DNA of 64,000 nt from Microtetraspora fusca (GTDB lineage: Bacteria > Actinomycetota > Actinomycetes > Streptosporangiales > Streptosporangiaceae): NCBI RefSeq assembly GCF_001570365.1, contig NZ_BBYK01000074.1, positions 1 through 64,000 of the forward strand, read 5' to 3'. A program made the translations under genes and the position numbers. Below the pieces are notes generated by a model. It saw only the letters and a list, made by a program, of their open reading frames with translations, was not told where the DNA came from and did no database searches. Shown one piece after another: positions 1 to 64,000 of this stretch (the stretch's first letter is position 1; each line of letters begins with the position of its first letter).

Positions 1-329
1 GCCACTGCGGCTCAAGGAGGCGGCCGCCGAGCAAAGCATCGAGAAAGATGGCGAGATCTAAGGGGGTGGAGACGATGGCTCCGGCAGACCAGGACTCCGA
101 GGGCGTGAACTCGGTGGTGTCGATGTAGCCCAAGTCTCGGTCGAGTCTCATGTAGCCGCGAACGTGACGACCCTCGATATGCACCTCGTTTCCGGGCATG
201 TAGGTCGAATCAAGGTGAAGGGGGCGAAAACGCGCTGATGAAAGACATCGGCCAGGGATTGCCGGGTCAGCTTCTCAACAATCAGGCCAAGGAGGATGTA
301 GTCGGTGTTGGAATACCTGCACCAGGCTA
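1..329 (-). pseudogene. Serine hydrolase (beta-lactamase family) fragment, frameshifted
   Basis: Reading the minus strand from about 329 gives a penicillin-binding-like segment with the YSN catalytic motif followed by TDYILLGLIVEKLT, typical of class C beta-lactamase/esterase-type serine hydrolases. The frame breaks at a run of five G/C bases near 219-223. In the next frame it continues as LHLDSTYMPGNEVHIEGRHV and on through WSAGAIVSTPLDLAIFLDALLGGRL to the window edge. The part before YSN, which should carry the SxxK serine, is missing: bases beyond about 330 give nothing similar. It is therefore 5'-truncated and frameshifted, and continues left of the window. A homopolymer sequencing error could explain the frameshift but not the missing front. 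Confidence 0.7.
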
Positions 330-500
330 GGAGGGATTGTGGACGCTTTCTGCCCTCTTTGCGATGGCGATCGCGCCGCGTCCGCGACCCGTGTCCTGGC
401 CTTGCCGGAGATCCTCCGAGACCGCGGTGGAGGTCAGGCCTTGGCCCAGCAGGCGCGGTGTCCGGCCACCTTGGTGGTGCTGCTGTGGGTGCCGCGTGGG
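330..500. other. Gene-less stretch beside the hydrolase fragment
   Basis: No reading frame here resembles a protein and no clear repeat or hairpin stands out. It lies between the truncated hydrolase fragment and the end of the oxidoreductase gene, so it may hold the breakpoint that removed the hydrolase N-terminus. Confidence 0.4.
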
Positions 501-1532
501 CTATGGGGTCAGCACGACCTTTCCGGCGACGGTGCCGGATTCCGCCAGCCGCAGGGCGTCGGCGATGCGGGTGAGGGGCAGTCGGGCGGCGATCCGGACG
601 GTGATGTCACCGCGCTGGAGGGCGGCGAAGACCTGGGTGAGGTCGGTGCGTAGCCGGGCCCGGAACCGGTTTTTGGCCAGGGCTCGTCCGGCCCAGATGT
701 TGAAGAAGTAGGCGCGGCGCCGGTTCGGTAGGGCGTGCCACAGCCAGACCCGGCCGAGCAGTTTGAGGACGGGCCACTGCTTGGACCCCTCGTCGTCGCG
801 GGTGGAGGCGCTGCCGTAGGAGACGAGCGTGCCGCCGGGGGCCAGGAGGCGCCAGGAGTCGACGATGCCGTGGCCGCCGACATGGTCGAAGACGGCATCC
901 ACCCCGCCGGGGGCGAGTTCGCGGACCCGTGCGGCGACGTGCTCGGTGCGGTAGTCGACGGGGGTGACGCCCTGGTCCCGCAGGGTGTCGTGGTGGCGGG
1001 CGGAGGCCGTGCCGATGACCTTCACTCCCGCGGCCTGGGCGAGTTGGACCAGGACCGAGCCGACGCCGCCGTTGGCGCCGTGCACCAGGATGGTCTGCCC
1101 GCTGCGGACGCGTGCCTTGCGGTGCAGCATCTGCCAGGCGGTGATGCCGTTCACGACGAGGGTCTCCGCCTCCGCCGCGCCGATCCCGTCGGGGACCGGA
1201 ACCACGTCCGCTGCGTCGACGAGCACGTGGCTGGCCCAGCCGCCGACCTTGACCAGCGCGGCGACCCGGGTGCCGGCCAGGCCCGGCTCGACGCCCTCGC
1301 CGGTGGCCAGCACCGTGCCGACGAGGTCGTAGCCGGGCACGAACGGGAACGCCGGCTGGTCGTAGTAGCGGCCGCGGCGCATCTGCTGCTCGGCGAAGGA
1401 GACGCCCGTCGCCTCCATTCGGATGAGGACCTGGCCCGGGCCCGCGGCGGGGACCCTCCCGCGCCGGATCTGCAGCCCTTCCGGCTCGACCTTGCCCGGC
1501 AGGACGACCTCGACGAGTCCTTCGGCGTTCAT
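501..1532 (-). CDS. MDR-family quinone oxidoreductase / zinc-type alcohol dehydrogenase-like protein
   Basis: A 343-residue medium-chain dehydrogenase/reductase, probably cytoplasmic and NADPH-dependent. The N-terminal GroES-like fold (PGQVLIRMEATGVSF, then PFVPGYDLVGTV) is followed by a Rossmann domain with the nucleotide loop HGANGGVGSVLVQLAQAAG near residues 150-170. The cysteine and histidine zinc ligands of true alcohol dehydrogenases are absent, which fits the zinc-free NADPH:quinone reductase/enoyl reductase branch; the substrate cannot be read from sequence. The start has a good Shine-Dalgarno (CGGAGG). About 38 bases upstream lies a palindromic TTAG...CTAA box that recurs before the nearby TetR gene, so TetR control is likely. 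Confidence 0.9.
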   Translation of the reverse strand: MNAEGLVEVVLPGKVEPEGLQIRRGRVPAAGPGQVLIRMEATGVSFAEQQMRRGRYYDQPAFPFVPGYDLVGTVLATGEGVEPGLAGTRVAALVKVGGWASHVLVDAADVVPVPDGIGAAEAETLVVNGITAWQMLHRKARVRSGQTILVHGANGGVGSVLVQLAQAAGVKVIGTASARHHDTLRDQGVTPVDYRTEHVAARVRELAPGGVDAVFDHVGGHGIVDSWRLLAPGGTLVSYGSASTRDDEGSKQWPVLKLLGRVWLWHALPNRRRAYFFNIWAGRALAKNRFRARLRTDLTQVFAALQRGDITVRIAARLPLTRIADALRLAESGTVAGKVVLTP

Positions 1533-1569
1533 GTCGACCTCCGGCGTTGGTTACTTGTCTTCATGTTCA

Positions 1570-1582
1570 TTAGGGCCTCTAA
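1570..1582. promoter_or_regulatory. Candidate TetR operator upstream of the oxidoreductase
   Basis: The 13-base imperfect palindrome TTAGGGCCTCTAA lies 38 bases before the oxidoreductase start. Its right half belongs to the octamer CCTCTAAC (1576-1583), which recurs at 2066-2073 (reverse) and 2118-2125 in front of the small membrane protein and the TetR gene. Confidence 0.5.
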
Positions 1583-1637
1583 CTCGTTGCCATGGGGAGG
1601 TGCGCGTTCTGTGCAAGGGGTGTGGCGGCGCGCTCCG

Positions 1638-1985
1638 TCAGCGTCGGCGGGCTCGAAGGATGGCCACGATGAGTGCGGCGGACGCGGCGCCGATCAACCC
1701 GACGAAAGCGGGGTGAATGTCCTTGGACAGGCTCGGCGCACCGTCGGGTCGCGTCAGCCATATGGCGAGTGGGATCGCGTACGTGACGGCGAGAAGCGCG
1801 GCCGCCCAGCGGATTGTCCGGTCGCGGGTGTGACGGAGCGCGCCGACCAGCGCGATCGCGACCGGAACGATCGCCAGCAGGGCGAACTGGCCGAGCACCA
1901 GGACGGGGACCGCCCAGGAGGAGACGGTCACCGCCAGTGGAGTGTGCCGGCCGGTGCAAGGAAGTGACGTGGACGTGGTCGTCAT
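1638..1985 (-). CDS. Small integral membrane protein, hypothetical
   Basis: A 115-residue protein with three clear hydrophobic segments, at about residues 20-47 (AVTVSSWAVPVLVLGQFALL onward), 58-76 and 92-110, ending in a basic RARRR tail. I do not recognise a named family. A GAAGGG ribosome-binding sequence sits about eight bases before the ATG. It lies between the MDR oxidoreductase (same strand) and the divergent TetR gene. A GTTAGAGG box 80 bases upstream overlaps a possible minus-strand -10 (TAACGT), so it is probably a third member of the TetR regulon. The context suggests a membrane accessory of a stress or detoxification unit; that is inference. Confidence 0.7.
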   Translation of the reverse strand: MTTTSTSLPCTGRHTPLAVTVSSWAVPVLVLGQFALLAIVPVAIALVGALRHTRDRTIRWAAALLAVTYAIPLAIWLTRPDGAPSLSKDIHPAFVGLIGAASAALIVAILRARRR

Positions 1986-2065
1986 CGCGGTGTCCCTTCG
2001 TCTGTGGAGTGCATGGCTGTGAATCAGTGCCGTGCATCCGCGATCAGCGAGAGCCTCATGCTTAC

Positions 2066-2125
2066 GTTAGAGGTTATAACTAAACCAAGAAGAGAGTGTC
2101 AATAGGGATCGTGATACCCTCTAAC
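2066..2125. promoter_or_regulatory. Divergent promoter region with two TetR operator candidates
   Basis: This AT-rich stretch, in sharp contrast to its surroundings, carries GTTAGAGG (2066-2073) and CCTCTAAC (2118-2125) in opposite orientation. The first lies within a TTAG...CTAA dyad (2067-2083). The second covers where a -35 would sit for a -10 of TAGCTT at 2141-2146 serving the TetR gene. The first overlaps a possible minus-strand -10 for the membrane protein gene. Binding by the adjacent TetR would silence both directions. Confidence 0.5.
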
Positions 2126-2162
2126 TAAATCTTCACAATGTAGCTTCACAAGGTGGCGGGTC

Positions 2163-2810
2163 ATGGCGGAGACGGACACGAAGACCCCTCGCGAGCGCTA
2201 CCGGACCCAGGTGCGCGCGGAGATCAAGGAGCACGCGTGGGAGCAGATCGCCACGACGGGGGCGTCCGCGCTCTCCCTCAATGCGATCGCCAAGCAGATG
2301 GGCATGAGCGGGCCCGCGCTCTACCGCTACTACGACGGCCGCGACGCACTGATCACCGAGCTCATCAGGGACGCCTACCGAAGCCTCGCCGACACTCTCC
2401 GCTCGGCCTCCGCCGCAGGTGCCGACCTGGCCGTGCTGGCGCACACCCTGCGTGCCTGGGCGCTGGAGGACCCCCAGCGGTACCTCCTCATCTACGGCAC
2501 CCCCGTCCCCGGCTACCACGCGCCCGACGAGATCACGCTCATCTCGTCCGAGACCATGGCGATGCTGCTCGACGCCTGCATGGCGCTGCCCTCGGACAGT
2601 CCCGTGACGCCGTTCGACGCACACCTGGCGGACCACCGCGACTGGGCGGACGGCCACCCCGCCCCGCCCGCGGTCCTGCACGGGGCCCTGAGGTTCTGGA
2701 CCCGGCTGCACGGTGTCCTGTCCCTGGAACTCGCCGGCCACTTCACCGGAATGGGATTCGACCCCGCCCTGCTCTTCGCGGCCGAACTGGACGACCTGCT
2801 GGCGCACTGA
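2163..2810 (+). CDS. TetR/AcrR family transcriptional regulator
   Basis: A 215-residue one-component repressor. The N-terminal helix-turn-helix spans about residues 18-62 (EHAWEQIATTGASALSLNAI, then AKQMGMSGPALYRYYDGRDAL), the canonical TetR recognition pattern with YRYY. The rest is an all-alpha ligand-binding domain, with WALEDPQRYLLIYGTPVPGY typical of the WHG-type C-terminal family. AAGGTGG is placed well before the ATG. It is divergent from the membrane protein and MDR oxidoreductase genes, and the shared CCTCTAAC octamer before all three transcription units suggests autoregulation plus control of both neighbours. The ligand is unknown; an electrophile or quinone reduced by the oxidoreductase would be logical. 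Confidence 0.92.
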   Translation: MAETDTKTPRERYRTQVRAEIKEHAWEQIATTGASALSLNAIAKQMGMSGPALYRYYDGRDALITELIRDAYRSLADTLRSASAAGADLAVLAHTLRAWALEDPQRYLLIYGTPVPGYHAPDEITLISSETMAMLLDACMALPSDSPVTPFDAHLADHRDWADGHPAPPAVLHGALRFWTRLHGVLSLELAGHFTGMGFDPALLFAAELDDLLAH

Positions 2811-3061
2811 GCACCGCCGGCCAACCGAGCAGGGGACGGGCCGGCAAACGTCCGGGCCGCGAGGCCGGTCGAATCCCTGAATTGGCCACCGTCGGCTACC
2901 TGAGGCGGGCGGCGTGACACGAGCAGCCGATCGCATTGCGGCGCGGCCGACAGGCGGTGATCAAGTGGCTTGCAAGCGGGTGGCCCTTCACTGCGTGCAC
3001 AAGCCCGGGTGACACAGGCAAGTGCCAGACCGGGACGTGCCCGCTATTTCAGGAGATCTCG

Positions 3062-4075
3062 ATGAAGCGCACCGCACTCCCTCCGACCGCCGACGCGATC
3101 GCCGCCACCCCAGTGTTGAAGCTGCGCGTCCTTTCCGGACTCGCCCTCGTTCCTGCGTTGCTGACCCCCGTGCTGCTCACACCCGATGCCGTTCTCGCCC
3201 GCACCGCCACTGCGGACGGAGCCGGTGCGGCCGCCGCGGCCACCGGGATCACGAGCGCGGCGCCGAAGCCGATCGAGGGGGTCGCCGTCTACTTCAGGGA
3301 GGGCAAGGGAAATCCGATCAGCCGGTACGAGCCCGGCAAGGGATTTATCAAGATCGGCAGTGCGCCGGAGATGTACCAGTTCGCCGCCTCGCCCGACGGT
3401 ACGAGGCTCGCCTGGATCACGCTGGACGGCAAACTCCACGTCGGGGACGGGGGCACGTCGAAGATCGTGGCCAAGGGCGCCGCTGCAGGGGGGCCCTGCC
3501 TCACGCCGGTCTGGTCCCCCGACTCCGCCCAGGTCGCCTACTTCCCCAAGAGCAATGCCGACAGGTCGCCGCTGATGGTGGTCAACGCGGACGGCACGGG
3601 CGCGCGCAAGGCCGGTAAGACGTTCGGCGTCTGCCACCTCGCCTGGTCCGCCGACGGGCGCCACCTCGCCGGATATACCGGGACGACCGCAGGCGTCTAC
3701 GTTTTCGACATGCGGACCGGGACCTCGGTCCGGGCCAAGGGCATCAAGCTGGCCAACCACGTGCAGAGCCTGTCGCCGGACGGCAGGAAGGTCGTGGTGC
3801 ACACCCTGTCGCCGGAGGATCCGGGGGGAGACGGGGGTTGGCCGGTGGGGTTCACGCCGACGATCGTCGACACCATCACCGGCAAGAAGGTGCCCATCCC
3901 AGTCAAGGGGACCAAGATGGGCGCGTTCTACCTCGCCGACGGCCGCCTGGTGGTCCGCGTCCTCGGTCGCACGCACAACACCCTGGTCGTGCTCGACTCC
4001 GCCGGCAGGGAACTGCAGCGGCTCGCCGAGCCGGCGCAGACGCGAAACCAGGCCCTGCTCCAGATCGTCAGATGA
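3062..4075 (+). CDS. Secreted TolB-like beta-propeller protein
   Basis: A 337-residue protein with an N-terminal hydrophobic segment (about residues 20-45, ending in an alanine-rich export-like stretch), then blades of the WD40-like/TolB type. Examples are FAASPDGTRLAWITLDGKLH, PVWSPDSAQVAYFP, LAWSADGRHLAGYTG and SLSPDGRKVVVH. I chose the ATG at 3062 because it directly follows AGGAG with good spacing and begins a normal signal sequence (MKRTALPP); the frame is open further upstream without support. The probable location is exported, possibly membrane-anchored. Propellers of this kind bind proteins or peptidoglycan partners; no catalytic motif is seen. The function is unknown and the gene stands alone. 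Confidence 0.75.
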   Translation: MKRTALPPTADAIAATPVLKLRVLSGLALVPALLTPVLLTPDAVLARTATADGAGAAAAATGITSAAPKPIEGVAVYFREGKGNPISRYEPGKGFIKIGSAPEMYQFAASPDGTRLAWITLDGKLHVGDGGTSKIVAKGAAAGGPCLTPVWSPDSAQVAYFPKSNADRSPLMVVNADGTGARKAGKTFGVCHLAWSADGRHLAGYTGTTAGVYVFDMRTGTSVRAKGIKLANHVQSLSPDGRKVVVHTLSPEDPGGDGGWPVGFTPTIVDTITGKKVPIPVKGTKMGAFYLADGRLVVRVLGRTHNTLVVLDSAGRELQRLAEPAQTRNQALLQIVR

Positions 4076-4213
4076 CCCACACCACCGGAACGGGCTCGCG
4101 ACTCCTATCTCTGCCCCATCGGCGAAGCGGCGGGGGATGACCGGGGCGTCCTGATGGTCAGGGCGACGTGCCATGGTTGTACGGGATGCGCCGTTCGAGC
4201 TGGTGAAGAACTG

Positions 4214-5110
4214 TTATCCGCTTCGGGCGGGGGCGCGGAAGACTTGGCGGCGATGCCATTCGATGTGTGCGGCGTCGACGGGGGCGAGCCCCGGTTGTGG
4301 GGCGCGGGCGGGGCGTTCGGCCAGGGAGAGGACCACATCCTTGGCCGCCGACGTTCGGCCGACGAACCTCGCGGAGACAGTGATCGTCCGGTCGGAGGTA
4401 AGACCGAGGACGCCCTTGTCGAAGAGTTTGTGGTGGATCGCACACAGACACAGGCCGTTGGCGACGTCGTCGGGTCCCTCGAACGCCCACCAGCGGACGT
4501 GGGCGGCGTCGAGGCCGACGGCGGTGCCGTCCAACCATCCGTCGTACTCACAGAACGCGCAGCAGTACTCGTAGGCCATGAGCACGTTCTCGCGGAAGGC
4601 GGGGTCCCGCCGGACCGTCGAACGCGCCCGGACGTTCACCGGGTCGGCTGCGCCGTGCGTTTCCAGGTCGAGGCCGGTGAGTTGGCAGATGTCGGCGTGG
4701 AGAGATGGTTCGAAGTTGGCGTCGAGCAGATGGCGGGCGAGGCGTACGACCAGAAGGGAGTCTTCGGACAGCGCTCGCAGGAGGTCGGGATGGAGCCGGC
4801 CGGAGGCTTGGGCGGCCCGCAGCCGGCCGAGTTCCGGCCCGGGACTGCCCGGGCCGTGAACGGTGTCGACGAGCCAGATGTCGTCGCTGGTCAGGTGGTG
4901 GAACGGGTAACCGGGGCTGGTGTCCCGTGGCGGTCCGAACTCCTTGAGCAGGCGCTTGAGATCCGCTTCCGCTGTGCTGAACGGGATCGGGCCGCCGCCG
5001 TGGCGTTGGAAGCGGCCGAGTGCGTAGAGCAGCAGGAGGGGCTTGTGCGGGGCGCGTTCGCCGCCCCGCGTCCAGCGCCGGATGTCGGCGACCCGCTCGA
5101 CCCAGTCCAT
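4214..5110 (-). CDS. SBD-HNH restriction endonuclease (phosphorothioate-DNA binding type)
   Basis: A 298-residue two-domain nuclease. Residues 15-85 (RGGERAPHKPLLLLYALGRF, then LKRLLKEFGPPRD, SPGYPFHHLTSDDIWLVD) match my recollection of the sulfur-binding domain of ScoMcrA/SprMcrA-type enzymes, which recognise phosphorothioated DNA. Residues 180-230 form an HNH/treble-clef nuclease: CCAFC (C183/C184, C187), DAAHVRWW (H204), then NGLCLCAIHHKLFD (C221, C223, H226, H227). This is the compact SBD-HNH layout of a type IV restriction enzyme. The start at 5110 (MDWVERV) is preferred over the ATG at 5122 because GGTGAT sits four bases before it and family members begin similarly. No dnd or other modification genes are nearby, so it probably attacks foreign modified DNA. 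Confidence 0.8.
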   Translation of the reverse strand: MDWVERVADIRRWTRGGERAPHKPLLLLYALGRFQRHGGGPIPFSTAEADLKRLLKEFGPPRDTSPGYPFHHLTSDDIWLVDTVHGPGSPGPELGRLRAAQASGRLHPDLLRALSEDSLLVVRLARHLLDANFEPSLHADICQLTGLDLETHGAADPVNVRARSTVRRDPAFRENVLMAYEYCCAFCEYDGWLDGTAVGLDAAHVRWWAFEGPDDVANGLCLCAIHHKLFDKGVLGLTSDRTITVSARFVGRTSAAKDVVLSLAERPARAPQPGLAPVDAAHIEWHRRQVFRAPARSG

Positions 5111-5114
5111 GGCC

Positions 5115-5130
5115 ATCACCATATGGTGAT
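5115..5130. promoter_or_regulatory. Perfect 16-base palindrome at the endonuclease start
   Basis: ATCACCATATGGTGAT is its own reverse complement. It lies immediately upstream of the preferred start of the SBD-HNH endonuclease and contains that gene's likely ribosome-binding sequence (GGTGAT). It could be an operator or, in RNA, a hairpin hiding the ribosome site. Either would let a toxic nuclease be held down. Confidence 0.5.
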
Positions 5131-5220
5131 CTTCATCCTGCCGACCAGGGCCTTACCGCCTTGTCGGAGCACGCCCGCTCGGAGTCGCGGATCCCACCAT
5201 GGTCGATCTGGGAGGCCGGC

Positions 5221-7326
5221 TCATCCGATCCCCCCTGTCGGCGCGCCCGCCGTCCTCGGCTCGGGACGCAGCGGAAAGTGACAGGCGACCTGATGCCGGT
5301 CGCCCGCCAGCGGCGGCTCCGTCTCGCAGATCTGCTCGGCGATGGGACACCGCGTCCGGAACCGGCACCCGGTGGGCGGGTTCAGCGCGCTGGGCAGTTC
5401 ACCCCGGATGGTGATGTTCTCGCGCGGCGCGGCGGGTTCGGGGTCGACGGAGGGAACGGCGTCGATGAGCGCTTGGGTGTAGGGGTGCCGGGCGGCCCTG
5501 ACCACGTCGTGGGCCGGGCCGACCTCGACGAGCTTGCCGAGGTACATGACGCCGATCCGGTCCGACATGTAGTCCACGACGGACAGGTCATGGCTGATGA
5601 ACACGTACGCCAGGCCGAGTTCGCGCTGCAGATCGCGCATGAGGTTGAGCACCTGCGCCTGGATCGAAACGTCGAGCGCGCTCACCGGTTCGTCGCCGAC
5701 GATCAGCCGGGGCTGCAGGGCCAGCGCCCGGGCCAGCCCGAGCCGTTGCAACTGGCCGCCGGAGAATTCGTGGGGATAGCGCTCCAGGACTCGTCGCGAC
5801 AGGCCCACCTGGTCGAGCAGCTCCGTGATGCGGGCCCGGCGCGCGGACGTGTCACCCACCTGCTGGATCTCCAGCGGTTCGGCGAGGATGGCGTCGACCC
5901 GCATTCGCGGGTTCATGGCCGCGTAGCTGTCCTGGAACATCAGCTGGACCTGCCGATGCGTCCGCCGGCGTTCGCGGCGGTTCAGCGTGGCGATGTCGGT
6001 CCCGTCGAGGACGATCTGCCCGGCGGTCGGCTTCTCCAGGCCGACCACCAGGCGCCCCACGGTGGACTTGCCGCACCCGGATTCGCCTACCAGCCCGAAG
6101 GTCTCGCCCGGGTGGACCTCGAACGAGACCCCCGCGACGGCGCTCACCTGCCCGGACGCCCGTCGCAGCAGCCCACCGGTCGTGGCGCCGTAGTCCTTGA
6201 CCAGATCACGGACCGACAGGATCGCCTCCGTGGCCGCCTCGGGCGCCTCCGTGGACGGGGGCGCCGGGACGGTCCGGACGGCCGTGGCAGTGGTCGTCGC
6301 GGTGACCGGGTGCAGGCACGCGTACCGGTGCTCGCCGGTTGACAGGGTCACCTCGGTGGTACGGCACTCCGGTGTCGCGAATCGGCAGCGCGGGGCGAAA
6401 CGGCACCCGTTCAGGGGCCGGGACAGGTCCGGCGGCAGGCCGGGGATGCTGTACAGGCGCTTGCCCGCACCGGTCTCGCCGGTCACCGACTCGGGAAGCG
6501 ACTCCATGAGCGCCTCGGTGTAGCGGTGCCGGGGTGCGCGGAAGAGCCGCGCGGTCGGGGCGGTCTCCACCACGCGGCCGGCATACATGACCGCGACACG
6601 GTCGGCGCGGCCGGCGATCACCCCCAGATCGTGGGTGACGAGGATGACGGCCATCCCGAACTCTTCACGCAGGTCGTCGATGAGCTCGAGGATCTGACGC
6701 TGCGTGGTGACGTCGAGCGCCGTCGTGGGCTCGTCGGCGATGAGGAGGCGCGGGGAGCAGATGAGCGCCATGGCGATGACGACGCGTTGGCGCATCCCGC
6801 CGGAAAGCTGATGGGGATAGTCGTCGACGATCTTGTCTGCGCGCGGCATCCCGACCCGGCGCAGGATCTCGATGGCTCGCGCGCGGGCCTCCGCCTTGCC
6901 GACGCCCTCGTGTACGCGCAGCGGCTCGGCGACCTGGGTCCCGATGCGCATCGTCGGGTTGAGCGAGGTGAGCGGGTCCTGGAACACCATGCCCATGCGG
7001 ACGCCGCGGATCCGGCGCACCTCGTCCGGCGGCAGGGACCGCAGGTCGCGCCCCTCGAAGAGGATCTGCCCGCCGACCACGCTGCCGCCGGAGGGCAGCA
7101 GGCCCATGACCGACAGCGCGGTCATCGTCTTGCCGCTGCCGGACTCGCCCACGATGCCGAGGGTCTCTCCCGGCCGGACCTCCAGGTTGACGTCGTCGAG
7201 GGCGTGTACGGTGCCGCGACGCAGCGCGATGTTGGTGCTGAGGTGACGCAGCTGCAGCAGCGGCCGGCTCTCTCCGCTGTCACCGGGCGCCCCGTCGTAC
7301 GGGGCCGTGTCGATTGGTGCGCTCAT
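5221..7326 (-). CDS. ABC transporter, fused double ATP-binding protein (DppD-DppF type)
   Basis: A 701-residue cytoplasmic protein with two complete ABC ATPase domains in tandem. The first has Walker A GESGSGKT (residues 60-67), signature LSGGMRQR and Walker B LLIADEP, followed by the oligopeptide-type C-terminal extension with FAPRC. The second has [24 protein letters not shown] and another extension with [14 protein letters not shown]. Both extensions are typical of dipeptide/oligopeptide/nickel importers. The start at 7326 has AGGAG upstream and lies 14 bases from the preceding permease stop, so it is the last gene of a four-gene operon. The frame stays open upstream, but that would overlap the permease. 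The fusion replaces the usual separate D and F subunits. Confidence 0.93.
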
Positions 7327-7340
7327 TAATCCTGCTCCTG

Positions 7341-8258
7341 CTAGCGTCGCCGGAGGCGGACCTCGAAGGCGTCCCTCAGCCCGTCGCCGATGAAGTTGAA
7401 GGCGAGGACGATGAGGATGATGGCGATTCCGGGTGGGTAGAGCAGCCACCAGTGGCCGCTGAATGTGTCGGCGAGACCGTCGGAGAGCATCCCGCCCCAG
7501 TTGGCCGCCGGTGGGGGAACGCCGAGGCCGAGGAACGACAGGTAGGCGACGTAGAGGATCGCGTCGGCGATCTGGAAGGTCGCGTTGACGATCACGGTCC
7601 CGATGGCGTTGGGGATGATGTGCCGTCGCACCGCACGTCCACCGGCCCCGCCCATCGAACGCATGGCCTGGATGTACTCGCGGGAGCGCAGCGACAGTGC
7701 CTCACCTCGTACGAGCCGGGCCGGCCCGAGCCAGGCGAAGGCTCCGATGATGAGGATGAGCATCGACACGCTCGGTGTGACGATGGCGGCCAGGAGCATG
7801 AAAAGGAACAGCGACGGGATCGACATCATCGCGTCGACGAGCCGCATCATCGCGGCGTCCACCCACCCGCCGGCGAAACCGGCGATGGCGCCCCACACCG
7901 TTCCCACGACGGTGGCGAGGATTCCCGCCGCGAGCCCGACGATGATGGAGGTCTGCCCGCCGAGCATGAGACGACCCAGCTGGTCGTAGCCGACCCCGTC
8001 GGTGCCCAGCGGGTGTCCGTCCGTACCGGGGGGAAGATGCACGGCGGAGAGATCGGTGTGCACCTGGTCGGTCTGGTAGAAGAGCGGTCCGAGGAAGCAG
8101 GCCGCGGCGAGGAGTACGAACATGGCCAGGCCCACCAAGGCCAGCCGGTTCTCGCAGAAGACCTCCACCCCTTGGCGCCACAGGCCCCGGACGGGCGTCT
8201 CGTCCGGCTGCGGCGACGTTCCTTCGGACATGCCGGTTGTCTCAGCCGGTGTGGTCAC
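7341..8258 (-). CDS. ABC transporter permease, DppC type
   Basis: A 305-residue inner-membrane permease with about six transmembrane segments. The first hydrophobic stretch (RLALVGLAMFVLLAAACFLG, about residues 38-57) is preceded by a polar N-terminus, as in DppC/OppC. The EAA-like coupling loop (SREYIQAMRSMGGAGGRAVR then RHIIPNAIG) is near residues 190-215, and the protein ends RDAFEVRLRRR. It overlaps the upstream permease gene by four bases (ATGA), implying translational coupling, and lies 14 bases before the ATPase. The substrate is expected to be peptide-like, given the neighbouring M81 peptidase. Confidence 0.93.
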   Translation of the reverse strand: MTTPAETTGMSEGTSPQPDETPVRGLWRQGVEVFCENRLALVGLAMFVLLAAACFLGPLFYQTDQVHTDLSAVHLPPGTDGHPLGTDGVGYDQLGRLMLGGQTSIIVGLAAGILATVVGTVWGAIAGFAGGWVDAAMMRLVDAMMSIPSLFLFMLLAAIVTPSVSMLILIIGAFAWLGPARLVRGEALSLRSREYIQAMRSMGGAGGRAVRRHIIPNAIGTVIVNATFQIADAILYVAYLSFLGLGVPPPAANWGGMLSDGLADTFSGHWWLLYPPGIAIILIVLAFNFIGDGLRDAFEVRLRRR

Positions 8259-9214
8259 GACGCGCTCCTTCGGAGGCGGACCCTGGGGTCGGCGGCGGCG
8301 TAGAGCACGTCGGCCAACAGTGCGCCGAGCACGGTCGCGACCGAAATGATCAGGGTGACCCCGAGCAGGATCGGGAAGTCACGCTTGAGGGCGGCCTGCC
8401 AGAACAGCTGGCCCATGCCGGGGAAGTTGAACAACGACTCCACGACCAGAGCGCCGCTGAACAGCGCGGGCAGGTACATCCCGAGCAGCGTGATGACGGG
8501 GAACAGGCCGTTGCGCAGGGTGTGCTGGACGACGACACGTCGCTCCGACAGCCCCTTGCTGCGCGCGGTGCGCACGTAGTTCTCGTTGAGGTTGTCGACC
8601 ATGGACGAGCGTACGTACCGCGAGTAGACGGCGACGGTCACGACGGCGAGCGTGACGGTGGGGAGGACGAGGCCGGCCGGGTCGGCGAGCACCTCCCCAA
8701 GGGTGAACCCCTGCGGTGCCTCCGGCGGCAGGATCGGCCAGACCTGCGAGAAAAGGATGATCATCATCAGGCCAAGGAAGAAGATCGGCGTGGCGTAGGC
8801 CAGCAGCGACAAGGAGGTGATGGTGTAGTCGGGCCACCGGTTGCGACGCGTGGCCTGGACGACTCCGAGCGGGATGGCCACGACGATGGCCAGCAGTGTC
8901 GACAGCAGCGACAGCACCATGGTCTTGGGCAGCCGCTGGCCGATGGCTTCGGTGACGGACTGGTTCAGCTGGAACGAGTAGCCGAGGTCGCCGTGCAGCA
9001 GGCGCTGCACGTACATCACGTACTGCTGGATCCAGGGTCGGTCGTAGCCCATCTCGTGGTCGAAGGCCGCCAGCTGCTCAAGCGTCGCCTCCTTGCCCAG
9101 CGTGGCCCGGGCCGCGCCCCCCGGCAGCAGGTGCAGGATGACGAACGTGATGATCGTGACGAGCACCACGATGACGAGGGCTTGGCCCAGGCGGACGATG
9201 AGATACCGGGCCAC
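8255..9214 (-). CDS. ABC transporter permease, DppB type
   Basis: A 319-residue permease. The N-terminus MARYLIVRLGQALVIVVLVT leading into a membrane segment, the large periplasmic loop (residues 30-95) and the coupling loop VRTARSKGLSERRVVVQHTLRNG mark it as the DppB/OppB partner. It starts with GTG, preceded by AAAGGAGGGG. That ribosome site lies within a possible RNA hairpin in the 69-base gap after the binding-protein gene, so expression relative to the binding protein may be tuned there. It heterodimerises with the DppC-type permease encoded next. Confidence 0.93.
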   Translation of the reverse strand: MARYLIVRLGQALVIVVLVTIITFVILHLLPGGAARATLGKEATLEQLAAFDHEMGYDRPWIQQYVMYVQRLLHGDLGYSFQLNQSVTEAIGQRLPKTMVLSLLSTLLAIVVAIPLGVVQATRRNRWPDYTITSLSLLAYATPIFFLGLMMIILFSQVWPILPPEAPQGFTLGEVLADPAGLVLPTVTLAVVTVAVYSRYVRSSMVDNLNENYVRTARSKGLSERRVVVQHTLRNGLFPVITLLGMYLPALFSGALVVESLFNFPGMGQLFWQAALKRDFPILLGVTLIISVATVLGALLADVLYAAADPRVRLRRSAS

Positions 9215-9233
9215 GTGGCCCCTCCTTTTCGAG

Positions 9234-9270
9234 GGGCTCCGGTGGCGTCGTCAGGGTGCCACCGGAGCCC
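9234..9270 (-). promoter_or_regulatory. Intercistronic hairpin between binding protein and permease genes
   Basis: A perfect 13-base-pair stem (GGGCTCCGGTGGC / GCCACCGGAGCCC, 11-base loop) lies in the gap after the substrate-binding gene. Immediately after it in the transcript, CCCCTC and GAGGGG can pair around GAAAAG and would mask the AAAGGAGGGG ribosome site of the permease. The two stems share three C residues, so they partly exclude each other. The likely roles are protection of the binding-protein mRNA and lower expression of the membrane subunits. Confidence 0.55.
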
Positions 9271-9283
9271 GACGGTCGGTGTC

Positions 9284-11089
9284 TCAGCTCTTCCAGGACC
9301 AGTCCTGGAAGAACATGTTGTTCAGCGGGTCCTGCACGACCCCCTGCAGATCCGACCTGTACGCCGAGATCTGGTAGACGGGGTTCGGCATCCACAGCAC
9401 CGGCAGGTCCTTGGCCAGGAAGTCGTTGTAGGCCTTGAGCGTGCTCTCGTCGCCGGAGAACTGCGTCGCCTCGATGAGCTTGTCGGCCTCGGGGTTGCTG
9501 TAGCTGCCGAGGTTGACCGGCGCGCCGGTGGCGAAGAGCCGCTCACCGCTGGCGAAGGCCGGGTAGTACCAGCTGCCCTGGGAGCCGAAGAAGGACATGT
9601 CCCACGTGCAGCTCGCCTCCGACGGCTTGCACGCCGGAGTCACCGCGACCGAGTCGGGCACCTCCTTGATGGTGAGCTGGATGCCGACCTTGGCCATCTG
9701 CGACTTGATCTCGGCGAACATCTTCGTCGTCGCGGCGAAGCCGGTCTGGCTGGTGACCGTCAGGCGCAGCGGAGCACCGGCGGCGATGCCCTCCCCACAC
9801 TGGTCCGCACCGGTGCCTGGCTTCTGGCAGGTGGTCTCCCCGTCCGGGACCACCTTCCACCCGTGGCTTTCCAGCAGTTCCTTGGCCTTGGCGGGGTCGA
9901 ACGCGTAGACACACCCGTCGCCGGCCTCACCGGTCCCCGGCTTGGGCGGCACGGGACCACACGTCGGCGCGGCCGTGCCGGACCAGATGACCTTGCTGAT
10001 CGTCGGCTGGTCGATGAGCATCTGCATCGCCTGGCGCAGGTACAGCTGCTTGAACAGCGGCCCGGACGTGGGGTTGTTGTAGTTCAGCTGCAGATAGGTG
10101 ATGGACCACCCGTACCAGGGCGAGATCGTGTAGCCCTTGGACTCGAGGTACTGCTGCTGCGACAGGTTGCCCGGGGGGACGTACCCGTAGTCGATCTCAC
10201 CGGCGCGCAGCACGTTGAACTGGGAGTCGTCACTGGTGAAGGGCCGCAACACCACCGTGGACACCTTCGGCTTGTCGCCGCCGGAGTAGCTCTTCTGCGC
10301 GGTGAAGACGACCTCGCCGTTCGGTACGTACTTCTCCAGCTTCCACGCGCCGCTGTTGACCTTCCACAGCTCGTTGGTCGCGTAGGTCTTGGGATCCTTC
10401 GACGCCGCGGTGAGGAAGTCGAAGACCTTGCCGGCGCCGGCCGAGGTGCCGGAGAGGTCGCTCACGCTCGCCGTCGCGGAGTCCTTGTCCCACGCGTGCT
10501 GCGGGAGCGGCACGATGCGGTTGAGCTGGTTCCCCACGAACCACGCGGTGTTGTAGACCTTCGTCGTCGTCAGCGAGAAGGTCTTCTCGTCCTTGACGGT
10601 GAACTCGGCGATGTTGTCGGGGAAGCCGCCGGCCCGGTAGGACGCCCACTTGTCCTTGTTCGCGCTGACGAGGTCGTACCAGAACCGCACATCGCGGGTG
10701 GTGATCGGCTTACCGTCCGACCACGTGTTGTCCTTCAGGGTGATCGTCAGGGTCTTGCCGCCGTTGCTCACCTCGGGCGGGTCGGCCATCGAGCGCCCGG
10801 GGTCGATGTTGTACTTCGCCGAGCCGTCCAGCTGGTACTCGTACAGGTGGCGGTACTGCGCCCCGCTGAAAATGGCGTTCTCACCCTGGGTGAATCCTGG
10901 CGCCGAGATCGGCAGGATCCAGTTGGGCGTGCGAAGGGCGACGGTCACCGAGTCCTTGCCCTGACTCCCACTTTGAGCGCCCTTCGGTGAACCGGCGCCG
11001 CCGCAGGCGGCCAGGCCCAGCCCGATGACGATCGCGCCGGCGGTGACCGCGGTGCCGCGGAGTGCGCGCCGGTGGAATCTACTCCTCAT
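9284..11089 (-). CDS. ABC transporter substrate-binding lipoprotein (family 5, peptide type)
   Basis: A 601-residue extracellular solute-binding protein. The signal peptide (MRSRFHRRALRG, then a hydrophobic core) ends in the lipobox LAAC with the lipidated Cys at residue 29. The mature part has family-5 hallmarks: LKDNTWSDGKPITTRDVRFW near 140, and a C-terminal half with YLRQAMQMLIDQPTISK. The start at 11089 has AGGAGACC upstream and gives a normal lipoprotein signal; longer forms do not. It is the first gene of the ABC operon and is divergent from the ROK regulator, with which it shares an AT-rich control region. The ligand is presumably a peptide or peptide-like compound. Confidence 0.93.
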   Translation of the reverse strand: MRSRFHRRALRGTAVTAGAIVIGLGLAACGGAGSPKGAQSGSQGKDSVTVALRTPNWILPISAPGFTQGENAIFSGAQYRHLYEYQLDGSAKYNIDPGRSMADPPEVSNGGKTLTITLKDNTWSDGKPITTRDVRFWYDLVSANKDKWASYRAGGFPDNIAEFTVKDEKTFSLTTTKVYNTAWFVGNQLNRIVPLPQHAWDKDSATASVSDLSGTSAGAGKVFDFLTAASKDPKTYATNELWKVNSGAWKLEKYVPNGEVVFTAQKSYSGGDKPKVSTVVLRPFTSDDSQFNVLRAGEIDYGYVPPGNLSQQQYLESKGYTISPWYGWSITYLQLNYNNPTSGPLFKQLYLRQAMQMLIDQPTISKVIWSGTAAPTCGPVPPKPGTGEAGDGCVYAFDPAKAKELLESHGWKVVPDGETTCQKPGTGADQCGEGIAAGAPLRLTVTSQTGFAATTKMFAEIKSQMAKVGIQLTIKEVPDSVAVTPACKPSEASCTWDMSFFGSQGSWYYPAFASGERLFATGAPVNLGSYSNPEADKLIEATQFSGDESTLKAYNDFLAKDLPVLWMPNPVYQISAYRSDLQGVVQDPLNNMFFQDWSWKS

Positions 11090-11243
11090 GGGTCTCCTCG
11101 CTTGATGTGCACGTGACCGGGCACGCCGGGGGATGCCTCGCTCGGCTGTCTCAAGCGTTGGGGGCCGGGGAGCGGTGTCCCGTCGCCTGGTCATCTTCGA
11201 GCGATGGTTCGCAGAATGTATTACGCACGATGTAGGTAGTCAA

Positions 11244-11282
11244 CGAAAATAAGTGGACTTGTTTCGCCCATTTATTTCGGGC
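11244..11282. promoter_or_regulatory. AT-rich dyad in the ABC / ROK divergent control region
   Basis: CGAAAATAAGTGG at 11244 is echoed in inverted orientation by CCCATTTATTTCG at 11267-11279 (9 of 13 positions). An inner dyad (CGAAA...TTTCG, with AAGT...ACTT inside) spans 11244-11266. ROK-family repressors bind AT-rich dyads of this kind. The site lies 155-206 bases from both gene starts in an otherwise GC-rich region. Confidence 0.4.
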
Positions 11283-11393
11283 ACGATGGAAGTGGCTGAA
11301 GATCTTTCGATGCCGTACGCCTGGTCCATGATTGGGGACCGCGGCGGCCCTGCGGTGGGCAGCGCCGGAAGACCAGCCACGAGAAGGAGAGGC

Positions 11394-12542
11394 ATGTCGG
11401 ACCCGTCGATCTCCGCCAGCTTGCGCGAGCAGACCCTCAACCTGCTGGCCAGTGGGGAGGCCACCTCCCGCGCCGACCTCGTCGAGGCGTTGCGGGTCGC
11501 CCCCTCGACGGTCTCCGGGCTGGTCCGGCGCTTGCTGGACGAGGGCGTCATCCTGGAGGAGGGCGTGGGCCGCTCCACAGGGGGACGACGGCCGCGGATC
11601 CTGCGGCTGCGTGAGACCGACGGTGTCTTCGGCGTCTCCGAGCTGGGCGGCCGGCATGCCCGCATCGGCCTGTCCTCGCTCGACGGACGACTGCTCGCGG
11701 CCGAAGAGGTCGCCATCGACATCGCCGCCGGACCCAAGGAGGTCTTCGACGTGATCGCCCAGGCGTTCACGCGGATCCGCGCGGCGGAAGCCCCTGGTCA
11801 GGCGTTGCTCGGGGTCGGCGTGGCCCTCCCGGGCCCGGTCCGGTTCCCGAGCGGCCGGCTGGTCGGCCCCGCCCGGATGCCCGGCTGGAGCGGCGTCGAC
11901 GCGCAGGCCGACCTCAAGGAACGCTTCGACGTGCCCGTGGTCGTCGAGAACGACGCCAAGGCCGCCGCGATCGGTGAGCACATCACCCGCGGCCGGGACA
12001 CCGGTGACATGATCTACGTGAAGGCCGGCACCGGCATCGGCGGGTGCCTGGTCAGCGGCGGTCAGGTCTACCGCGGCAGCCGCGGTCTCAGCGGCGACCT
12101 CACCCACGGGCGGGTGGTGGACAGCGGTGAGCGCCACTGCTCGTGCGGCAGGCGCGGCTGCCTGGAAACCGTCGCGAGCGGCGCCGCCCTGGTCCAGCAG
12201 CTGAAGGAGCAGGGCCTGTCGGTGGCCACGACCCGTGACGTCATCGCCGCCGCCGTGGACGCCGACCCCGCTGTGGTGACGATGGTGCGCCGCGCCGGCG
12301 GGCTGCTCGGGGTGGCACTGTCCGGCCTGGTCAACTTCCTCAACCCCGACGCGGTCGTCATCGGTGGAGCGCTCTCCAGTCTCGACGTCTACATGGCGGC
12401 GGCCCGAGGAGTGCTCTACGAGTGCTGCCTGCCGTCCATGACCCAGTCTCTGTCCATCGAGGCCAGCGTCGCGGGCCCGGATGCGGCCCTTGTCGGCCTC
12501 GGGCATCTGGCGCGCGCGGTGGCCGATGTCCGGCTTTCCTGA
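11394..12542 (+). CDS. ROK-family transcriptional regulator
   Basis: A 382-residue repressor. The N-terminal winged helix-turn-helix spans about residues 8-60 (LLASGEATSRADLVEALRVA, then PSTVSGLVRRLLDEGVI). It is followed by a ROK sugar-kinase-like domain with the GIGGCLVSGG loop and the zinc-binding cluster HCSCGRRGCLE (about residues 243-253). The first ATP-binding DxGGT motif of true kinases is degraded here (SELGGRHAR), fitting a regulator. The start at 11394 has GAAGGAGAGG upstream. It is divergent from the ABC operon and 13 bases from the M81 peptidase gene. I infer that it represses the ABC operon and its own operon until a sugar-like inducer binds. Confidence 0.9.
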   Translation: MSDPSISASLREQTLNLLASGEATSRADLVEALRVAPSTVSGLVRRLLDEGVILEEGVGRSTGGRRPRILRLRETDGVFGVSELGGRHARIGLSSLDGRLLAAEEVAIDIAAGPKEVFDVIAQAFTRIRAAEAPGQALLGVGVALPGPVRFPSGRLVGPARMPGWSGVDAQADLKERFDVPVVVENDAKAAAIGEHITRGRDTGDMIYVKAGTGIGGCLVSGGQVYRGSRGLSGDLTHGRVVDSGERHCSCGRRGCLETVASGAALVQQLKEQGLSVATTRDVIAAAVDADPAVVTMVRRAGGLLGVALSGLVNFLNPDAVVIGGALSSLDVYMAAARGVLYECCLPSMTQSLSIEASVAGPDAALVGLGHLARAVADVRLS

Positions 12543-12555
12543 GGAGGCCCCGTCA

Positions 12556-14025
12556 GTGCCCCGTTCCCTCCGCATCGCCATCGGTGGCATACACATCGAG
12601 TCCAGTACCTTCTCGCCCCACCTGAGCACCGCCGACGACTTCCACGTCACCCGCGGTGACGCGTTGCTGGCGCGCTATGACTGGCTCTCGCCCGCCCGGC
12701 CCTGGGCCGGAGACGTCGAGTGGGTGCCCCTCGTGCACGCACGAGCGCTCCCGGGCGGCGTGGTCGACCCCGCCGCCTACGACGCCTGGTCGGCGGAGAT
12801 CCTGGACAGGCTGGCCGAGGCAGGCCCGGTGGACGGCGTCCTGCTCGACATTCACGGCGCGATGAGCGTCGTCGGGCGGGAGGACGCCGAGGGTGACCTC
12901 GTCACCGCCATCCGGACGCTGATCGGGCCGGAGCCGTACATCTCCGCCGCCATGGACCTGCACGGCAACGTCTCACACGTCCTGTTCGAGGGCTGCGACC
13001 TGCTCACCTGCTACCGCACCGCGCCCCATGTCGACGTGTGGGAGACCCGCGAGCGCGCGGCGCGCAACCTCGTGGACGCGCTGCGCCGCGGACAGCGCCC
13101 GCACAAGGCGCTCGTACACGTGCCGATCCTCCTGCCCGGCGAGATGACCAGCACCCGGACCGAACCGGCCCGGGGGCTGTACGCCGGCATCCCCGAGATC
13201 GAAGCCCGGGAAGGGGTGATCGACGCAGCGGTCTGGATCGGTTTCGCCTGGGCCGACCAGCCCCGCTGCCGCGGAGCGGTGGTCGTGACGGGCACCGACG
13301 CCGCCGCCGTGGAGAAGGCGGCCGGGCAGCTCGGTGAGCACTTCTGGTCGGTGCGCGAGGAGTTCGCGTTCGTCGCCCCGACCGGCTCGATGGACGAGTG
13401 CCTCGACGTCGCGCTCGCCACGGCGGCAGACCCCTCCCGCCGCCCGTTCTTCATCAGCGACTCCGGAGACAACCCGGGCGCCGGCGGCGCCGACGACGTC
13501 ACCTTCGCCCTTGAGCGGATGCTGGCCCGCCCGCGGATCCGCGACGGCTCCCTCCGGGCGGTGTACGCCTCGCTGGTCGATCCGGAGGCCGTGGCGCAGG
13601 TCGCCGACCAGCCGCTCGGCTCACCGGTTCGGGTACGCGTCGGCGGCCGGATCGACCAGCGGGACCCGGGCCCGCTCCAGCTCGACGGCGTCCTGGAGGC
13701 GGTCGCCGAGGACCCCGCCGGTGGGCGGTGCGCGAGCGTGCGAGTGGGCGGGCTCAGCGTGTTCGTCACGTCCCGTCGCATGCAGTACGCCGAGCTGGCC
13801 TCCTACGCCCGTCTCGGCATCGCGGTCGGCGACATGGATCTCGTCGTCGTGAAGATCGGCTATCTCGAACCCGAGTTGTTCGACGCGGCGGGAGACTGGC
13901 TGCTCGCGCTGACGCCGGGCGGCGTCGATCAAGACCTCGGGCGTCTGCCGTACCGGCGTCTGGTGCGACCGGTGTTCCCTCTGGACCGTGACTTCGCCGC
14001 GGACCTCACTGTGGTGACCCGGTGA
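12556..14025 (+). CDS. M81 family metallopeptidase (MlrC-like)
   Basis: A 489-residue protein of the M81/MlrC family, named for the enzyme that cleaves linearised microcystin to smaller peptides. The family begins with the conserved GGIHIESSTFSPH (residues 10-22). Likely metal ligands lie in LLDIHGAM (97-103), AMDLHGNVS (132-140) and CYRTAPHVDVWET (152-164), and the family signature DNPGAGG sits near 304. I chose the GTG at 12556 because GAGGAGG lies just upstream; an ATG at 12526 overlaps the ROK regulator gene. Together with the peptide-type ABC importer and two ROK proteins it suggests intracellular hydrolysis of an imported peptide or amide. The substrate is unknown. A paralogue lies at 47703-49181. 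Confidence 0.9.
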   Translation: MPRSLRIAIGGIHIESSTFSPHLSTADDFHVTRGDALLARYDWLSPARPWAGDVEWVPLVHARALPGGVVDPAAYDAWSAEILDRLAEAGPVDGVLLDIHGAMSVVGREDAEGDLVTAIRTLIGPEPYISAAMDLHGNVSHVLFEGCDLLTCYRTAPHVDVWETRERAARNLVDALRRGQRPHKALVHVPILLPGEMTSTRTEPARGLYAGIPEIEAREGVIDAAVWIGFAWADQPRCRGAVVVTGTDAAAVEKAAGQLGEHFWSVREEFAFVAPTGSMDECLDVALATAADPSRRPFFISDSGDNPGAGGADDVTFALERMLARPRIRDGSLRAVYASLVDPEAVAQVADQPLGSPVRVRVGGRIDQRDPGPLQLDGVLEAVAEDPAGGRCASVRVGGLSVFVTSRRMQYAELASYARLGIAVGDMDLVVVKIGYLEPELFDAAGDWLLALTPGGVDQDLGRLPYRRLVRPVFPLDRDFAADLTVVTR

Positions 14026-14029
14026 TCGC

Positions 14030-15025
14030 GTGACATATACGGATGTGTCGTCCGCAGGTCCCTGCGTGCTCGCCATGGATGTCGGAGGCACGACGATGAA
14101 AGGGGCGGTGGTCGGCGAGGAGGGCCGGATCCGGCACTCCGTGGTCGTACCGTCGCCTGCGGACTCCGATACGAACCCGGTCGAGACGTTGCGGGAGCTA
14201 TGCCGGCTGCTGTACGACGACGCGCTGGCTCTCGGCGCCATCCCTGCGGGTATCGGGGTGGTCGCGCCGGGGATCGTCGACGAGGCTGCCGGGGTGGTGC
14301 GGTACGCGTCGAACATCAGGTTCCGCGATGTGCCGCTGCGGACGCTCATCCGCGACGACTTCGGGCTGCCGGTCGCGGTCGGCCATGACGTCCGCGCCGC
14401 GGGCGTCGCCGAGGCGGTCGCCGGGGCGGCCCGCGGCCTGGACAACTTCCTGATGTTGCCGTTGGGAACGGGCATCGCCGCCACTGTGATGCTGAACGGT
14501 GAGCCGGTGGCGGGCGCGGAGTGGTCGGCGGGGGAGGTCGGCCACATGCCGGTCCATCCCGGCGGCGAGCCGTGCGCGTGCGGGCAGCGCGGGTGCCTGG
14601 AGGTGTACGCCTCCGCCAGCGGGCTGGCCCGGCGCTACATCCGGCTCGGGGGAACGCCTGGGCTGGACAGCCGGGCCATCGCCGAGGCCACGTGCACCGA
14701 CCCGCTCGCCCGCTCGGTGTGGGACACCGCGACCCACGCGTTGGGGACCGCCTTGGCCACCCTCACCCTCACCCTCGACCCGGCGTGCATCGTTCTCGGC
14801 GGTGGACTGGCCGAGGCCGGCGCGCAGTTGTTCGACCCGGTGCGCGACACATTGCAGTCGGCCCTCGCCTGGCGGACGGCGCCGGCGGTGCTTCCTTCCG
14901 CCTTCGGGGCCCGGGCGGCGCAGGTGGGCGCCGCCATCCTGGCCCGGCGTGCGGCGGGCCTGGCCGTACCGGAGGGCTGGGGCGCGCAGAACCAGGCGGG
15001 TCAGGTGGCCGGGAGCGAGCATTAG
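14030..15025 (+). CDS. ROK-family sugar kinase
   Basis: A 331-residue protein with intact kinase motifs: ATP-phosphate loop MDVGGTTMKGAV (residues 16-27), catalytic region VGHDVRAAG (about 120-128) with the aspartate base, GTGIAATV, and the zinc cluster CACGQRGCLE (about 184-193). It lacks an N-terminal DNA-binding domain, so it is a glucokinase/N-acyl-hexosamine-kinase-type enzyme. GTG starts four bases after the M81 stop. Its presence with a peptidase and a peptide ABC importer hints that the imported compound carries a sugar; that is inference. It could be the third gene of the ROK-regulator operon. Confidence 0.9.
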   Translation: MTYTDVSSAGPCVLAMDVGGTTMKGAVVGEEGRIRHSVVVPSPADSDTNPVETLRELCRLLYDDALALGAIPAGIGVVAPGIVDEAAGVVRYASNIRFRDVPLRTLIRDDFGLPVAVGHDVRAAGVAEAVAGAARGLDNFLMLPLGTGIAATVMLNGEPVAGAEWSAGEVGHMPVHPGGEPCACGQRGCLEVYASASGLARRYIRLGGTPGLDSRAIAEATCTDPLARSVWDTATHALGTALATLTLTLDPACIVLGGGLAEAGAQLFDPVRDTLQSALAWRTAPAVLPSAFGARAAQVGAAILARRAAGLAVPEGWGAQNQAGQVAGSEH

Positions 15026-15457
15026 GGCCGGCTCGCCCTGCCGCCGTTGTCGGAGCACATCCGCTCGGAGGGCGTGGTTCCCACGAAATCACTCCAAAAC
15101 GCCACCGTGGACTTCGGCTCTTGGGCCCGGATGCCGAACCACGTGAACTCCCGGCGGATGTAGTCGGCCAGGTCGAGGCCGTAGAAAACGATGTCGGTCT
15201 GGTGCATCGACAACACCGGATGGCCGAACGTGCCGCGCCCCGCGGGCAGGTAACGGTGGCCGAAGACCGGGACCATCGTCGGTGCTTCGGCCAACCGCCG
15301 CCGGGCCAGGTCGATCGCTTCCGTCATCGCGGCGGGGCGATCGCCCCACTCCTCGTGCCAGTAGGCGTTGTGCTCGACATCGAACAGGACCCCGTCCACG
15401 GGCCAGGCGAGCCGGCCGGCGAGCGCGTCGGGGTCGCCGTCGTGGCAGTGGCATCGG
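15022..15457 (-). pseudogene. C-terminal fragment of a conserved hypothetical protein (SMI1/KNR4-like?)
   Basis: The minus strand encodes WPVDGVLFDVEHNAYWHEEW, then PTMVPVFGHRYLPAGRGTFG, HPVLSMHQTDIVFYGLDLAD and YIRREF. This closely resembles the C-terminal half of actinobacterial proteins often labelled SMI1/KNR4; the family name is from memory and uncertain. No suitable start codon precedes the homologous part, and upstream of about 15457 the frame turns into the antisense of the MarR gene's end. It is thus an N-terminally deleted remnant. Its last codons overlap the ROK kinase stop, and the tail contains a 24-base word that recurs at 5161-5184. Confidence 0.6.
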
Positions 15458-15493
15458 TCCTGAGAGGTGGACCGGCCTGCTGCTCCAGTGTGG

Positions 15494-16000
15494 TCACCAC
15501 GGTGCTTTCCGGTATCCGGGATGGACGCCGGAAGTGAGCCCTTGCTGGGCGGCGATGGCTTCGAGCAGGGCGGTGAGCTGCGCCCGCTGGTCGTCGTCGA
15601 GCGCGGCGCAGATCTCGTCCTCGTGCGCGGTGGCCAGCTCACGCATCTTGCTCATCACAAGCGTGCCTTCCGCGGTCAGGTGCAGCGCGTAGTTGCGCCG
15701 GTCCTGCGGGTTCCGCTGTCGTTCGACCAGCCCTTTGCGCTCCAGGCCGTCGACAAGTGAGACGACCCGGCTCGGCACGACTCCCAGCTCCTCGGCCAGG
15801 GACTGCTGGCTGCGTCCCGGACGGCCGGCGATCATGCGCAGGAGTCCGACATCGGAGGGGAGCACTCCCAGACCGCTGATTCGCTCGGCGAACCGTGTCG
15901 CGGCCTGAGCACCCACCTGAGAGAGCAGGAACGCTGCTCCCCTCGGCCGGGAGCGCGGTTCCGGTCCGCCGTCGTGGCCGGTCTGCTGTTCCGTGGACAT
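15494..16000 (-). CDS. MarR family transcriptional regulator
   Basis: A 168-residue winged-helix repressor. The core DNA-binding part covers about residues 55-125: GRSQQSLAEELGVVPSRVVS, LVDGLERKGLVERQRNPQDR and RNYALHLTAEG, the canonical MarR wing. There is no Shine-Dalgarno, but TACCAT (16008-16013, minus strand) sits seven bases before the ATG, so the mRNA may be leaderless. It is divergent from a four-gene SDR/membrane/SGNH/SDR operon. Direct repeats in the shared gap are candidate operators, so autorepression plus operon control is expected. Confidence 0.92.
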   Translation of the reverse strand: MSTEQQTGHDGGPEPRSRPRGAAFLLSQVGAQAATRFAERISGLGVLPSDVGLLRMIAGRPGRSQQSLAEELGVVPSRVVSLVDGLERKGLVERQRNPQDRRNYALHLTAEGTLVMSKMRELATAHEDEICAALDDDQRAQLTALLEAIAAQQGLTSGVHPGYRKAPW

Positions 16001-16021
16001 GCAAGCGATGGTAGTGGCAGA

Positions 16022-16047
16022 GAATAGTTCTGTGCTATGAATAGTTC
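16022..16047. promoter_or_regulatory. Direct repeats GAATAGTTC, candidate MarR operator
   Basis: GAATAGTTC occurs at 16022-16030 and 16039-16047, a 17-base period, in the short gap between the MarR gene and the SDR operon. The second copy begins a GTTC...GAAC dyad (16044-16059). The repeats cover the expected -35 of the leaderless MarR promoter. Confidence 0.5.
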
Positions 16048-16068
16048 ACTAGACAGAACGGAGTGGAG

Positions 16069-16848
16069 ATGATCAGCGATATGAGCGGCCCGGCGCACCC
16101 CGACCTGGCCGGCAAGGTGGCGCTGGTGACCGGCGGCTCACGGGGAATCGGGGCCGCGACCTGCCATGCCCTGGCGGCGAACGGAGTCAGGGTCGCGGTG
16201 AACGGCCGTGACCGGGCGGCGATCGACGCGGTCGTCGAGAAGATCACGGCTGACGGCGGTACGGCGGTGGCGGCACCCGGTGACGTCACCGATGAGACCG
16301 CGGTGCGAGAAATGCGTGACACGATCGAGCGCGCGCTGGGACCGGTGGAGATCCTCGCGGCGTTCGCCGGAGGCCAGGGCGCCCCCGTGCCGACCGCTCA
16401 GCTCGGATCCGACCGGTGGCGTGCGATCGTCGAGTCCGACCTGACGTCGGTGTTCGTCACGGTGGCCGCGTTCCTGCCCGCCATGATCGAGCGGGGTGGC
16501 GGGAGCGTCATCACCATGGCGTCCACGGCAGGCCGCCAGCCGGGTGGCGCGAACGCCGCCTACGCCGCGGCGAAAGCAGGCGTGGTGATGTTCACCAAGC
16601 ACCTGGCGAACGAGGTCGGCCGGCACGGTGTCCGGGTCAACTGCCTGGCCCCGTCCGCCGTGCTCAACGAACGCATGCAGCGGTTCATGTCCGCGGAGCA
16701 ACTCGAGGAGCTGGCCTCGGCATATCCGCTCGGCCGTATCGGCGAGCCCGGCGACATCGCCCAGGCTGTGCTGTACCTCGCCTCGAACGCCTCGTCCTGG
16801 GTCACGGGGGTCACGCTCGACCTGACCGGTGGGCGGGTGATCGTGTGA
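16069..16848 (+). CDS. SDR family oxidoreductase
   Basis: A 259-residue classical short-chain dehydrogenase/reductase. The NAD(P) loop TGGSRGIG lies at about residues 22-29, the catalytic serine in VITMASTAGR (about 146-155), and YAAAKAG supplies the Tyr-xxx-Lys pair (about 164-170); the C-terminus GVTLDLTGGRVIV is typical. Several starts are possible (GTG 16063, ATG 16069, ATG 16081); 16069 has GGAG at a sensible distance. It is the first gene of a four-gene operon opposite MarR. The substrate cannot be told. Confidence 0.9.
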   Translation: MISDMSGPAHPDLAGKVALVTGGSRGIGAATCHALAANGVRVAVNGRDRAAIDAVVEKITADGGTAVAAPGDVTDETAVREMRDTIERALGPVEILAAFAGGQGAPVPTAQLGSDRWRAIVESDLTSVFVTVAAFLPAMIERGGGSVITMASTAGRQPGGANAAYAAAKAGVVMFTKHLANEVGRHGVRVNCLAPSAVLNERMQRFMSAEQLEELASAYPLGRIGEPGDIAQAVLYLASNASSWVTGVTLDLTGGRVIV

Positions 16849-17585
16849 CGACCGTCGAGCGCACTCGGCGGCAGGCCGACGGCGGGCCGCCGCTGGGGAT
16901 CCTCGCCGTGGTGTTCACGGCGCTGTTCCTCGGCGGGATCGTCGTCAGTACGGCGATGGCGGGCGGCGCCACCTTCCCGTCGCCCTTCGGCTCCGCGGCC
17001 GGGATCCTGGCGTACTTCCAGGGCCACCAGGACGCCGTGCACGTGAGCGCGTTCCTGCAGTTCGCCGCCGCGGTTCCGCTGGCGATCTACGCCGCCACCG
17101 CCTCGGCCCGCCTGCGCAACCTCGGCATCCGGGCACCCGGCGCCACCATCGCCCTGGCCGGTGGCCTGCTGGCCGCCGCCATGCTGGCCCTGTCCGCGAT
17201 GTTCAGCTGGGTGCTCTCACGCCCGGAGGTGCTCACCGAGCCCGCCGTGGTTCGAGCCCTGCAGGATCTCGCCTTCGCCGCCGGCGGCGCCGGACACGTC
17301 GTCTTCCTGGGGCTGCTCGTGGCGGGCATCGCCGTACCGGGGCTGCTGGCCGGTCTGCTGCCGCGAGCGATGGCGTTCGCCGGCCTGGCCATCGCCGTCG
17401 TCGCCGAACTGTCCCACCTGGCACTGCTGGTCCCCGACACGGCGATCCTGCTGCCCGTGGCCCGGTTCACCGCCCTGGCCTGGCTCATCGCCACCGGCTT
17501 CCTGCTGCCCCGCACCAGAACCAACCGAGCCGGCGTCCGCCGGGACCGAACGACAGCGTCGATGGCTGAAGAAGGAGCCGCATGA
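16845..17585 (+). CDS. Integral membrane protein, hypothetical
   Basis: A 246-residue protein with about six or seven hydrophobic segments, starting with PLGILAVVFTALFLGGIVVS at residues 16-35 and ending in a charged tail. It resembles DUF4386-like multi-pass proteins in layout (FPSPFGSAAGILAYFQGHQD after the first segment), but I do not recognise a function. Its GTG start overlaps the SDR stop by four bases and its end overlaps the next gene by four, so it is translationally coupled in the MarR-opposed operon. Confidence 0.8.
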   Translation: MTTVERTRRQADGGPPLGILAVVFTALFLGGIVVSTAMAGGATFPSPFGSAAGILAYFQGHQDAVHVSAFLQFAAAVPLAIYAATASARLRNLGIRAPGATIALAGGLLAAAMLALSAMFSWVLSRPEVLTEPAVVRALQDLAFAAGGAGHVVFLGLLVAGIAVPGLLAGLLPRAMAFAGLAIAVVAELSHLALLVPDTAILLPVARFTALAWLIATGFLLPRTRTNRAGVRRDRTTASMAEEGAA

Positions 17586-18406
17586 ACGCCGCGATGACCG
17601 AACGACTCATCCGGTTCCAGCACCCTGAGAAGGCCCTGGGATATCTCGGAGGGCTCGACGACGACCGCCTCGCCGCGCTGTACGGACTGGACGCAGGCTC
17701 CTACCGACGCGTGCGCCAGGAGCACGAGGAGCAGGCACGTCGCGCCGCGACGGACCTGCTCGACGATCCCGAGTTCGCCGAGAAGGTGGACCGGTTGCCG
17801 TTCGCGCCCGATCAGCGCGTCGTGGCCGTCGGTGAGAGCACCACCGACGACCTGCTGTCATGGTTCGAAATCCTGCGCCACGTCATCGACCTCCGGCGCC
17901 CCGCCGACGGCATCACCCTGACGAACATGGCCGTCTCCGGACATACGAGCACCCAAGCTCTCACCTTGCTGCCCGGGTTGTCCTTCCACCGCCCGGACTG
18001 GGTGCTGTGCATGCTCGGCGGCAACGATGCCCAGCGCCTCGGCTCGGTCGACGGACCGACCCTGGTCAGCGTCGCCGAGACCGAACGCAACCTCCGGGCC
18101 CTCCGCGATCTCGCCGCGAGGCGCACCGCGGCGCGATGGGTGTGGATCACTCCGTCCCCGGTGGACGAGGCGCGCGTCGCGGCCTATCAGCCGTTCCAGC
18201 GAGCCGGGCTCACCTGGGCCAATCGTGATGTCGACGCCATCAGGCGGATCCTGAACGCGCAACCGGACCTCACGGTCGACAGCCACCCCGTCCTCGCCCG
18301 GCAGACGGGGGAGGAGTTCCTCCTCGACGACGGGATCCACCTTTCCCTCGCCGGCCAGCGGGCCCTGACCGCCGCCGTGGTCGACGCTCTTACGGACAAG
18401 TCGTGA
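17582..18406 (+). CDS. SGNH/GDSL-type hydrolase
   Basis: A 274-residue esterase/lipase-fold hydrolase. Block I is VAVGESTTDD with the nucleophile at S86 (GES rather than the usual GDS). Block III is LGGNDA with N148, and the C-terminal block V is DDGIHLSLAG, giving the Asp-x-x-His dyad. No signal peptide is visible, so it acts in the cytoplasm. An N-terminal extension of about 75 residues precedes the hydrolase fold. It overlaps both neighbours by four bases. In this operon it may hydrolyse an ester that the two oxidoreductases also process; that is inference. Confidence 0.85.
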   Translation: MNAAMTERLIRFQHPEKALGYLGGLDDDRLAALYGLDAGSYRRVRQEHEEQARRAATDLLDDPEFAEKVDRLPFAPDQRVVAVGESTTDDLLSWFEILRHVIDLRRPADGITLTNMAVSGHTSTQALTLLPGLSFHRPDWVLCMLGGNDAQRLGSVDGPTLVSVAETERNLRALRDLAARRTAARWVWITPSPVDEARVAAYQPFQRAGLTWANRDVDAIRRILNAQPDLTVDSHPVLARQTGEEFLLDDGIHLSLAGQRALTAAVVDALTDKS

Positions 18407-19041
18407 AGCTCCTCATCTTCGGCCCCACCGGCGGCAGCGGCGCCCAACTCCTGACCCAGGCGCTCGAGGCCGGTCATGACGTCACCGCCGTCGCCCGCGA
18501 TCCGGACAGGATCCCGGCGGCGGGCCACGGCCGGCTGACCCTCATCGGCGGAGACGTACTGGAGCCCCGGACCTGGCAAGCCGCGGTCGGTGGTCACGAG
18601 GCCGTCCTGTCCTGCCTGGGCAGCAGGGATCGGAAGCACCCCACCACCGTCTACTCGCAGGGAACGACCAACATCGTCGACGCCATGAGCCAGGCAGGGG
18701 TACGACGCCTTGTGTGCCTGTCCTCGGCGGGCCTCGAGATCCCTCCCGGGACTCCGTTGCCCCAGAGGCTCGTCACCAGGTTCCTCATCCAACGTCTCTA
18801 CCGCCATGGCTACACCGACATGGCCGCCATGGAGCGTGCCGTGGCGGCGTCTGACGTCGACTGGACGATCATCCGCCCGCCGATGCTCACCGACGGGCCA
18901 CTCACCGGGCGCTACCGGGCCGCGGTAGGCCGGCACCTGGCGAACCCGAGGAGGATCTCGCGCGCGGATCTCGCCCACTACATGCTGAGCCACATCGAGG
19001 ATCGCGGCACCTGGCAGAAGACGGTCGAAGTCTCGTCGTGA
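18403..19041 (+). CDS. NAD(P)-binding (NmrA-like/atypical SDR) oxidoreductase
   Basis: A 212-residue atypical SDR. The glycine-rich loop FGPTGGSGAQLL (residues 5-16) begins the Rossmann fold, followed by VTAVARDPDRIPA, VLSCLGSRDRK and GVRRLVCLSSAGLE. The classical YxxxK is not obvious, as in NmrA/HSCARG-type proteins. GTG overlaps the preceding stop by four bases. It is the last gene of the MarR-opposed operon and ends close to an IS remnant zone. Confidence 0.88.
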   Translation: MKLLIFGPTGGSGAQLLTQALEAGHDVTAVARDPDRIPAAGHGRLTLIGGDVLEPRTWQAAVGGHEAVLSCLGSRDRKHPTTVYSQGTTNIVDAMSQAGVRRLVCLSSAGLEIPPGTPLPQRLVTRFLIQRLYRHGYTDMAAMERAVAASDVDWTIIRPPMLTDGPLTGRYRAAVGRHLANPRRISRADLAHYMLSHIEDRGTWQKTVEVSS

Positions 19042-19179
19042 ACCGTCCGGCCGTACGACGGAGGGCCTGTCGTCCAGGTGTACTGACCACGGACGTCGGT
19101 GACAGCCGGGGCGGCCGCTGAGGGCTTTCACGGCTCGGTGTGTGGGGACCAAACCGCAGCACCGACCGGAAGCCCTCAA

Positions 19180-19310
19180 TGCCGTACCGCAACGCCCCGC
19201 TGACCTGCACCTCGTACAAGCGAGCCGGCTTGGGTCGGCCCGCCGTACCGGCGCAAGAGCACCGCCATGTCGACAGCCGTATGCGCCGGTCACGGCCGCC
19301 GTGCACCGTT
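19180..19310 (+). mobile_element. Possible IS481-type transposase N-terminal remnant
   Basis: ATG at 19180 gives MPYRNAPLT, like the start of many actinobacterial IS481/helix-turn-helix transposases. After that, similarity continues only in scattered frames (for example a segment readable as MSRQPYA after one correction). If real, it is a heavily frameshifted leftover; I see no terminal repeats. Confidence 0.3.
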
Positions 19311-19405
19311 CACCGGAATCGTCAGTCGAGGCGCGTCCGGCGCACGAGCAATTTCCGTACGCGGGCCCAGAGGGCGTACTCCCTGGCTGTCAGGTAGATG
19401 GCGAG

Positions 19406-19690
19406 GGCTACCGGGCCGAGAAGGGCGCGCTGGGCCGCTTCGACCGCGCCGCGCGCATGCTCGCCGAGTGCAGGGAGATGTGCGCCCGCGCCGGCGACGC
19501 CCGAGGGGAGGCCATGACCGCGTATGCCCTGGGGGAGATCTGCCGGTGGCGCGGTGACGAACGCGCCGCCCTTGATCACTTCACTGCCTGCTATGCCATG
19601 CTCAGCCGGCTCAACCAACCGGTCTGGTCCGCCCGCACCCGCGAGCAGATCGCCCGTTCCCGCGCAGCCCTCGGCGAACTCGGCGCCTGA
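19406..19690 (+). pseudogene. TPR-repeat C-terminal fragment of a regulator
   Basis: This open stretch encodes tetratricopeptide-like helices: FDRAARMLAECREMCARAGD, ARGEAMTAYALGEICRWRGD, ERAALDHFTACYAMLSRLNQ. Such segments form the C-terminus of AfsR/SARP-like or LuxR-type regulators. No plausible start codon with a ribosome site precedes it and the upstream sequence in the same frame is not protein-like, so it is most likely a remnant. A very short TPR protein is the alternative. Confidence 0.5.
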
Positions 19691-19836
19691 GGTGCCGTAT
19701 AAGGCGTACGTCAGGACCGCCAGTCTCTGGACAGGCGACTCGCTCAAGCGATCCGCCGCGATGCCCGGGCGGAGAGGATGTCGGTGAATGTACGGGATGC
19801 TCAGCATGGACTCTGCTGCCCGGTAAGGTCGCGGTT

Positions 19837-20178
19837 GTGCAGATCATCAAGGGTGCAGGTGAGTGGGCGCGGCCGGCTGTCGGGGCTGCCAATGACTGGA
19901 TTGAGCACCTCAAGGTGCCAGACCTGTCCGTTGGAACGTATTGCATCCCGGCGGGCGGGATCGACACCCAAAGCCCGCACACCGAGGACGAGATCTACGT
20001 GGTGACCGCAGGCCGGGCCCGGATCGTAACGCCGAGCGGTGAGGCGGAGGTCGGCCCCGGCGCTGTGATCTTCGTGCCGGCAGGCGAGGAACACCGCTTC
20101 GTGGACGTCACCGAGGATCTGGCGCTGCTGGTCGTGTTCGGGCCGGCCTACGGCTCGCGCGCGGACTCCCGGGGCTGA
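19837..20178 (+). CDS. Cupin-domain protein
   Basis: A 113-residue single-domain cupin. The two motifs are visible: SPHTEDEIYVVTAGRARI (residues 47-64, metal-binding H/E pattern) and PGAVIFVPAGEEHRFVDV (about 74-91). The fold could be a dioxygenase, isomerase or small-molecule sensor. GTG at 19837 has no Shine-Dalgarno, but TAAGGT (19824-19829) lies seven bases before it, the spacing of a leaderless actinobacterial promoter. The next gene is read in the same direction but appears to have its own promoter. Confidence 0.88.
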   Translation: MQIIKGAGEWARPAVGAANDWIEHLKVPDLSVGTYCIPAGGIDTQSPHTEDEIYVVTAGRARIVTPSGEAEVGPGAVIFVPAGEEHRFVDVTEDLALLVVFGPAYGSRADSRG

Positions 20179-20274
20179 CCCCGCCTCAGCACGGTGACGC
20201 CCTCGTCGTCCCTGCCGCATTCCGCCGGAGAGCTCACAGGTGCATATGTGGCGAGAGCGATAGAGTCGGGCCTC

Positions 20275-20991
20275 GTGCCGAAAATGCCGCGTGTGCTTGC
20301 TGTGCAGAATGGAACGAACGGTGGACCCGGGCGGTTCGGGGAGTGGCTGGACGCCGCCGGAGTCGCCGTCGACGTGGTCACCGCCTTCGACGGGTCGCCC
20401 CTCCCGTCACGACTGGAGCACGACGGCCTGATCGTGCTCGGCGGCGGTTACCTGCCGGACGACGACGACAAGGCGCCCTGGCTGGCGACCACCCGCGCCC
20501 TCGTCGAGCAGGCTCTCGCCCGGTCGGTGCCGTTCTTCGGCATCTGCCTCGGCGGGCAGATGCTGGCTTCGGTCGGCGGCGGGAAGGTCCAGGGCGACGC
20601 CGGAGCACCCGAGCACGGCAGCACGTCCATCACCATGAGGGCCGAGGCGGCGGACGATGTGCTCTTCGGCGGCCTGCCCGCCGCTGTCCCGGCGATCGAG
20701 AACCACATCGACGCCATCACGGCCCTGCCGCCGGGCGCGGTCTGGCTGGCCGAGACCGAACGTTGCCCTTACCAGGCCTTCCGGCTGGGCGACCGCGCCT
20801 GGGGCGTGCAGTTTCACCCCGAGGTAGGGCCCGAGCGCATCCAGCAGTGGGACGTCGAGTACACCCGCCGGCGAGGTCTCGACCTCGACGAGCTGTACGC
20901 CGCCGCCGTGACCGACGACCCGCTCTCGCGGGCCGCCTGGGCTGAGGTGGCCTCCCGTTTCGCCACCCTGGTCAAGGAGGGACGTCCCTAA
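20275..20991 (+). CDS. Class I glutamine amidotransferase-like protein
   Basis: A 238-residue GATase1-fold protein. The nucleophile elbow GICLGGQ places Cys at residue 91, and GVQFHPEVG supplies His181 and the following Glu, so the triad is intact. Stand-alone proteins of this type resemble GMP-synthase-like or gamma-glutamyl-hydrolase-like enzymes acting on glutamine or gamma-glutamyl compounds. The GTG at 20275 follows TAGAGT (20261-20266) by eight bases, suggesting a leaderless mRNA; an ATG at 20284 is the alternative. It converges on the CPBP protein gene. Confidence 0.88.
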   Translation: MPKMPRVLAVQNGTNGGPGRFGEWLDAAGVAVDVVTAFDGSPLPSRLEHDGLIVLGGGYLPDDDDKAPWLATTRALVEQALARSVPFFGICLGGQMLASVGGGKVQGDAGAPEHGSTSITMRAEAADDVLFGGLPAAVPAIENHIDAITALPPGAVWLAETERCPYQAFRLGDRAWGVQFHPEVGPERIQQWDVEYTRRRGLDLDELYAAAVTDDPLSRAAWAEVASRFATLVKEGRP

Positions 20992-21022
20992 AATCGCACC
21001 GCGTTCCGGTGTCCCACGCGTG

Positions 21023-21958
21023 TCAGCGGGACCGCCCGCTCGCACCCGGCCGGCCGCGCCAGAAGCGCCGGGTGGCGAAGACCACGACGATCGCCGAGAT
21101 CGCGGGCAGCGCGCCACCTTCCCCGAGGAGCAGGGCGGGGCGGCCCTCCGTCGCCGTCATCGCCTCGGCCACGAAGTAGGTCGCGGCGTTGCCCGTGGCG
21201 TGCAGCACCAGCACCGGCCAGATGCTGCGGGTGCGCAGTCGCAGCCACACGAGCGGGAAGGCCAGCGTGATCGTGTTCACGGTGAAGACCGCCAGCGCGT
21301 ACGCGAGCGGCACGCTCTCGTCCACCGCTCCCGGTACGAAGAGCATCAGGGGCACATGGAACGCCGCCCAGGCCAGGCCGACGATTACCGCGGTGACGTC
21401 GGGGCTCCTGGTCTCGGCCATCCGGGTCGCGAGGAGGGAGCTCCAGCCGAGCTGTTCCCCCAGCGCGAGCACGATGTACGGCACGATCCCGGGCAGCAGG
21501 CCGAGCAGTACGCCGAGGATCGGGTGCAGTCCGGTGGCCTCCTGAAGATTACCCGGGTCGAAACCGGCGAGACCGGTCAGCCAGGCGGTGCCGTACGCCA
21601 GGGCGGTGATCGCCACCGGAAGCGCCCACGCGCCGGCGAGCGTCCGCCAGGGCACCCGGTGGAACCCCCAGTCGAACCCGCGAAGGCCCCCTGTGCAGAG
21701 GCAGGCGATCAGCGCGGCGAGGGCCGGCATCAGCGCCTGGCTGTAGGCGGCGATCTGCGCCGCGACCGGGGCCTGCGAGATCCGGTCGAGGTCCAGGCCG
21801 CGGGACACCGCGAACGCGACGGCCGGAAGGACGAGCACGGGAAGGGTGACGGCGAACACAGTGATCCGGCGCCGTCGCGACGACGGGTCCGGGGAGGGTT
21901 CGACGGGCGGGACCGAGGACGGAGCCGACGTCGTGGCGGGGTGCGTGTGCGATTCCAT
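21023..21958 (-). CDS. CPBP-family intramembrane protease-like protein, variant motif
   Basis: A 311-residue multi-pass membrane protein with about seven to eight hydrophobic segments after a proline-rich cytoplasmic N-terminus. It shows the Abi/CPBP (type II CAAX protease-like) pattern: ALGEQLGWSS corresponds to motif 1 (usually EExxxR), WAAFHVPLM to motif 2 (ending in His) and LHATGN to motif 3 (HxxxN). Motif 1 is unusual: the second Glu is Gln and the Arg is Ser, which may impair catalysis. Family roles include prenyl-protein processing and bacteriocin self-immunity. It is divergent from the sensor kinase gene. Confidence 0.85.
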   Translation of the reverse strand: MESHTHPATTSAPSSVPPVEPSPDPSSRRRRITVFAVTLPVLVLPAVAFAVSRGLDLDRISQAPVAAQIAAYSQALMPALAALIACLCTGGLRGFDWGFHRVPWRTLAGAWALPVAITALAYGTAWLTGLAGFDPGNLQEATGLHPILGVLLGLLPGIVPYIVLALGEQLGWSSLLATRMAETRSPDVTAVIVGLAWAAFHVPLMLFVPGAVDESVPLAYALAVFTVNTITLAFPLVWLRLRTRSIWPVLVLHATGNAATYFVAEAMTATEGRPALLLGEGGALPAISAIVVVFATRRFWRGRPGASGRSR

Positions 21959-22074
21959 GACGGGGATTCCACCCGCCCGGCGGTCCCGGTCGCCTGAGGG
22001 GACGGTCCTCTTCCGGTCCGTTCGCGGGGTCCCGGTCCGGCCGGGACTCTCGTCCTATTCCCCTTACGGCGGGA

Positions 22075-24105
22075 GTGCCGAATGATGTCCTGGTGCGAGC
22101 GGAAATGCCCCGATGGCCGTGGGCCATCCCCGCCCTGTGCGCGGCAGCGGTTCTCGGAGGCATCCTGCTGACCCTGTCCGGCCCGGAGGCGGACACCACA
22201 TACCTGCTTCTCGACACCGTCGTCGGGCTGACCTACCCCGCCGTGGGGGCGCTGATCGCCACCCGCCGTCCGGGCAACCCGGTCGGCTGGCTGCTCTGCG
22301 CGGGCGGCGCGGGGCTCGCGCTCCAGGCGCTCGCCGGAGGCTACGCCTGGTACGGCGGGGCCCACGGATGGCCGGGGGCCGGGGCGGCGGCCTGGGCGAC
22401 GAACTGGGTGTTCTTCCTGGGCTTCGGGCCGCTTCTGCTGCAGCCGCTGCTGTTACCCGACGGTCGGCTGCCGTCCCGGCGCTGGCGTCCGGTGCTCGTT
22501 GTGCTGCTCGCCGAGATGGCCGTGGTCCAGCTCATGCTGCCGTTCCGCGACCGGGTGTGGGTGTGGGGGAGGGAGTGGCCGAGCCCCCTCGGCCTCCTGC
22601 CCACGGAGACCGTCGTCGCTCCCATGTTCGCCGTGGCGATCGCTTCTCTGACCGTGGCGACCGTGGCCGCGCCGGCCGTACGGGTCCGGCGGGCGGGTCG
22701 CGGGCCTGACGAGGACCACCCGGATCAGACGCGGCGGCGGCTCGTGCCCGTCTTCGCGGCCGTACTGGCGATGGCCCTCGCGACGACCGCCGACCTGGTG
22801 CTCCCTCCCACCCCGCCGATCGGTGTGTGGCTGGAGGCCCTGGCCCTGCCGCTCTTCCCGGTCGCGGTCGCGGTCGCGATCTTCCGGTACCGGCTGTTCG
22901 ACATCGAGGTGCTGCTGCGGCGGACGGTGGTCTACGTCGTCGTCACGGTCGTGCTCCTGGGCGCCTACCTGGTGACCGTCGCCACGCTGGACACGCTGGT
23001 GCGGGAACAGGGCGGCACGCTGGAGGCGCTCGCGGCCACGGCGGTCGTCGCGGTCGCGTTCGCTCCGCTCCGCCACGCCGTGCAGCGGGCCGTGAGCCGG
23101 GTGCTCTTCGGGAACCGGGGCGACCCCGCGTCCGCCCTGTCGGAGCTCGGCCAGCGGCTGAAGACGTCGGCGGACCCGACCCGGCTCCTCGACGGCGCGG
23201 CCGAGATCGTCGCGCACACCCTGCGGCTCCCGTCGGTCGCCGTGCTCGCCGCCGACGGCACGCCCATGTCGGTTGAGGGCGGCCTCCCGTCCCAAGGCGT
23301 ACGGGTGCCGCTCCTGGTCGGGGGACGCGAGGAGGGGGAGCTGCGGGCGGCGCCGCGGTCGCCGGGAGAGACGCTGTCGGCCGCCGACACGGCGGTGCTC
23401 GACGACCTCGCCCGGCATCTCGCGGTCGCCCTCGCCGCCGTACGGCTGGCGCGGGAGGTGCAGACCTCGCGGGAGGGCCTGGTCATCGCCCGTGAGGAGG
23501 AGCGGCGGAGGCTCCGCCGTGACCTGCACGACGGGCTGGGCCCGGGCCTCGCCGCCATAGGCGTACGGCTCGACCTGATCGAGGCGACCGCCCCCGAGGC
23601 GATGCGCGGGCAGCTGGCCGAGGTACGCCAGCTCACGCAGGGGCTGGTCGGCGACGTCCGGCGAATCGTGCACGACCTGCGGCCTCCGGCACTGGACGAG
23701 CTCGGCCTGGGCGGCGCGCTGGAGGACCTCGCCCTGGACGCGGAGGGCGGCGCCGCCGTCACGGTCACGCTGCCGGGGCCGCTGCCCGACCTGCCCGCGG
23801 CGGTCGAGGTGGCGGCCTACCGGATCGTGCAGGAGGCGCTGGCCAACGCGCTCAGGCACGCCGGGGCGAACAGTGTAGAGATCAGCGCGGTGGCGGAGCC
23901 CGGCGACCTTCGGGACGCGGGGAGCGCCGCGCAAGCCCGACTGGTCGTCACCGTACGCGACGACGGTCGTGGGCTGCCCGAGCGGCTGGTCGAGGGCGTG
24001 GGATCGGGCAGCATGAGAGAGCGCGCGGCGGAGCTGGGCGGACGGCTGCGCAGGACATCAGGCCCCACAGGGGGCACGACCGTGGAGGCGGTGCTGCCGC
24101 TGTGA
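22075..24105 (+). CDS. Sensor histidine kinase, NarL/DesK-type
   Basis: A 676-residue membrane sensor. The N-terminal part has about eight to ten hydrophobic segments (to about residue 325), including the ATRRPGNPVGWLL signature of this actinobacterial group. A GAF-like region follows, then the HisKA_3 dimerisation helix EEERRRLRRDLHDGLGPG with phospho-accepting His485. An HATPase domain contains EALANALRHAGAN, DDGRGL and GSMRERAAELGG. It autophosphorylates and passes phosphate to the response regulator encoded next, whose start overlaps by four bases. The start is uncertain: GTG 22075, GTG 22093 and ATG 22105 are all possible, none with a well-spaced ribosome site. Confidence 0.92.
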   Translation: MPNDVLVRAEMPRWPWAIPALCAAAVLGGILLTLSGPEADTTYLLLDTVVGLTYPAVGALIATRRPGNPVGWLLCAGGAGLALQALAGGYAWYGGAHGWPGAGAAAWATNWVFFLGFGPLLLQPLLLPDGRLPSRRWRPVLVVLLAEMAVVQLMLPFRDRVWVWGREWPSPLGLLPTETVVAPMFAVAIASLTVATVAAPAVRVRRAGRGPDEDHPDQTRRRLVPVFAAVLAMALATTADLVLPPTPPIGVWLEALALPLFPVAVAVAIFRYRLFDIEVLLRRTVVYVVVTVVLLGAYLVTVATLDTLVREQGGTLEALAATAVVAVAFAPLRHAVQRAVSRVLFGNRGDPASALSELGQRLKTSADPTRLLDGAAEIVAHTLRLPSVAVLAADGTPMSVEGGLPSQGVRVPLLVGGREEGELRAAPRSPGETLSAADTAVLDDLARHLAVALAAVRLAREVQTSREGLVIAREEERRRLRRDLHDGLGPGLAAIGVRLDLIEATAPEAMRGQLAEVRQLTQGLVGDVRRIVHDLRPPALDELGLGGALEDLALDAEGGAAVTVTLPGPLPDLPAAVEVAAYRIVQEALANALRHAGANSVEISAVAEPGDLRDAGSAAQARLVVTVRDDGRGLPERLVEGVGSGSMRERAAELGGRLRRTSGPTGGTTVEAVLPL

Positions 24106-24758
24106 CAGATCCGGTTTCCGAACCCCCGATCCGGGTCCTGCTCGTGGACGACCACCCCCTGCTCAGGCACGGGCTGCGGGCGCTGCTCGAACAGGTCGGC
24201 GGCGCCGAGGTCGTGGGTGAGGCGGGCGACGGCGACGAGGCGATCGCCCTCGCGCTGTCCCTCGCCCCCGACGTCGTCGTGATGGACCTGGTCATGCCGG
24301 GCACCTCGGGCATCGAGGCTACCCGGCGGCTGATCGATCGGCGTCCCGATCTCGGGGTGCTCGTGTTGACGATGAGCGAGGACGACGCCTCCGTCTTCGC
24401 CGCGCTTCGGGCGGGCGCGCGGGGTTATGTGCTCAAGGGCACGGGCGGGTCCGAGTTCATCGCGGCCGTCCGCTCCGTCGCCCGCGGCGAGGCGGTGTAC
24501 GGCCCGGCCGTGGCCCGCCGAATCCGGAGGTTCATGGCCGGAGGACCGGCGACCGGCCCGTTCCCCGAGCTGACCCAGCGGGAGCGTGAGGTCCTCGACC
24601 TGCTCGCCTCTGGACGCTCGAACCCCGAGATCGCGCGGATGCTCTTCCTCAGCCAGAAGACCGTGAAGAACCACCTGACCTCGATCTTCGCCAAACTCCA
24701 GGTGGCCGATCGGGCCCAGGCGGTGGTCCGGGCCCGGCGCGCCGGACTGGGCGACTGA
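24102..24758 (+). CDS. LuxR/NarL-type response regulator
   Basis: A 218-residue two-domain regulator. The receiver has the acidic pair DD at 16-17, the phospho-acceptor D62 in VVMDLVMPG, Thr in LTMSEDDA and Lys in YVLKG. The C-terminal LuxR-type helix-turn-helix is TQREREVLDLLASGRSNPEI, then ARMLFLSQKTVKNHLTSIFA. GTG overlaps the kinase stop by four bases, so the pair is cotranscribed. A GC-rich hairpin follows the stop. Targets are unknown; the divergent CPBP gene is a natural candidate. Confidence 0.95.
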   Translation: MTDPVSEPPIRVLLVDDHPLLRHGLRALLEQVGGAEVVGEAGDGDEAIALALSLAPDVVVMDLVMPGTSGIEATRRLIDRRPDLGVLVLTMSEDDASVFAALRAGARGYVLKGTGGSEFIAAVRSVARGEAVYGPAVARRIRRFMAGGPATGPFPELTQREREVLDLLASGRSNPEIARMLFLSQKTVKNHLTSIFAKLQVADRAQAVVRARRAGLGD

Positions 24759-24767
24759 GTCGCGAGG

Positions 24768-24782
24768 CCCCGGCACCCGGGG
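24768..24782 (+). terminator. Hairpin after the response regulator
   Basis: CCCCGG-cac-CCGGGG forms a six-pair GC stem ten bases after the response-regulator stop, in the convergent gap with the acetyltransferase gene. No U-run follows. Confidence 0.4.
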
Positions 24783-24848
24783 GCGTTCAGTGGTCGGCGC
24801 GCAGGGCGTGGCGACGGCAGCCCAGGTTGACGTAGCGGGCTCGAGGTC

Positions 24849-25430
24849 TTACCAGAGCTTGTCGATCAGGCCCGGATAGAGTTCGATTCGAGCCTGGTGG
24901 AACGACGGCCGGTGTTGCCGGCTTCTCACGGAGAAGAAGTCGGCCATCGTGACCTTGTCGAAGCCGGGCTGATCGCTGGGGAAGGGCTCTTCCGGGGTTC
25001 CTCCGATCAAGACTGTGGCAGGCAGTGGCTGCCACCCGCCGCTTTCGTAGAAGGCCTGAAGCGGGCGATCGCAGGTGAACAGGCCGATGTCGAAGCCCGC
25101 GTCCGCCATCGCGGTGCGGGCGGCGGTGATCAACGTGCGGCCGTGTCCGCGGCCGCGCGCTGCCTTCCGGGTCACCACGGTGCTCAACCCCGCGGCGCGA
25201 TAACGCCGGCCATGGTGCGTGATCTCTTTGGAGAGGATGTCCAGGGCGGCCACGACGATGTCGTCGTCGACCAGCAGCATGGACAGCGGGTGCAGTGCGG
25301 GGTCGTGGTTCGGCTCACCACTGCCGGGCGCCGGGAAGGTGTAGGACGGCCAGGCCTCCTGCTGCAGGTCCCGGACCTGGATCAACAGCTCGGTGGGCGT
25401 GGCCAGGTCGGGTCGGGACACGATATGCAC
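24849..25430 (-). CDS. GNAT-family N-acetyltransferase
   Basis: A 193-residue acetyltransferase. The acetyl-CoA loop is VVTRKAARGRGHGRTLITAA (RGRGHG corresponds to Q/RxxGxG/A, about residues 91-101), preceded by the AALDILSKEI strand and followed by DIGLFTCDRPLQAFYESGGW, the typical C-terminal GNAT signature. The GTG start has no clear ribosome site. The acceptor substrate is unknown; resemblance to small-drug acetyltransferases is only general. Confidence 0.85.
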   Translation of the reverse strand: MHIVSRPDLATPTELLIQVRDLQQEAWPSYTFPAPGSGEPNHDPALHPLSMLLVDDDIVVAALDILSKEITHHGRRYRAAGLSTVVTRKAARGRGHGRTLITAARTAMADAGFDIGLFTCDRPLQAFYESGGWQPLPATVLIGGTPEEPFPSDQPGFDKVTMADFFSVRSRQHRPSFHQARIELYPGLIDKLW

Positions 25431-25933
25431 GGATCCCGAGTGTGCTGACCGGAGGCGATTCCCGGCAAGCGAGTTTTGCGTTCGCTACCTGTGGTTTGCG
25501 GCGGATCGCGGATTGGCTGCGTCGTTTCCCAGCCCCTCCGGGTGCCGGGGTGCTGCTTCATGGGGCGAAACGCCACCCTCAGGCGCGAGACGTTCCAGGG
25601 CGCCGGGTGCCGGCCCTCCGCCCACACCGCCCGGCTGTCCGTCTTCGCCGCGATCAGCCGCCACAACACCCGAAGGAGGCACTCGAGCCTGGGCTACCTC
25701 AGGCACTGCCTGGGCCACGTCCTCGGCCGGCCGCCCGCAAAGGTGCGGAACCCGCCCCCAAGCCTGTCGCCGCCGCGGCGGCCGACAATCGGCAGTGCGG
25801 TGAGTGCCAGTTTGTCAGTCTTGCGCGCAATACTCGCCGCTGGCGATCACGAGGATGAGGCATCGGGGATGGCGCGTCTACTCCGTCGCTTGAAGGACGA
25901 GTTCTACATGAAACCCAGCGTGGAGGGATCGGC
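25431..25933. other. Gap with an IS3 remnant
   Basis: About 500 bases between the acetyltransferase gene and the WGR gene. Apart from the IS3-like C-terminal piece, no frame is protein-like. The WGR gene's promoter should lie at its right end. Confidence 0.4.
25560..25722 (+). mobile_element. IS3-family transposase C-terminal remnant
   Basis: The plus strand reads NATLRRETFQGAGC, then ARLSVFAAISRHNTRRRHSS and LGYL. This matches the end of IS3 orfB integrases (pattern NxxLKRE...YNxxRRHSxLGY), where the catalytic Glu lies in the RE step. It lacks the D,D part of the catalytic triad and any terminal repeat, so it is a decayed fragment. Confidence 0.65.
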
Positions 25934-26200
25934 ATGAGCGCAGATCGGATGCTGACCTATGTCGGCGGCGGTGCGGCGAAGTTCTGGGAAGTGCGTCAGA
26001 ACGGTACGGAGCTGAACATTCGGTATGGGCGGCTGGGCGCAGCCGGTCAGACGCAGGTCAAGTCGTTCGACTCCGCTGCCGCCGCCGCGGCGGCGGCCGA
26101 CAAACTGGTGGCGGAGAAGCTGCGCAAGGGTTACACGGAAGACGAAGCGGTCGCCGCGCCGGTGACCTCCCCGGCGGGGGGGCGACAGCGTCGGGGATGA
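25934..26200 (+). pseudogene. WGR-domain segment, probable N-terminus of the DUF4132 protein
   Basis: 88 residues forming a WGR domain: YVGGGAAKFWEVRQNGTELN, then IRYGRLGAAGQTQVKSFDSA, then an alanine-rich helix and EKLRKGYTEDEA. It stops at 26200, right after a run of seven G in the linker. Removing one G would continue it into GDEDRLTMPTAW of the DUF4132 frame that opens at 26214. WGR-DUF4132 fusions are the normal form (MolR/YehI-like), so this is best read as one gene split by a single-base insertion. A free WGR protein is the alternative. The ATG has GGAGGGATCGGC upstream, a good ribosome site. Confidence 0.75.
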
Positions 26201-26213
26201 GGACCGGCTGACG

Positions 26214-29200
26214 ATGCCGACCGCTTGGCTGCGCGCTCTCCATCCGCGCCGGGGTGGCGTGGAGGTCGCCGTGAAAAGGCTGAACGCGGGCGCGCCCAAG
26301 GAACTCGCGGCAAAGGTGGACGAGCGTCGGCAGCTGATCCTTGACTCGCTGGCGAAGTGTCCCGACCCGGAGATCGCCGCCGCAGGCACGGCGTACCTGG
26401 CCGGGGAGCCCACTGCGACGCCGCTGGGCGCTGCGGTGGTCGCCGAAGTGGTGGCCGCGTCCCTGCCATGGAACGATCAGACGCTGCTGCCCCTGTTCGC
26501 CGAAGTTTGGCTGGTCGAACGCGGCCTGGTCTTCGCGGCAGTGGCCGCGACCGAACTGGCCTCGCTGGCTTTCGATGTCAGCGAGCACACGCGGCCGGTT
26601 CGGCGGCGGGCTGCCGGTGAATCCCCTCACTATTGGCACGGCTGGAATCGGATGGAGCCCGCCACACGGGTCCGTGCCGCCCTCGCGGCCGCATCGGATG
26701 CCGAGTATGCCGAGGTCGTCGCGGCGCTGGCGGTGATCCGTGAGGGCGGGCTCCACCATCGAGTGGCGGCTTCCTACCTGGCGCCGACCGAGGTCGACTG
26801 GGTTGCGGCCGACTGCGCCGAAGTGAGTCGTGTCAATCCGCGTCTCGCCCTCGGCCTGGTCGCCGCCATCAGCACGCCGGAGCATGCGGCGCTCATCGCG
26901 GGCCACGTGTGGGATTACGGCGTGATGAGATCCCTCGCTCTGCCTGCCACGGTCGTCGACGGCATGGGTGACGCGGCCGTGCCGGTGCTGGCCGGCTGGT
27001 TCGACGAGCTCTACGACGCGGAGAGCCAGCGGCGGCTGCTGGGTATGCTCGCCGAACTGCCGACCGACGCGGCGATGCAGGCACTCCTCGACCGGATCGA
27101 GCACCAGTACACCCAGCCGGCCCTCCTGCGCGCGGCGGCCCGCTTCCCACGCCGGGCGATGCGGATGCTGGCCACCTCCGGCGGCAAGGTAGCGGACCTG
27201 CTGCTGCGCGCCCACGTGCTCGCCCATCCCGACCTGGTGGCCGAGGTGCTCGCGAGCGTCGATGATGCCGCCGCCGAGCGGATCAACAAGGTCGCGACCG
27301 CTGCGCCCGTCGCCACCGCTCCGCTCGAGGCCTTGCCCGAGGTGTTGGTCAGCCCGCCGTGGACCCGTCCTCGTACGGCCCGCAAGCCGGTCGTGGTGAG
27401 TGACCTGGTGTGTGCCGATGAGGCGACCGTGGTGTGGAAGCCGGGCGAGCGGGACAATTGGCTTTCCGCCCCGCCAGGACAGTGTTCATGGGATCTGCCC
27501 TGGCGCCAGAGCTGGAAAGAGGTCGCCGGCCAGATCGCCGATGGCCGGCAGGGCTCCTGGTACAACGAGATCGCCCTGTTCGTCTCCGGGCCCGCGGAGC
27601 TGGCCGGACCGCTGATCGAGAAGTGGCGACCGGCTGACCAGTGGGACGCCTCCGAATGGATGCCGAAGGTGGTCGCCAGGTTCGAGCTGGCAGCGCTGCC
27701 CCTGGTGCTGGACAGCGCCCGGCGCAACCCCGGCGCGATCGCTCCGGCGCTGCTTCCGTTCGCCGGCCCGCAGATCGCTGTGCTGATGGCCGACTGGCTG
27801 TCCCGGCTGAAGTCGGTGCGCGCCACCGCACGCGCGTGGCTGGCACGCCACCCCGAGGCGGCCGCGAGGGCGCTGATCCCAGCCGCCCTGGGCAAGGCCG
27901 GGCCGGCCCGGCGACAGGCCGAGCAGGCGCTGGCGGTGCTGGCCGCGGGCGGTGGCCGTGACGCTGTGGCGGAGGCCGGCGCGGATTACGGCCCCGCCGC
28001 CGAAGCCGCAGTCGCCGACCTTCTCTCGGCTGACCCGCTGGACGCGCTGCCCGGCAAGATGCCCGTGCTGCCCGAGTGGGCGGAGGTCGCGATCTTGACA
28101 CCGATCCACCTGCGCGGCGACGCAGGCGCGCTGCCGGCCGAGGCGGTCCGCCATGTCATGACGATGCTGGCGATCTCCCGGCCCGGTGATCCGTACGCTG
28201 GTCTCACCCTGGTCAAGGAGACCTGCGACAGCCGCAGCCTCGCGGACTTCAGCTGGGCACTGTTCCAGCGCTGGCAGGCGGCCGGCTACCCGTCCAAGGA
28301 AAGCTGGGTGATGGACGCGCTCGGACTGCTCGGCGGCGACGAGACCGTCCGACGGCTGACGCCGTTGATCAGGACCTGGCCCGGTGAGGGCGGACACGCG
28401 CGTGCGGTCGCGGGTCTGGACCTGCTGGCCGCCATCGGCTCCGAGGTCGCGTTGATGCACCTGCACGGCATCGCCGAGAAGGTCAAGTTCACCGGGCTCA
28501 AGAACCGGGCCAGGCAGAAGATGGACGAGGTCGCCGTGGAGCTCGGCCTGACGCCGCAGGAACTGGCCGACCGGCTGGTGCCGGACTTCGGACTGTCCGC
28601 CGACGGCAGCCTCACCCTCGATTACGGCCGCAGGCAGTTCGTCGTCGGCTTCGACGAGCAGCTCAAGCCGTACGTTGCCGACACCGCGGGGAAGCGGCTC
28701 AAGAACCTTCCCAAGCCGGGGGCGAACGACGATCCGGAGCTCGCGCCCTCCGCCTACCAGCGGTTCGCTGGGCTGAAAAAGGACGTGCGCGCCGTGGCCG
28801 CGGACAACATCCGCCGACTGGAGCAGGCCATGGTGAACCGGCGCCGCTGGAGCGGTGAGGAGTTCAAGCGGCTGCTCGTCGGCCATCCGCTGCTCTGGCA
28901 CATCGTGCGGCGGCTGGTATGGGGGCTCTACGACCCCTCGGGCCGGCTCACGGGCACCCTGCGAGTGGCCGAGGACCGCAGTTTCGCCGACGTCGAGGAC
29001 GACACCCTGACGTTGCCCGACGGGGCCGTCGTAGGGGTGGCGCACCCGCTGGAACTGGGGGAGAAGCTGGCCGCCTGGGCCGAGGTGTTCGCCGACTACG
29101 AGATCCTGCAGCCGTTCCCGCAACTGGGCCGGGAGACATACGACCTGGACGAGACGCTGCTGGCCGAGATCAGCGCCGCCAGAATTCCCACGGGCAAGGT

Positions 29201-29438
29201 GATCGGCCTGGAACGGCGTGGCTGGCGGCGAGGAGAGCCGCAGGACGCCGGTATCCAGTGCTGGATCGAGCGGGACGTGCCCGACGGCAGGACCATCACG
29301 ATCGCTCTCAATCCGGGCATCGCGATCGGCTACCTCGACTTCGCCGACGAGCAGACCCTGGAGGGGGTCGTGCTCGACGGCCTCGATCCGATCACCGTCT
29401 CCGAGATCCTTCGAGACCTGCGGGAGATCACCCGATGA
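26214..29438 (+). CDS. DUF4132 protein (MolR/YehI-like), N-terminal WGR part out of frame
   Basis: A 1074-residue cytoplasmic protein. Most of it (residues 20-850) is helical repeat-like sequence rich in Ala/Leu. The C-terminal third holds the DUF4132 core: ELAPSAYQRFAGLKKDVRAV, QAMVNRRRWSGEEFKRLLVG, HPLLWHIVRRLVWGLY, then GVAHPLELGEK and EVFADYEILQPFPQLGR. The family function is not established. The ATG at 26214 has no ribosome site, consistent with loss of the true start in the WGR segment by a frameshift in the G7 run at about 26174-26182. Its stop overlaps the next ORF by four bases. In other actinobacteria I recall this gene preceding MoxR-type ATPase and VWA genes, which here are mostly gone. 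Confidence 0.85.
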   Translation: MPTAWLRALHPRRGGVEVAVKRLNAGAPKELAAKVDERRQLILDSLAKCPDPEIAAAGTAYLAGEPTATPLGAAVVAEVVAASLPWNDQTLLPLFAEVWLVERGLVFAAVAATELASLAFDVSEHTRPVRRRAAGESPHYWHGWNRMEPATRVRAALAAASDAEYAEVVAALAVIREGGLHHRVAASYLAPTEVDWVAADCAEVSRVNPRLALGLVAAISTPEHAALIAGHVWDYGVMRSLALPATVVDGMGDAAVPVLAGWFDELYDAESQRRLLGMLAELPTDAAMQALLDRIEHQYTQPALLRAAARFPRRAMRMLATSGGKVADLLLRAHVLAHPDLVAEVLASVDDAAAERINKVATAAPVATAPLEALPEVLVSPPWTRPRTARKPVVVSDLVCADEATVVWKPGERDNWLSAPPGQCSWDLPWRQSWKEVAGQIADGRQGSWYNEIALFVSGPAELAGPLIEKWRPADQWDASEWMPKVVARFELAALPLVLDSARRNPGAIAPALLPFAGPQIAVLMADWLSRLKSVRATARAWLARHPEAAARALIPAALGKAGPARRQAEQALAVLAAGGGRDAVAEAGADYGPAAEAAVADLLSADPLDALPGKMPVLPEWAEVAILTPIHLRGDAGALPAEAVRHVMTMLAISRPGDPYAGLTLVKETCDSRSLADFSWALFQRWQAAGYPSKESWVMDALGLLGGDETVRRLTPLIRTWPGEGGHARAVAGLDLLAAIGSEVALMHLHGIAEKVKFTGLKNRARQKMDEVAVELGLTPQELADRLVPDFGLSADGSLTLDYGRRQFVVGFDEQLKPYVADTAGKRLKNLPKPGANDDPELAPSAYQRFAGLKKDVRAVAADNIRRLEQAMVNRRRWSGEEFKRLLVGHPLLWHIVRRLVWGLYDPSGRLTGTLRVAEDRSFADVEDDTLTLPDGAVVGVAHPLELGEKLAAWAEVFADYEILQPFPQLGRETYDLDETLLAEISAARIPTGKVIGLERRGWRRGEPQDAGIQCWIERDVPDGRTITIALNPGIAIGYLDFADEQTLEGVVLDGLDPITVSEILRDLREITR

Positions 29439-29767
29439 ACGAACACGTCCAGCGCCCCCCGGCCGAGATCCGCTACGCCGACGAGCTGGCCCGGCTGCGG
29501 GAGAACGACACCGACGACCGGCCGCCCGGCTGGGCGTTGAGCCTGCGAGCAGCGCGGCGCTTCGTCCTCGGGGACGAGAAGCTGGACATCAGCCGCCAAG
29601 CCGCCCAACCGCGTTACATGTGGGAGCACCGGCGGCTGTGGTGGCCCTCGCGCCGCCGCCAGCGTCTGATGGAGGAGCAGGGCTGGGAACGCATCGTCCC
29701 GTCCGATTTCGACTCGCCCTGGGCCTACTACGAACGCCGCCTGAACGAACCCGCCGAGCGGGCCTGA
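29435..29767 (+). pseudogene. Truncated MoxR-type ATPase N-terminus joined to an unrelated tail
   Basis: A 110-residue ORF that starts in the DUF4132 stop (ATGA overlap). Its first about 55 residues (PPAEIRYADELARLRENDTD, RPPGWALSLRAARRFVLGDE) resemble the N-terminus of AAA/MoxR ATPases that follow DUF4132 genes; this is from memory. The Walker A and everything after are missing. The rest (MWEHRRLWWPSRRRQRLMEE, QGWERIVPSDFDSPWAYYER) does not belong to that family and reads like the C-terminus of another protein. A deletion that fused two genes of the original operon explains it; a genuine small protein is less likely. Confidence 0.5.
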
Positions 29768-29911
29768 CCTTTCTCCGAACTTTCTATGAAGATTGGCTTG
29801 CTGAAGTGACCACAACTGGCTTCATGAAACCCGTGTCCACGCCCCCGAATCCGCATTTGGGCGGCTTCCCTGGGATGGCGACGCCAAAGGGCAGATCATT
29901 AGGCTGCTGCC

Positions 29912-30487
29912 ATGGATGAGAAGCCGGATTTACGGGCCGGTGACCGTGATCGGGACCGCATTGCCGAGATGCTGCGTATCGCCCTGAGCGAGGGACGCAT
30001 CAGCGTCGAGGAGATGACCGAGCGACTCGATCGCGTGTACAGAGCACGAACCTTCCCTGAACTGGACGCCGTCGTTGACGACTTGCCTCGGACGCACCTG
30101 GTAACGCCGTCAGGAGGTCCGGATCTGCTACGGCTGAATTCCCGTGGCTTTCGCGCGATCAGGAAAACCGGGCGGTGGACGGTTCCCCCACGACTCAACC
30201 TCGACTGCACCTGGCGTACCGCCGTAATCGACTTCCGGCAGGCGTACTGTCCGCATCCGGAAATCGCCATGCACGTGTCGTGCCATTCGCCTTTCGGGGA
30301 CATCATCATCCGGGTCCCCGTCGGCTGGCAGGTGCTGTCGGACGAAATGACGTCCGGCGGATGGATACGGCTGCTTCGCGTGCACAACAGGCCACCCGAA
30401 CCTCTGTCACCGGACGGGGTCGTGCTGCGCCTGTCCGGCCACATCAGCGGAGACATCTGGGTGCGCTACCACCACGACCCTTCCTGA
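29912..30487 (+). CDS. DUF1707 SHOCT-like domain protein
   Basis: A 191-residue protein. The N-terminal DUF1707 helix pair is RAGDRDRDRIAEMLRIALSE, then GRISVEEMTERLDRVYRART, common in actinomycetes and often near membrane or sigma-factor genes. The rest is beta-rich (MHVSCHSPFGDIIIRVPVGW), possibly a small binding domain; there is no membrane segment. TAGGCT (29900-29905) lies six bases before the ATG with no ribosome site, so the mRNA is probably leaderless. The function is unknown. Confidence 0.85.
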   Translation: MDEKPDLRAGDRDRDRIAEMLRIALSEGRISVEEMTERLDRVYRARTFPELDAVVDDLPRTHLVTPSGGPDLLRLNSRGFRAIRKTGRWTVPPRLNLDCTWRTAVIDFRQAYCPHPEIAMHVSCHSPFGDIIIRVPVGWQVLSDEMTSGGWIRLLRVHNRPPEPLSPDGVVLRLSGHISGDIWVRYHHDPS

Positions 30488-30919
30488 ACCAACCGCCCGA
30501 GGACTACCAGAACTTCTCCGGCAACGGCCGCTGAGATCGGTACCGGGTCCCCAGATGGTCACTGACCTGCGTTTTCCCTTCATCGCTTCTTGATGATTCT
30601 GGGCGTCTCGCGTCTTCGTATGCCGTCAATGTGCTTGCGGGAGCAATTACCTACTGGGCGCCGATGCGGTGACCATTCAGGTCGGGTGTAGTTCTTCTGC
30701 AATGACTGGAACGATCAGGGATGAGGGTGGTCCGTTCCGTTCAGTCCCCAGCGGGTTCGGTGATCTCCGGCCGGTCATCGACCTGATCGCGGGCCGTTCC
30801 CTCGATCACGCCGCTGGCGACTGGCCGGCCCTGCTCCAATGCGGGCCCTTTGGAGCGATCCATATGCGAGCCTCCCCGAAGGGTGTCAACATCGCCGGGC
30901 GACCTGGAAGGTGAATGAC
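30488..30919. other. Gene-less stretch with an ISKra4-like remnant
   Basis: Roughly 430 bases of lower GC content than their surroundings. Apart from the transposase remnant at 30755-30850, no frame looks coding and no RNA gene is recognisable. Confidence 0.4.
30755..30850 (-). mobile_element. ISKra4-type transposase C-terminal remnant
   Basis: The minus strand reads GRPVASGVIEGTARDQVDDR, then PEIT, close to the GLPIATGVIEGACRHLVKDR-type signature near the C-terminus of ISKra4-like transposases. A HWSRAG piece that should directly precede it lies one frame away, so the remnant is frameshifted. No terminal repeats are visible. Confidence 0.5.
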
Positions 30920-31648
30920 TTGAGTGAGCCCGTGGTTCGGCCGAACGAGACGCCGGTGCCGTTGATGCCGTGCGCATCGGTGGAGGAGACCTTGGCCTTC
31001 TATGAGGCGCTGGGATTTGAGGCGACCTACAAACAAAGCAAGCCCTATGTCTATCTGGCGCTGCGGTGGAGCGGATTCCAGCTGCACTTCGGCCCGACGC
31101 CCAAAGGCCTGGACCCGGCCCGCGAGGAGTCCGGAGGCTGTCTGGTCATGGTCGACGCCGTGGCGCCGTACCATGCGGCGTTCGTCGCGGCGATGCGCCG
31201 GGTCTACGGGAAAGTGCTGAGTTCCGGCCTTCCGCGGATCACCCGTTACCGGCCCGGCGCGTCCCGGTTCACGCTGGTCGATCCGTCCGGGAACTCGATC
31301 ATATTCATCCAGCGCGACGAGCCGGCCGAGCTGGAGTACGGCGGCTCGAAGAAGCTGACGGGCCTCGCCAAGGCGCTCGACAACGCCCGGATACTGCGCG
31401 AGTTCAAGAGCGATGACCTGCAGGCCTTCCGTGCGCTCAAGTCCGCGGTGCGCCGGCACGGCGCGGACGCCTCGCCGGTCGAGCGGGCCATCGCCCTGTG
31501 TCACCTTGTCGACTTGGCCGCGGTCCTCGGTGAGCCCACCGATCCCTGGCTCACCGATCTGCGTGGTCTGGAGCTGACCACTGACGACAGGCAGCGCATC
31601 GAGTCGGAACTCGGGCATCTCGCCGGGCTTCAGGAGTGGCTCCCCTGA
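30920..31648 (+). CDS. VOC (glyoxalase/bleomycin-resistance) family protein with C-terminal extension
   Basis: A 242-residue protein. The first about 130 residues form a VOC fold: LMPCASVEETLAFYEALGFE, VYLALRWSGFQLHFG, then SRFTLVDPSGNSIIFIQRDE, containing a Glu/His-type ligand pattern. The remaining about 110 residues are helical (AIALCHLVDLAAVLGEPTDP) and not recognised. I chose TTG 30920 because GGAAGG lies eight bases upstream; GTG 30911 in the same frame is the alternative. Members bind or modify small molecules, including antibiotics; no specific substrate is evident. Confidence 0.75.
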   Translation: MSEPVVRPNETPVPLMPCASVEETLAFYEALGFEATYKQSKPYVYLALRWSGFQLHFGPTPKGLDPAREESGGCLVMVDAVAPYHAAFVAAMRRVYGKVLSSGLPRITRYRPGASRFTLVDPSGNSIIFIQRDEPAELEYGGSKKLTGLAKALDNARILREFKSDDLQAFRALKSAVRRHGADASPVERAIALCHLVDLAAVLGEPTDPWLTDLRGLELTTDDRQRIESELGHLAGLQEWLP

Positions 31649-31684
31649 ATTTGCAGCGGCTCCTTCTGAGGGAGCGAAGGTGGA

Positions 31685-31968
31685 TCAGGCCGTGAGGCGG
31701 CATTCGTCCTGGCAGTGGGCGTGGTGAACGCGGCGGTGTTCGCGGTCGAGACGGTAGCGCCTCGTCGGGATCGGCGATCGACGAGCCGCACAGCCACTTG
31801 CCGGTCGCGTGCGCGGGCATGGTGGTGTCCATCGGCAGGTGGGCGAGCGCGGCCAGTCCTGGCACCGCCGACGCGGCCGGCGTCAGGACGGCGAACTGCC
31901 GGCCGTGCGCGTCCAGCCGGCATCAGATCCAGGACGGCGTCCGGGTTGTCGAGGAGTTCCTGGATCAA
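31685..31968 (-). pseudogene. Unidentified minus-strand gene remnant with two frameshifts
   Basis: Protein-like pieces on the minus strand join only across frame changes: IQELLDNPDAVLDLMPAG, then DAHGRQFAVLTPAASAVPGL with AALAHLPMDTTMPAHATGKW and LCGSSIADPDEA, then YRLDREHRRVHHAHCQDECR with LTA and a stop at 31685. I do not recognise the family. It looks like the C-terminal part of a decayed gene between the VOC and nucleotidyltransferase genes. Confidence 0.4.
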
Positions 31969-31991
31969 GGCGCTTCACCCGCCTTGTGCCC

Positions 31992-32618
31992 ATGGGGGAT
32001 GATGAGCCGGTGCCGCGCATCGAGACACCGTGGGGACCGTGGGAGGCGGCGCCGCTGCATGCGGTCGTCGCGCTTTTTCAGAACCTCGCCGCCCCGTGGT
32101 GGGTGAGCGGTGGGTACGCGATCGAACTGGCGGTCGGCCGCTCTTTCCGTGAGCACGAAGACGTGGACATCACTGTCCTGCGCCGTGACCAGCTCGCCGT
32201 ACGCGCGGTGCTGGCTGATTGGGATGTGCACGCGGCCGATCCGCCGGGAAGGCTGCGGCCGTGGCCGATCGACGAGCCGCTGCCGGCCCATGTCCACGAC
32301 ATCTGGGTGCGTGAGCACCCAGGCGGACCGTGGCGATTCCAGCTGATGCTTGAGGAGACCGACGGCGACGAATGGGTCTATCGGCGTGACGCGCGCATCC
32401 GCCGCCCGCTCGCCTCGGTCGGCATAGCGGCAGAGGGCTTCCTTCGCCTCACCCCGGAGATCCAACTGCTGTTCAAGGCCAAGGGCACACGGCCCAAGGA
32501 CGAACTGGACTTCGAGCAGGTGCTACCCTATCTGACCCCGGAGCAGGCGGCCTGGCTGCGTGAGGCGTTGGCGACCGAGCACGGCAGGCACCCCTGGCAG
32601 GCACGACTCGGCACCTGA
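31992..32618 (+). CDS. Nucleotidyltransferase-fold protein (AadB-like)
   Basis: A 208-residue protein with the minimal nucleotidyltransferase signature WWVSGGYAIELAVGRSFREH then EDVDITVLRRDQ (residues 34-66). Here Gly-Gly and the two Asp of DVD bind the nucleotide and metal, as in aminoglycoside adenylyltransferase-like proteins. The C-terminal part contains LLFKAKGTRPKDELDFEQVL, also typical of that group. The substrate could be an aminoglycoside-like compound or something else. The ATG at 31992 is preferred; GTG 32010 is possible, and neither has a strong ribosome site. Confidence 0.75.
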   Translation: MGDDEPVPRIETPWGPWEAAPLHAVVALFQNLAAPWWVSGGYAIELAVGRSFREHEDVDITVLRRDQLAVRAVLADWDVHAADPPGRLRPWPIDEPLPAHVHDIWVREHPGGPWRFQLMLEETDGDEWVYRRDARIRRPLASVGIAAEGFLRLTPEIQLLFKAKGTRPKDELDFEQVLPYLTPEQAAWLREALATEHGRHPWQARLGT

Positions 32619-32624
32619 TCGACC

Positions 32625-32867
32625 ATGGCAGATCCCGCCCAGGACGGCGGGCCGTCTTCCCTGACGTGGCGGGAGCCGCTTGACGACTGGCTGGTGTCCG
32701 TAGCCCGCCGCGTCCACGGAGCCGTCCCGTTCCGGCGTGCGCTGGTCGGCTTCGAGACCTACGGAGAGGGGAGCGAGCAGACGTCGGATGTCGTTCCCGA
32801 CCGGAGATTCTGCGGGTATGTGCTGCCGCGCGGGGGAGCGCTCACCTACTGGGCCCCGACCGATTGA
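32625..32867 (+). CDS. Small hypothetical protein
   Basis: An 80-residue ORF six bases after the nucleotidyltransferase stop. The sequence (LTWREPLDDWLVSVARRVHG, then FCGYVLPRGGALTYWAPTD) has mixed composition and codon use like its neighbours, without a membrane segment. No family is recognised. Its end-to-start closeness suggests cotranscription with the nucleotidyltransferase. It may be a truncated piece of a longer protein. Confidence 0.45.
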   Translation: MADPAQDGGPSSLTWREPLDDWLVSVARRVHGAVPFRRALVGFETYGEGSEQTSDVVPDRRFCGYVLPRGGALTYWAPTD

Positions 32868-33123
32868 CGCGATCACAGTATGTCCTCCTCACCGTCGAGG
32901 CCGGCGAGCGGGGCACGGGCGACGGCATGTCGCCCGCCGCGGCGTGCGTGATGACGGTGACCTGGCGGCCTTCGGGCATTCGCCGACCGATGCCGTTGCG
33001 CCTGTGCAGGTGGCCGAGCGCGCCCTGCCGGCGACGCACGGGCCTGGCTGCCGCGCTCGAGGCCGAGAGGGATCGTCGCGTGGTGTGGCTGGACGCGCGG
33101 CCGCGCCGGCTGCGGGTGGCGGT

Positions 33124-36100
33124 TCACCGGCAGACGTCGCGGTACGGGACGCCGGGCAGGTAGCGCCGCCACTCGGCGAGGGACAGCGTCCGGCCCATGC
33201 GGGCGCAGACCTCGGCGGCCATACGCCGCGGGTCGACCGTGATGTCCCGCAGCACGCCCGCCTCGTCGATGGTGTGGAACACCGCACCGCCGGAGCCGAA
33301 GGCCGCCGACAGAAATCCCTGGTCCGCGCTACCGCTTATGCGAGGGCCGAGCTTGCGGGGAGTGCCGGCGTCCCAGAGCTGGACGTCCGAGGAGCCCGTG
33401 GACGCCGCCACGTCGCCCCTGGGGGAGAACACGATCTCCGCCTCCTCGTTTTCGCCGTGCGCCCGAAAGATCTGGCCGTGCCGGTTGCCGGTGCGCACGT
33501 CCCAGAACGCCAGCCGGCCGGACTGGTCGACGGTGGCGACGGTCGCTCCGTCGGCGCTGAACCCCAGGGCTTTGACCGGGGAATTGAGCGACCCCGGCCC
33601 GAAGACGTGTCCGACCGGTCGTCCGGTGGACAGATCGACCAGCTGGTTGGCCGAGGCGGAGACCGGCGCGATCCTCCGGCTGCCTGGCTGGAACACGACC
33701 TCGGTGTAGTCGGGGAAGTCGACGGTCCGGCTCCAGCGCCCCTGCCGTACGTCCAAAATGAACACCCGGTTCACGCCTGTCCCCTCGAAGTCGTCGACGC
33801 CGCGGGCGGCGGTGACCGCGAGCAGCGTGCCGTCGCCGTCGATGCCCAGCGACGACGCCATCCACCCTTTGGGCAGCCGGGCCGTACGAACACGGGCCAG
33901 GGTCGAGGTGTCCCAGATGGCCACCGTGTCGCCGAGCTGCCCGATGGCTCCGAGGAGGCGCCCGTTCTGACTGAAGGCGAGCAGGCTGCCTCCGGTTTCT
34001 CCGACGGGTGCTCGGAAAGACGGCCCGAGGGGACGGCGGTGTGCGACGTCCCAGAGCACCACCCGGTGGCCGTCCTCCTGCGAGGTGGCCAGGAATCGGC
34101 CGTCCGGGCTGAAGACGGCCGAGGACGGCGGCCGGCCCGGCAGGCGTGCCGGTTGGAGAGTGTCGGCGATGTCGACGCTCACAACGGTGTCATCGGCGAG
34201 GTAGCGCAGAGTGGCCCCGTCGAAGCCCACGCTCTCGGCAGTACCCCGATAGATGAGGAGCGTGTCGCCGTCGGTGACCCGCACGATCTTCCAGTCCGTG
34301 TCCTGGGCGACGACCAGGTAACGTCCGTCAGGGCTGAACCAGAGGTTGCGGTTGTAGCCGCCCCATTTCACGGCGTTGTCGTTCAGTTTCCGTCCGGTGC
34401 GTACGTTCATGAACGTGATGTCTGAGCCGGTGCCGCAGGCGAGGATGTGCCCGTCGGGGCTGATAGCCACCTTCTCCGTGTTCCGGGCGCAGGTGGAGGA
34501 GCCGTGCCGTCGCTTGACCGGCGTGCCGCTCGGGAGCCGAAGAAGCGCGAAGTGATGTTCGGCGTCGGTGCCCGCCACGAGGTCGTTGGCCGGTGTGACC
34601 GAGGTGGTCGCGAAGCCCGCTTTGACGCGGACGGTGGCCCCCGTCTTCGTGTCCCACAGCTCGCCGCCCTGGAACCCGTCGACCTTGATGTATCGGTCGC
34701 CCGTCTGGTAGGTCATCCCGGCGAAGAGCCCGGGAAACCGGATGGTGCGCACGGCACCGGTCGGCCTGCCGGTCGCGGTGTCCCAGACCCTGATCGTGCG
34801 ACCGGCGGCGACGGCGAGGTACCGGCCGCTTGGGCTCAGGCTGGCCGCGCGGAACCGATCGTCGCCGATGCCGAGGCCGTCCCAGCCGCCGACCCTGGCG
34901 CCGGTGCGCAGGTCGTAGACGCGTACGCCGCTGGGGGACACGCTGACGAACCTCCGGCCGTCCGCGGTGATCTGCCGCACTGTCTGGCCGCTGGAGTCGG
35001 GGTCGACGAAGACCTGTCTCTCGCGTTGCGCCCAGGCGTTGTGCAGGGTGGAGCGGGTCACGGGCGTGGGGGACAACCGCCAGGCGGCGACGCTGAGCAG
35101 CATGGCGTGCACCGGGTCGGTGGTACGCATCGTGTCGGCGTCGGCCGCGGCCTTGACCGCCGTCGTCTCGGCCAGACGCCTCGCGAGCGTCTCCTGCTGC
35201 GCGGTGACGGTGCGGGTCTGCCACACGGCGAGGGCGCCGCCGAGCAGGGCCAGGACGAGCAGGACGGCCAGAGCGACGGTGACCACGCGGCGGCGGCGCA
35301 CCCGTTGCCGGCCGGCGGCGTTGGAGGCGTCGAGGAAGTCGCGTTCGCGTTTGGTGAGAGTGAGGTGGCGGCGTCCGGTAGCGGCCCAGCGCAGCGCGTC
35401 TTCCAGACGGCTGCCCTGCAAGAGGTCGGCAGGGAGGCGCCCGTGGTCGTTCCAGTGCACGGCGGCGGCGTGGAGGGCGGCGTGCGCCGGCAGCCCGTCA
35501 CGCTCGTCGGTGAACCAGGAGCGCAACCGTGGCCATGCCTGCACCAGAGCGGGCCGGGCGAGGAGGATGCTGTCGCCGCGGGTGGCGAGCAGATAGGAGA
35601 AGACCTTCCGCACACGGTCCAGCGCCGCTTGTTCCGCAGGGGTCCTGCCGTCGGACAGCTCGCCGGGTGACAGGGGGCGCATGACGACCTCTCCGGCGTT
35701 GCCGATGCCGACCATACGCAGGAACAGATCGGGTACCAGGTTGCGCTCGCCGGGGGTGAGTAACCCGTAGGCGTCCTCGGCCAGCGTGCCGAGAGCGGGA
35801 TCGTCGATGGTCGCGCTCAGCAGGCCCGCCTCGGCGCTGCCCACGGTGAGCAGCTCCGACGGCGTGCCGGTGAACCCGCTGATCAGGCCGAGCAGCAGTT
35901 CGCGCGCGGTGGGCCGGGTCAGGGGGTCCTTCGACAGCGCCGCGGCGACCAGCGGGCGCAGCACCGGGGGCAGGTCGTCCAGGTCGGGGTCGGTGGCCAG
36001 CACCCTGTGCATCACCGCGCCCAGGGTTTCGGCCCGGAACGGGTCGTCGCCGCTGGCCGCGTACACCACGATCGCGCCCCAGGAGAAGACGTCGGCGGGG

Positions 36101-36675
36101 GCGCCGGCGCGCTGCCCGGTGAACACCTCCGGCGCCATATACGTGGGGGTGCCCGTGACGAGCCCGGTCGCGGTCAGCGACATCTCCAGCGTCCGCGCCA
36201 CCCCGAAGTCGATGACCCGCGGCCCATCCGGGCCCAGCAGCACGTTGTCCGGTTTGAGATCACGGTGGATCACGCCCGCGTCATGGATCGCCGTCAACGC
36301 GGTGGCCACCGCAGTGGCCAGCCGGTACAGATCATCCCCGGCGAAGCGCCGCCCTCCGGCCACCGCCTGACGCAGGCTGGGCCCCTCGATGTACTCGCTG
36401 ACGATGTAGGGCTTTTCGGCGTCCAGGTCCACCGCCAGCACCCGCGCGGTGCAGAAGGACGCCACCCGCCGGGCGGCGGTGGCCTCCTTGCCGAACCGCG
36501 AGCGCAGGTCCGAGGCTACGGCGGCCTGAGCGTGCAACACCTTGATCGCCACCCGGGAGCCCTCGGCGTCGTAGGCCTCGTACACCACGCCCTGGCCACC
36601 GGCGCCCAGCCGACCGGCGAGCATGTAGTCCCCCAGCCGCGGGGGATCCCCCGCCTGCAGCTCCGACGCCGCCAT
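33124..36675 (-). CDS. Serine/threonine protein kinase with C-terminal WD40 propellers
   Basis: A 1183-residue Hanks-type kinase. Residues 15-265 form the kinase domain: glycine loop GAGGQGVV (25-32), Lys45 in VAIKVL, helix-C Glu64, catalytic HRDLKPDN (Asp139), DFG at 156-158 and APE at 181-183. All key residues are present. Residues 270-460 form a helical/winged region (LLARPALVQAWPRLRSWFTD, then LTLTKRERDFLDAS) like that following STAND-type NTPases in related proteins, though no NTPase itself is present. A membrane segment lies at 463-485. About 690 residues of WD40 repeats follow (SPDGHILACGTGSD, FSPDGRFLATSQEDGHRVVL, FSADGATVATVDQSGRLAFW), presumably extracellular. It probably senses an external ligand. 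Confidence 0.93.
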   Translation of the reverse strand: MAASELQAGDPPRLGDYMLAGRLGAGGQGVVYEAYDAEGSRVAIKVLHAQAAVASDLRSRFGKEATAARRVASFCTARVLAVDLDAEKPYIVSEYIEGPSLRQAVAGGRRFAGDDLYRLATAVATALTAIHDAGVIHRDLKPDNVLLGPDGPRVIDFGVARTLEMSLTATGLVTGTPTYMAPEVFTGQRAGAPADVFSWGAIVVYAASGDDPFRAETLGAVMHRVLATDPDLDDLPPVLRPLVAAALSKDPLTRPTARELLLGLISGFTGTPSELLTVGSAEAGLLSATIDDPALGTLAEDAYGLLTPGERNLVPDLFLRMVGIGNAGEVVMRPLSPGELSDGRTPAEQAALDRVRKVFSYLLATRGDSILLARPALVQAWPRLRSWFTDERDGLPAHAALHAAAVHWNDHGRLPADLLQGSRLEDALRWAATGRRHLTLTKRERDFLDASNAAGRQRVRRRRVVTVALAVLLVLALLGGALAVWQTRTVTAQQETLARRLAETTAVKAAADADTMRTTDPVHAMLLSVAAWRLSPTPVTRSTLHNAWAQRERQVFVDPDSSGQTVRQITADGRRFVSVSPSGVRVYDLRTGARVGGWDGLGIGDDRFRAASLSPSGRYLAVAAGRTIRVWDTATGRPTGAVRTIRFPGLFAGMTYQTGDRYIKVDGFQGGELWDTKTGATVRVKAGFATTSVTPANDLVAGTDAEHHFALLRLPSGTPVKRRHGSSTCARNTEKVAISPDGHILACGTGSDITFMNVRTGRKLNDNAVKWGGYNRNLWFSPDGRYLVVAQDTDWKIVRVTDGDTLLIYRGTAESVGFDGATLRYLADDTVVSVDIADTLQPARLPGRPPSSAVFSPDGRFLATSQEDGHRVVLWDVAHRRPLGPSFRAPVGETGGSLLAFSQNGRLLGAIGQLGDTVAIWDTSTLARVRTARLPKGWMASSLGIDGDGTLLAVTAARGVDDFEGTGVNRVFILDVRQGRWSRTVDFPDYTEVVFQPGSRRIAPVSASANQLVDLSTGRPVGHVFGPGSLNSPVKALGFSADGATVATVDQSGRLAFWDVRTGNRHGQIFRAHGENEEAEIVFSPRGDVAASTGSSDVQLWDAGTPRKLGPRISGSADQGFLSAAFGSGGAVFHTIDEAGVLRDITVDPRRMAAEVCARMGRTLSLAEWRRYLPGVPYRDVCR

Positions 36676-37030
36676 CACCGACCACCCGTCCGATCCCTGC
36701 GCGCTACGCCCCTTAGATGCCGCCCACACCAGCGAAGTTCACCGGGACCTGGGGCCGTGGAGGCCGGAGGTGGACGACCAGCTCGGCGACCTCGCGTGTG
36801 AGCAGCCGACCGGAGTCCTGTCCGGTCCGTGGTAGCGGCCGCCGGGTGAGGCATGCTCGCCGGTGGGCTGGGGGTCAGGAGGGTTCATGGCGAGGTCTCC
36901 CTGGCCCGCGTTGAGGCGGACGTCGCCTCATGCGGGCCGGGTCGTGAGGGACAAGCGGTCTCGGTGCTGTCATAGATTGCTTTCCTGCTTTCCAGGCGGA
37001 CCGGACTCCCGGAGCGACAGGAGCGAAACC
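36676..37030. other. Divergent gap between kinase and LtrA genes
   Basis: About 355 bases that must hold the promoters of the divergently transcribed kinase-WD40 and LtrA genes. I see no coding frame and no clear operator. The LtrA ribosome site CAGGAG lies at 37018-37023. Confidence 0.4.
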
Positions 37031-38260
37031 TTGCCACCGACCGGCACCACGATCCGGATCCGCGTCCGGATGAGCGCTCGCCCCACCGACGAGCAGCACC
37101 GTGTCTCCAGCCAGCTCGAGCTCCTGTTCGATCTCACCTTCGTGGTCGCGGTCGCCAGCGCCACCGCCCAGTTCGCGCACGCCGTCGCCGGCGGTCATGG
37201 CCTCACCGGGTTGGTCCCCTTCCTCCAGGTGTTCTTCGCGATCTGGTGGGCGTGGATGAACTTCACGTGGTTCGCCTCGTCGTACGACACCGACGATGTC
37301 CCCTACCGGCTGCTGACCATGGTGCAGATGGCCGGCGTGCTGGTCCTGGCCGCCGGTGTGCCCGCCGCGGCCCGTCAGTCCGACTACGGTGTCGTCACGC
37401 TGGGCTACCTCATCATGCGGATGGCGCTGGTGGCCCAATGGCTGCGGGCCGGTCTGGAAGATCCGGCGAGCCGCCGCACCGCGCTGCGGTACGCCGCGGG
37501 CATCAGCCTCGTCCAGGCGGGATGGATACTTCGCTTCGTCCTGCAGGAGACGGGTGTCCTGCACACGTCCTTCGGGCTGCCGTCCTTCATCTGCCTGGTC
37601 GTCCTGGAACTGGCGGTGCCACGGTGGGCGGAACGGGTCAGGCGGACGAACTGGCACCCGCACCACATCGCCGAACGCTACGGCCTGTTCACGATCATTC
37701 TGCTCGGTGAGAGTGTCCTGGCCGCGAGCCGCGGAGTGGCGGGAGCGCTCGAAACGGGCAAGATCAGCGGCCCCTTCGTCGTCATCGCCGTCTCCGGCCT
37801 CGTCCTGCTGTTCGCCCTTTGGTGGCTCTACTTCCTCGTGGAGGCCGGGGAAGGTCTCAGTGACCGCCGTCATCGGTCGTTCCTGTGGGGATACGGCCAC
37901 TACGGCATCTTCGCGGCCTTGGCGGCCTTGGGCGCCGGGCTCGAAGTGGCGGTGGAGCAGAGCGGACACGAGGTGCAGGCACCGTCGTTGGCACTCGGTT
38001 ACGCGGTCGCCGTCCCGGTCGGTGTGTTCCTCACCCTGCTGTGGGCGGTGAACGCGCTTGTCGTCGCAGAGCCGATCACCCATCCCGTCGCGGTCCTGGC
38101 CTGCGTCGCCGTCATCGTGTCGCTGCCGCTCGCGACACCCTGGATCGGTGTGGCCGCCGTGGTCGCGGCGATCGCGGCTGTCTGCGTGCTGTTGGTCACC
38201 GTCACGATCGCGACCGGCGCGGTTCGGCGCCCGCGCGCGAATGCGACGCCATCCGTGTGA
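37031..38260 (+). CDS. Low temperature requirement protein A (LtrA) family membrane protein
   Basis: A 409-residue polytopic protein with about ten to twelve transmembrane segments. The LtrA hallmark is VSSQLELLFDLTFVVAVASA at the start, followed by WWAWMNFTWFASSYDTDDVP, and later AERYGLFTIILLGESVLAAS. The family name comes from a Listeria locus needed at low temperature; the molecular function is unknown. I chose TTG 37031 because AGGAG precedes it at proper distance; ATG 37070 is a shorter alternative without a ribosome site. Confidence 0.88.
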   Translation: MPPTGTTIRIRVRMSARPTDEQHRVSSQLELLFDLTFVVAVASATAQFAHAVAGGHGLTGLVPFLQVFFAIWWAWMNFTWFASSYDTDDVPYRLLTMVQMAGVLVLAAGVPAAARQSDYGVVTLGYLIMRMALVAQWLRAGLEDPASRRTALRYAAGISLVQAGWILRFVLQETGVLHTSFGLPSFICLVVLELAVPRWAERVRRTNWHPHHIAERYGLFTIILLGESVLAASRGVAGALETGKISGPFVVIAVSGLVLLFALWWLYFLVEAGEGLSDRRHRSFLWGYGHYGIFAALAALGAGLEVAVEQSGHEVQAPSLALGYAVAVPVGVFLTLLWAVNALVVAEPITHPVAVLACVAVIVSLPLATPWIGVAAVVAAIAAVCVLLVTVTIATGAVRRPRANATPSV

Positions 38261-38780
38261 TCCCCGAGCTCCGGCGAGCCGTGAAGTAACCGAAGCCCGG
38301 CTCCGGCGAGCCGTGAAGTAACCGAAGCCCGAAAGACCGACGGCAGTCCGGTTCTGGTCGGCTGTGGTGATGCGCTGGCTGATGAAGACCGCGCGGTTGT
38401 GGTTCCGTTTTTTTCCGCTAGAGAGCGTGACGCGGTCGGCAAGAGCACATTCGGCCAACCCCGGCAGCGGGCCATGTCTCTCGGACAACGGCCGAGCAGG
38501 CGTTGCAGCACGGGACAAGTGGCGTCCAAGACGCCCCGATGAAGCTGGTCCGCATGCGCGCCAACCCAATGCACCACATGGCGGCCGTGCTCGACGAGGA
38601 CCCCGGCCGGCGCCTCGGCGCCGACCAAGCGCTCACCGCCACTGTCCACCAGCCGCTCCCGGACCCGCGACCGAATCCGTATCCGGCCCCTTCGCCGCCG
38701 CCTTCCACCGGAGCGATCTCGGCGCGGACGCAGCCGGGCGACGCCGGGACGTCGGGACCGAAGGCCGGGGTAGCAGCCAG
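38261..38780. other. 520-base gap without a recognisable gene
   Basis: Apart from the 32-base tandem duplication at its left end, no frame on either strand resembles a known protein. An open plus-strand frame runs through 38364-38780 into the WD40 gene, but its composition is unlike coding sequence. Confidence 0.4.
38268..38331. repeat. 32-base perfect tandem duplication
   Basis: The unit beginning GCTCCGGCGAGCCGTGAAGT and ending CCGAAGCCCG occurs at 38268-38299 and again at 38300-38331 without a mismatch. It lies just downstream of the LtrA stop and looks like a recent slippage or recombination event. Confidence 0.9.
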
Positions 38781-39812
38781 GTGACCTCTCAAGCTGCGTC
38801 AGCGCCGACCTCCGCCGCGGATCGGCGGGTGCCCCGGCGCCGTGTCCTGTTCCTGGCCGGACTCGGTGCCGTCACCGCCGTCGGCGTACCGGTCACAATC
38901 GCTCGCCTCACCGGCATCCCCGACTTCGCATCGACCGCCACTCTCACCGGCCACACCGGCTGGGTTTCCTCGGTGGCCTTCAGTCCGGACGGCAGAATCC
39001 TCGCCACCGGCAGCCGCGACGCCACTGGACGTTTGTGGGACGTGGCCGGCCATAAAAGCATTGCCACCCTCGCCGGCCACACCGGCTGGGTTTCCTCGGT
39101 GGCCTTCAGCCCGGACGGCAAAGTTCTCGCCACCGGCAGCGAGGACAACACCGTGCGGCTGTGGGACGTGGCCGGCCATGAAAGCATCGCCACCCTCACC
39201 GGCCACACCGGCTGGGTCATGTCGGTGACTTTCAGCCCGGACGGCAGAATCCTCGCCACTGGTGGCGACGACGACGTGCGGCTGTGGGACGTGGCGCGCC
39301 GTAAGAGCATTGCCACCCTCCACACCGGCTGGGTCTACTCGGCGGCCTTCAGCCCGGACGGCAGAATCCTGGCCACTGGCGGCGACGACCACGCGGTGAA
39401 GCTGTGGGACGTGGTCGGCCGTAGAAGCATCGCCACCCTCACCGGCCATACCAGGGAGGTCTACTCGGTGGCCTTCAGCCCGGACGGCAGAATCCTGGCC
39501 ACCGGCGGCGAGGACAACACGGTGCGGCTGTGGGACGTGGCCAGCCGCGCAACCATTGCCACTCTCACCGGCCACACCCCCACCGCCTACACCGGCACTG
39601 TCTGGTCGGTGGCCTTCAGCCCGGACGGCAAAATCATCGCCACCGGCGGCGACGACAACACGGTGAAGCTGCGGGACATGGCCGGCCTTGAAAGCACTGC
39701 CACCCTCACCGGCCACACCGGTACTGTCTACTCGGTGGCCTTCAGCCCGGACGGCAAAATCATCGCCACCGGCAGCGAGGACAACACGGTGAAGTTGTGG
39801 CCACCCCGCTGA
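38781..39812 (+). CDS. Seven-bladed WD40 repeat protein with N-terminal membrane/Tat-like segment
   Basis: A 343-residue protein. Residues 17-45 contain RRVPRRRVLFLAGLGAVTAV, a twin-arginine-like or membrane-anchor segment. Seven WD40 units follow, each close to TLTGHTGWVSSVAFSPDGRI and LATGSEDNTVRLWDVAG. They are nearly identical even at DNA level, with a period of about 126 bases. Unit 3 lacks one residue, unit 4 lacks TGH, and unit 6 has six extra residues (PTAYTG). Seven units close a complete propeller. The start is uncertain: GTG 38781 has no good ribosome site. It may be a kinase-WD40 protein that lost its kinase, or a free exported propeller. Confidence 0.8.
   Translation: MTSQAASAPTSAADRRVPRRRVLFLAGLGAVTAVGVPVTIARLTGIPDFASTATLTGHTGWVSSVAFSPDGRILATGSRDATGRLWDVAGHKSIATLAGHTGWVSSVAFSPDGKVLATGSEDNTVRLWDVAGHESIATLTGHTGWVMSVTFSPDGRILATGGDDDVRLWDVARRKSIATLHTGWVYSAAFSPDGRILATGGDDHAVKLWDVVGRRSIATLTGHTREVYSVAFSPDGRILATGGEDNTVRLWDVASRATIATLTGHTPTAYTGTVWSVAFSPDGKIIATGGDDNTVKLRDMAGLESTATLTGHTGTVYSVAFSPDGKIIATGSEDNTVKLWPPR
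38939..39810 (+). repeat. Seven nearly identical WD40-coding DNA repeats
   Basis: The words ttcagcccggacggcaraat and ctgtgggacgtgg recur about every 126 bases. Similarity between copies extends into synonymous positions, implying recent duplication or gene conversion within the gene. Confidence 0.85.
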
Positions 39813-39914
39813 CCCAACCGCCTCTTGAGCCTGTTCCTCAACTGAAACCATCGCGGGGTGGTTGGGCGCCTTGGGTCCGGGCCGCGGTGGTGTTTCCGCG
39901 ATAGCGGAACCGCG

Positions 39915-40856
39915 TCAGGACGGCACGGCACTCCTGCGGTACTCGCGGGGGCTGACGCCCCGGACCCGCTTGAAGGCGGTGCTCAGCGCGAAGGCGCTGC
40001 CGTAGCCGACCTGTCCGGCCACCGCGCCGATGGTGGCGTCGGAGTCGCGCAGCAGGTCGGCGGCCAGGGCCAGCCGCCAGCCCGTCAGGTAGGCCATGGG
40101 GGGCTCCCCGACCAGTTCGGTGAACCTCCGGTAGAGCGCGGCCCGCGAGGTGCCCACCTCCGTGGCCAGCGCGGACACCGTCCAGGGGTGTGCCGGATCG
40201 CCGTGCAGCAGCCGCAGTGCCGGGCCGACCACCGGATCGCCGGACGCGTTGTACCACCCTGGGGTATCCGCCTCCGGGCGCGAGAACCAGGCGCGCAGCA
40301 CAGTGACCAGGAGTAGGTCGAGCAGCCGGTCCAGGACCACCTCCTGGCCGGGCTCGTCCCGGGAGATCTCCTGCTCCAGCAGCGCGATGAGAGGGCTCTC
40401 CCACGCGTCGCCGGGCAGCGCCAGCAGCGGCGGCAGCGCGTTCAGCAGCCGCCTGCTGATCTCGGAGCTCGGCCGGTAGGTGCCGACGAGCAGCACCGCC
40501 GGGCCGTCCAGGCTGTCTCCCCAGGTGCGTACGCCCAGGTGCATGGCCTCGGACAGGTCCTCGCCGTCGGGCGTCGTGCAGCGCTGCCCCGGATGGATCA
40601 CGACCCGTGGCGGCCGGGCCGGATCGTCGGCGAAGGTGTACGCGTCCGGCCCGCGCGTGATCGTGACGTCGCCCGGCCGGAGTCGTACGGCGTCGCCGCG
40701 GTCGGGAACCACCCACGCCTCGCCGCGCACGACGGTGACCAGGGAGAGCGGGGCCCGGTCCGCGATGCGCACGGACCACGGCGGAGTCATGATCGTCTGA
40801 AGCAGGAAGGCTCCCTGGGCCCTCGGGCCCTCCACCAGTCTCGCGAGCGCGTCCAC
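39915..40856 (-). CDS. AraC family transcriptional regulator with cupin sensor domain
   Basis: A 313-residue activator. The N-terminal AraC-type cupin (residues 1-150: PPWSVRIADRAPLSLVTVVR, WVVPDRGDAVRLRPGDVTIT) is followed by a linker. The C-terminal double helix-turn-helix reads PWTVSALATEVGTSRAALYR, RFTELVGEPPMAYLTGWRLA, then IGAVAGQVGYGSAFALSTAF and KRVRGVSPREYR. GTG 40856 has GAGGGG just upstream and matches the usual start of this subfamily (VDALARLVEGPRA). It is divergent from a DUF1772/NmrA gene pair, a common arrangement, and probably activates them. Confidence 0.92.
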   Translation of the reverse strand: MDALARLVEGPRAQGAFLLQTIMTPPWSVRIADRAPLSLVTVVRGEAWVVPDRGDAVRLRPGDVTITRGPDAYTFADDPARPPRVVIHPGQRCTTPDGEDLSEAMHLGVRTWGDSLDGPAVLLVGTYRPSSEISRRLLNALPPLLALPGDAWESPLIALLEQEISRDEPGQEVVLDRLLDLLLVTVLRAWFSRPEADTPGWYNASGDPVVGPALRLLHGDPAHPWTVSALATEVGTSRAALYRRFTELVGEPPMAYLTGWRLALAADLLRDSDATIGAVAGQVGYGSAFALSTAFKRVRGVSPREYRRSAVPS

Positions 40857-40876
40857 GCCCCTCAGCTTAGACGCTT

Positions 40877-40907
40877 GAACATGAAATCGAGCAGATGAAC
40901 CATGTTC
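40877..40907. promoter_or_regulatory. Inverted repeat GAACATG / CATGTTC between AraC and DUF1772 genes
   Basis: GAACATG (40877-40883) and CATGTTC (40901-40907) are perfect inverted copies 17 bases apart in the divergent gap, 20 bases beyond the AraC-gene start. This is a candidate site for the AraC-type regulator. Confidence 0.35.
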
Positions 40908-40990
40908 CGTCTCGTAGCATCCGGGTTCAATTGGATCACGCAAGGAGAACGACCGCGGGTCGAGATCCGAGCACGACTGAAGGAGCATGG

Positions 40991-41491
40991 ATGTTGTTCG
41001 CGTTGACGGCCGTCTCGGCGGCGGTGGCACTCCTCCTGACCGGTGCGATCGCCGGTCTGTTCTACGGCTACTCGGTTTCGGTGATGCCGGCCTTCGACGG
41101 GATCGCCGCCGAGCACGGGATCACCGCGATGCGCAGCGTCAACGAGAAGATCCTCAACGGGCGGTTCTTCGCCTCGTTCTTCGGCACGCCGGTCGCGTGC
41201 GCGGTGACGGGCGGGCTGCTTCTCGCGCTCGGCGAGACTCCGGCGGCCGTCCTCTTCTTCGCCGCCGCCGCGACGTACGTGCTGGGCGCGTTCCTGCCCA
41301 CCGTCGTCGTCAACGTGCCGATGAACGAGGCACTCGCGGCGGCGACCGTACCGGCCGACCCGGACGAGGCCGCGCGCCTCTGGACGGAGTTCTCCGGGCG
41401 GTGGACCCGGTGGAACACCGTACGCGCGATGTTCTGCCTGGTCAGCCTGCTCCTCGTCGGCCTCGCCGTATTCGTCTGGGCGCGCTCCTGA
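40991..41491 (+). CDS. DUF1772 (anthrone oxygenase-like) membrane protein
   Basis: A 166-residue protein with four hydrophobic segments (LFALTAVSAAVALLLTGAIA at the start; GTPVACAVTGGLLLALGETP; AATYVLGAFLPTVVVNVPMN; CLVSLLLVGLAVFVWARS at the end). The spacing and the VVVNVPMNEAL and WTEFSGRWTRWNTVRA motifs are those of the DUF1772 family, which includes anthrone oxygenases. AAGGAG precedes the ATG. It probably forms an operon with the NmrA-like gene 49 bases downstream under AraC control. The catalytic role here is not certain. Confidence 0.85.
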   Translation: MLFALTAVSAAVALLLTGAIAGLFYGYSVSVMPAFDGIAAEHGITAMRSVNEKILNGRFFASFFGTPVACAVTGGLLLALGETPAAVLFFAAAATYVLGAFLPTVVVNVPMNEALAAATVPADPDEAARLWTEFSGRWTRWNTVRAMFCLVSLLLVGLAVFVWARS

Positions 41492-41540
41492 CCGTACAGA
41501 CGTAACGACTCTGCATACACCACATCCAAGGGGAGAAACA

Positions 41541-42368
41541 GTGGACAAGATCTTGGTACTGGGCGGCACCGGCAAGACCGGCCGGCGCGTCGTGACCCGG
41601 CTTCAGGAGCGTGACCTGCCCGTACGGATCGGGTCGCGCTCCGGCGACCCCGCCTTCGACTGGGAGGACCCGGCGACGTGGGCGCCCGCGCTCCGGGACG
41701 TCGGGGCGGTGTACGTGTCGTACTACCCGGACCTGGCCGTGCCGGGGGCGCCCGAGGCGGTCGGCGCGTTCGCCCGGCTGGCGGTCGCCTCCGGCGCGCG
41801 ACGGCTGGTCCTGCTGTCCGGCCGGGGCGAGGAGGAGGCCCAGGCGGCGGAGCGGGCGCTGATCGACTCCGAAGCCGACTGGACGATCCTGCGGGCGGCC
41901 TGGTTCGACCAGAACTTCAGCGAGAACTACCTGCTGGAGCCCGTCCTGGCCGGTCACGTCGTCCTTCCCGCCGGTGACGTGGCCGAGCCGTTCGTCGACG
42001 CCGACGACATCGCCGACGTGGCGGTCGCGGCGCTGACCGAGGACGGGCACTCCGGTCAGATCTACGAGCTGACCGGTCCTCGGCTGCTCACCTTCGCCGA
42101 CGCGGTCGCCGCCATCGCCGCCGCGTCCGACCGGGAGATCGGCTTCACCCGGGTCTCCCCGGAGGACTACGCGAGCGCGCTGGCCGCCGAGGGCGTGCCG
42201 GGCGACGTCATCGACCTGCTCATCTATCTGTTCACCACGGTGCTGGACGGGCGCAACGCCTCCCTGGGCGACGGCGTGCGGCGCGCGCTGGGACGGTCGC
42301 CCCGCGACTTCGCCGATTACGCCCGTGAGGCGGCCGCCACCGGCGTCTGGAAGGCGAGCGAGGCGTAG
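41541..42368 (+). CDS. NmrA-family NAD(P)-binding protein
   Basis: A 275-residue atypical SDR: MDKILVLGGTGKTGRRVVTR carries the GGTGKTG nucleotide loop at residues 8-14. SGARRLVLLSGRGEEEA, DWTILRAAWFDQNFSE and PFVDADDIADVAVAAL are classic NmrA/NAD(P)H-binding landmarks. GTG is preceded by GGGGAGA. It is the partner of the DUF1772 gene and ends before a strong bidirectional terminator. It probably reduces or senses a quinone-like metabolite; that is inference. Confidence 0.9.
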   Translation: MDKILVLGGTGKTGRRVVTRLQERDLPVRIGSRSGDPAFDWEDPATWAPALRDVGAVYVSYYPDLAVPGAPEAVGAFARLAVASGARRLVLLSGRGEEEAQAAERALIDSEADWTILRAAWFDQNFSENYLLEPVLAGHVVLPAGDVAEPFVDADDIADVAVAALTEDGHSGQIYELTGPRLLTFADAVAAIAAASDREIGFTRVSPEDYASALAAEGVPGDVIDLLIYLFTTVLDGRNASLGDGVRRALGRSPRDFADYAREAAATGVWKASEA

Positions 42369-42436
42369 CCCCGAGCACGTCGAACGACGGGCCCGCGTGG
42401 CGCTTCGAGCGCGACGGCCGGCCTGGAGCCCGGAAC

Positions 42437-42466
42437 GCGCGGCGGCCTCGGCGGAGGCCGCCGCGC
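42437..42466. terminator. Strong bidirectional terminator hairpin
   Basis: GCGCGGCGGCCTC pairs perfectly with GAGGCCGCCGCGC around a four-base loop, 13 GC-rich pairs. It lies between the convergent NmrA and MFS genes, so it can serve both strands. Confidence 0.7.
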
Positions 42467-42550
42467 TCGCGCCAGGGAGGTCGCCCAGATGGCCCGACGT
42501 TCCCGGAGTGACCGGCCCGGCTCGTACGCGAACACGACGAGTCGGGGCGG

Positions 42551-44140
42551 TCACGCAGTGGAGGCCAGGTCGCCCTCGTGGTCCCGGCCGTTGTGTTCTG
42601 CCGCGGATTCCGGCGCGTCGGATCCGGGCCGGGTGTGCGCGGTGCGGAGCAGGGTGGCGATGAGGATGGCCGCGCCCGCCATCAGGACGACACTGACCAC
42701 CGAGGCGATCCGCATCTCTTGGGCGAAGGCGTCGAATGCCACGTTTCGCAGGGCTTCGGCGGTGCCCTTCGGAAGGGTCGCGGCGGTGTCGACCGCGCCG
42801 CCGAGGGTGTCCCGCGCCGCCTCCAACTGCTTGGGCGTGAGGGTGTCAGGAGCCTTGGCGGCCAGTTCCGAACGGTAGATGGCGGTGCCGATGCTGCCCA
42901 GGATCGCGATGCCCAGCGCCCCGCCGAACTCGGCCGAGGTCTCGGCCATGGCGGAGGCCGCCCCGGCCCGCTCCGGTGGTGCGGCGGACAGGATCACGTC
43001 GGTGACCACGGCGGAGACGGCGCCGATACCGATCGCGACGACTGTCATGGCGCTGACGAGGTGGACGATTCCCGAACCGGCTTGGATCAGGGTCAGCATG
43101 GCGTAGCCGGCGGCTGCGACGAGCAGCCCCGCGGCGATCACGTTGGGTTTGCCGATGCGGGGTGCGATCGCGGTGGCCAGTGCGATGCCCAGGGGCATCA
43201 CGAGAAAGGTGGGCAAGGACCACAGGGCCGACTCGAGCGGTCCCATGCCCAGGACGAGTTGCATGAACTGCCAGTTGAACAGGCTGAAGCCGACCAGTCC
43301 GAACGTCGCGAGCGCGTCGATGAGCAAGGGCGCGTTGAACCGGCGTGTGCGGAACAGCGCAAGGTCGATCATCGGGTTCGCGGTCACGCGTTGGCGGCGG
43401 AGGAACGCGGCTCCTGCGGCGAGTCCGGCGGCGCAGTAGGCCAGGGGGATCCACCCGAAGCCGTGCTCTGCCACCTGTTTGATGCCGTAGATGACGCTGA
43501 GCACGGCCACGAGGGACAGGGCGGCGCCGAGCAGGTCGAAACGGCCTGGCCTGGGGTCGCGGTATTCGGGGAGCAGCAGGGGGCCGAGGATCAGGAGCAG
43601 GATCATCACCGGCACGTTGATCAGAAAGACCGATCCCCACCAGAAGTGCTCCAGCAGCAGACCGCCGATGATCGGGCCGAATACGGCACCGCCCGCGAAG
43701 CCCGCCGTCCAGACGCCGACTGCGGTGGCCCGTTGTCTGGCGTCGTGGAACATGTTCCGGATCAGGGAAAGCGTGGACGGCGCCAGCGTGGATCCGGCGA
43801 TGCCCAGGAGCGCGCGGGCCGCGATGAGCGTCTCGGAACTGGTCGAGTAGGCCGCCAGAACGGAGGCGGCGCCGAAGGCTACGGCGCCTGCGAGCAGCAC
43901 CCGCCGCCGTCCGATCCGGTCGCCGAGGGTGCCCATGGTGATGAGCAGGCCGGCGAGGAGGAAGCCGTAGGCGTCCATGATCCACAGCAGTTCGGAACTG
44001 CTCGGCTTGAGGTCGGCCGTCAAGGAGGGGAGTGCGACGAACATGACGGACATATCCATGGACGCCAGTACGCAGGGCAGTACCAGGACGGCGAGCCCGA
44101 CCCACTCCCTGACTCCGGCTGTTCTGTCTTCTTCGGTCAT
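42551..44140 (-). CDS. MFS drug exporter, DHA2 (14-segment) family
   Basis: A 529-residue transporter with about 14 membrane segments. It shows the DHA2 motifs: LDMS-like segment (SMDMSVMFVALPSLTADLKP) in helix 1, GTLGDRIGRRRVLLAG (motif A, residues 74-89), RALLGIAGSTLAPSTLSLIR, and the motif C-like AGFAGGAVFGPIIGGLLLEH in helix 5. It is expected to expel toxic compounds using the proton gradient. AAAGGAA precedes the ATG at 44140. It is divergent from a TetR gene, with a palindrome 58 bases before its start, so TetR repression is likely. Confidence 0.93.
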   Translation of the reverse strand: MTEEDRTAGVREWVGLAVLVLPCVLASMDMSVMFVALPSLTADLKPSSSELLWIMDAYGFLLAGLLITMGTLGDRIGRRRVLLAGAVAFGAASVLAAYSTSSETLIAARALLGIAGSTLAPSTLSLIRNMFHDARQRATAVGVWTAGFAGGAVFGPIIGGLLLEHFWWGSVFLINVPVMILLLILGPLLLPEYRDPRPGRFDLLGAALSLVAVLSVIYGIKQVAEHGFGWIPLAYCAAGLAAGAAFLRRQRVTANPMIDLALFRTRRFNAPLLIDALATFGLVGFSLFNWQFMQLVLGMGPLESALWSLPTFLVMPLGIALATAIAPRIGKPNVIAAGLLVAAAGYAMLTLIQAGSGIVHLVSAMTVVAIGIGAVSAVVTDVILSAAPPERAGAASAMAETSAEFGGALGIAILGSIGTAIYRSELAAKAPDTLTPKQLEAARDTLGGAVDTAATLPKGTAEALRNVAFDAFAQEMRIASVVSVVLMAGAAILIATLLRTAHTRPGSDAPESAAEHNGRDHEGDLASTA

Positions 44141-44197
44141 TTCCTTTGTTTCTGAGTCGTGTCGGCCGGGTCGGAGTCGATCGCCCGGTGTGTACTT

Positions 44198-44218
44198 TGT
44201 ACGCGTGCGCGGCGTACA
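44198..44218. promoter_or_regulatory. Palindrome TGTACGC-N7-GCGTACA before the MFS gene
   Basis: Perfect seven-base arms at 44198-44204 and 44212-44218, 58 bases upstream of the exporter start, placed where its promoter should be. Its form (GTAC-centred half sites) is typical of TetR-type operators of efflux genes. Confidence 0.55.
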
Positions 44219-44302
44219 GGATACGCATGCACGAAGCTCTGCCACAACAGCAATATGACCTGCAAGGCCCCCCTGTGTTGCGCATCGATGCCCTGGGCGG
44301 GC

Positions 44303-44337
44303 TAGAATTTCGTCACAACCTTAGTGGTGTGACGAAA
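44303..44337 (+). promoter_or_regulatory. TetR-gene promoter with perfect inverted repeat
   Basis: TAGAAT (44303-44308) is a good -10. Directly after it, TTTCGTCACA (44308-44317) and TGTGACGAAA (44328-44337) are perfect inverted copies ten bases apart, spanning the expected transcription start and reaching into the AAAGGAG ribosome site. This is a likely autoregulatory operator, different in sequence from the one before the exporter. Confidence 0.6.
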
Positions 44338-44348
44338 GGAGTGCGGTG

Positions 44349-45182
44349 ATGTCGGTGCGACCGGCATGCGCGTCATGCGGCAAGTCGCTGGAACCCGCCG
44401 AGCGGGGGCGGCCGAGGCTCTACTGCTCCCGCGCGTGCCAGGCGAAGGCGTATCGGGTGCGGAGGGTGGAGACGCCGGCCGACGCCCCGGAGGGTGATGA
44501 CAGCGCGCCACATCTCACCATTGAGCGCATCGTGCGGGCCGGGATCGCCATCGCGGACGCGGAGGGGCTCGACGCGCTGTCGATGCGCCGCGTCGCCATG
44601 GACCTCGGTGCGAGCACCATGTCCTTGTACCGGCATGTGTCATCGAAGGACGACCTGGTGGCCCTGATGGTGGAGGCCGCGCTGGCCGACGTGCCCCTGC
44701 CCGACTCGGCGCCGCGGAATTGGCGTCACGGCCTCGAACGCGCCGCATACCGTGACTGGGACCTGTACCACCGCCATCCGTGGATCCTGCCGAGGGTCAT
44801 GGTGACAACCCGTGTGCACGTCAGCCCTGCTCTGGCGGCGGACAGTGAAAGCGCCTTCTCCGCGTTCGACGGACTCGACCTCGAACCTGCCGATGCTTTC
44901 CGGTACATGTTCATGTTCGCCTCCTACGTGCAAGGCGTGGCGCTGACCTACGTTAGCGATGTGGAGGCGGAACGGCGATCGAAAATCGGCACGATCCAGG
45001 CGACGAAAGCCTCGGACCATGCGCGGAATCCGCTTTTCGAACCGGGAGCGTATCCCCGGCTCGCTCTCGCGATGCGCGCGGGCGCCGAACCCTGGGACCT
45101 CGACGCCCTGTTCGCCGCAGGTCTTGCCGGTGTCCTGGACGGCATCGCGGCCGATCTCGCGAGACGGGGCATCGATGCCTGA
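44349..45182 (+). CDS. TetR family regulator with N-terminal zinc-ribbon-like extension
   Basis: A 277-residue regulator. Residues 5-36 form a Cys-rich module (CASCGKSLEPAERGR, then YCSRACQAKAYR; CxxC plus CxxxC) likely to bind zinc. The TetR helix-turn-helix follows (LTIERIVRAGIAIADAEGLD, ALSMRRVAMDLGASTMSLYR, HVSSKDDLVALM), then a TetR_C-type ligand domain. The ATG at 44349 is chosen for its spacing from AAAGGAG; the GTG at 44346 is possible. It is divergent from the DHA2 exporter and most likely represses it until a drug binds. Confidence 0.92.
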   Translation: MSVRPACASCGKSLEPAERGRPRLYCSRACQAKAYRVRRVETPADAPEGDDSAPHLTIERIVRAGIAIADAEGLDALSMRRVAMDLGASTMSLYRHVSSKDDLVALMVEAALADVPLPDSAPRNWRHGLERAAYRDWDLYHRHPWILPRVMVTTRVHVSPALAADSESAFSAFDGLDLEPADAFRYMFMFASYVQGVALTYVSDVEAERRSKIGTIQATKASDHARNPLFEPGAYPRLALAMRAGAEPWDLDALFAAGLAGVLDGIAADLARRGIDA

Positions 45183-45220
45183 GCTTCGATCCGCAGGCGA
45201 TGGGGCTCGGTCGCCTGGTC

Positions 45221-46231
45221 TCAGTCGGCCTTCACCTCGGGTAGCGCGCTCCACGGATCGGCAGGAATCACCTCGATACACCGGCCGTCCTCGTCCACCA
45301 CGCGGCCGTAGATCTTCACCTGCCGCAGCACCAGCCGCCGTTCGGTGACGGAAACGCCGGGGAACGCCCTGGCGATCCGGATCAGCACTTCCTCCAGGTG
45401 CTCGAAGGAGCGCAGGTTGACTATCAAGGCGAGGTTGGTCGGGCTGGCCACGGCCGCACACATTCGGGTTTCCGGCCAACCGGCCACACGGTGTCCCACG
45501 GCCCGCAAGTCGGTGTCCGGGACGGTCAGCCACAGCAACGCCATCGTGTGCCATCCGGCGAGTGCCCGCGCGACGTCACAGCGGAAGGCGATGTCGCCGT
45601 TCCGCTGGAGCCGGTTGAGCCGACGCTGCACCGCCTTCGGCATGGTGCCGAGTTCCTCGGCGAGGTCGGTGAAGGTCCGCCGCCCGTCGCGGCTGAGGGC
45701 GAGGAACAATGCGCGGTCAAGCGCACTGAACGGGCGGATCTCCTGCGGCGGCGGACCTATGGCCTCACGTATTTTCGCGGTCTGCGAGCTGTTCATCACG
45801 CCCAGGCGCCACACCATCCCACCGAAGAGGCTGCCGAACACATGGCTGCGCATCCGGGTCACGTGCGGCGGGAGCGGCAAGCCGTTGAGCAGGACGTTCG
45901 TCGTGGCGGCCAAGGTCGGCGCGACGATGTTGGCAAACACGTGGTACTCACCGCTGGTGATGCCGACGGTGCTGACGTAGGGCAGTTTCGCGAGCCGCGT
46001 CGCGACCGCCATCTCCGTGCCGGGCGCGCAAGTGAGCTCGATGATCGCGCCGCGAGCGCTCGCGTCGCTGTGCGCGACGCTCACCCATGCGGCACCGCTG
46101 TCCACGAGCCGCTGCCATCGACGGGCCAGGGTGATCGGAGCCAGCCCGAGCACAGTGGAGAGCTTCGTCCAACTTGCCCGCGGGCTGATCTGCAGTGCGT
46201 CCACCAGGGCGAGATCAGTCTCGTCGAGCAC
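45221..46231 (-). CDS. Lrp/AsnC family regulator, tandem two-domain form
   Basis: A 336-residue regulator, twice the usual Lrp length. It has one helix-turn-helix plus AsnC-like domain (LDETDLALVDALQISPRASW, TKLSTVLGLAPITLARRWQR) and then a second HTH (LDRALFLALSRDGRRTFTDL, AEELGTMPKAVQRRLNRLQR) with its own sensor half. GTG is preceded by GAGG. It is divergent from the MFS-M81-amidohydrolase operon and presumably controls it in response to an amino acid or peptide-derived ligand. Confidence 0.9.
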   Translation of the reverse strand: MLDETDLALVDALQISPRASWTKLSTVLGLAPITLARRWQRLVDSGAAWVSVAHSDASARGAIIELTCAPGTEMAVATRLAKLPYVSTVGITSGEYHVFANIVAPTLAATTNVLLNGLPLPPHVTRMRSHVFGSLFGGMVWRLGVMNSSQTAKIREAIGPPPQEIRPFSALDRALFLALSRDGRRTFTDLAEELGTMPKAVQRRLNRLQRNGDIAFRCDVARALAGWHTMALLWLTVPDTDLRAVGHRVAGWPETRMCAAVASPTNLALIVNLRSFEHLEEVLIRIARAFPGVSVTERRLVLRQVKIYGRVVDEDGRCIEVIPADPWSALPEVKAD

Positions 46232-46366
46232 TCCGGCCTCTTGTCATTTCTCAACATTCCGACCCATTTATCGGTCAGTATCCCTCATTGTCCGGGTCAG
46301 TCCGGCGTTGTGTGGAGGCTTTGATGACACAGCCCCCTCAGCGGCAGCACCAGGACGGAGTGCACG

Positions 46367-47674
46367 ATGACCTACACCACCAGCGTCGACGGCGGTGACC
46401 GGCGGGATACCCGCCAGGAAACGCTGTATCGCAAGATCAGCAGGCGGCTGTTGCCACTGCTGCTGGTCTGCTACGTGTTCGCCGCTTTGGACCGGGTCAA
46501 CATCGGCTTCGCGAAGCTTCAGATGTCCAAGGACATCGGGATCAGCGAGGCCGTCTACGGTCTCGGCGCCGGCATCTTCTTCGTCGGCTACGTCCTGTTC
46601 GAGGTGCCCAGCAACCTGCTGCTGGCCAGGATCGGCACGCGCAAGACCATCGTGCGGATCATGCTCCTGTGGGGCTTGACCTCCACCGCGATGATGTTCG
46701 TCCACGACACGACCAGCTTCCTGATCCTGCGCTTCCTGCTCGGTGTGTTCGAGGCCGGCTTCGCGCCGGGCATCATCTTCTATCTCAGCTACTGGTATCC
46801 ACCCGCGCGTCTGGCCGCGCCCATGGCGTTGTTCATGCTCGCCGGACCCATCAGCTCCATGATCGGCGGGCCGGTCTCCGCCTGGATCATGACCGGACTG
46901 CACGGCGCATGGGGCCTGGCAGGTTGGCACTGGATGTTCGTCCTCGAAGGGGTGCCCACGATACTGCTCGGGTTTGTCGTGTGGCGCCTCCTCGCCGACT
47001 CTCCGGCCCAGGCCCGTTGGCTCAGCGCCGAGGAGAAGACGCTGGTGGCCCGGGACATCGACACCGGACACAACCCGGACGGCAAGCACCAGTTCCGTCA
47101 GGTGCTGCGCGACCCGCGCGTGTACGGCCTCGCGCTGAGCTACTTCTTCCTGATCAGCGGGATGTACGCGGTGATCTTCTGGTTGCCGACGATCCTCTCC
47201 GGCAGCGGCGTCGAGAGCATCACGGCCGTCGGCCTGTACTCCGCACTGCCGTATGCCGCCGCGATAGTCGTGATGATCGTATTGAGCAGGCGTTCGGACC
47301 GGCTCGGGGAGCGCCGGCTGCACAGCGCGGTCCCGGCGATCGTCGCCGCGGCGGCCATGACTGTCGCCGCGTTCACCACCGACCGGCTCGCGGTCGCACT
47401 GACTGCGATCGTCGTCTCGACCGCGTGCAGCTGGGGTTCCTACGCGGTGTTCTGGTCGATGCCGTCGTCGTACCTGTCCGGTACGGCCGCCGCGGGAGGC
47501 ATCGCACTCATCAACAGCATCGGCCTGCTCGGCGGGTTCGTCAGCCCGACGCTTCTCGGCTACCTCAAGGAGGGCACCGGCGGCGACCTCGCAGGTCTGC
47601 TCGCCCTGGTCGGGATGTTGCTGGCCGGCGGCATCGGCATCGCCGTGACCCGCCTTCCCGCCCGAAACCACTGA
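46367..47674 (+). CDS. MFS transporter, anion:cation symporter (ACS) type
   Basis: A 435-residue importer with about 12 membrane segments. The start LYRKISRRLLPLLLVCYVFA, ALDRVNIGFAKLQMSKDIGI matches the ACS family signature (DRVNIGFAxL), as do GIFFVGYVLFEVPSNLLLAR and FEAGFAPGIIFYLSYWYPPA. Family members import organic anions such as phthalate, hexuronates, allantoate or pantothenate. It is first in an operon with an M81 peptidase and an amidohydrolase, so its cargo is probably an amide- or peptide-like anion. Confidence 0.92.
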   Translation: MTYTTSVDGGDRRDTRQETLYRKISRRLLPLLLVCYVFAALDRVNIGFAKLQMSKDIGISEAVYGLGAGIFFVGYVLFEVPSNLLLARIGTRKTIVRIMLLWGLTSTAMMFVHDTTSFLILRFLLGVFEAGFAPGIIFYLSYWYPPARLAAPMALFMLAGPISSMIGGPVSAWIMTGLHGAWGLAGWHWMFVLEGVPTILLGFVVWRLLADSPAQARWLSAEEKTLVARDIDTGHNPDGKHQFRQVLRDPRVYGLALSYFFLISGMYAVIFWLPTILSGSGVESITAVGLYSALPYAAAIVVMIVLSRRSDRLGERRLHSAVPAIVAAAAMTVAAFTTDRLAVALTAIVVSTACSWGSYAVFWSMPSSYLSGTAAAGGIALINSIGLLGGFVSPTLLGYLKEGTGGDLAGLLALVGMLLAGGIGIAVTRLPARNH

Positions 47675-47702
47675 CGACATTCACCGAAGGAGAGGATCGA
47701 CC

Positions 47703-49181
47703 GTGCGCATCATGGTCGCGGGGTTCCAGCACGAGACCAACACCTTCTCCGCTACACCAGCGGCCTACGACAGCTTCGTCAACGGCGAAGGATTTCCCGC
47801 GCTGCGCCGGGGCGAGGCGCTCTACGAGCTGGAAGAAGTCAACATCGCGATGGGCGGCTTCCTCACCGCCATGCGGGCGCACGACTGCGAAATCGTGCCC
47901 GTGATCTGGGCGGCGGCCTGCCCCTCCGGACGGGTCACCCGCGACGCCTACGAGCGAATCACCGGAGAGATCCTCGACGCGGCACGGGCCGTCCGGCCGG
48001 ACGCGATCTACCTCGACCTGCACGGCGCGATGGCGGCCGAACACCACGACGACGGCGAAGGTGAACTGCTCACCCGACTGCGCGCGATCGTGGGGAGCGA
48101 TGTCCCGATCGTGGTGACCCTGGATCTGCACGCCAACGTCACCGAGCGCATGATGTCCACAGTGGACGCCGCGGTGGGGCTCCGTACGTACCCGCACGTC
48201 GACATGGCCGAGACGGGCAGCCGGGCGGCCACGCTGTTGCTGCGGTTGTGCTCCGGCGAACGGCTCTACCAGCAGTGGCGGCGGATTCCCTTCCTCATCC
48301 CCGTCAACAGCGGCTGCACCGAACTGGAACCTGCCGTGGACGTCTACCGCAGCCTCGGTCCGCTGGGCGGGGACAGTACCTGTCTGTCCTTCGCGGCAGG
48401 CTTTCCCGCCACGGATTTTCCCGAATGCGGCCCGGCTGTGTGGGGGTACGGCGACGACGCCGACGAGTTGCGGAGCGCGCTCGACACGCTGTACGAGGAC
48501 ATCGTGCGGCGGGAGGCCGACTGGCAGGTCAGTTCGCTGCCGCCCGCGGTGGCGATCGCCGCAGCCGGCCGGATGGCCGATGGCGCCACCCGTCCGGTGG
48601 TGATCGCCGATACCCAGGACAATCCCGGCGCCGGCGGTGACGCCCGCACCACGGGCATGCTCCGCGCGCTGGTCGACGCCCGGGTGCCCGCCGCCCTGGC
48701 CGCCATCTGGGACCCCGCCGCGGCGGCGGCGGCGCATGCCGCCGGAGTGGGCAGGACCGTCAACATCGTGCTCGGCGGGCATCCCGGCATCCTCGGCGCC
48801 GAGCCGTTCGAGGGGACGTTCGTGGTCGAGCACCTCGCCGACGGCCGGTGCCGTTACGAGGGCCCAATGATGCGCGGCACCGAGGTCGACTCCGGCCCGA
48901 GCGCCTGCTTGCGCGTCGGCGAGGTGCGAGTAGGGGTGACAAGCCGGAAGGTGCAACTCGTGGACCGGTCCCAGCTCCGGATGCTCGGCATCCACCCTGA
49001 ACGGGAACGGATCATCGTGGTCAAGAGCTCGGTCCATTTCCGCGCCGACTTCGCGCCCGGCGCCGAGGCCGTGCTCGTCGCCGCGGCGCCGGGTCCGATT
49101 CCCGCGAACCCGGCCGACCTGCCGTGGCGACGTCTGCGACCGGGCATGCGCACCGGCCCGCTCGGTCCGGCGGCGCCCTGA
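47703..49181 (+). CDS. M81 family metallopeptidase (MlrC-like), second copy
   Basis: A 492-residue paralogue of the protein at 12556-14025. It has the same landmarks: GFQHETNTFS (residues 7-16), LDLHGAM (104-110) and VTLDLHANVTERM (138-150) with likely metal ligands, TYPHVDMAETGSRAA and the signature DTQDNPGAGGDART. GTG is preceded by GAAGGAGAGG. It probably hydrolyses a cytoplasmic peptide or amide after import by the preceding MFS protein, with the amidohydrolase acting before or after. The two copies differ enough to serve different substrates. Confidence 0.9.
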   Translation: MRIMVAGFQHETNTFSATPAAYDSFVNGEGFPALRRGEALYELEEVNIAMGGFLTAMRAHDCEIVPVIWAAACPSGRVTRDAYERITGEILDAARAVRPDAIYLDLHGAMAAEHHDDGEGELLTRLRAIVGSDVPIVVTLDLHANVTERMMSTVDAAVGLRTYPHVDMAETGSRAATLLLRLCSGERLYQQWRRIPFLIPVNSGCTELEPAVDVYRSLGPLGGDSTCLSFAAGFPATDFPECGPAVWGYGDDADELRSALDTLYEDIVRREADWQVSSLPPAVAIAAAGRMADGATRPVVIADTQDNPGAGGDARTTGMLRALVDARVPAALAAIWDPAAAAAAHAAGVGRTVNIVLGGHPGILGAEPFEGTFVVEHLADGRCRYEGPMMRGTEVDSGPSACLRVGEVRVGVTSRKVQLVDRSQLRMLGIHPERERIIVVKSSVHFRADFAPGAEAVLVAAAPGPIPANPADLPWRRLRPGMRTGPLGPAAP

Positions 49182-49237
49182 AGTTCCACGGCCGACTCAG
49201 TACCCACCGTCCCGAATGCCTTGCGAGAGGAGTCGTC

Positions 49238-50506
49238 ATGATCAGCGGAACGGAACAGACCAGCGTTTTGATCACCAACGCGCGGGTGCTCGACGTGCAC
49301 ACCGGCGAATACCTCGAGGGGGCGAGCGTCCTCGTCGCCGACGGCGTGATCGTGGAACTCGGCGGCAGTGAGGTCAGGGCGCTCGCCGGGAGCACCGTCA
49401 TAGACGCCGAAGGTCGCACCGTCCTTCCTGGTTTCACCGACGCCCATGTGCACGTGACCGCTTGCACCGCGGACCTGGCGGCGCAAGCCGAGTGGTCACC
49501 GACCTACGTGGCCGCTCGGGCCGGCCACATCCTGCGGGACATGCTGCACCGCGGCTTCACCACCGTGCGGGACATGGGCGGCGCCGACTATGGCCTGGCC
49601 GATGCCGTCGACGACGGGTTCTTCACCGGCCCGCGCCTGTTGTTCGGTGGCAAGGCGCTCTCGCAGACCGGTGGTCACGCCGACATGCGCCACCGCGGCC
49701 GGATCGTGGCCGACGAACACCCCCACTGTCCCGCCGTCGGCGTGGTGTGCGACGGTGTGGACCACGTCCGCAAGACCGCCCGTGAACAGCTGCGTACCGG
49801 GGCGCACCACATCAAGCTCATGCTGTCCGGCGGGGTCGCGTCCCCGACCGACAGGGTGGACTCCACCCAACTGTCACTGGACGAGATCCGGGCCGCGGTC
49901 GAGGAAGCGGAGGCGGCCAACCGGTACGTCGCAGGACACGCCTACACCGCACGTGCCATCAACCGCGCGCTGCGATGCGGCGTGCGCAGCATCGAACACG
50001 GCAACCTGCTCGACGAGACCAGCATCGAGCTGTTCAAGCAACACAAGGCGTTCTACGTTCCGACCCTGGTCACCTACCGGACGCTGGCCGACGAAGGGCC
50101 ACGATACGGCCTGCCGGCCGACAGCCACCGCAAGGTCTCCGACGTGCTCGAACACGGCCTGCGGGCCCTGGAGCTGGCCCACCGCGGGGGCGTCCAGATC
50201 GCTTTCGGCACCGACCTGCTCGGCGGCATGCACCCGCACCAAGCGGAGGAATTCGCCATCCGCGCCGAGGTTCAACCCGCCATCGATGTCATCCGTTCCG
50301 CCACGTGCGTCGCCGCACGACTCGTCGGACTGGAGGGCCGCATCGGCGAGATAACGCCCGGCGCCTACGCCGACATCCTGATGGTGGAAGGCGATCCACT
50401 GGACGACATCACCGTACTCGCCCGCCCGGACAAGCACCTGAAGCTGGTGATGAAGGCCGGCCATGTCATGACCCGGTCGACGCTCGGCGTTGTCCGTGGT
50501 TCGTGA
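49238..50506 (+). CDS. Metal-dependent amidohydrolase (imidazolonepropionase/prolidase-like)
   Basis: A 422-residue TIM-barrel amidohydrolase. Metal ligands include the HxH of FTDAHVHV (His70, His72), the Lys in HHIKLMLSGG, His in VAGHAY, His in RSIEHGNLLD and the catalytic Asp in IAFGTDLLGG. The C-terminal beta sandwich ends with GEITPGAYADILMVEGDPLD. This subgroup contains Zn-dependent enzymes cleaving N-acyl amino acids and Xaa-Arg/Pro peptides. GAGAGGAG precedes the ATG. It is the last gene of the Lrp-controlled operon. Confidence 0.92.
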   Translation: MISGTEQTSVLITNARVLDVHTGEYLEGASVLVADGVIVELGGSEVRALAGSTVIDAEGRTVLPGFTDAHVHVTACTADLAAQAEWSPTYVAARAGHILRDMLHRGFTTVRDMGGADYGLADAVDDGFFTGPRLLFGGKALSQTGGHADMRHRGRIVADEHPHCPAVGVVCDGVDHVRKTAREQLRTGAHHIKLMLSGGVASPTDRVDSTQLSLDEIRAAVEEAEAANRYVAGHAYTARAINRALRCGVRSIEHGNLLDETSIELFKQHKAFYVPTLVTYRTLADEGPRYGLPADSHRKVSDVLEHGLRALELAHRGGVQIAFGTDLLGGMHPHQAEEFAIRAEVQPAIDVIRSATCVAARLVGLEGRIGEITPGAYADILMVEGDPLDDITVLARPDKHLKLVMKAGHVMTRSTLGVVRGS

Positions 50507-50539
50507 GGCCGTCTCGGCGCCCGGCAGGACGTTCGCCGG

Positions 50540-51433
50540 TCACGTGTGAGCGGTCGCCGTGCGGGCCATGTCGCCGTAAAGGCGGAAGAGGCGGGGGCTC
50601 TCGCTGTCCGGGCCGGCGTTCTCGTTCAAGAGCGCCCAGCACTGCGCCACGAGCGCTCGGGCGTGGCTGCCCGGCCAGGGCTGCGGGAGCAACTGGGGCG
50701 GCAGGAGCGGGTCGGGCTCCATGGCGCGGGTGAATTCGGCGGCCAGTTCCACCGCGATGGTCAACTGCCGCGCTTCGGAGAGGTCGGCGTGGTCGCGGAG
50801 GCGCTCGAGGCGCGGTTCTGCGACGGCGGTGAGCCGGTGGTAGCGCTCGGCGATCTCGGCCAGCGGCCACAGGGCGCGGGCGAGTGCGGCGGGGTCGTCC
50901 TGGTCGCCCTGGCGCAGGTCCCGGGTGGTCGCGACGGTGAGGTGGTCGAGGACGTCGAGCCGGCGGGCGTGGTCCTCGACGTAGGGTTCCCACGGGTTGG
51001 CGCTGACGTACAGGCCGCCTTGGATGGGAGCGCCGCCCAGGTGGGTGAGCGCGGCGCGCAGGGCGTCGCGTGCGGCGCGGGCGGTCTCGGGAACGGCGAA
51101 GGCGACCAGGTGCCAGGTGCCGTCCCAGGGGGCGAGCCCGGCGTCCTGGCGGAAGGCGTGGGCGACGAATTCGACGTCGAGGCCCAGGGTCTGCTCGGTG
51201 GCGTCGGTGGCCCGCAGTATCGCATTGCGTCCTCTGCCCTCGCGGGTGAAGCGTCCTTCGGCGACCAGCCGCTTGATGCACAGGCGCACCTGCTGGTCGG
51301 TCATGCCCAGCAGATTGCCGGTGGCGTAGACCTCGCCGGTGTCGACCGTGAGGTCGGCGCGGACGAGCGCCTCGACGAGCATCCGGGTGGGGACCTGGAC
51401 GTCCGCTCCCGGCATCTGGGGTTCGGCGGTCAT
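50540..51433 (-). CDS. PaaX family transcriptional regulator
   Basis: A 297-residue repressor. The N-terminal winged helix (VQVPTRMLVEALVRADLTVD, LLGMTDQQVRLCIKRLVAEG, RFTREGRGRNAILRAT) is followed by the PaaX central (PWDGTWHLVAFAVPETARAA) and C-terminal helical domains. Founding members respond to phenylacetyl-CoA; the ligand here may differ. GGAAGG precedes the ATG. It is divergent from an alpha/beta hydrolase and shares a perfect inverted repeat with it. Confidence 0.9.
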   Translation of the reverse strand: MTAEPQMPGADVQVPTRMLVEALVRADLTVDTGEVYATGNLLGMTDQQVRLCIKRLVAEGRFTREGRGRNAILRATDATEQTLGLDVEFVAHAFRQDAGLAPWDGTWHLVAFAVPETARAARDALRAALTHLGGAPIQGGLYVSANPWEPYVEDHARRLDVLDHLTVATTRDLRQGDQDDPAALARALWPLAEIAERYHRLTAVAEPRLERLRDHADLSEARQLTIAVELAAEFTRAMEPDPLLPPQLLPQPWPGSHARALVAQCWALLNENAGPDSESPRLFRLYGDMARTATAHT

Positions 51434-51571
51434 GGTGCGGGCCTTCCGGGTGCGGCCGCGGCGGCACGCCGTGATGGCGACGCCGGCTTCTGGCGAGTAC
51501 GGGCGGACAGCGGGGTGCCCGGTGTGCCGAGCCTATCGACCTCGCCGGACACTCTTTGCCTATCGTCAATT

Positions 51572-51598
51572 AAACTATCGAATCTAATCCGATAGTTT
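51572..51598. promoter_or_regulatory. Inverted repeat AAACTATCG / CGATAGTTT, PaaX operator candidate
   Basis: Perfect nine-base arms with a nine-base AT-rich spacer in the PaaX/hydrolase gap. A further CTATCG lies at 51560-51565, making a partial direct repeat. It covers the likely hydrolase promoter. Confidence 0.6.
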
Positions 51599-51615
51599 TG
51601 ATTGTGAGGGGTATC

Positions 51616-52665
51616 GTGGTTCGCGGGAAACTGCTCCGCCGGCGCGGGTGGCGGGCCGTACTCGTCGCCGTCACCGTGCTCGGGCTCGTCGTGGCCGGCC
51701 TGAGCGGAGTGGTGGTGTGGCAGAACTCCTACGCCATGAACGTGCAGCGGATGACGATCCGCGAGGGCGGACACGAGCTGCGCGCGGTCCTGACCACGCC
51801 GGAGGGCGGCGCACGGCGCCATCCTTTGGTGGTGATGGTCCACGGCGACGGGCCGACCGACGCGACCCACGAGGATGGCTACCAGCCGATCTGGGAGGCG
51901 TTCGCCCGCGCCGGGTACGCGAGCCTGTCCTGGGACAAGCCGGGAGTGGCGGGGGCGCCGGGGAACTGGCTGCACCAGTCCATGGACGACCGCGCGGACG
52001 AGGTCGCCGCCGCCATCGCCTGGGCTCGGTCCCGACCGGACATCGACGGCGAGCGGATCGGCCTGTGGGGCGCCAGTCAGGCCGGATGGGTCATGCCCAA
52101 GGTCGCCAAGCGCACCGGAGTGGCGTTCGTGATCGCCGTCGCCACCGCCGTCAACTGGCTTCAGCAGGGCCGATACAACCTGCTGGCCGAGCTGCGGCAG
52201 GAGCATGCCTCGGCCGCCGAGGTCAAGGAGAGAATCGCCAAGAGTGATCGGACCCGAGAGCTGCTGCGCCGCGGAGCGAGCTACGAGGAGTACGTACGCG
52301 CCATGGGAGACGGCGACGGCATGACCGCCGACCGGTGGGGTTTCATCGGCCGCAACTACACCGCCGACGCGACCGACGATCTGCTCGCGCTGCGCGGAGT
52401 TCCGGTCCTGCTCTTCTTGGGAGGGCTCGACGTCAACGTGGACTCGGCCGACACGGAGACCGTGTACCGCAGGCAGTTGGAGCCCGGCGGCGCCCTCACG
52501 GTCCGCAACTATCCGGACGCCGACCACTCCATGGTCAAGGGCGAGCTCGTCCGGTCCGGCCTCCGGCTCGCGCTGACCGCGATCTTCGCGCCACGGTCGC
52601 TGTTCGCCCCGCACTACCTGGCCGACCAGGAGAACTTCCTGCGCGGCCTCCGCTCCCGGAGCTGA
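51616..52665 (+). CDS. Membrane-anchored alpha/beta hydrolase
   Basis: A 349-residue hydrolase. A signal anchor (AVLVAVTVLGLVVAGLSGVV, residues 14-33) precedes an exported catalytic domain: oxyanion segment MVHGDGPTDAT, nucleophile elbow LWGASQAGW, and catalytic His in YPDADHSMVK; the acid is likely in LGGLDVNVD. The start at GTG 51616 is preferred: it follows GAGGGG, whereas the TTG at 51598 lies inside the operator. An esterase or acyl-peptidase role on an extracellular substrate is plausible, controlled by PaaX. Confidence 0.85.
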   Translation: MVRGKLLRRRGWRAVLVAVTVLGLVVAGLSGVVVWQNSYAMNVQRMTIREGGHELRAVLTTPEGGARRHPLVVMVHGDGPTDATHEDGYQPIWEAFARAGYASLSWDKPGVAGAPGNWLHQSMDDRADEVAAAIAWARSRPDIDGERIGLWGASQAGWVMPKVAKRTGVAFVIAVATAVNWLQQGRYNLLAELRQEHASAAEVKERIAKSDRTRELLRRGASYEEYVRAMGDGDGMTADRWGFIGRNYTADATDDLLALRGVPVLLFLGGLDVNVDSADTETVYRRQLEPGGALTVRNYPDADHSMVKGELVRSGLRLALTAIFAPRSLFAPHYLADQENFLRGLRSRS

Positions 52666-52823
52666 CCCCATCACCCGGACCGCCGCGGCGCCGGCCGGGC
52701 GATATGGAGTGACGGCTGCCCGGCCACGTCCACCGTGCGGGCTCTGCAGTACGCGCACAGGGCACTGCCCGAGAAGAACGCGAGCCCTACGGGAGGATCT
52801 TCTCCCTGGCGGTAATCGAAGGG

Positions 52824-53348
52824 GTGGAGAGGTCATTACCAGGTGTGGACGATTCCGAAGCGCAACTCACCGCGCTATATAAGGGGCACTACCGCAGCGT
52901 GCTCAGTTACGTGCTGTTGCGAGCCGAGCAGCAGACAGCCGAGGACATCACCAGCGAGACATTCCTGATCGCCTGGCGACGGCTCGACCGCGTGCCTGAG
53001 CCGCCGCTGCCCTGGCTGCTCGGTGTGGCCCGCAATCTGCTGCGGACGCAACGCCGGTCCCGGCTGCGCGGACAGAGCCTGGTTGAGCGGCTCGCCGAAC
53101 TGGCCCCGGCCGGCGATGTCGCCGAACAGGTGGCCGAGCGGCAGGCGGCGCTGAACGCGCTCGCGGACCTGTCCGAGCGCGACGCCGAGGCCGTGCTCCT
53201 GGCCAGTTGGTACGGCCTCAGCCCGGCCGAGGCCGCGAAGGTCACGGGCTGCTCGGCCGGCACGTTCAACGTCCGCCTGCACCGCGCCCGCCGCCGTCTG
53301 GCCGACGCACTCGGCTTCACCCGCCTCACCTTCCAGGAGCAGTCATGA
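52824..53348 (+). CDS. ECF-type RNA polymerase sigma factor
   Basis: A 174-residue sigma factor. Region 2 is LTALYKGHYRSVLSYVLLRA, then AEDITSETFLIAWRRLDRVP (-10 recognition). Region 4 is ALADLSERDAEAVLLASWYG, then LSPAEAAKVTGCSAGTFNVR and LHRARRRL (-35 recognition). The start is uncertain: GTG 52824 directly follows GAAGGGG, while GTG 52845 has a looser ribosome site. Its last bases overlap the next gene by four (ATGA), so it is coupled to a membrane protein that is the natural anti-sigma candidate. Confidence 0.92.
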   Translation: MERSLPGVDDSEAQLTALYKGHYRSVLSYVLLRAEQQTAEDITSETFLIAWRRLDRVPEPPLPWLLGVARNLLRTQRRSRLRGQSLVERLAELAPAGDVAEQVAERQAALNALADLSERDAEAVLLASWYGLSPAEAAKVTGCSAGTFNVRLHRARRRLADALGFTRLTFQEQS

Positions 53349-53986
53349 GCGACCTCGACGACCTGATCATGTCCCTGCGCCCCGACACCGACGACGCCTA
53401 CCGGCGCCGCTGCGAGTCCGACCTCGCCCGCACCCTCGCCACTCCTCGCCGCCGCTCCTTCTCCCTGCGGCTGGGGTTGGCGGCGGTGGCCGTTCCTGTC
53501 GTGCTCGTCGGCGTCGTGGCCGCGGTCGCACTGGCACCCGCCCCATCAGAGGATCGCGTCGTCATGGCGGCGAGCCTGCAACAGGTTCTTTCGGCGGGCG
53601 CCGAAGAGCCAGTGATCACGGTCTTCCTGTGCTACGAGGATGACGCATGGCCCGCGTGTGGCGGCAGCACGGGGGATCCCGGAGGCGGCGGCTCGGCGAT
53701 CACCGAGCGGGAGAAGGCGAACGTCAACAAGACGCTGACCACGATGCCGGGGGTGGAGAACGTCACGTTCGAGGACAAGGCCGCCCTGTATGACCGTTTC
53801 CGCAAGAGCTTTGTCAAGTCTGGCGGGAAGCCGGAAGTGCTTGAGCGGCTCACGGTTGAGGACATGCACGAGTCGTTCCGGGTCACGATGAAGCCCGGTG
53901 CGGACTGGCGCCCGGTGATCGAAACGGCGAAGGGGATGTCTGGGGTCGCCAGCGTCATCGACCAAAGATGCAGCTCTTCATGTTAG
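53345..53986 (+). CDS. Membrane protein with FtsX-like extracellular domain; candidate anti-sigma factor
   Basis: A 213-residue single-pass protein. The cytoplasmic N-terminus (residues 1-40, DDLIMSLRPDTDDAYRRRCE) could contact the sigma factor. A membrane segment lies at 41-64. The outside part resembles the extracellular domain of FtsX: VITVFLCYEDDAWPACGG (Cys96, Cys105), ITEREKANVNKTLTTMPGVE, SFVKSGGK, then ESFRVTMKPGADW and GMSGVASVIDQ. In FtsX this domain binds cell-wall hydrolase activators (RipC in mycobacteria). The four FtsX membrane spans are absent. Coupling to the sigma gene suggests it senses envelope or peptidoglycan state. A terminator follows. Confidence 0.75.
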   Translation: MSDLDDLIMSLRPDTDDAYRRRCESDLARTLATPRRRSFSLRLGLAAVAVPVVLVGVVAAVALAPAPSEDRVVMAASLQQVLSAGAEEPVITVFLCYEDDAWPACGGSTGDPGGGGSAITEREKANVNKTLTTMPGVENVTFEDKAALYDRFRKSFVKSGGKPEVLERLTVEDMHESFRVTMKPGADWRPVIETAKGMSGVASVIDQRCSSSC

Positions 53987-54009
53987 AAGATCGCTGAAGA
54001 CGTTGGACT

Positions 54010-54041
54010 TCTGGCTCCACCCCGTCCGGGGCGGAGCCAGA
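54010..54041 (+). terminator. Terminator hairpin after the sigma/FtsX-domain operon
   Basis: TCTGGCTCC (54010-54018) pairs with GGAGCCAGA (54033-54041), with an inner CCCCG-tc-CGGGG stem. The whole 32-base hairpin sits 24 bases after the stop. Confidence 0.65.
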
Positions 54042-54122
54042 GTCGTTGATGCGCACGTTGAACAGGATGAATCGGCGGAAATCCGATGGACGAGGCGGTC
54101 CGGGCGATGCGATAGTCGCGCC

Positions 54123-55358
54123 GTGACTGCGACCACCACCTTGCCCGCGCCCATCTCCCTGGCCGACGGCCTCGTCCTGCGGCAGGCGCAGCCCACGGAC
54201 CTCGACCAGATCGGCGCGCTCCTCGCCGACCGCATGGACGCGGCCGACGCCCTCGACCATCGGCTGGTCGTCACCGACCCGGACGCCGGCTGGTCCGCCT
54301 GCGCCGTGGTCGTCGACGGCGACCGGGTCGTCGCCACCGCGACGCTCCTCGACGAAGACGTACGCGTCGGCGGCGTCCACCTGCCCGCCGGCCAGGTCGA
54401 ACTGGTCGCCACCGACCGCGAATACGAAGGCCGCGGACTCGTACGGGCGCTGATGAAATGGGCCCACGACCGATCCGCCGCCCGCGGCCACGTCGTCCAG
54501 ACGATGATCGGGATCCCGTACTTCTACCGGCTGTTCGGGTACGAGTACGCCATCGACGTCCCGCCGGCGCTGACCGTGCGCACCCCGCCGCCCGGCGACG
54601 GAACACCCGCGCTCCGTCCCGCACAGCCCTCCGACGTCCCCGCCATGGCGGCCCTGCAGGACGCGGCCCAGAGCCGGTTCGACGTGACGATGCCGCACTC
54701 GGCGGCATGCTGGCGATGGCTGCTGGCCCACGAGGCGAGCAACCTCTGGGTCCTGGAGCAGGACGACACCGTCACCGCCGTCGGACGCACCACGCCCCCC
54801 GACGACGAGGTGCTCCTGGCCGAGGCCGCCGCACGCGACGAGACGTCGGCGCGGGATCTGCTCCGCGGCGTCGCCGCCCTGGTGCCCGACAGCGAGGTGC
54901 AGGTCGTCCATCGGGCCGGTACCGTGACCGCGGCCGCCTGGCAGGAGTTCCTCGACCACGAACCGCGCAAGCAGGCGGAGCAGTACTACGTCCGCATCCC
55001 CGACGCCGCGGCGCTGCTCGACCGGCTGCGGCCGCTGCTCTGGCATCGGCTCACCACAGCCGGGATCGATCACGCCGGCCGCGACATCGTCATCTCCACC
55101 TTCGGCGCCCACTACCGGATCCCGGTCAACGCGGACGGCCTCGGCGAGGTCGTCGCCGGCGGCGCGATGCAGAGTCCCGGAGTCGCGGGAGGTGCCGGAG
55201 TGGCGCCCGACTACCTGCCCGCCCTGCTGTTCGGTCCGCACGGCATCGAAGGGCTGACCCGGGTCCGGCCGGACGTCTACGCCCGGGAGGAGGAGCTGTT
55301 CCAGGCGCTCTTTCCGCCGCTCACCGCCGACCTGCTCACCTACTACCTGCCGTACTAG
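54123..55358 (+). CDS. GNAT-family acetyltransferase, Eis-like length
   Basis: A 411-residue protein. The N-terminal GNAT domain has VELVATDREYEGRGLVRALM (acetyl-CoA loop, REYEGRGL) and TMIGIPYFYRLFGYEYAI. A second degenerate GNAT-like part (ALRPAQPSDVPAMAALQDAA) and a C-terminal sterol-carrier-like domain follow, similar in overall size to Eis-type multi-acetyltransferases; orthology is not certain. GTG 54123 lies six bases after GATAGT (54111-54116) with no ribosome site, so it may be leaderless. It converges on the RpiR gene. Confidence 0.82.
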   Translation: MTATTTLPAPISLADGLVLRQAQPTDLDQIGALLADRMDAADALDHRLVVTDPDAGWSACAVVVDGDRVVATATLLDEDVRVGGVHLPAGQVELVATDREYEGRGLVRALMKWAHDRSAARGHVVQTMIGIPYFYRLFGYEYAIDVPPALTVRTPPPGDGTPALRPAQPSDVPAMAALQDAAQSRFDVTMPHSAACWRWLLAHEASNLWVLEQDDTVTAVGRTTPPDDEVLLAEAAARDETSARDLLRGVAALVPDSEVQVVHRAGTVTAAAWQEFLDHEPRKQAEQYYVRIPDAAALLDRLRPLLWHRLTTAGIDHAGRDIVISTFGAHYRIPVNADGLGEVVAGGAMQSPGVAGGAGVAPDYLPALLFGPHGIEGLTRVRPDVYAREEELFQALFPPLTADLLTYYLPY

Positions 55359-55385
55359 GGCGCGTATCGGATTGTGATCAACCTG

Positions 55386-55412
55386 CAGGCTTCGCCCGTG
55401 CGGCGAAGCCTG
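55386..55412. terminator. Bidirectional terminator hairpin
   Basis: CAGGCTTCGCC pairs with GGCGAAGCCTG (11 pairs, five-base loop); outer ATCGGAT / ATCCGAT can extend it. It lies between the convergent acetyltransferase and RpiR genes. Confidence 0.7.
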
Positions 55413-55522
55413 ATCCGATGCCCCCGCTTCCCCGAGGTGACCTACACCCGCTGACCGCGCACTGTCGAACTCGCCGCCCCCCCGTCCGCCGCCGCATGGC
55501 TCCGGTGTGAGAAAAGGAACGT

Positions 55523-56413
55523 TCAGTACGGCAGGAAGATCTGGCGTTCCGTGGCGCTGTCGTCGAAGGCTTCGAGCTGGGCCTGCCCTTCGGCGGCGAG
55601 GGTGTCCAGCATGGTGTGCAGCAGCGCCGTGCACAGAACCGTGGGACCCGCGTGGGAGTCGAACGCGAAATCCGAGCTCACCGGTGCGAGCAGGACCTCG
55701 TCCGCGAGGTCGGTGAGCCGGCCGACCGGTTGATCGGTGATGAGGGCGACCTTCAGCCCCACGCGCCGCGCCCACGTGAGCCCCTGGGCCAGCTCGCGCG
55801 GGTAGCGCGGCAATCCGATGGCGAGCACCCACTCGGCTCCGGCTTCGGCCGCCCGGCTCAGCCGGTCCTCCAGGGGCGACCCCGCGACGTCCAGTACCCG
55901 TACGTCCGGGAGCACCTTTTCGGCGAGGTAGCCGAACAGGTGCGCAAGCGGGGCGGAGATCCGCAGTCCCACCACCAGGAGCGGACGCGACCTGGCCAGG
56001 TGGGCGGCCACCTGCCGAAGCTTACTGAGATCCCCGAGACCGTCCCGCAGCCGCTCGAGGTCGCGGATCTCGGAGTTCACCAGTTCCTGGATCTCGTTGA
56101 GGCCCTCGGCGGGCAGCGCTCGTTGCGGGCCGCCGAACACCGACGAGCGGAGCGCGTCCCGGAACTCGGGGAACCCCCTGAACCCGAGCGCGGCGGCGAA
56201 GCGGGTGACCGACGGCTGGCTGACTCCGACGCGCTCGGCGATGTCGGTGCTGGTGAAGAAGACGGCCTCTTGCGCGTGGTCGAGCAGGTAGCGCGCGATC
56301 CGGCGCTGCGACGGGGAGAGCCGGTGGTCGCCCAAGAGCGAGCGCAGGTTCGCGGAGATCCGCGCCGCGTCCGGCACAGCGAACGGCCGGCCGGTCTCCC
56401 TGGCGTGCCCCAT
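55523..56413 (-). CDS. MurR/RpiR family transcriptional regulator
   Basis: A 296-residue regulator. The RpiR helix-turn-helix is LSPSQRRIARYLLDHAQEAV, FFTSTDIAERVGVSQPSVTR, FAAALGFRGFPEFRDALRSS. It is followed by a SIS sugar-phosphate-binding domain (PLLVVGLRISAPLAHLFGYL, WVLAIGLPRYPRELAQGLTW). The start at 56413 (MGHARETG) follows GAGG closely; a longer form is open upstream. The family usually senses phosphosugars or amino-sugar phosphates. No obvious target operon is adjacent, apart from the carboxypeptidase gene upstream on the same strand. Confidence 0.9.
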   Translation of the reverse strand: MGHARETGRPFAVPDAARISANLRSLLGDHRLSPSQRRIARYLLDHAQEAVFFTSTDIAERVGVSQPSVTRFAAALGFRGFPEFRDALRSSVFGGPQRALPAEGLNEIQELVNSEIRDLERLRDGLGDLSKLRQVAAHLARSRPLLVVGLRISAPLAHLFGYLAEKVLPDVRVLDVAGSPLEDRLSRAAEAGAEWVLAIGLPRYPRELAQGLTWARRVGLKVALITDQPVGRLTDLADEVLLAPVSSDFAFDSHAGPTVLCTALLHTMLDTLAAEGQAQLEAFDDSATERQIFLPY

Positions 56414-56610
56414 CCTCGACCACTTCCCTTCTCCACGGAGTGACAGACCCAGCGACGTTCTCACCGCCCGGCGGGCGACGCCATCGGAATGGTCAAGTGA
56501 CTTCATGGGGCGCGAAGTTCCCGTGGGCCTACAACGTCGCCGGGTTTCTGCCGCTCATCCGCCGCAGGGTGCCTGTGGGCAGCCGCCGGCGTTCGTTCGG
56601 CTCATACGCC

Positions 56611-56640
56611 GCCGGGCGGCCCCTGGAGGGACCGCCCGGC
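56611..56640 (-). terminator. Terminator hairpin after the M14 carboxypeptidase gene
   Basis: GCCGGGCGG pairs with CCGCCCGGC around CCCCTGGAGGGA, which can itself pair partly. It lies 26 bases past the carboxypeptidase stop on the minus strand. Confidence 0.65.
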
Positions 56641-56665
56641 TCATCGGGTGCGTGGTGACGTCCGC

Positions 56666-58135
56666 CTAGTTCTTCGGGCCGTTGCCGTTGAAGCGGGTCT
56701 TGCACTCCTGCAGTCGCACATCGACCTTCTCGCCCCTGTCGACGGTGACGTGCACCGTCTCGAGGACCTCGCCGGTCGGCCGGGCGCAGGTGAGCGTCCA
56801 GCTCTCCTTGAGGAACTTTCCAGGGCCGGTGGCGACGACGCCGGTCTCGGTGTAGGCCGGGACCGGCCGCACCGACGGGTTGACGTGCCAGGTGAACTTG
56901 CCGTTGGTCGGAGTGATCAGGCGGGACTCCAGGTGGGTCGGAACCGCGATGGGCGGGTCGATGACGCTGCCCGCCTGCTTGATCGGCGCCGTCCACAGGT
57001 CGAAGTCCTTCGTGATCGTGAGGACCGCGCCCTTCGGCCCCTGGCCCGTGATCACGGAGTGTCCCGCCGGGTCCGCCGCGTACTCCAGGGCCACCATGAA
57101 CGCCTCGCGGTTCGACTTGCCCTCGTAGCGCCCGGTGCCCAGGTAGTCCTCGATCACCTCGGGGTAGGTGTTGTTGGTCGACTGGGTCTTCATGATCTCG
57201 AACGTGAACCCGAGGCCGCGGGTGGCGTAGTAGGACCAGTCCTGGGTCTCGCCGGTCGTCTCGTAGTCGAAGCCCGACTTCATGCCCGTGTAGCCGTTCT
57301 TGGCCGCCATCGCGTCGGTCAGGGCGGCGTAGGCGGCCTCGTCCGGGGCGTCGCCCGCGCGCTTCTCCAGCGGCGGACGGAGGAGGGTGTGACCAGAGGT
57401 GTGGTTCGTGATCAGGACGGTGACCTGGTTGGCCGAGGTCAGGTCCATGATGTTCTGGATCTCCGGCTCGGAGCCCGGCCCGGGGCCGCGGGTCGTCGCG
57501 TTGGAACCCGCGTTGCTGCCCCAGCCGAAGGGGTAGTTGCGATTGATGTCGACCCCGGCGCTGCTGGCGCACGTCGGCGAGACGCCGCAGCTGGTCCGCC
57601 GGTTGAGCATGAACCCGTCCACGTTGACGACCGGGACGAAGATGACCCGTGCCTGGTTGAGCAGGCGCGTGATCCGCGGGTCCTTCCCGTCGTTGTTGAT
57701 CAAGTCGTAGGCGAACTCCAACGTGTGCTCACCCGAGGGCCACTCGTTCCCGTGGTGCATGCCCATCATGAACAGGACCGGCTTGCCGTCGGAGGCGTCG
57801 ACGTCGTGCGTCACCTCGATGCCGTACACCTCGCGGCCCTGGCGGGTCTTGTGCGGCAAGGTGATGTGCTTGACGAGCCCGGGGTGCCGGGTGCTCAGCG
57901 CGAGCATCTCGTCGTTGTAGTCCGTGATCGTCCGGTAGGTGGTGCGACCGCTGGGCAGAGCCGCCGCCTGCGCCGCCAGTTCCTGGACGGCCGCCGCGGG
58001 GTCGGCCGACTCGGCGAAGCCGGCCGTGGCCGCCGGAATGCTGAGACTTCCGAGCAATCCGACGCCCAACGCAAGCGTCAAAACGCGTTTCCTGGCGCTT
58101 GGAGTCGTGGGCGGCTGCGAGCCTCGTGAAGACAT
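56666..58135 (-). CDS. Secreted M14 zinc carboxypeptidase
   Basis: A 489-residue exoprotease. The signal peptide (SARKRVLTLALGVGLLGSLS, AATAGFA) spans residues 13-41. The M14 catalytic domain shows MGMHHGNEWPSGEH (zinc ligands His128 and Glu131), VFVP-like NVDGF, GVDINRNYPFGWG (substrate carboxylate Arg), TNHTSGHTLLRPP (third zinc His) and FTFEIMKT (catalytic Glu). The C-terminal about 100 residues form a beta-rich domain with two Cys. AAAGG precedes the ATG. It would trim C-terminal residues from external peptides, feeding the peptide importers of this region. Confidence 0.93.
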   Translation of the reverse strand: MSSRGSQPPTTPSARKRVLTLALGVGLLGSLSIPAATAGFAESADPAAAVQELAAQAAALPSGRTTYRTITDYNDEMLALSTRHPGLVKHITLPHKTRQGREVYGIEVTHDVDASDGKPVLFMMGMHHGNEWPSGEHTLEFAYDLINNDGKDPRITRLLNQARVIFVPVVNVDGFMLNRRTSCGVSPTCASSAGVDINRNYPFGWGSNAGSNATTRGPGPGSEPEIQNIMDLTSANQVTVLITNHTSGHTLLRPPLEKRAGDAPDEAAYAALTDAMAAKNGYTGMKSGFDYETTGETQDWSYYATRGLGFTFEIMKTQSTNNTYPEVIEDYLGTGRYEGKSNREAFMVALEYAADPAGHSVITGQGPKGAVLTITKDFDLWTAPIKQAGSVIDPPIAVPTHLESRLITPTNGKFTWHVNPSVRPVPAYTETGVVATGPGKFLKESWTLTCARPTGEVLETVHVTVDRGEKVDVRLQECKTRFNGNGPKN

Positions 58136-59873
58136 GGGGGGACCTTTCTAGCTGCAGACGAACTGGAAACAGAAACGCGTCCATTTATTCGAGCTGTTCT
58201 TTGGGGAGTGCTCCTGGACGCCCCCGATCGGCCGTTGACTGCAAATTTTCAGGTAGTCTCTGCGATGAATGCATACCTGTCAACCCTCAGTTTCTCCGCA
58301 CACGCGCGGAAGGTCGGCGGTGATGGGTGCTTTACAGCGAGGAGCCCGGGGGTGGATCGGGCCGAAACAAATTGGTGCGCCACCGGACCGGTGAGTCCCG
58401 GCGGCCGGCGTCGCTCGCGCGCCCAGGTCGGAGGGGATATCGCCGAGCCGCTCGGTGCAGGAGCGCGGGGCGGCCGCGCGTACGCGCCGGATGCGCCGGA
58501 TTCCGGCCGGGGGGAGGAGCCCGACGCTGCCCGGGCGCCGGTGTCCTGAGGGGGGCCGGGCCGGCCCAGTCGTTGGCCGTATGGCCGCTGAGCTGCGCAC
58601 TCTCCGCGTTAAGCCTGGTCACAGGCCTCCCGTCAGGCCCGGAAGATCCATGTGGTCGTGGGAGGCTCCAGGCCGGGTGAACCGCGCGAGATCGGGCTTC
58701 CCGGCAGTCGCTCCTCGGCCATTTCGGATCGCGTGCGCCGTGCCGATATGCACGATGAAACGCCGCAATGTGAACGACGGTTTCCTGGCCGTAGTATTCG
58801 GAGAAGATGCCCTGGAGCGATCGCATGTCGCCGAGTGGATCGAATCAGATCGGATATTGCTTCATTCATTGAATGCTTTGTCGTTGCTCGCTTTCGGTCT
58901 GACGATGTGACTTCATAGCCTCGCGGGCAGAATGGCCCCCGCTTCGGAACGCGATCGGCACGGATCGCGTGCGGACGGACCGCCAATGGCTGGATGGCGC
59001 TCTCGACGAACTCATCGGCGAGTCGACGGATTCACGGGATGCGCCGAACCGGTCAACGGGATGACGCGAGTGAAAGCCGATCATCGTGACCCGAATGTGC
59101 GACGCCGCGATATCCCGCTTCCGGATTTCGCTCGCTCGGGCGAGCGACTCTGGCGCGGTTCGCCGTCGCCTCGTGCCGGGCCCCGGGCGCGCCGCTCGGG
59201 TATCGCTCGTCGGTCCCGCGGCGACTGGTGACGCCAGGTACGGGCCATGGTTCGGCGACGCTGCCCGTACCCGATGAGCCGACGGCGTCCGTCATGTGCT
59301 TGGCGGGTGCGGCGGCGTGAGGAGTTTCCGGCGCTGCCGGAAATGGGATTCGAGACGGGAGAAAAGAGTGACGCATGACGACTCCGGTGAAATCGCCCCC
59401 GGGTGGCCGGATAGGCGATACAGCTGTGGCCTACGGTGACGGACGCGCACAACCGCCGACCGTGCGGGAACAGCTCGAAGGTTCCCCAGAAGGTCCCTTG
59501 ACCGTTTGTTTGGGAGTGGCCGCTCAATCCCCCGGAAACGGGTCGGCTCATGCCCGGGGATGTTTGTACGTCATGAAAGTCCCTTGTACGGCAGTTCGGG
59601 CGGGGATGAGGGTCAATGGGCGGTGTGGCGGTGTCACCGGGAGCCTTCGCCGTACAGGTTCGCGGCGACTCCGGTGCCACCGTTCGCGCACGCCGAACGC
59701 CTGGAGAAACTGCAGGAACATCTCGAAGTCGATCTCCGCACCTGCGGCCATGGCGGGACCAGTCCGAGGGGCACGGCTCCTGGTCCACCGGTGTGCCGGA
59801 CTCCAAGCCCGGAGGTCGCAAGTTTGCCGCGGAGGCCAAACCCGGCGCGTGCGAGAATCCAGATACTGAAGAC
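58136..59873. other. 1.7-kb stretch without a supportable gene
   Basis: Open frames exist on both strands, but none shows the third-position GC bias of neighbouring genes or resembles a family. GC content dips in 58150-58270 and 58740-58920. The ORF from 59375 has a possible ribosome site (GGGAG) and a natural-looking first 55 residues, but its later sequence is unlike coding DNA. This may be decayed genes, foreign DNA or a long regulatory/non-coding region. Confidence 0.4.
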
Positions 59874-61412
59874 ATGGATCTTGAGCTGGTAGAACGCGCC
59901 GTCGCCGACTTCACCCCCGACGGGCCGGACGCCCCGGGCCTCGCGGTGGGCGTCTACTCGGGCGGCCGGGCGCTGTACACCGCCGCCAGGGGCGTGGCCA
60001 CGGTGGAGTTCGGCGTCCCGATCGACGCCAGGACCCGCTTCGACATCGCCTCGGCCTCCAAGCAGTTCACTGCGGCCTGTGTGCTCATGCTGGCCCACGA
60101 GGGCAGGCTGAGCCTGGACGACGACGTCAGGAAGCACGTGCCGGAGCTGGCCTTGGAGAGCGCGGTCACGATCGGCCAGTGCCTGAACCACACCGGTGGC
60201 CTCCCGGAGTGGTATGCCCTGCAGGCCATCACCGGGGTCCCGCTCCAGGTGCTGACCGAGGAGCGGCTCATGAAGATCATCAGCCGCATCCGCCGGACGA
60301 CCTTCGAGCCGGGCACCGCCTTCTCCTACTCCAACACCGGCTACGTGCTCGCGGCCGTCGTGGTCAGGCGGGTGACCGGGAAGTCGCTGGCCGAGTTCGC
60401 GGCCGAGCGGGTGTTCGGGCCGCTCGGCATGGACGACACCGTCTACCGCGACGACGCCTCGGTGCCGTTGCCGCGGATGGCGTTCGGGTACGCGGCCGGG
60501 CCGGTCAGGGCCGACACCGAGGAAGGGGCGGTGGGCGACGGCGGCCTGGTGACCAGCGTGAGCCAGCTCGCGCCGTGGTTCGGGTTCCTGGCGGACGGGC
60601 GGGTGCTGGGGACGCGGCTGCGTGACGCGCTGCTGGAGCGGGGGGTGCTGGCCGACGGGACCGTGCTGTCCTACGCGTACGGGATCTTCCATTCGAAGGT
60701 GGGCGAGCTCGATGCGTTCGGCCACACGGGCGGCATGCACGGATACGTCTCCAACCTCCTCTACCTGCCGGGGCCCGATCTCGGCGTGGCCGTGCTGACC
60801 AACCAGAGCGCCCTGGACCCGGTCGGTCTCAGCCGCCGGGTGGCCCTTGAGCTCACCGGCCGACAGGGAGACTCCGAAAACGTCGCCCGAGGACAGGCCC
60901 CCGCGCCGGTCGTGGGGCACTGGTACGAGGAGGCGACCGACACCCCGATCACCATCGCCGAGGCCGCGGAGGGCCGGGTCGCCATCGTGCAGCAGGAGGC
61001 CGAGTTCGCCCCGGGCACTGACGGCCGCTGGTACGGCGTGGGCGAGGCGCGCACCACCTGGCTGGCCGTCGAGGACGGCGCCCTCGTCGTGGGAAGCACC
61101 CCTCGGGACGAGCCTCCCATGATCTTCACCCCCTGCAGTGCCCCCGGCGAGGACAGGGCCCCGGACGGCGCGTGGCTCAGCGACGAATACGGCGTGCTGG
61201 CCGTGATCAAGGACGGCACGTTCACCGTGGGCCTGACCCTGGAACTCGACACCGAGCCCGCCCCGGCGGGAGCGTGGCGGGCGGGCCCCTTCACTCTCCG
61301 CGTGGAGCCGGGCGGCGACCTGACGATCAGCGGCGAGGGCTTCCGACGCATGCGCTTCACCGCCCAGCCGGAGGGGAGCAGGCCAGTGGGCATCCCCCCT
61401 GGCCTGGTCTAG
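59874..61412 (+). CDS. Serine hydrolase of the beta-lactamase/esterase class C family
   Basis: A 512-residue protein. The catalytic triad motifs are FDIASASKQF (Ser60-x-x-Lys63), FSYSNTGY (Tyr152-Ser-Asn154) and FGHTGGMHG (His283-Thr-Gly, in the KTG position). The N-terminal about 330 residues form the hydrolase. The C-terminal 150 residues are a beta-rich extension (VGHWYEEATDTPITIAEAAE onward), as in lipocalin-like tails of this family. No signal peptide is visible, so it acts inside the cell or leaves by another route. GATACT lies six bases before the ATG without a ribosome site: probably leaderless. It is likely a D-aminopeptidase or esterase rather than a resistance enzyme. Confidence 0.88.
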   Translation: MDLELVERAVADFTPDGPDAPGLAVGVYSGGRALYTAARGVATVEFGVPIDARTRFDIASASKQFTAACVLMLAHEGRLSLDDDVRKHVPELALESAVTIGQCLNHTGGLPEWYALQAITGVPLQVLTEERLMKIISRIRRTTFEPGTAFSYSNTGYVLAAVVVRRVTGKSLAEFAAERVFGPLGMDDTVYRDDASVPLPRMAFGYAAGPVRADTEEGAVGDGGLVTSVSQLAPWFGFLADGRVLGTRLRDALLERGVLADGTVLSYAYGIFHSKVGELDAFGHTGGMHGYVSNLLYLPGPDLGVAVLTNQSALDPVGLSRRVALELTGRQGDSENVARGQAPAPVVGHWYEEATDTPITIAEAAEGRVAIVQQEAEFAPGTDGRWYGVGEARTTWLAVEDGALVVGSTPRDEPPMIFTPCSAPGEDRAPDGAWLSDEYGVLAVIKDGTFTVGLTLELDTEPAPAGAWRAGPFTLRVEPGGDLTISGEGFRRMRFTAQPEGSRPVGIPPGLV

Positions 61413-61444
61413 AGCATGTCCCGTGGATCTGCGAACGCTGGTCC

Positions 61445-62395
61445 TTAGAGGGTCAGGACGGTCCGGCGGCCTTGGATCCGGCCGGCGGCGAAGTCGGTGA
61501 GGGTCTGGCGGGCTTGTGTGAAGGGTCGGGTGATGGCCCGGACGGTCAGCTCGCCTGAGGCGACTTCGTTGACCCTTTCGGCGAACTGATCGAGGCCTTC
61601 TTCGACGCCGAGGTAGGTGGCGGTGACGCCGCGGTCGAAGGTCGGCGGGCCACCGTGCGGGGAGATCAGTCGGCCGCCATCGCGGGCTGCTGCCGCGGTG
61701 GTGGCCAGGCCGGGTCCGGCGTTGACCAGGTCGATGACCATATCGACCCCGCCGGGGACCAGGTGAAGGGTCTGCTTGACGGGGTCGATGCTGGTGTAGT
61801 CGATGACGTCGGAGGCCAGGGCGGCGACCCGGGGGGCGTGCTCGGGTTGGGCGGTGGCAATGGTGCGTGCGCCGCTGCGGGCCACCATCTGGAGGAAGAA
61901 CGATGCGACCGCGCCGTCGCCGCCGAGCAGCAGGATGCTCTGGCCTGCTGCCGGCTTGATGGTGGTGAGCGCGGCGGCCATCAGTAGCGGGGTCGGCAGC
62001 GCGGCGGCGGCCTCGACGGGCAGGCTGGAGGGTCGTGGCACGATGGTCGGCCCGTCGTTGACCACGGTGTACTCGGCGATCGCACCGGCCGGGTAGGTCA
62101 ACGCGACCACCTGGTCGCCAGGGGCGAAGCGGGTCACGCCCTCGCCGACCGCCTCGATCGTCCCGGCAGCGTCCACGCCGAGGACGAGCGGGTGCTCAAC
62201 CGGCATGACGTCCTTCATCACACCGGTCGCCAGCTTGACATCCAGCGGGTTCAGCCCGGCCGCCGCCACCCGCACCAGGACCTGGCCCGGGCCGGGGACG
62301 GGGCGGGGCACTTCGGTGATCGACACGGTGTTGATCGGCCCGTACTGCATGGCCGTCAGGGCCTTCATCGCGGTCCGGTTCATGTCGGGATTCAT
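61445..62395 (-). CDS. NADP-dependent MDR oxidoreductase
   Basis: A 316-residue zinc-free medium-chain reductase. The N-terminal GroES-like part (MQYGPINTVSITEVPRPVPG, AAGLNPLDVKLATGVM, LGVDAAGTIEAVGEGVTRFA) precedes a Rossmann domain with LLLGGDGAVASFFLQMVARS. Its loop is a variant of the usual GAxGGVG, so cofactor binding may be altered. AGGAGACC precedes the ATG at 62395. It is divergent from an HxlR regulator and shares a palindrome with it, a standard arrangement for quinone/electrophile-responsive oxidoreductases. Confidence 0.9.
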   Translation of the reverse strand: MNPDMNRTAMKALTAMQYGPINTVSITEVPRPVPGPGQVLVRVAAAGLNPLDVKLATGVMKDVMPVEHPLVLGVDAAGTIEAVGEGVTRFAPGDQVVALTYPAGAIAEYTVVNDGPTIVPRPSSLPVEAAAALPTPLLMAAALTTIKPAAGQSILLLGGDGAVASFFLQMVARSGARTIATAQPEHAPRVAALASDVIDYTSIDPVKQTLHLVPGGVDMVIDLVNAGPGLATTAAAARDGGRLISPHGGPPTFDRGVTATYLGVEEGLDQFAERVNEVASGELTVRAITRPFTQARQTLTDFAAGRIQGRRTVLTL

Positions 62396-62425
62396 GCTGG
62401 TCTCCTGCGTATGTGGGTGATCGAT

Positions 62426-62471
62426 TACCGTGGACAGCACGGTAGGAGAACCGATAGGCACCTGAAGGTGC
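62426..62471. promoter_or_regulatory. HxlR operator candidates: TACCGTG-N5-CACGGTA and GCACCT-N2-AGGTGC
   Basis: A perfect 19-base dyad (62426-62444, seven-base arms) is followed by a second perfect dyad (62458-62471) in the short gap between the MDR oxidoreductase and HxlR genes. HxlR dimers bind such dyads near the promoters of the divergent target. Confidence 0.55.
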
Positions 62472-62484
62472 GTAATGGGTTGGG

Positions 62485-62919
62485 GTGACTGGCGACGTGG
62501 CTGACAGCGCGGAAGGGGCCGTAGCGGAGATCTTTGAGCCGTATGGCGATTATGTGGCCGACTGTCCGGCGCGGCTGGCCGTGGACTTGTTCGCCAGCGC
62601 TTGGTTGCCGGTCTTGGTGTGGGCGCTGCGGAACGGGCCGATGCGTCCGGTCCGGCTCCAGCAAGAGGTCGGCGGGATCAGCCAGAAGGTGCTCACCCAG
62701 ACGCTGCGCCGGATGGAGCGGTACGGCCTGGTCGAACGGCACCGCTATGCCGAGGCGCCGCCACGGGTGGAGTATGAGCTCACCGGACCTGGCCGGGACC
62801 TGCTGATCCCGATCTACGCGCTCGGGCAGTGGGCCCACCGGCACGCCGACACCGTGCCGGTCAATGTGATGGAGCCAGAATCCGACTCCGATGACCCCCG
62901 CTCCTGCCCTGAGGCATGA
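62485..62919 (+). CDS. HxlR family transcriptional regulator
   Basis: A 144-residue winged-helix regulator: CPARLAVDLFASAWLPVLVW, ALRNGPMRPVRLQQEVGGIS, QKVLTQTLRRMERYGLVERH, RYAEAPPRVEYELTGPGRDL. This is the standard HxlR pattern, including the conserved Cys28 that can act as an electrophile or redox sensor. The GTG at 62485 has no clear ribosome site and TAATGG lies six bases upstream, so a leaderless start is possible. It probably represses the divergent MDR gene. Confidence 0.92.
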   Translation: MTGDVADSAEGAVAEIFEPYGDYVADCPARLAVDLFASAWLPVLVWALRNGPMRPVRLQQEVGGISQKVLTQTLRRMERYGLVERHRYAEAPPRVEYELTGPGRDLLIPIYALGQWAHRHADTVPVNVMEPESDSDDPRSCPEA

Positions 62920-62957
62920 TCAGCGCGCGAGTGCGTGGTGCCGCTGACGGTCTTGAT

Positions 62958-63062
62958 ACCGCGCCGCCGCAGGTAGCGCTTAGGCGCAACCGAGGGCAGC
63001 AGCGGCTCCAGCCGCTGCCACTCCGCATCAGTCAGATCGTGACGATTCAGGCGTTCATCCAA
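62958..63062 (-). mobile_element. IS5-family transposase N-terminal remnant
   Basis: The minus strand begins MDERLNRHDLTDAEWQRLEP with LLPS, the DUF4096 start of IS5-type transposases, then diverges after about 23-35 residues. The catalytic domain is absent and the frame runs on antisense to the HxlR gene end, so an insertion element was cut off here. Confidence 0.65.
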
Positions 63063-63206
63063 GCCAGTGGTCTACCGGAATCCGTGATCAAGATCTACGG
63101 GACAGGCTTTAGTAACGCCGGTTGGCCAGAAGGACGAGGGCGGCCGCCAGGAGTTTGGCTGACGAGTTAGTGAACGCGGGGCGTCCGCCTTCTACCGTGC
63201 CAATGC

Positions 63207-64000
63207 ATGACATCCGCAACCGCGCTTCCCAGGGTCGCGCTGGCCGCGCTCCTCCTGCTGTCCGCAGGCTGCGCCGGGTCGAGGCAGGACCGGGCAGACA
63301 CGTTACGTTGGGCGTTGAGTGAGGTGCCCAACAGCCTCGACATCGCCCATGGCTTCAACAACCCCTCCACCATCGTCCAGTTCGCCGTCCTGGACTGCAT
63401 GGTCACCCTCGGGAAGAAGGGGGAGGTGCTCCCCGGCGTCGCCGAGTCCTGGACCCACCCCGACCCCCTCACGTACGTCTTCACCCTGCGCGAGGGCGTG
63501 AAGTTCAGCGACGGCTCCCCGCTCACCGCCGAGGACGCCGCCTACTCCCTCAGCCGGCACGTCGATCCCAAGGTCGCCTCCCAGGCGGCCAGCTACGTCA
63601 CCATGGTCAAGAAGGTCGAGGCCACCGGCCCGCGCACGGTCACGGTGACGCTGTCCAGGCCGAACCAGGCGTTCCTGCCCACGGCCGCGCTCGCCTGGCA
63701 GATCGTGCCGAAGAAGCTGGCCGAGGCGCACCCCGCGGACCTCGGATCACCCGAGGTGGGCACGCTCGGCACCGGCCCGTTCAAGGTCGCCAAGTTCAGC
63801 CTCACCGAGGGCGTCACCCTGGAGCGCAACCCGCTGTACTGGGGTCCCAAGCCCGCGCTGCGCAAGATCGAGCTCAGGACGATCACCGACCCCGAGACCC
63901 TCCGGCTGGCCGTGTCCTCCGGCGAGGCCGACGGCACCGCCGACGTGCGGCCCAGCGAGGCGCGCAAGTGGACCAGCCTGCGCGACGTCACCACGACCTT
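63207..64000 (+). CDS. ABC transporter substrate-binding lipoprotein (family 5), 3' end outside the window
   Basis: The first 264 codons of a solute-binding protein. The signal peptide TALPRVALAALLLLSAGC ends in a lipobox with lipidated Cys22. The mature start DTLRWALSEVPNSLDIAHGF, then VLPGVAESWTHPDPLTYVFT, LREGVKFSDGSPLTAEDAAY and GTLGTGPFKVAKFSLTEG is typical of peptide/nickel family-5 proteins. The ATG at 63207 follows no strong ribosome site. A rare TTA leucine codon occurs at 63303-63305, which in streptomycetes would tie expression to bldA-type tRNA. It probably begins another dpp/opp-type operon. Confidence 0.9.
   Translation, partial: MTSATALPRVALAALLLLSAGCAGSRQDRADTLRWALSEVPNSLDIAHGFNNPSTIVQFAVLDCMVTLGKKGEVLPGVAESWTHPDPLTYVFTLREGVKFSDGSPLTAEDAAYSLSRHVDPKVASQAASYVTMVKKVEATGPRTVTVTLSRPNQAFLPTAALAWQIVPKKLAEAHPADLGSPEVGTLGTGPFKVAKFSLTEGVTLERNPLYWGPKPALRKIELRTITDPETLRLAVSSGEADGTADVRPSEARKWTSLRDVTTT

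Follow-up and report, generated by a model that had tools for sequence, protein, structure and literature searches.

The window analysed here, a stretch of 64,000 nucleotides of Microtetraspora fusca (contig NZ_BBYK01000074.1), carries on its forward strand an ECF sigma factor gene coupled to the gene of a single-span membrane protein whose outside part resembles the extracellular domain (ECD) of FtsX. The sigma frame runs from 52824 to 53348, and its product matches the Pfam families PF08281 (Sigma70_r4_2, 52.2 bits) and PF04542 (Sigma70_r2, 34.0 bits), both above cut-off; regions 2 and 4 matched and region 3 absent are the make-up of an ECF sigma factor. Every NCBIfam subfamily model stayed below its cut-off on this protein, the exception being the general ECF superfamily model. 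The frames of related sigma factors begin at a GTG equivalent to position 52845 and have a TAG stop just 5' of that frame, so the start of the sigma gene is most likely GTG 52845, giving a protein of 167 residues (52845–53348), rather than the 52824 adopted in an earlier reading of the window from its letters alone (the sequence-only reading). The second gene (53345–53986, forward strand) begins with an ATG at 53345 and the sigma stop codon TGA occupies 53346–53348; this ATGA junction is the four-base overlap that the same reading had described. We propose its product, of 213 residues, as the anti-sigma factor of the pair.

This partner protein consists of a short N-terminus assigned to the cytoplasm (residues 1–44, 53345–53476), a single hydrophobic span (residues about 45–63, 53477–53533; the best 19-residue window of a hydropathy scan starts at residue 45) and an FtsX-type domain outside (residues 91–204, 53615–53956), which contains Cys 96 and Cys 105. 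PF18075 (FtsX_ECD) scores 48.8 bits on residues 91–204 against a cut-off of 23.5, and the best structural matches of the predicted partner structure are FtsX ECDs. PF18075 was the sole Pfam match, the permease part of FtsX (PF02687) being not found up to E 1; without this part, and with one span instead of four, the partner is not an FtsX permease. The sequence-only reading had claimed an FtsX-like ECD, a Cys pair at 96 and 105, and one span (placed at 41–64) in place of the four of FtsX, and all of this is borne out. Its anti-sigma assignment found no such backing from profiles: anti-sigma Pfam families gave no match up to E 1, and the NCBIfam antisigma model NF052375 gave only 16.9 bits (E 0.0049), far below its cut-off of 100. 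The CU044_5270 model (NF038083) gave 13 bits (E 0.066) on residues 16–83 only and did not reach its whole-length cut-off of 100. A class I anti-sigma domain has four helices and averages about 100 residues (PMC7406223); the cytoplasmic part of the partner, at just about 44 residues, is too short to be one. The structural model places two helices there, at residues 4–10 and 15–32, with low confidence (pLDDT below 50 for most of residues 1–32, and over most of residues 1–75). Class II (CnrY-like) anti-sigma factors wrap the sigma factor with a short two-helix segment, and the partner may resemble them by its size and by these low-confidence helices only; the paper compared set apart anti-sigma domains of fewer than 50 residues as possible class II.

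Seven frames around the pair, between 49124 and 58135, were scanned with Pfam and gave an amidohydrolase, PaaX, an S15/S33-type hydrolase, GNAT, RpiR and an M14 carboxypeptidase, with one overlapping frame unmatched. No ABC ATPase occurs among the seven, in agreement with the earlier statement that ftsE is not nearby, and neither does an NlpC/P60-type hydrolase. The gene of the M14 zinc carboxypeptidase (56669–58135) lies 2.7 kb behind the pair; peptides of the cell wall are substrates of some members of the M14 family. No sign of conserved linkage was seen: the flanks of loci L035, L036 and L048 contained no long match to this gene, and no long match to the window flanks was present in the flanks of these three loci or of L125. 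The true FtsX of the same genome is encoded elsewhere, with ECD, permease part and an adjoining ABC ATPase. PF18075 occurs at four loci of the genome, which encode this FtsX, the window pair, another sigma+ECD pair (on C59) and the tandem-ECD protein L004. The C59 sigma factor is near the SigE family, scoring 136.6 bits with TIGR02983, just below the cut-off of 141.55. Its locus (L208, G000:C59:73500-83000) holds two related SigE-type sigma genes close together, one with an ECD protein as partner and the other with a 542-residue protein that has a different outside part.

We searched for such pairs in 60 relatives, in 250 genomes of the family and, by means of the second sigma factor, in 120 family genomes, and fetched the pair-like loci. 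After removal of copies, defined as proteins sharing their last 110 residues, at least 73 distinct sigma+ECD pairs remained, falling into two distant sigma lineages; the number is a floor, as only pair-like rows among the matches listed were fetched. Seven have the window's type of sigma factor (type 1), 54 a type-2 sigma factor with one ECD and 12 a type-2 sigma factor with two. The partner starts at −4, with the four-base overlap, in 71 of the 73; the total includes three loci at which a broken gene or a frame error is possible, namely L065, whose sigma frame is split in two, L074 (+37) and L082 (+14). Counted by genome or record name, the pairs have 64 sources, of which 62 are numbered genomes, and all pair rows in the ECD tree carry the label of the window's family, Streptosporangiaceae. 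Two hosts have species names, Microtetraspora malaysiensis and Planotetraspora thailandica; the M. malaysiensis pair and the pair of G064 score alike and may come from one genome. Outside the 73, a search of a plasmid collection found a type-2 tandem-ECD pair in Nonomuraea gerenzanensis. Two loci hold degraded copies: at L010 (G008) sigma region 2 runs into the span and ECD and region 4 is missing, and at L146 (G180) the partner is truncated right after its N-terminus.

A class-wide search of 394 genomes (E ≤1e-25, seven candidates scored per genome) showed no sigma+ECD form among the matches listed outside the family; these matches start at profile position 33 or later, lie in frames of 301–565 residues and are FtsX-like. 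With the type-1 profile, nine of 296 genomes matched at E ≤1e-14, and each of the nine belongs to the family. Pairs that are weaker or more remote could escape both thresholds. The survey across actinobacteria that the sequence-only reading had proposed upholds conservation of the pair within Streptosporangiaceae, and extends it to no other family at the thresholds used.

The ECD of FtsX normally grips cell-wall-cutting enzymes. In Mycobacterium tuberculosis (Mtb) FtsX, a cluster of F61, F110, F113 and F122 grips RipC (PMC10694151). We compared these positions in 7 type-1 ECDs, 54 type-2 single ECDs and 36 FtsX proteins. The F61 position holds Phe or Tyr in 6/7 type-1, 54/54 type-2 and 36/36 FtsX sequences (60 of the 61 sensors), and the F126 position does so in 59 of the 61 sensors; the window ECD, like Mtb FtsX, has Phe at both. 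At the F122 position all seven type-1 ECDs have Met, all 54 type-2 ECDs Met, Leu, Val or Ile, and all 36 FtsX proteins Leu, Met, Ile or Val, so that Phe is the exception at this position even in FtsX. At the F113 position, aliphatic residues predominate in sensors and FtsX alike. Phe or Tyr occupies the F110 position in 30/36 FtsX proteins, compared with 3/7 type-1 and at least 19/54 type-2 ECDs (tallied over 47 of the 54 rows, those with the six commonest letters, so that a few additional aromatic residues are possible; the stretch has gaps). The Cys pair is present in all 61 sensors and all 36 FtsX proteins, its VFLC...C pattern being common to the window ECD and every FtsX compared, and a further Cys lies near the C-terminus in 4/7 type-1 and 43/54 type-2 ECDs. 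The window's pair differs from the C73–C78 pair of Mtb FtsX: C105 aligns with Mtb C73 and C96 with Mtb T63, whereas Mtb C78 aligns with window K124. With the FtsX ECDs of known structure (Mtb 4n8n/8idb, S. pneumoniae 6mk7/6he6, E. coli 6tpi) the window domain shares profile, fold and most core positions; unlike FtsX, the window protein is without a detected PF02687, spans the membrane once rather than four times, has no adjoining FtsE and is paired with a sigma factor.

On this alignment the gripping face of the sensor ECDs is partly kept and partly loosened, which is compatible with hydrolase sensing as well as with its loss. By analogy with FtsX, the most natural guess for the partner of the ECD would be a peptidoglycan hydrolase or its regulator, a guess that we advance only tentatively, and sensing of cell-wall hydrolases by the ECD is plausible. 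In a wider form of the proposal, which we regard as rather unlikely, the FtsX ECD would serve as an exchangeable transcription sensor, in parallel lines in two sigma lineages and in tandem-ECD versions, and these anti-sigma factors of Streptosporangiaceae would vie with FtsEX for hydrolases, whether free or engaged, and in this way keep RNA polymerase informed of how cell-wall cutting is balanced. A nearly even chance attaches, in our estimate, to a sigma/anti-sigma pair whose ECD is no longer a hydrolase sensor and acts as a re-used general binding module, for a secreted ECD or lipoprotein, an antibiotic, a lipid or a peptide, or mainly as a dimer-maker. The thinning of aromatic residues at the F110 position fits such re-use, as do the tandem sensor ECDs, the stand-alone ECDs that look secreted or lipoprotein-like by eye and in some cases lie near pairs, and a neighbourhood of seven scanned frames without an NlpC/P60-type hydrolase; against it stand the retained aromatic residues at the F61 and F126 positions, an aliphatic residue or Met at the F122 position in 61/61 sensors and the invariant Cys pair.

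A tree of 149 ECDs (123 columns) unites the seven type-1 ECDs in one clade (100/98) that lies outside the FtsX clade, with the deep forks open. True FtsX proteins form a separate clade, inside which two type-2 ECDs (L139 and L235, both long rows) fall on weak support, and FtsX has three other type-2 ECDs (L040, L076 and L082) as its sister. The majority of sensor ECDs are therefore placed outside FtsX. That the window ECD descends directly from FtsX was considered and set aside, the type-1 clade being outside the FtsX clade.

Within each sigma lineage the outside parts of the partners are swapped, among FtsX ECD, tandem ECDs, the CU044_5270 type and others. Seven of the eight closest sigma factors of the window's lineage, the window's own included (at least 76% identity), have an ECD partner, the exception being L146. 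The 22 less similar sigma factors considered (L150–L171, at most 75% identity, 22 of a longer list) have longer partners with a like N-terminus and no ECD, and the eight of these non-ECD partners tested (L047, which is L153, and seven more) all match CU044_5270, five of them above cut-off. A profile of the type-1 N-terminus, built from 23 non-ECD partners (one a duplicate), scores all seven ECD partners at 49–56 bits; the best of 2100 shuffles reached 15.4, and among 1181 background N-termini the top scores (18.5, 17.9 and 12.0) were longer starts of true partners, followed by 6.4. Among the 19 nearest sigma loci of the second lineage (L209–L227), 18 encode an ECD partner, and L221 encodes one of the CU044_5270 type that scores above cut-off. 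Thirteen less similar type-2 pairs (L208, L228–L238) comprise 12 with other outside parts and one with an ECD (L235); other type-2 sigma factors of that lower similarity, found via the ECD, have ECD partners as well (for example, L008 and L011). With the type-2 N-terminus profile, made from 13 non-ECD partners, 63 of 64 ECD partners outscore every one of 2560 shuffles; the exception, L040, has an N-terminal extension. When the N-termini of the two lineages were matched to each other, nothing rose above shuffles. A beta-propeller reading of the other type-2 partners was weak, with PF13449, PF02897 and PF07676 all below cut-off.

The N-terminus also diverges together with the sigma factor. Across 68 of the 71 pairs with a start at −4 (those within the length and score limits), sigma and N-terminus divergence correlate with a rho of 0.77 (partial 0.74, 0 of 500 permutations as high), as against a partial rho of 0.15 for sigma and ECD (10 of 500 permutations as high). 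The 61 pairs of the second lineage alone give partial values of 0.64 for the N-terminus and 0.18 for the ECD (0/500 and 8/500 permutations). The N-terminus adjoins the sigma gene, and linkage could be partly behind this co-divergence. The partner is thus both encoded with its sigma factor and co-diverging with it, and the comparison supports the view that the N-terminus behaves like a sigma-binding segment, staying with its sigma lineage as outside parts are swapped. The sequence-only reading had held that the ECD was recruited as the sensor of an anti-sigma factor reporting cell-wall hydrolase state; the FtsX-type ECD, the conserved pair and the sigma-following N-terminus lend this partial support.

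The same observations weigh against the idea that the partner, rather than being an anti-sigma factor, is an envelope protein transcribed together with the sigma gene, or a positive regulator dependent on the sigma factor. Inhibition of the sigma factor is something we infer, and RskA is described as both activator and inhibitor of SigK (PMC7509140); however, an N-terminus that is specific to the sigma lineage, kept while the remaining protein is replaced and divergent in step with the sigma factor makes this alternative improbable. That a decayed ftsX copy came to lie behind a sigma gene by chance is refuted by the pair survey and retains a negligible probability: broken pairs do exist (L146, cut behind the N-terminus, and L010, without sigma region 4), but there are at least 73 pairs, 71 of the 73 with the same overlap, most sensor ECDs lie outside the true FtsX clade and true ftsEX is present elsewhere in the genome.

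Ahead of the sigma gene lies a promoter-like GGTAATC-N18-TTACC (52811–52840, forward strand), with GTG 52845 four bases on in a leaderless arrangement. Written as GGTAATC-N18-YTACY, the window site is the only zero-mismatch match in the genome. With both patterns having been written after the sequences had been seen, GGTAATC-N18-TTACC or a near form occurs in 28/30 upstream regions of the window's lineage, compared with 3/3000 shuffles, and GCA(A/G)C-N15-17-CGTCTC in 46/63 upstream regions of the second lineage, compared with 3/6300 shuffles. The first in-frame start lies exactly six bases beyond the type-2 element in 45 of the 46. Judged by their conservation and position, the elements of both lineages look like self-activated, leaderless promoters, and within the window's lineage one element precedes pairs with and without an ECD, a sign that the target of the sigma factor was retained while the sensor changed.

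Searches of the genome with these patterns gave the following counts. At up to one mismatch the type-1 pattern has 16 sites (its own site counted on both strands) versus 21 for the reversed control; as the sites are no more numerous than in the control, no regulon is seen. The type-2 pattern at up to one mismatch has 11 sites versus 7 in the control, among them that of its own pair (C59:78462) and one (C59:76070) just ahead of the related sigma gene at C59:76176. With a spacer one base longer and up to two mismatches, 68 + 68 sites compare with 107 + 124 in the control. A further regulon beyond the own operon is indistinguishable from chance in these genome pattern searches. Both sigma genes of L208 are preceded by a type-2 element with one mismatch.

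We consider it likely, on comparative grounds, that the pair is an ECF sigma factor with a membrane anti-sigma factor that combines a short segment for sigma binding with an exchangeable sensor of the FtsX type. In such a system the 44-residue N-terminus (two short helices, perhaps class-II-like) would tether the sigma factor to the membrane, a single span would cross it and the FtsX-type ECD outside would be the sensor. A change in the ECD, through a protein partner bound or lost, or through cutting, would free the sigma factor, either through an altered conformation or via intramembrane proteolysis. Once free, the sigma factor would act at the GGTAATC-N18-TTACC promoter to drive its own operon, and at further targets.

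The build of this putative anti-sigma factor recalls RsgI of Clostridium thermocellum (PMC12203970), which has an intracellular sigma-binding N-terminus, one span and varied outside sensors. RsgI differs in binding SigI rather than an ECF sigma factor, in its periplasmic autocleavage domain and in sensing modules that are mostly directed at carbohydrates, whereas the window sensor is an FtsX ECD. The CU044_5270 partners (NCBIfam NF038083) share with the window partner the sigma lineage, the N-terminus and the place behind the sigma gene, and differ in an extracellular part that is not an FtsX ECD; a literature search under the name CU044_5270 found no paper. An FtsX-ECD anti-sigma factor was likewise not described in the literature searched, which comprised titles and abstract openings and covered subscription journals little. 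To our knowledge, it is an open question how bacteria monitor the activity of the hydrolases that cut their own cell wall. If hydrolase sensing by the pair is true, an anti-sigma factor carrying the hydrolase-recruiting domain of FtsX would be a direct read-out of hydrolase activity and may tie gene expression to the state of the cell wall. The pairs also supply many natural examples of an outside sensor replaced while the sigma-binding end stays constant, an aid to sensor finding and engineering.

ECD proteins also occur apart from these sigma factors. Four loci (L004, L043, L044 and L045) encode tandem-ECD membrane proteins with no sigma gene of either lineage in the stretch examined; these proteins have a characteristic, mutually similar N-terminus (EELSFG...REP or a near form), and L044 and L045 carry two such proteins each. 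Stand-alone ECDs with a start that looks lipoprotein-like by eye are encoded at L038, L039 and L042 and, in Embleya, at L240 and L242. The Embleya ECD proteins, from the plasmid-collection search, have no sigma gene of either lineage in the fetched stretch; the plasmid protein of L240 carries the annotation 'permease-like cell division protein FtsX' and a protein of L241 bears the same name, so systems of this kind may hide under an FtsX annotation. At six loci (L119, L122, L131, L132, L134 and L135) an extra ECD protein is encoded near a sigma+ECD pair, that of L119 with a start resembling a signal peptide by eye, and these extra proteins are possibly a soluble partner or a decoy of the sensor.
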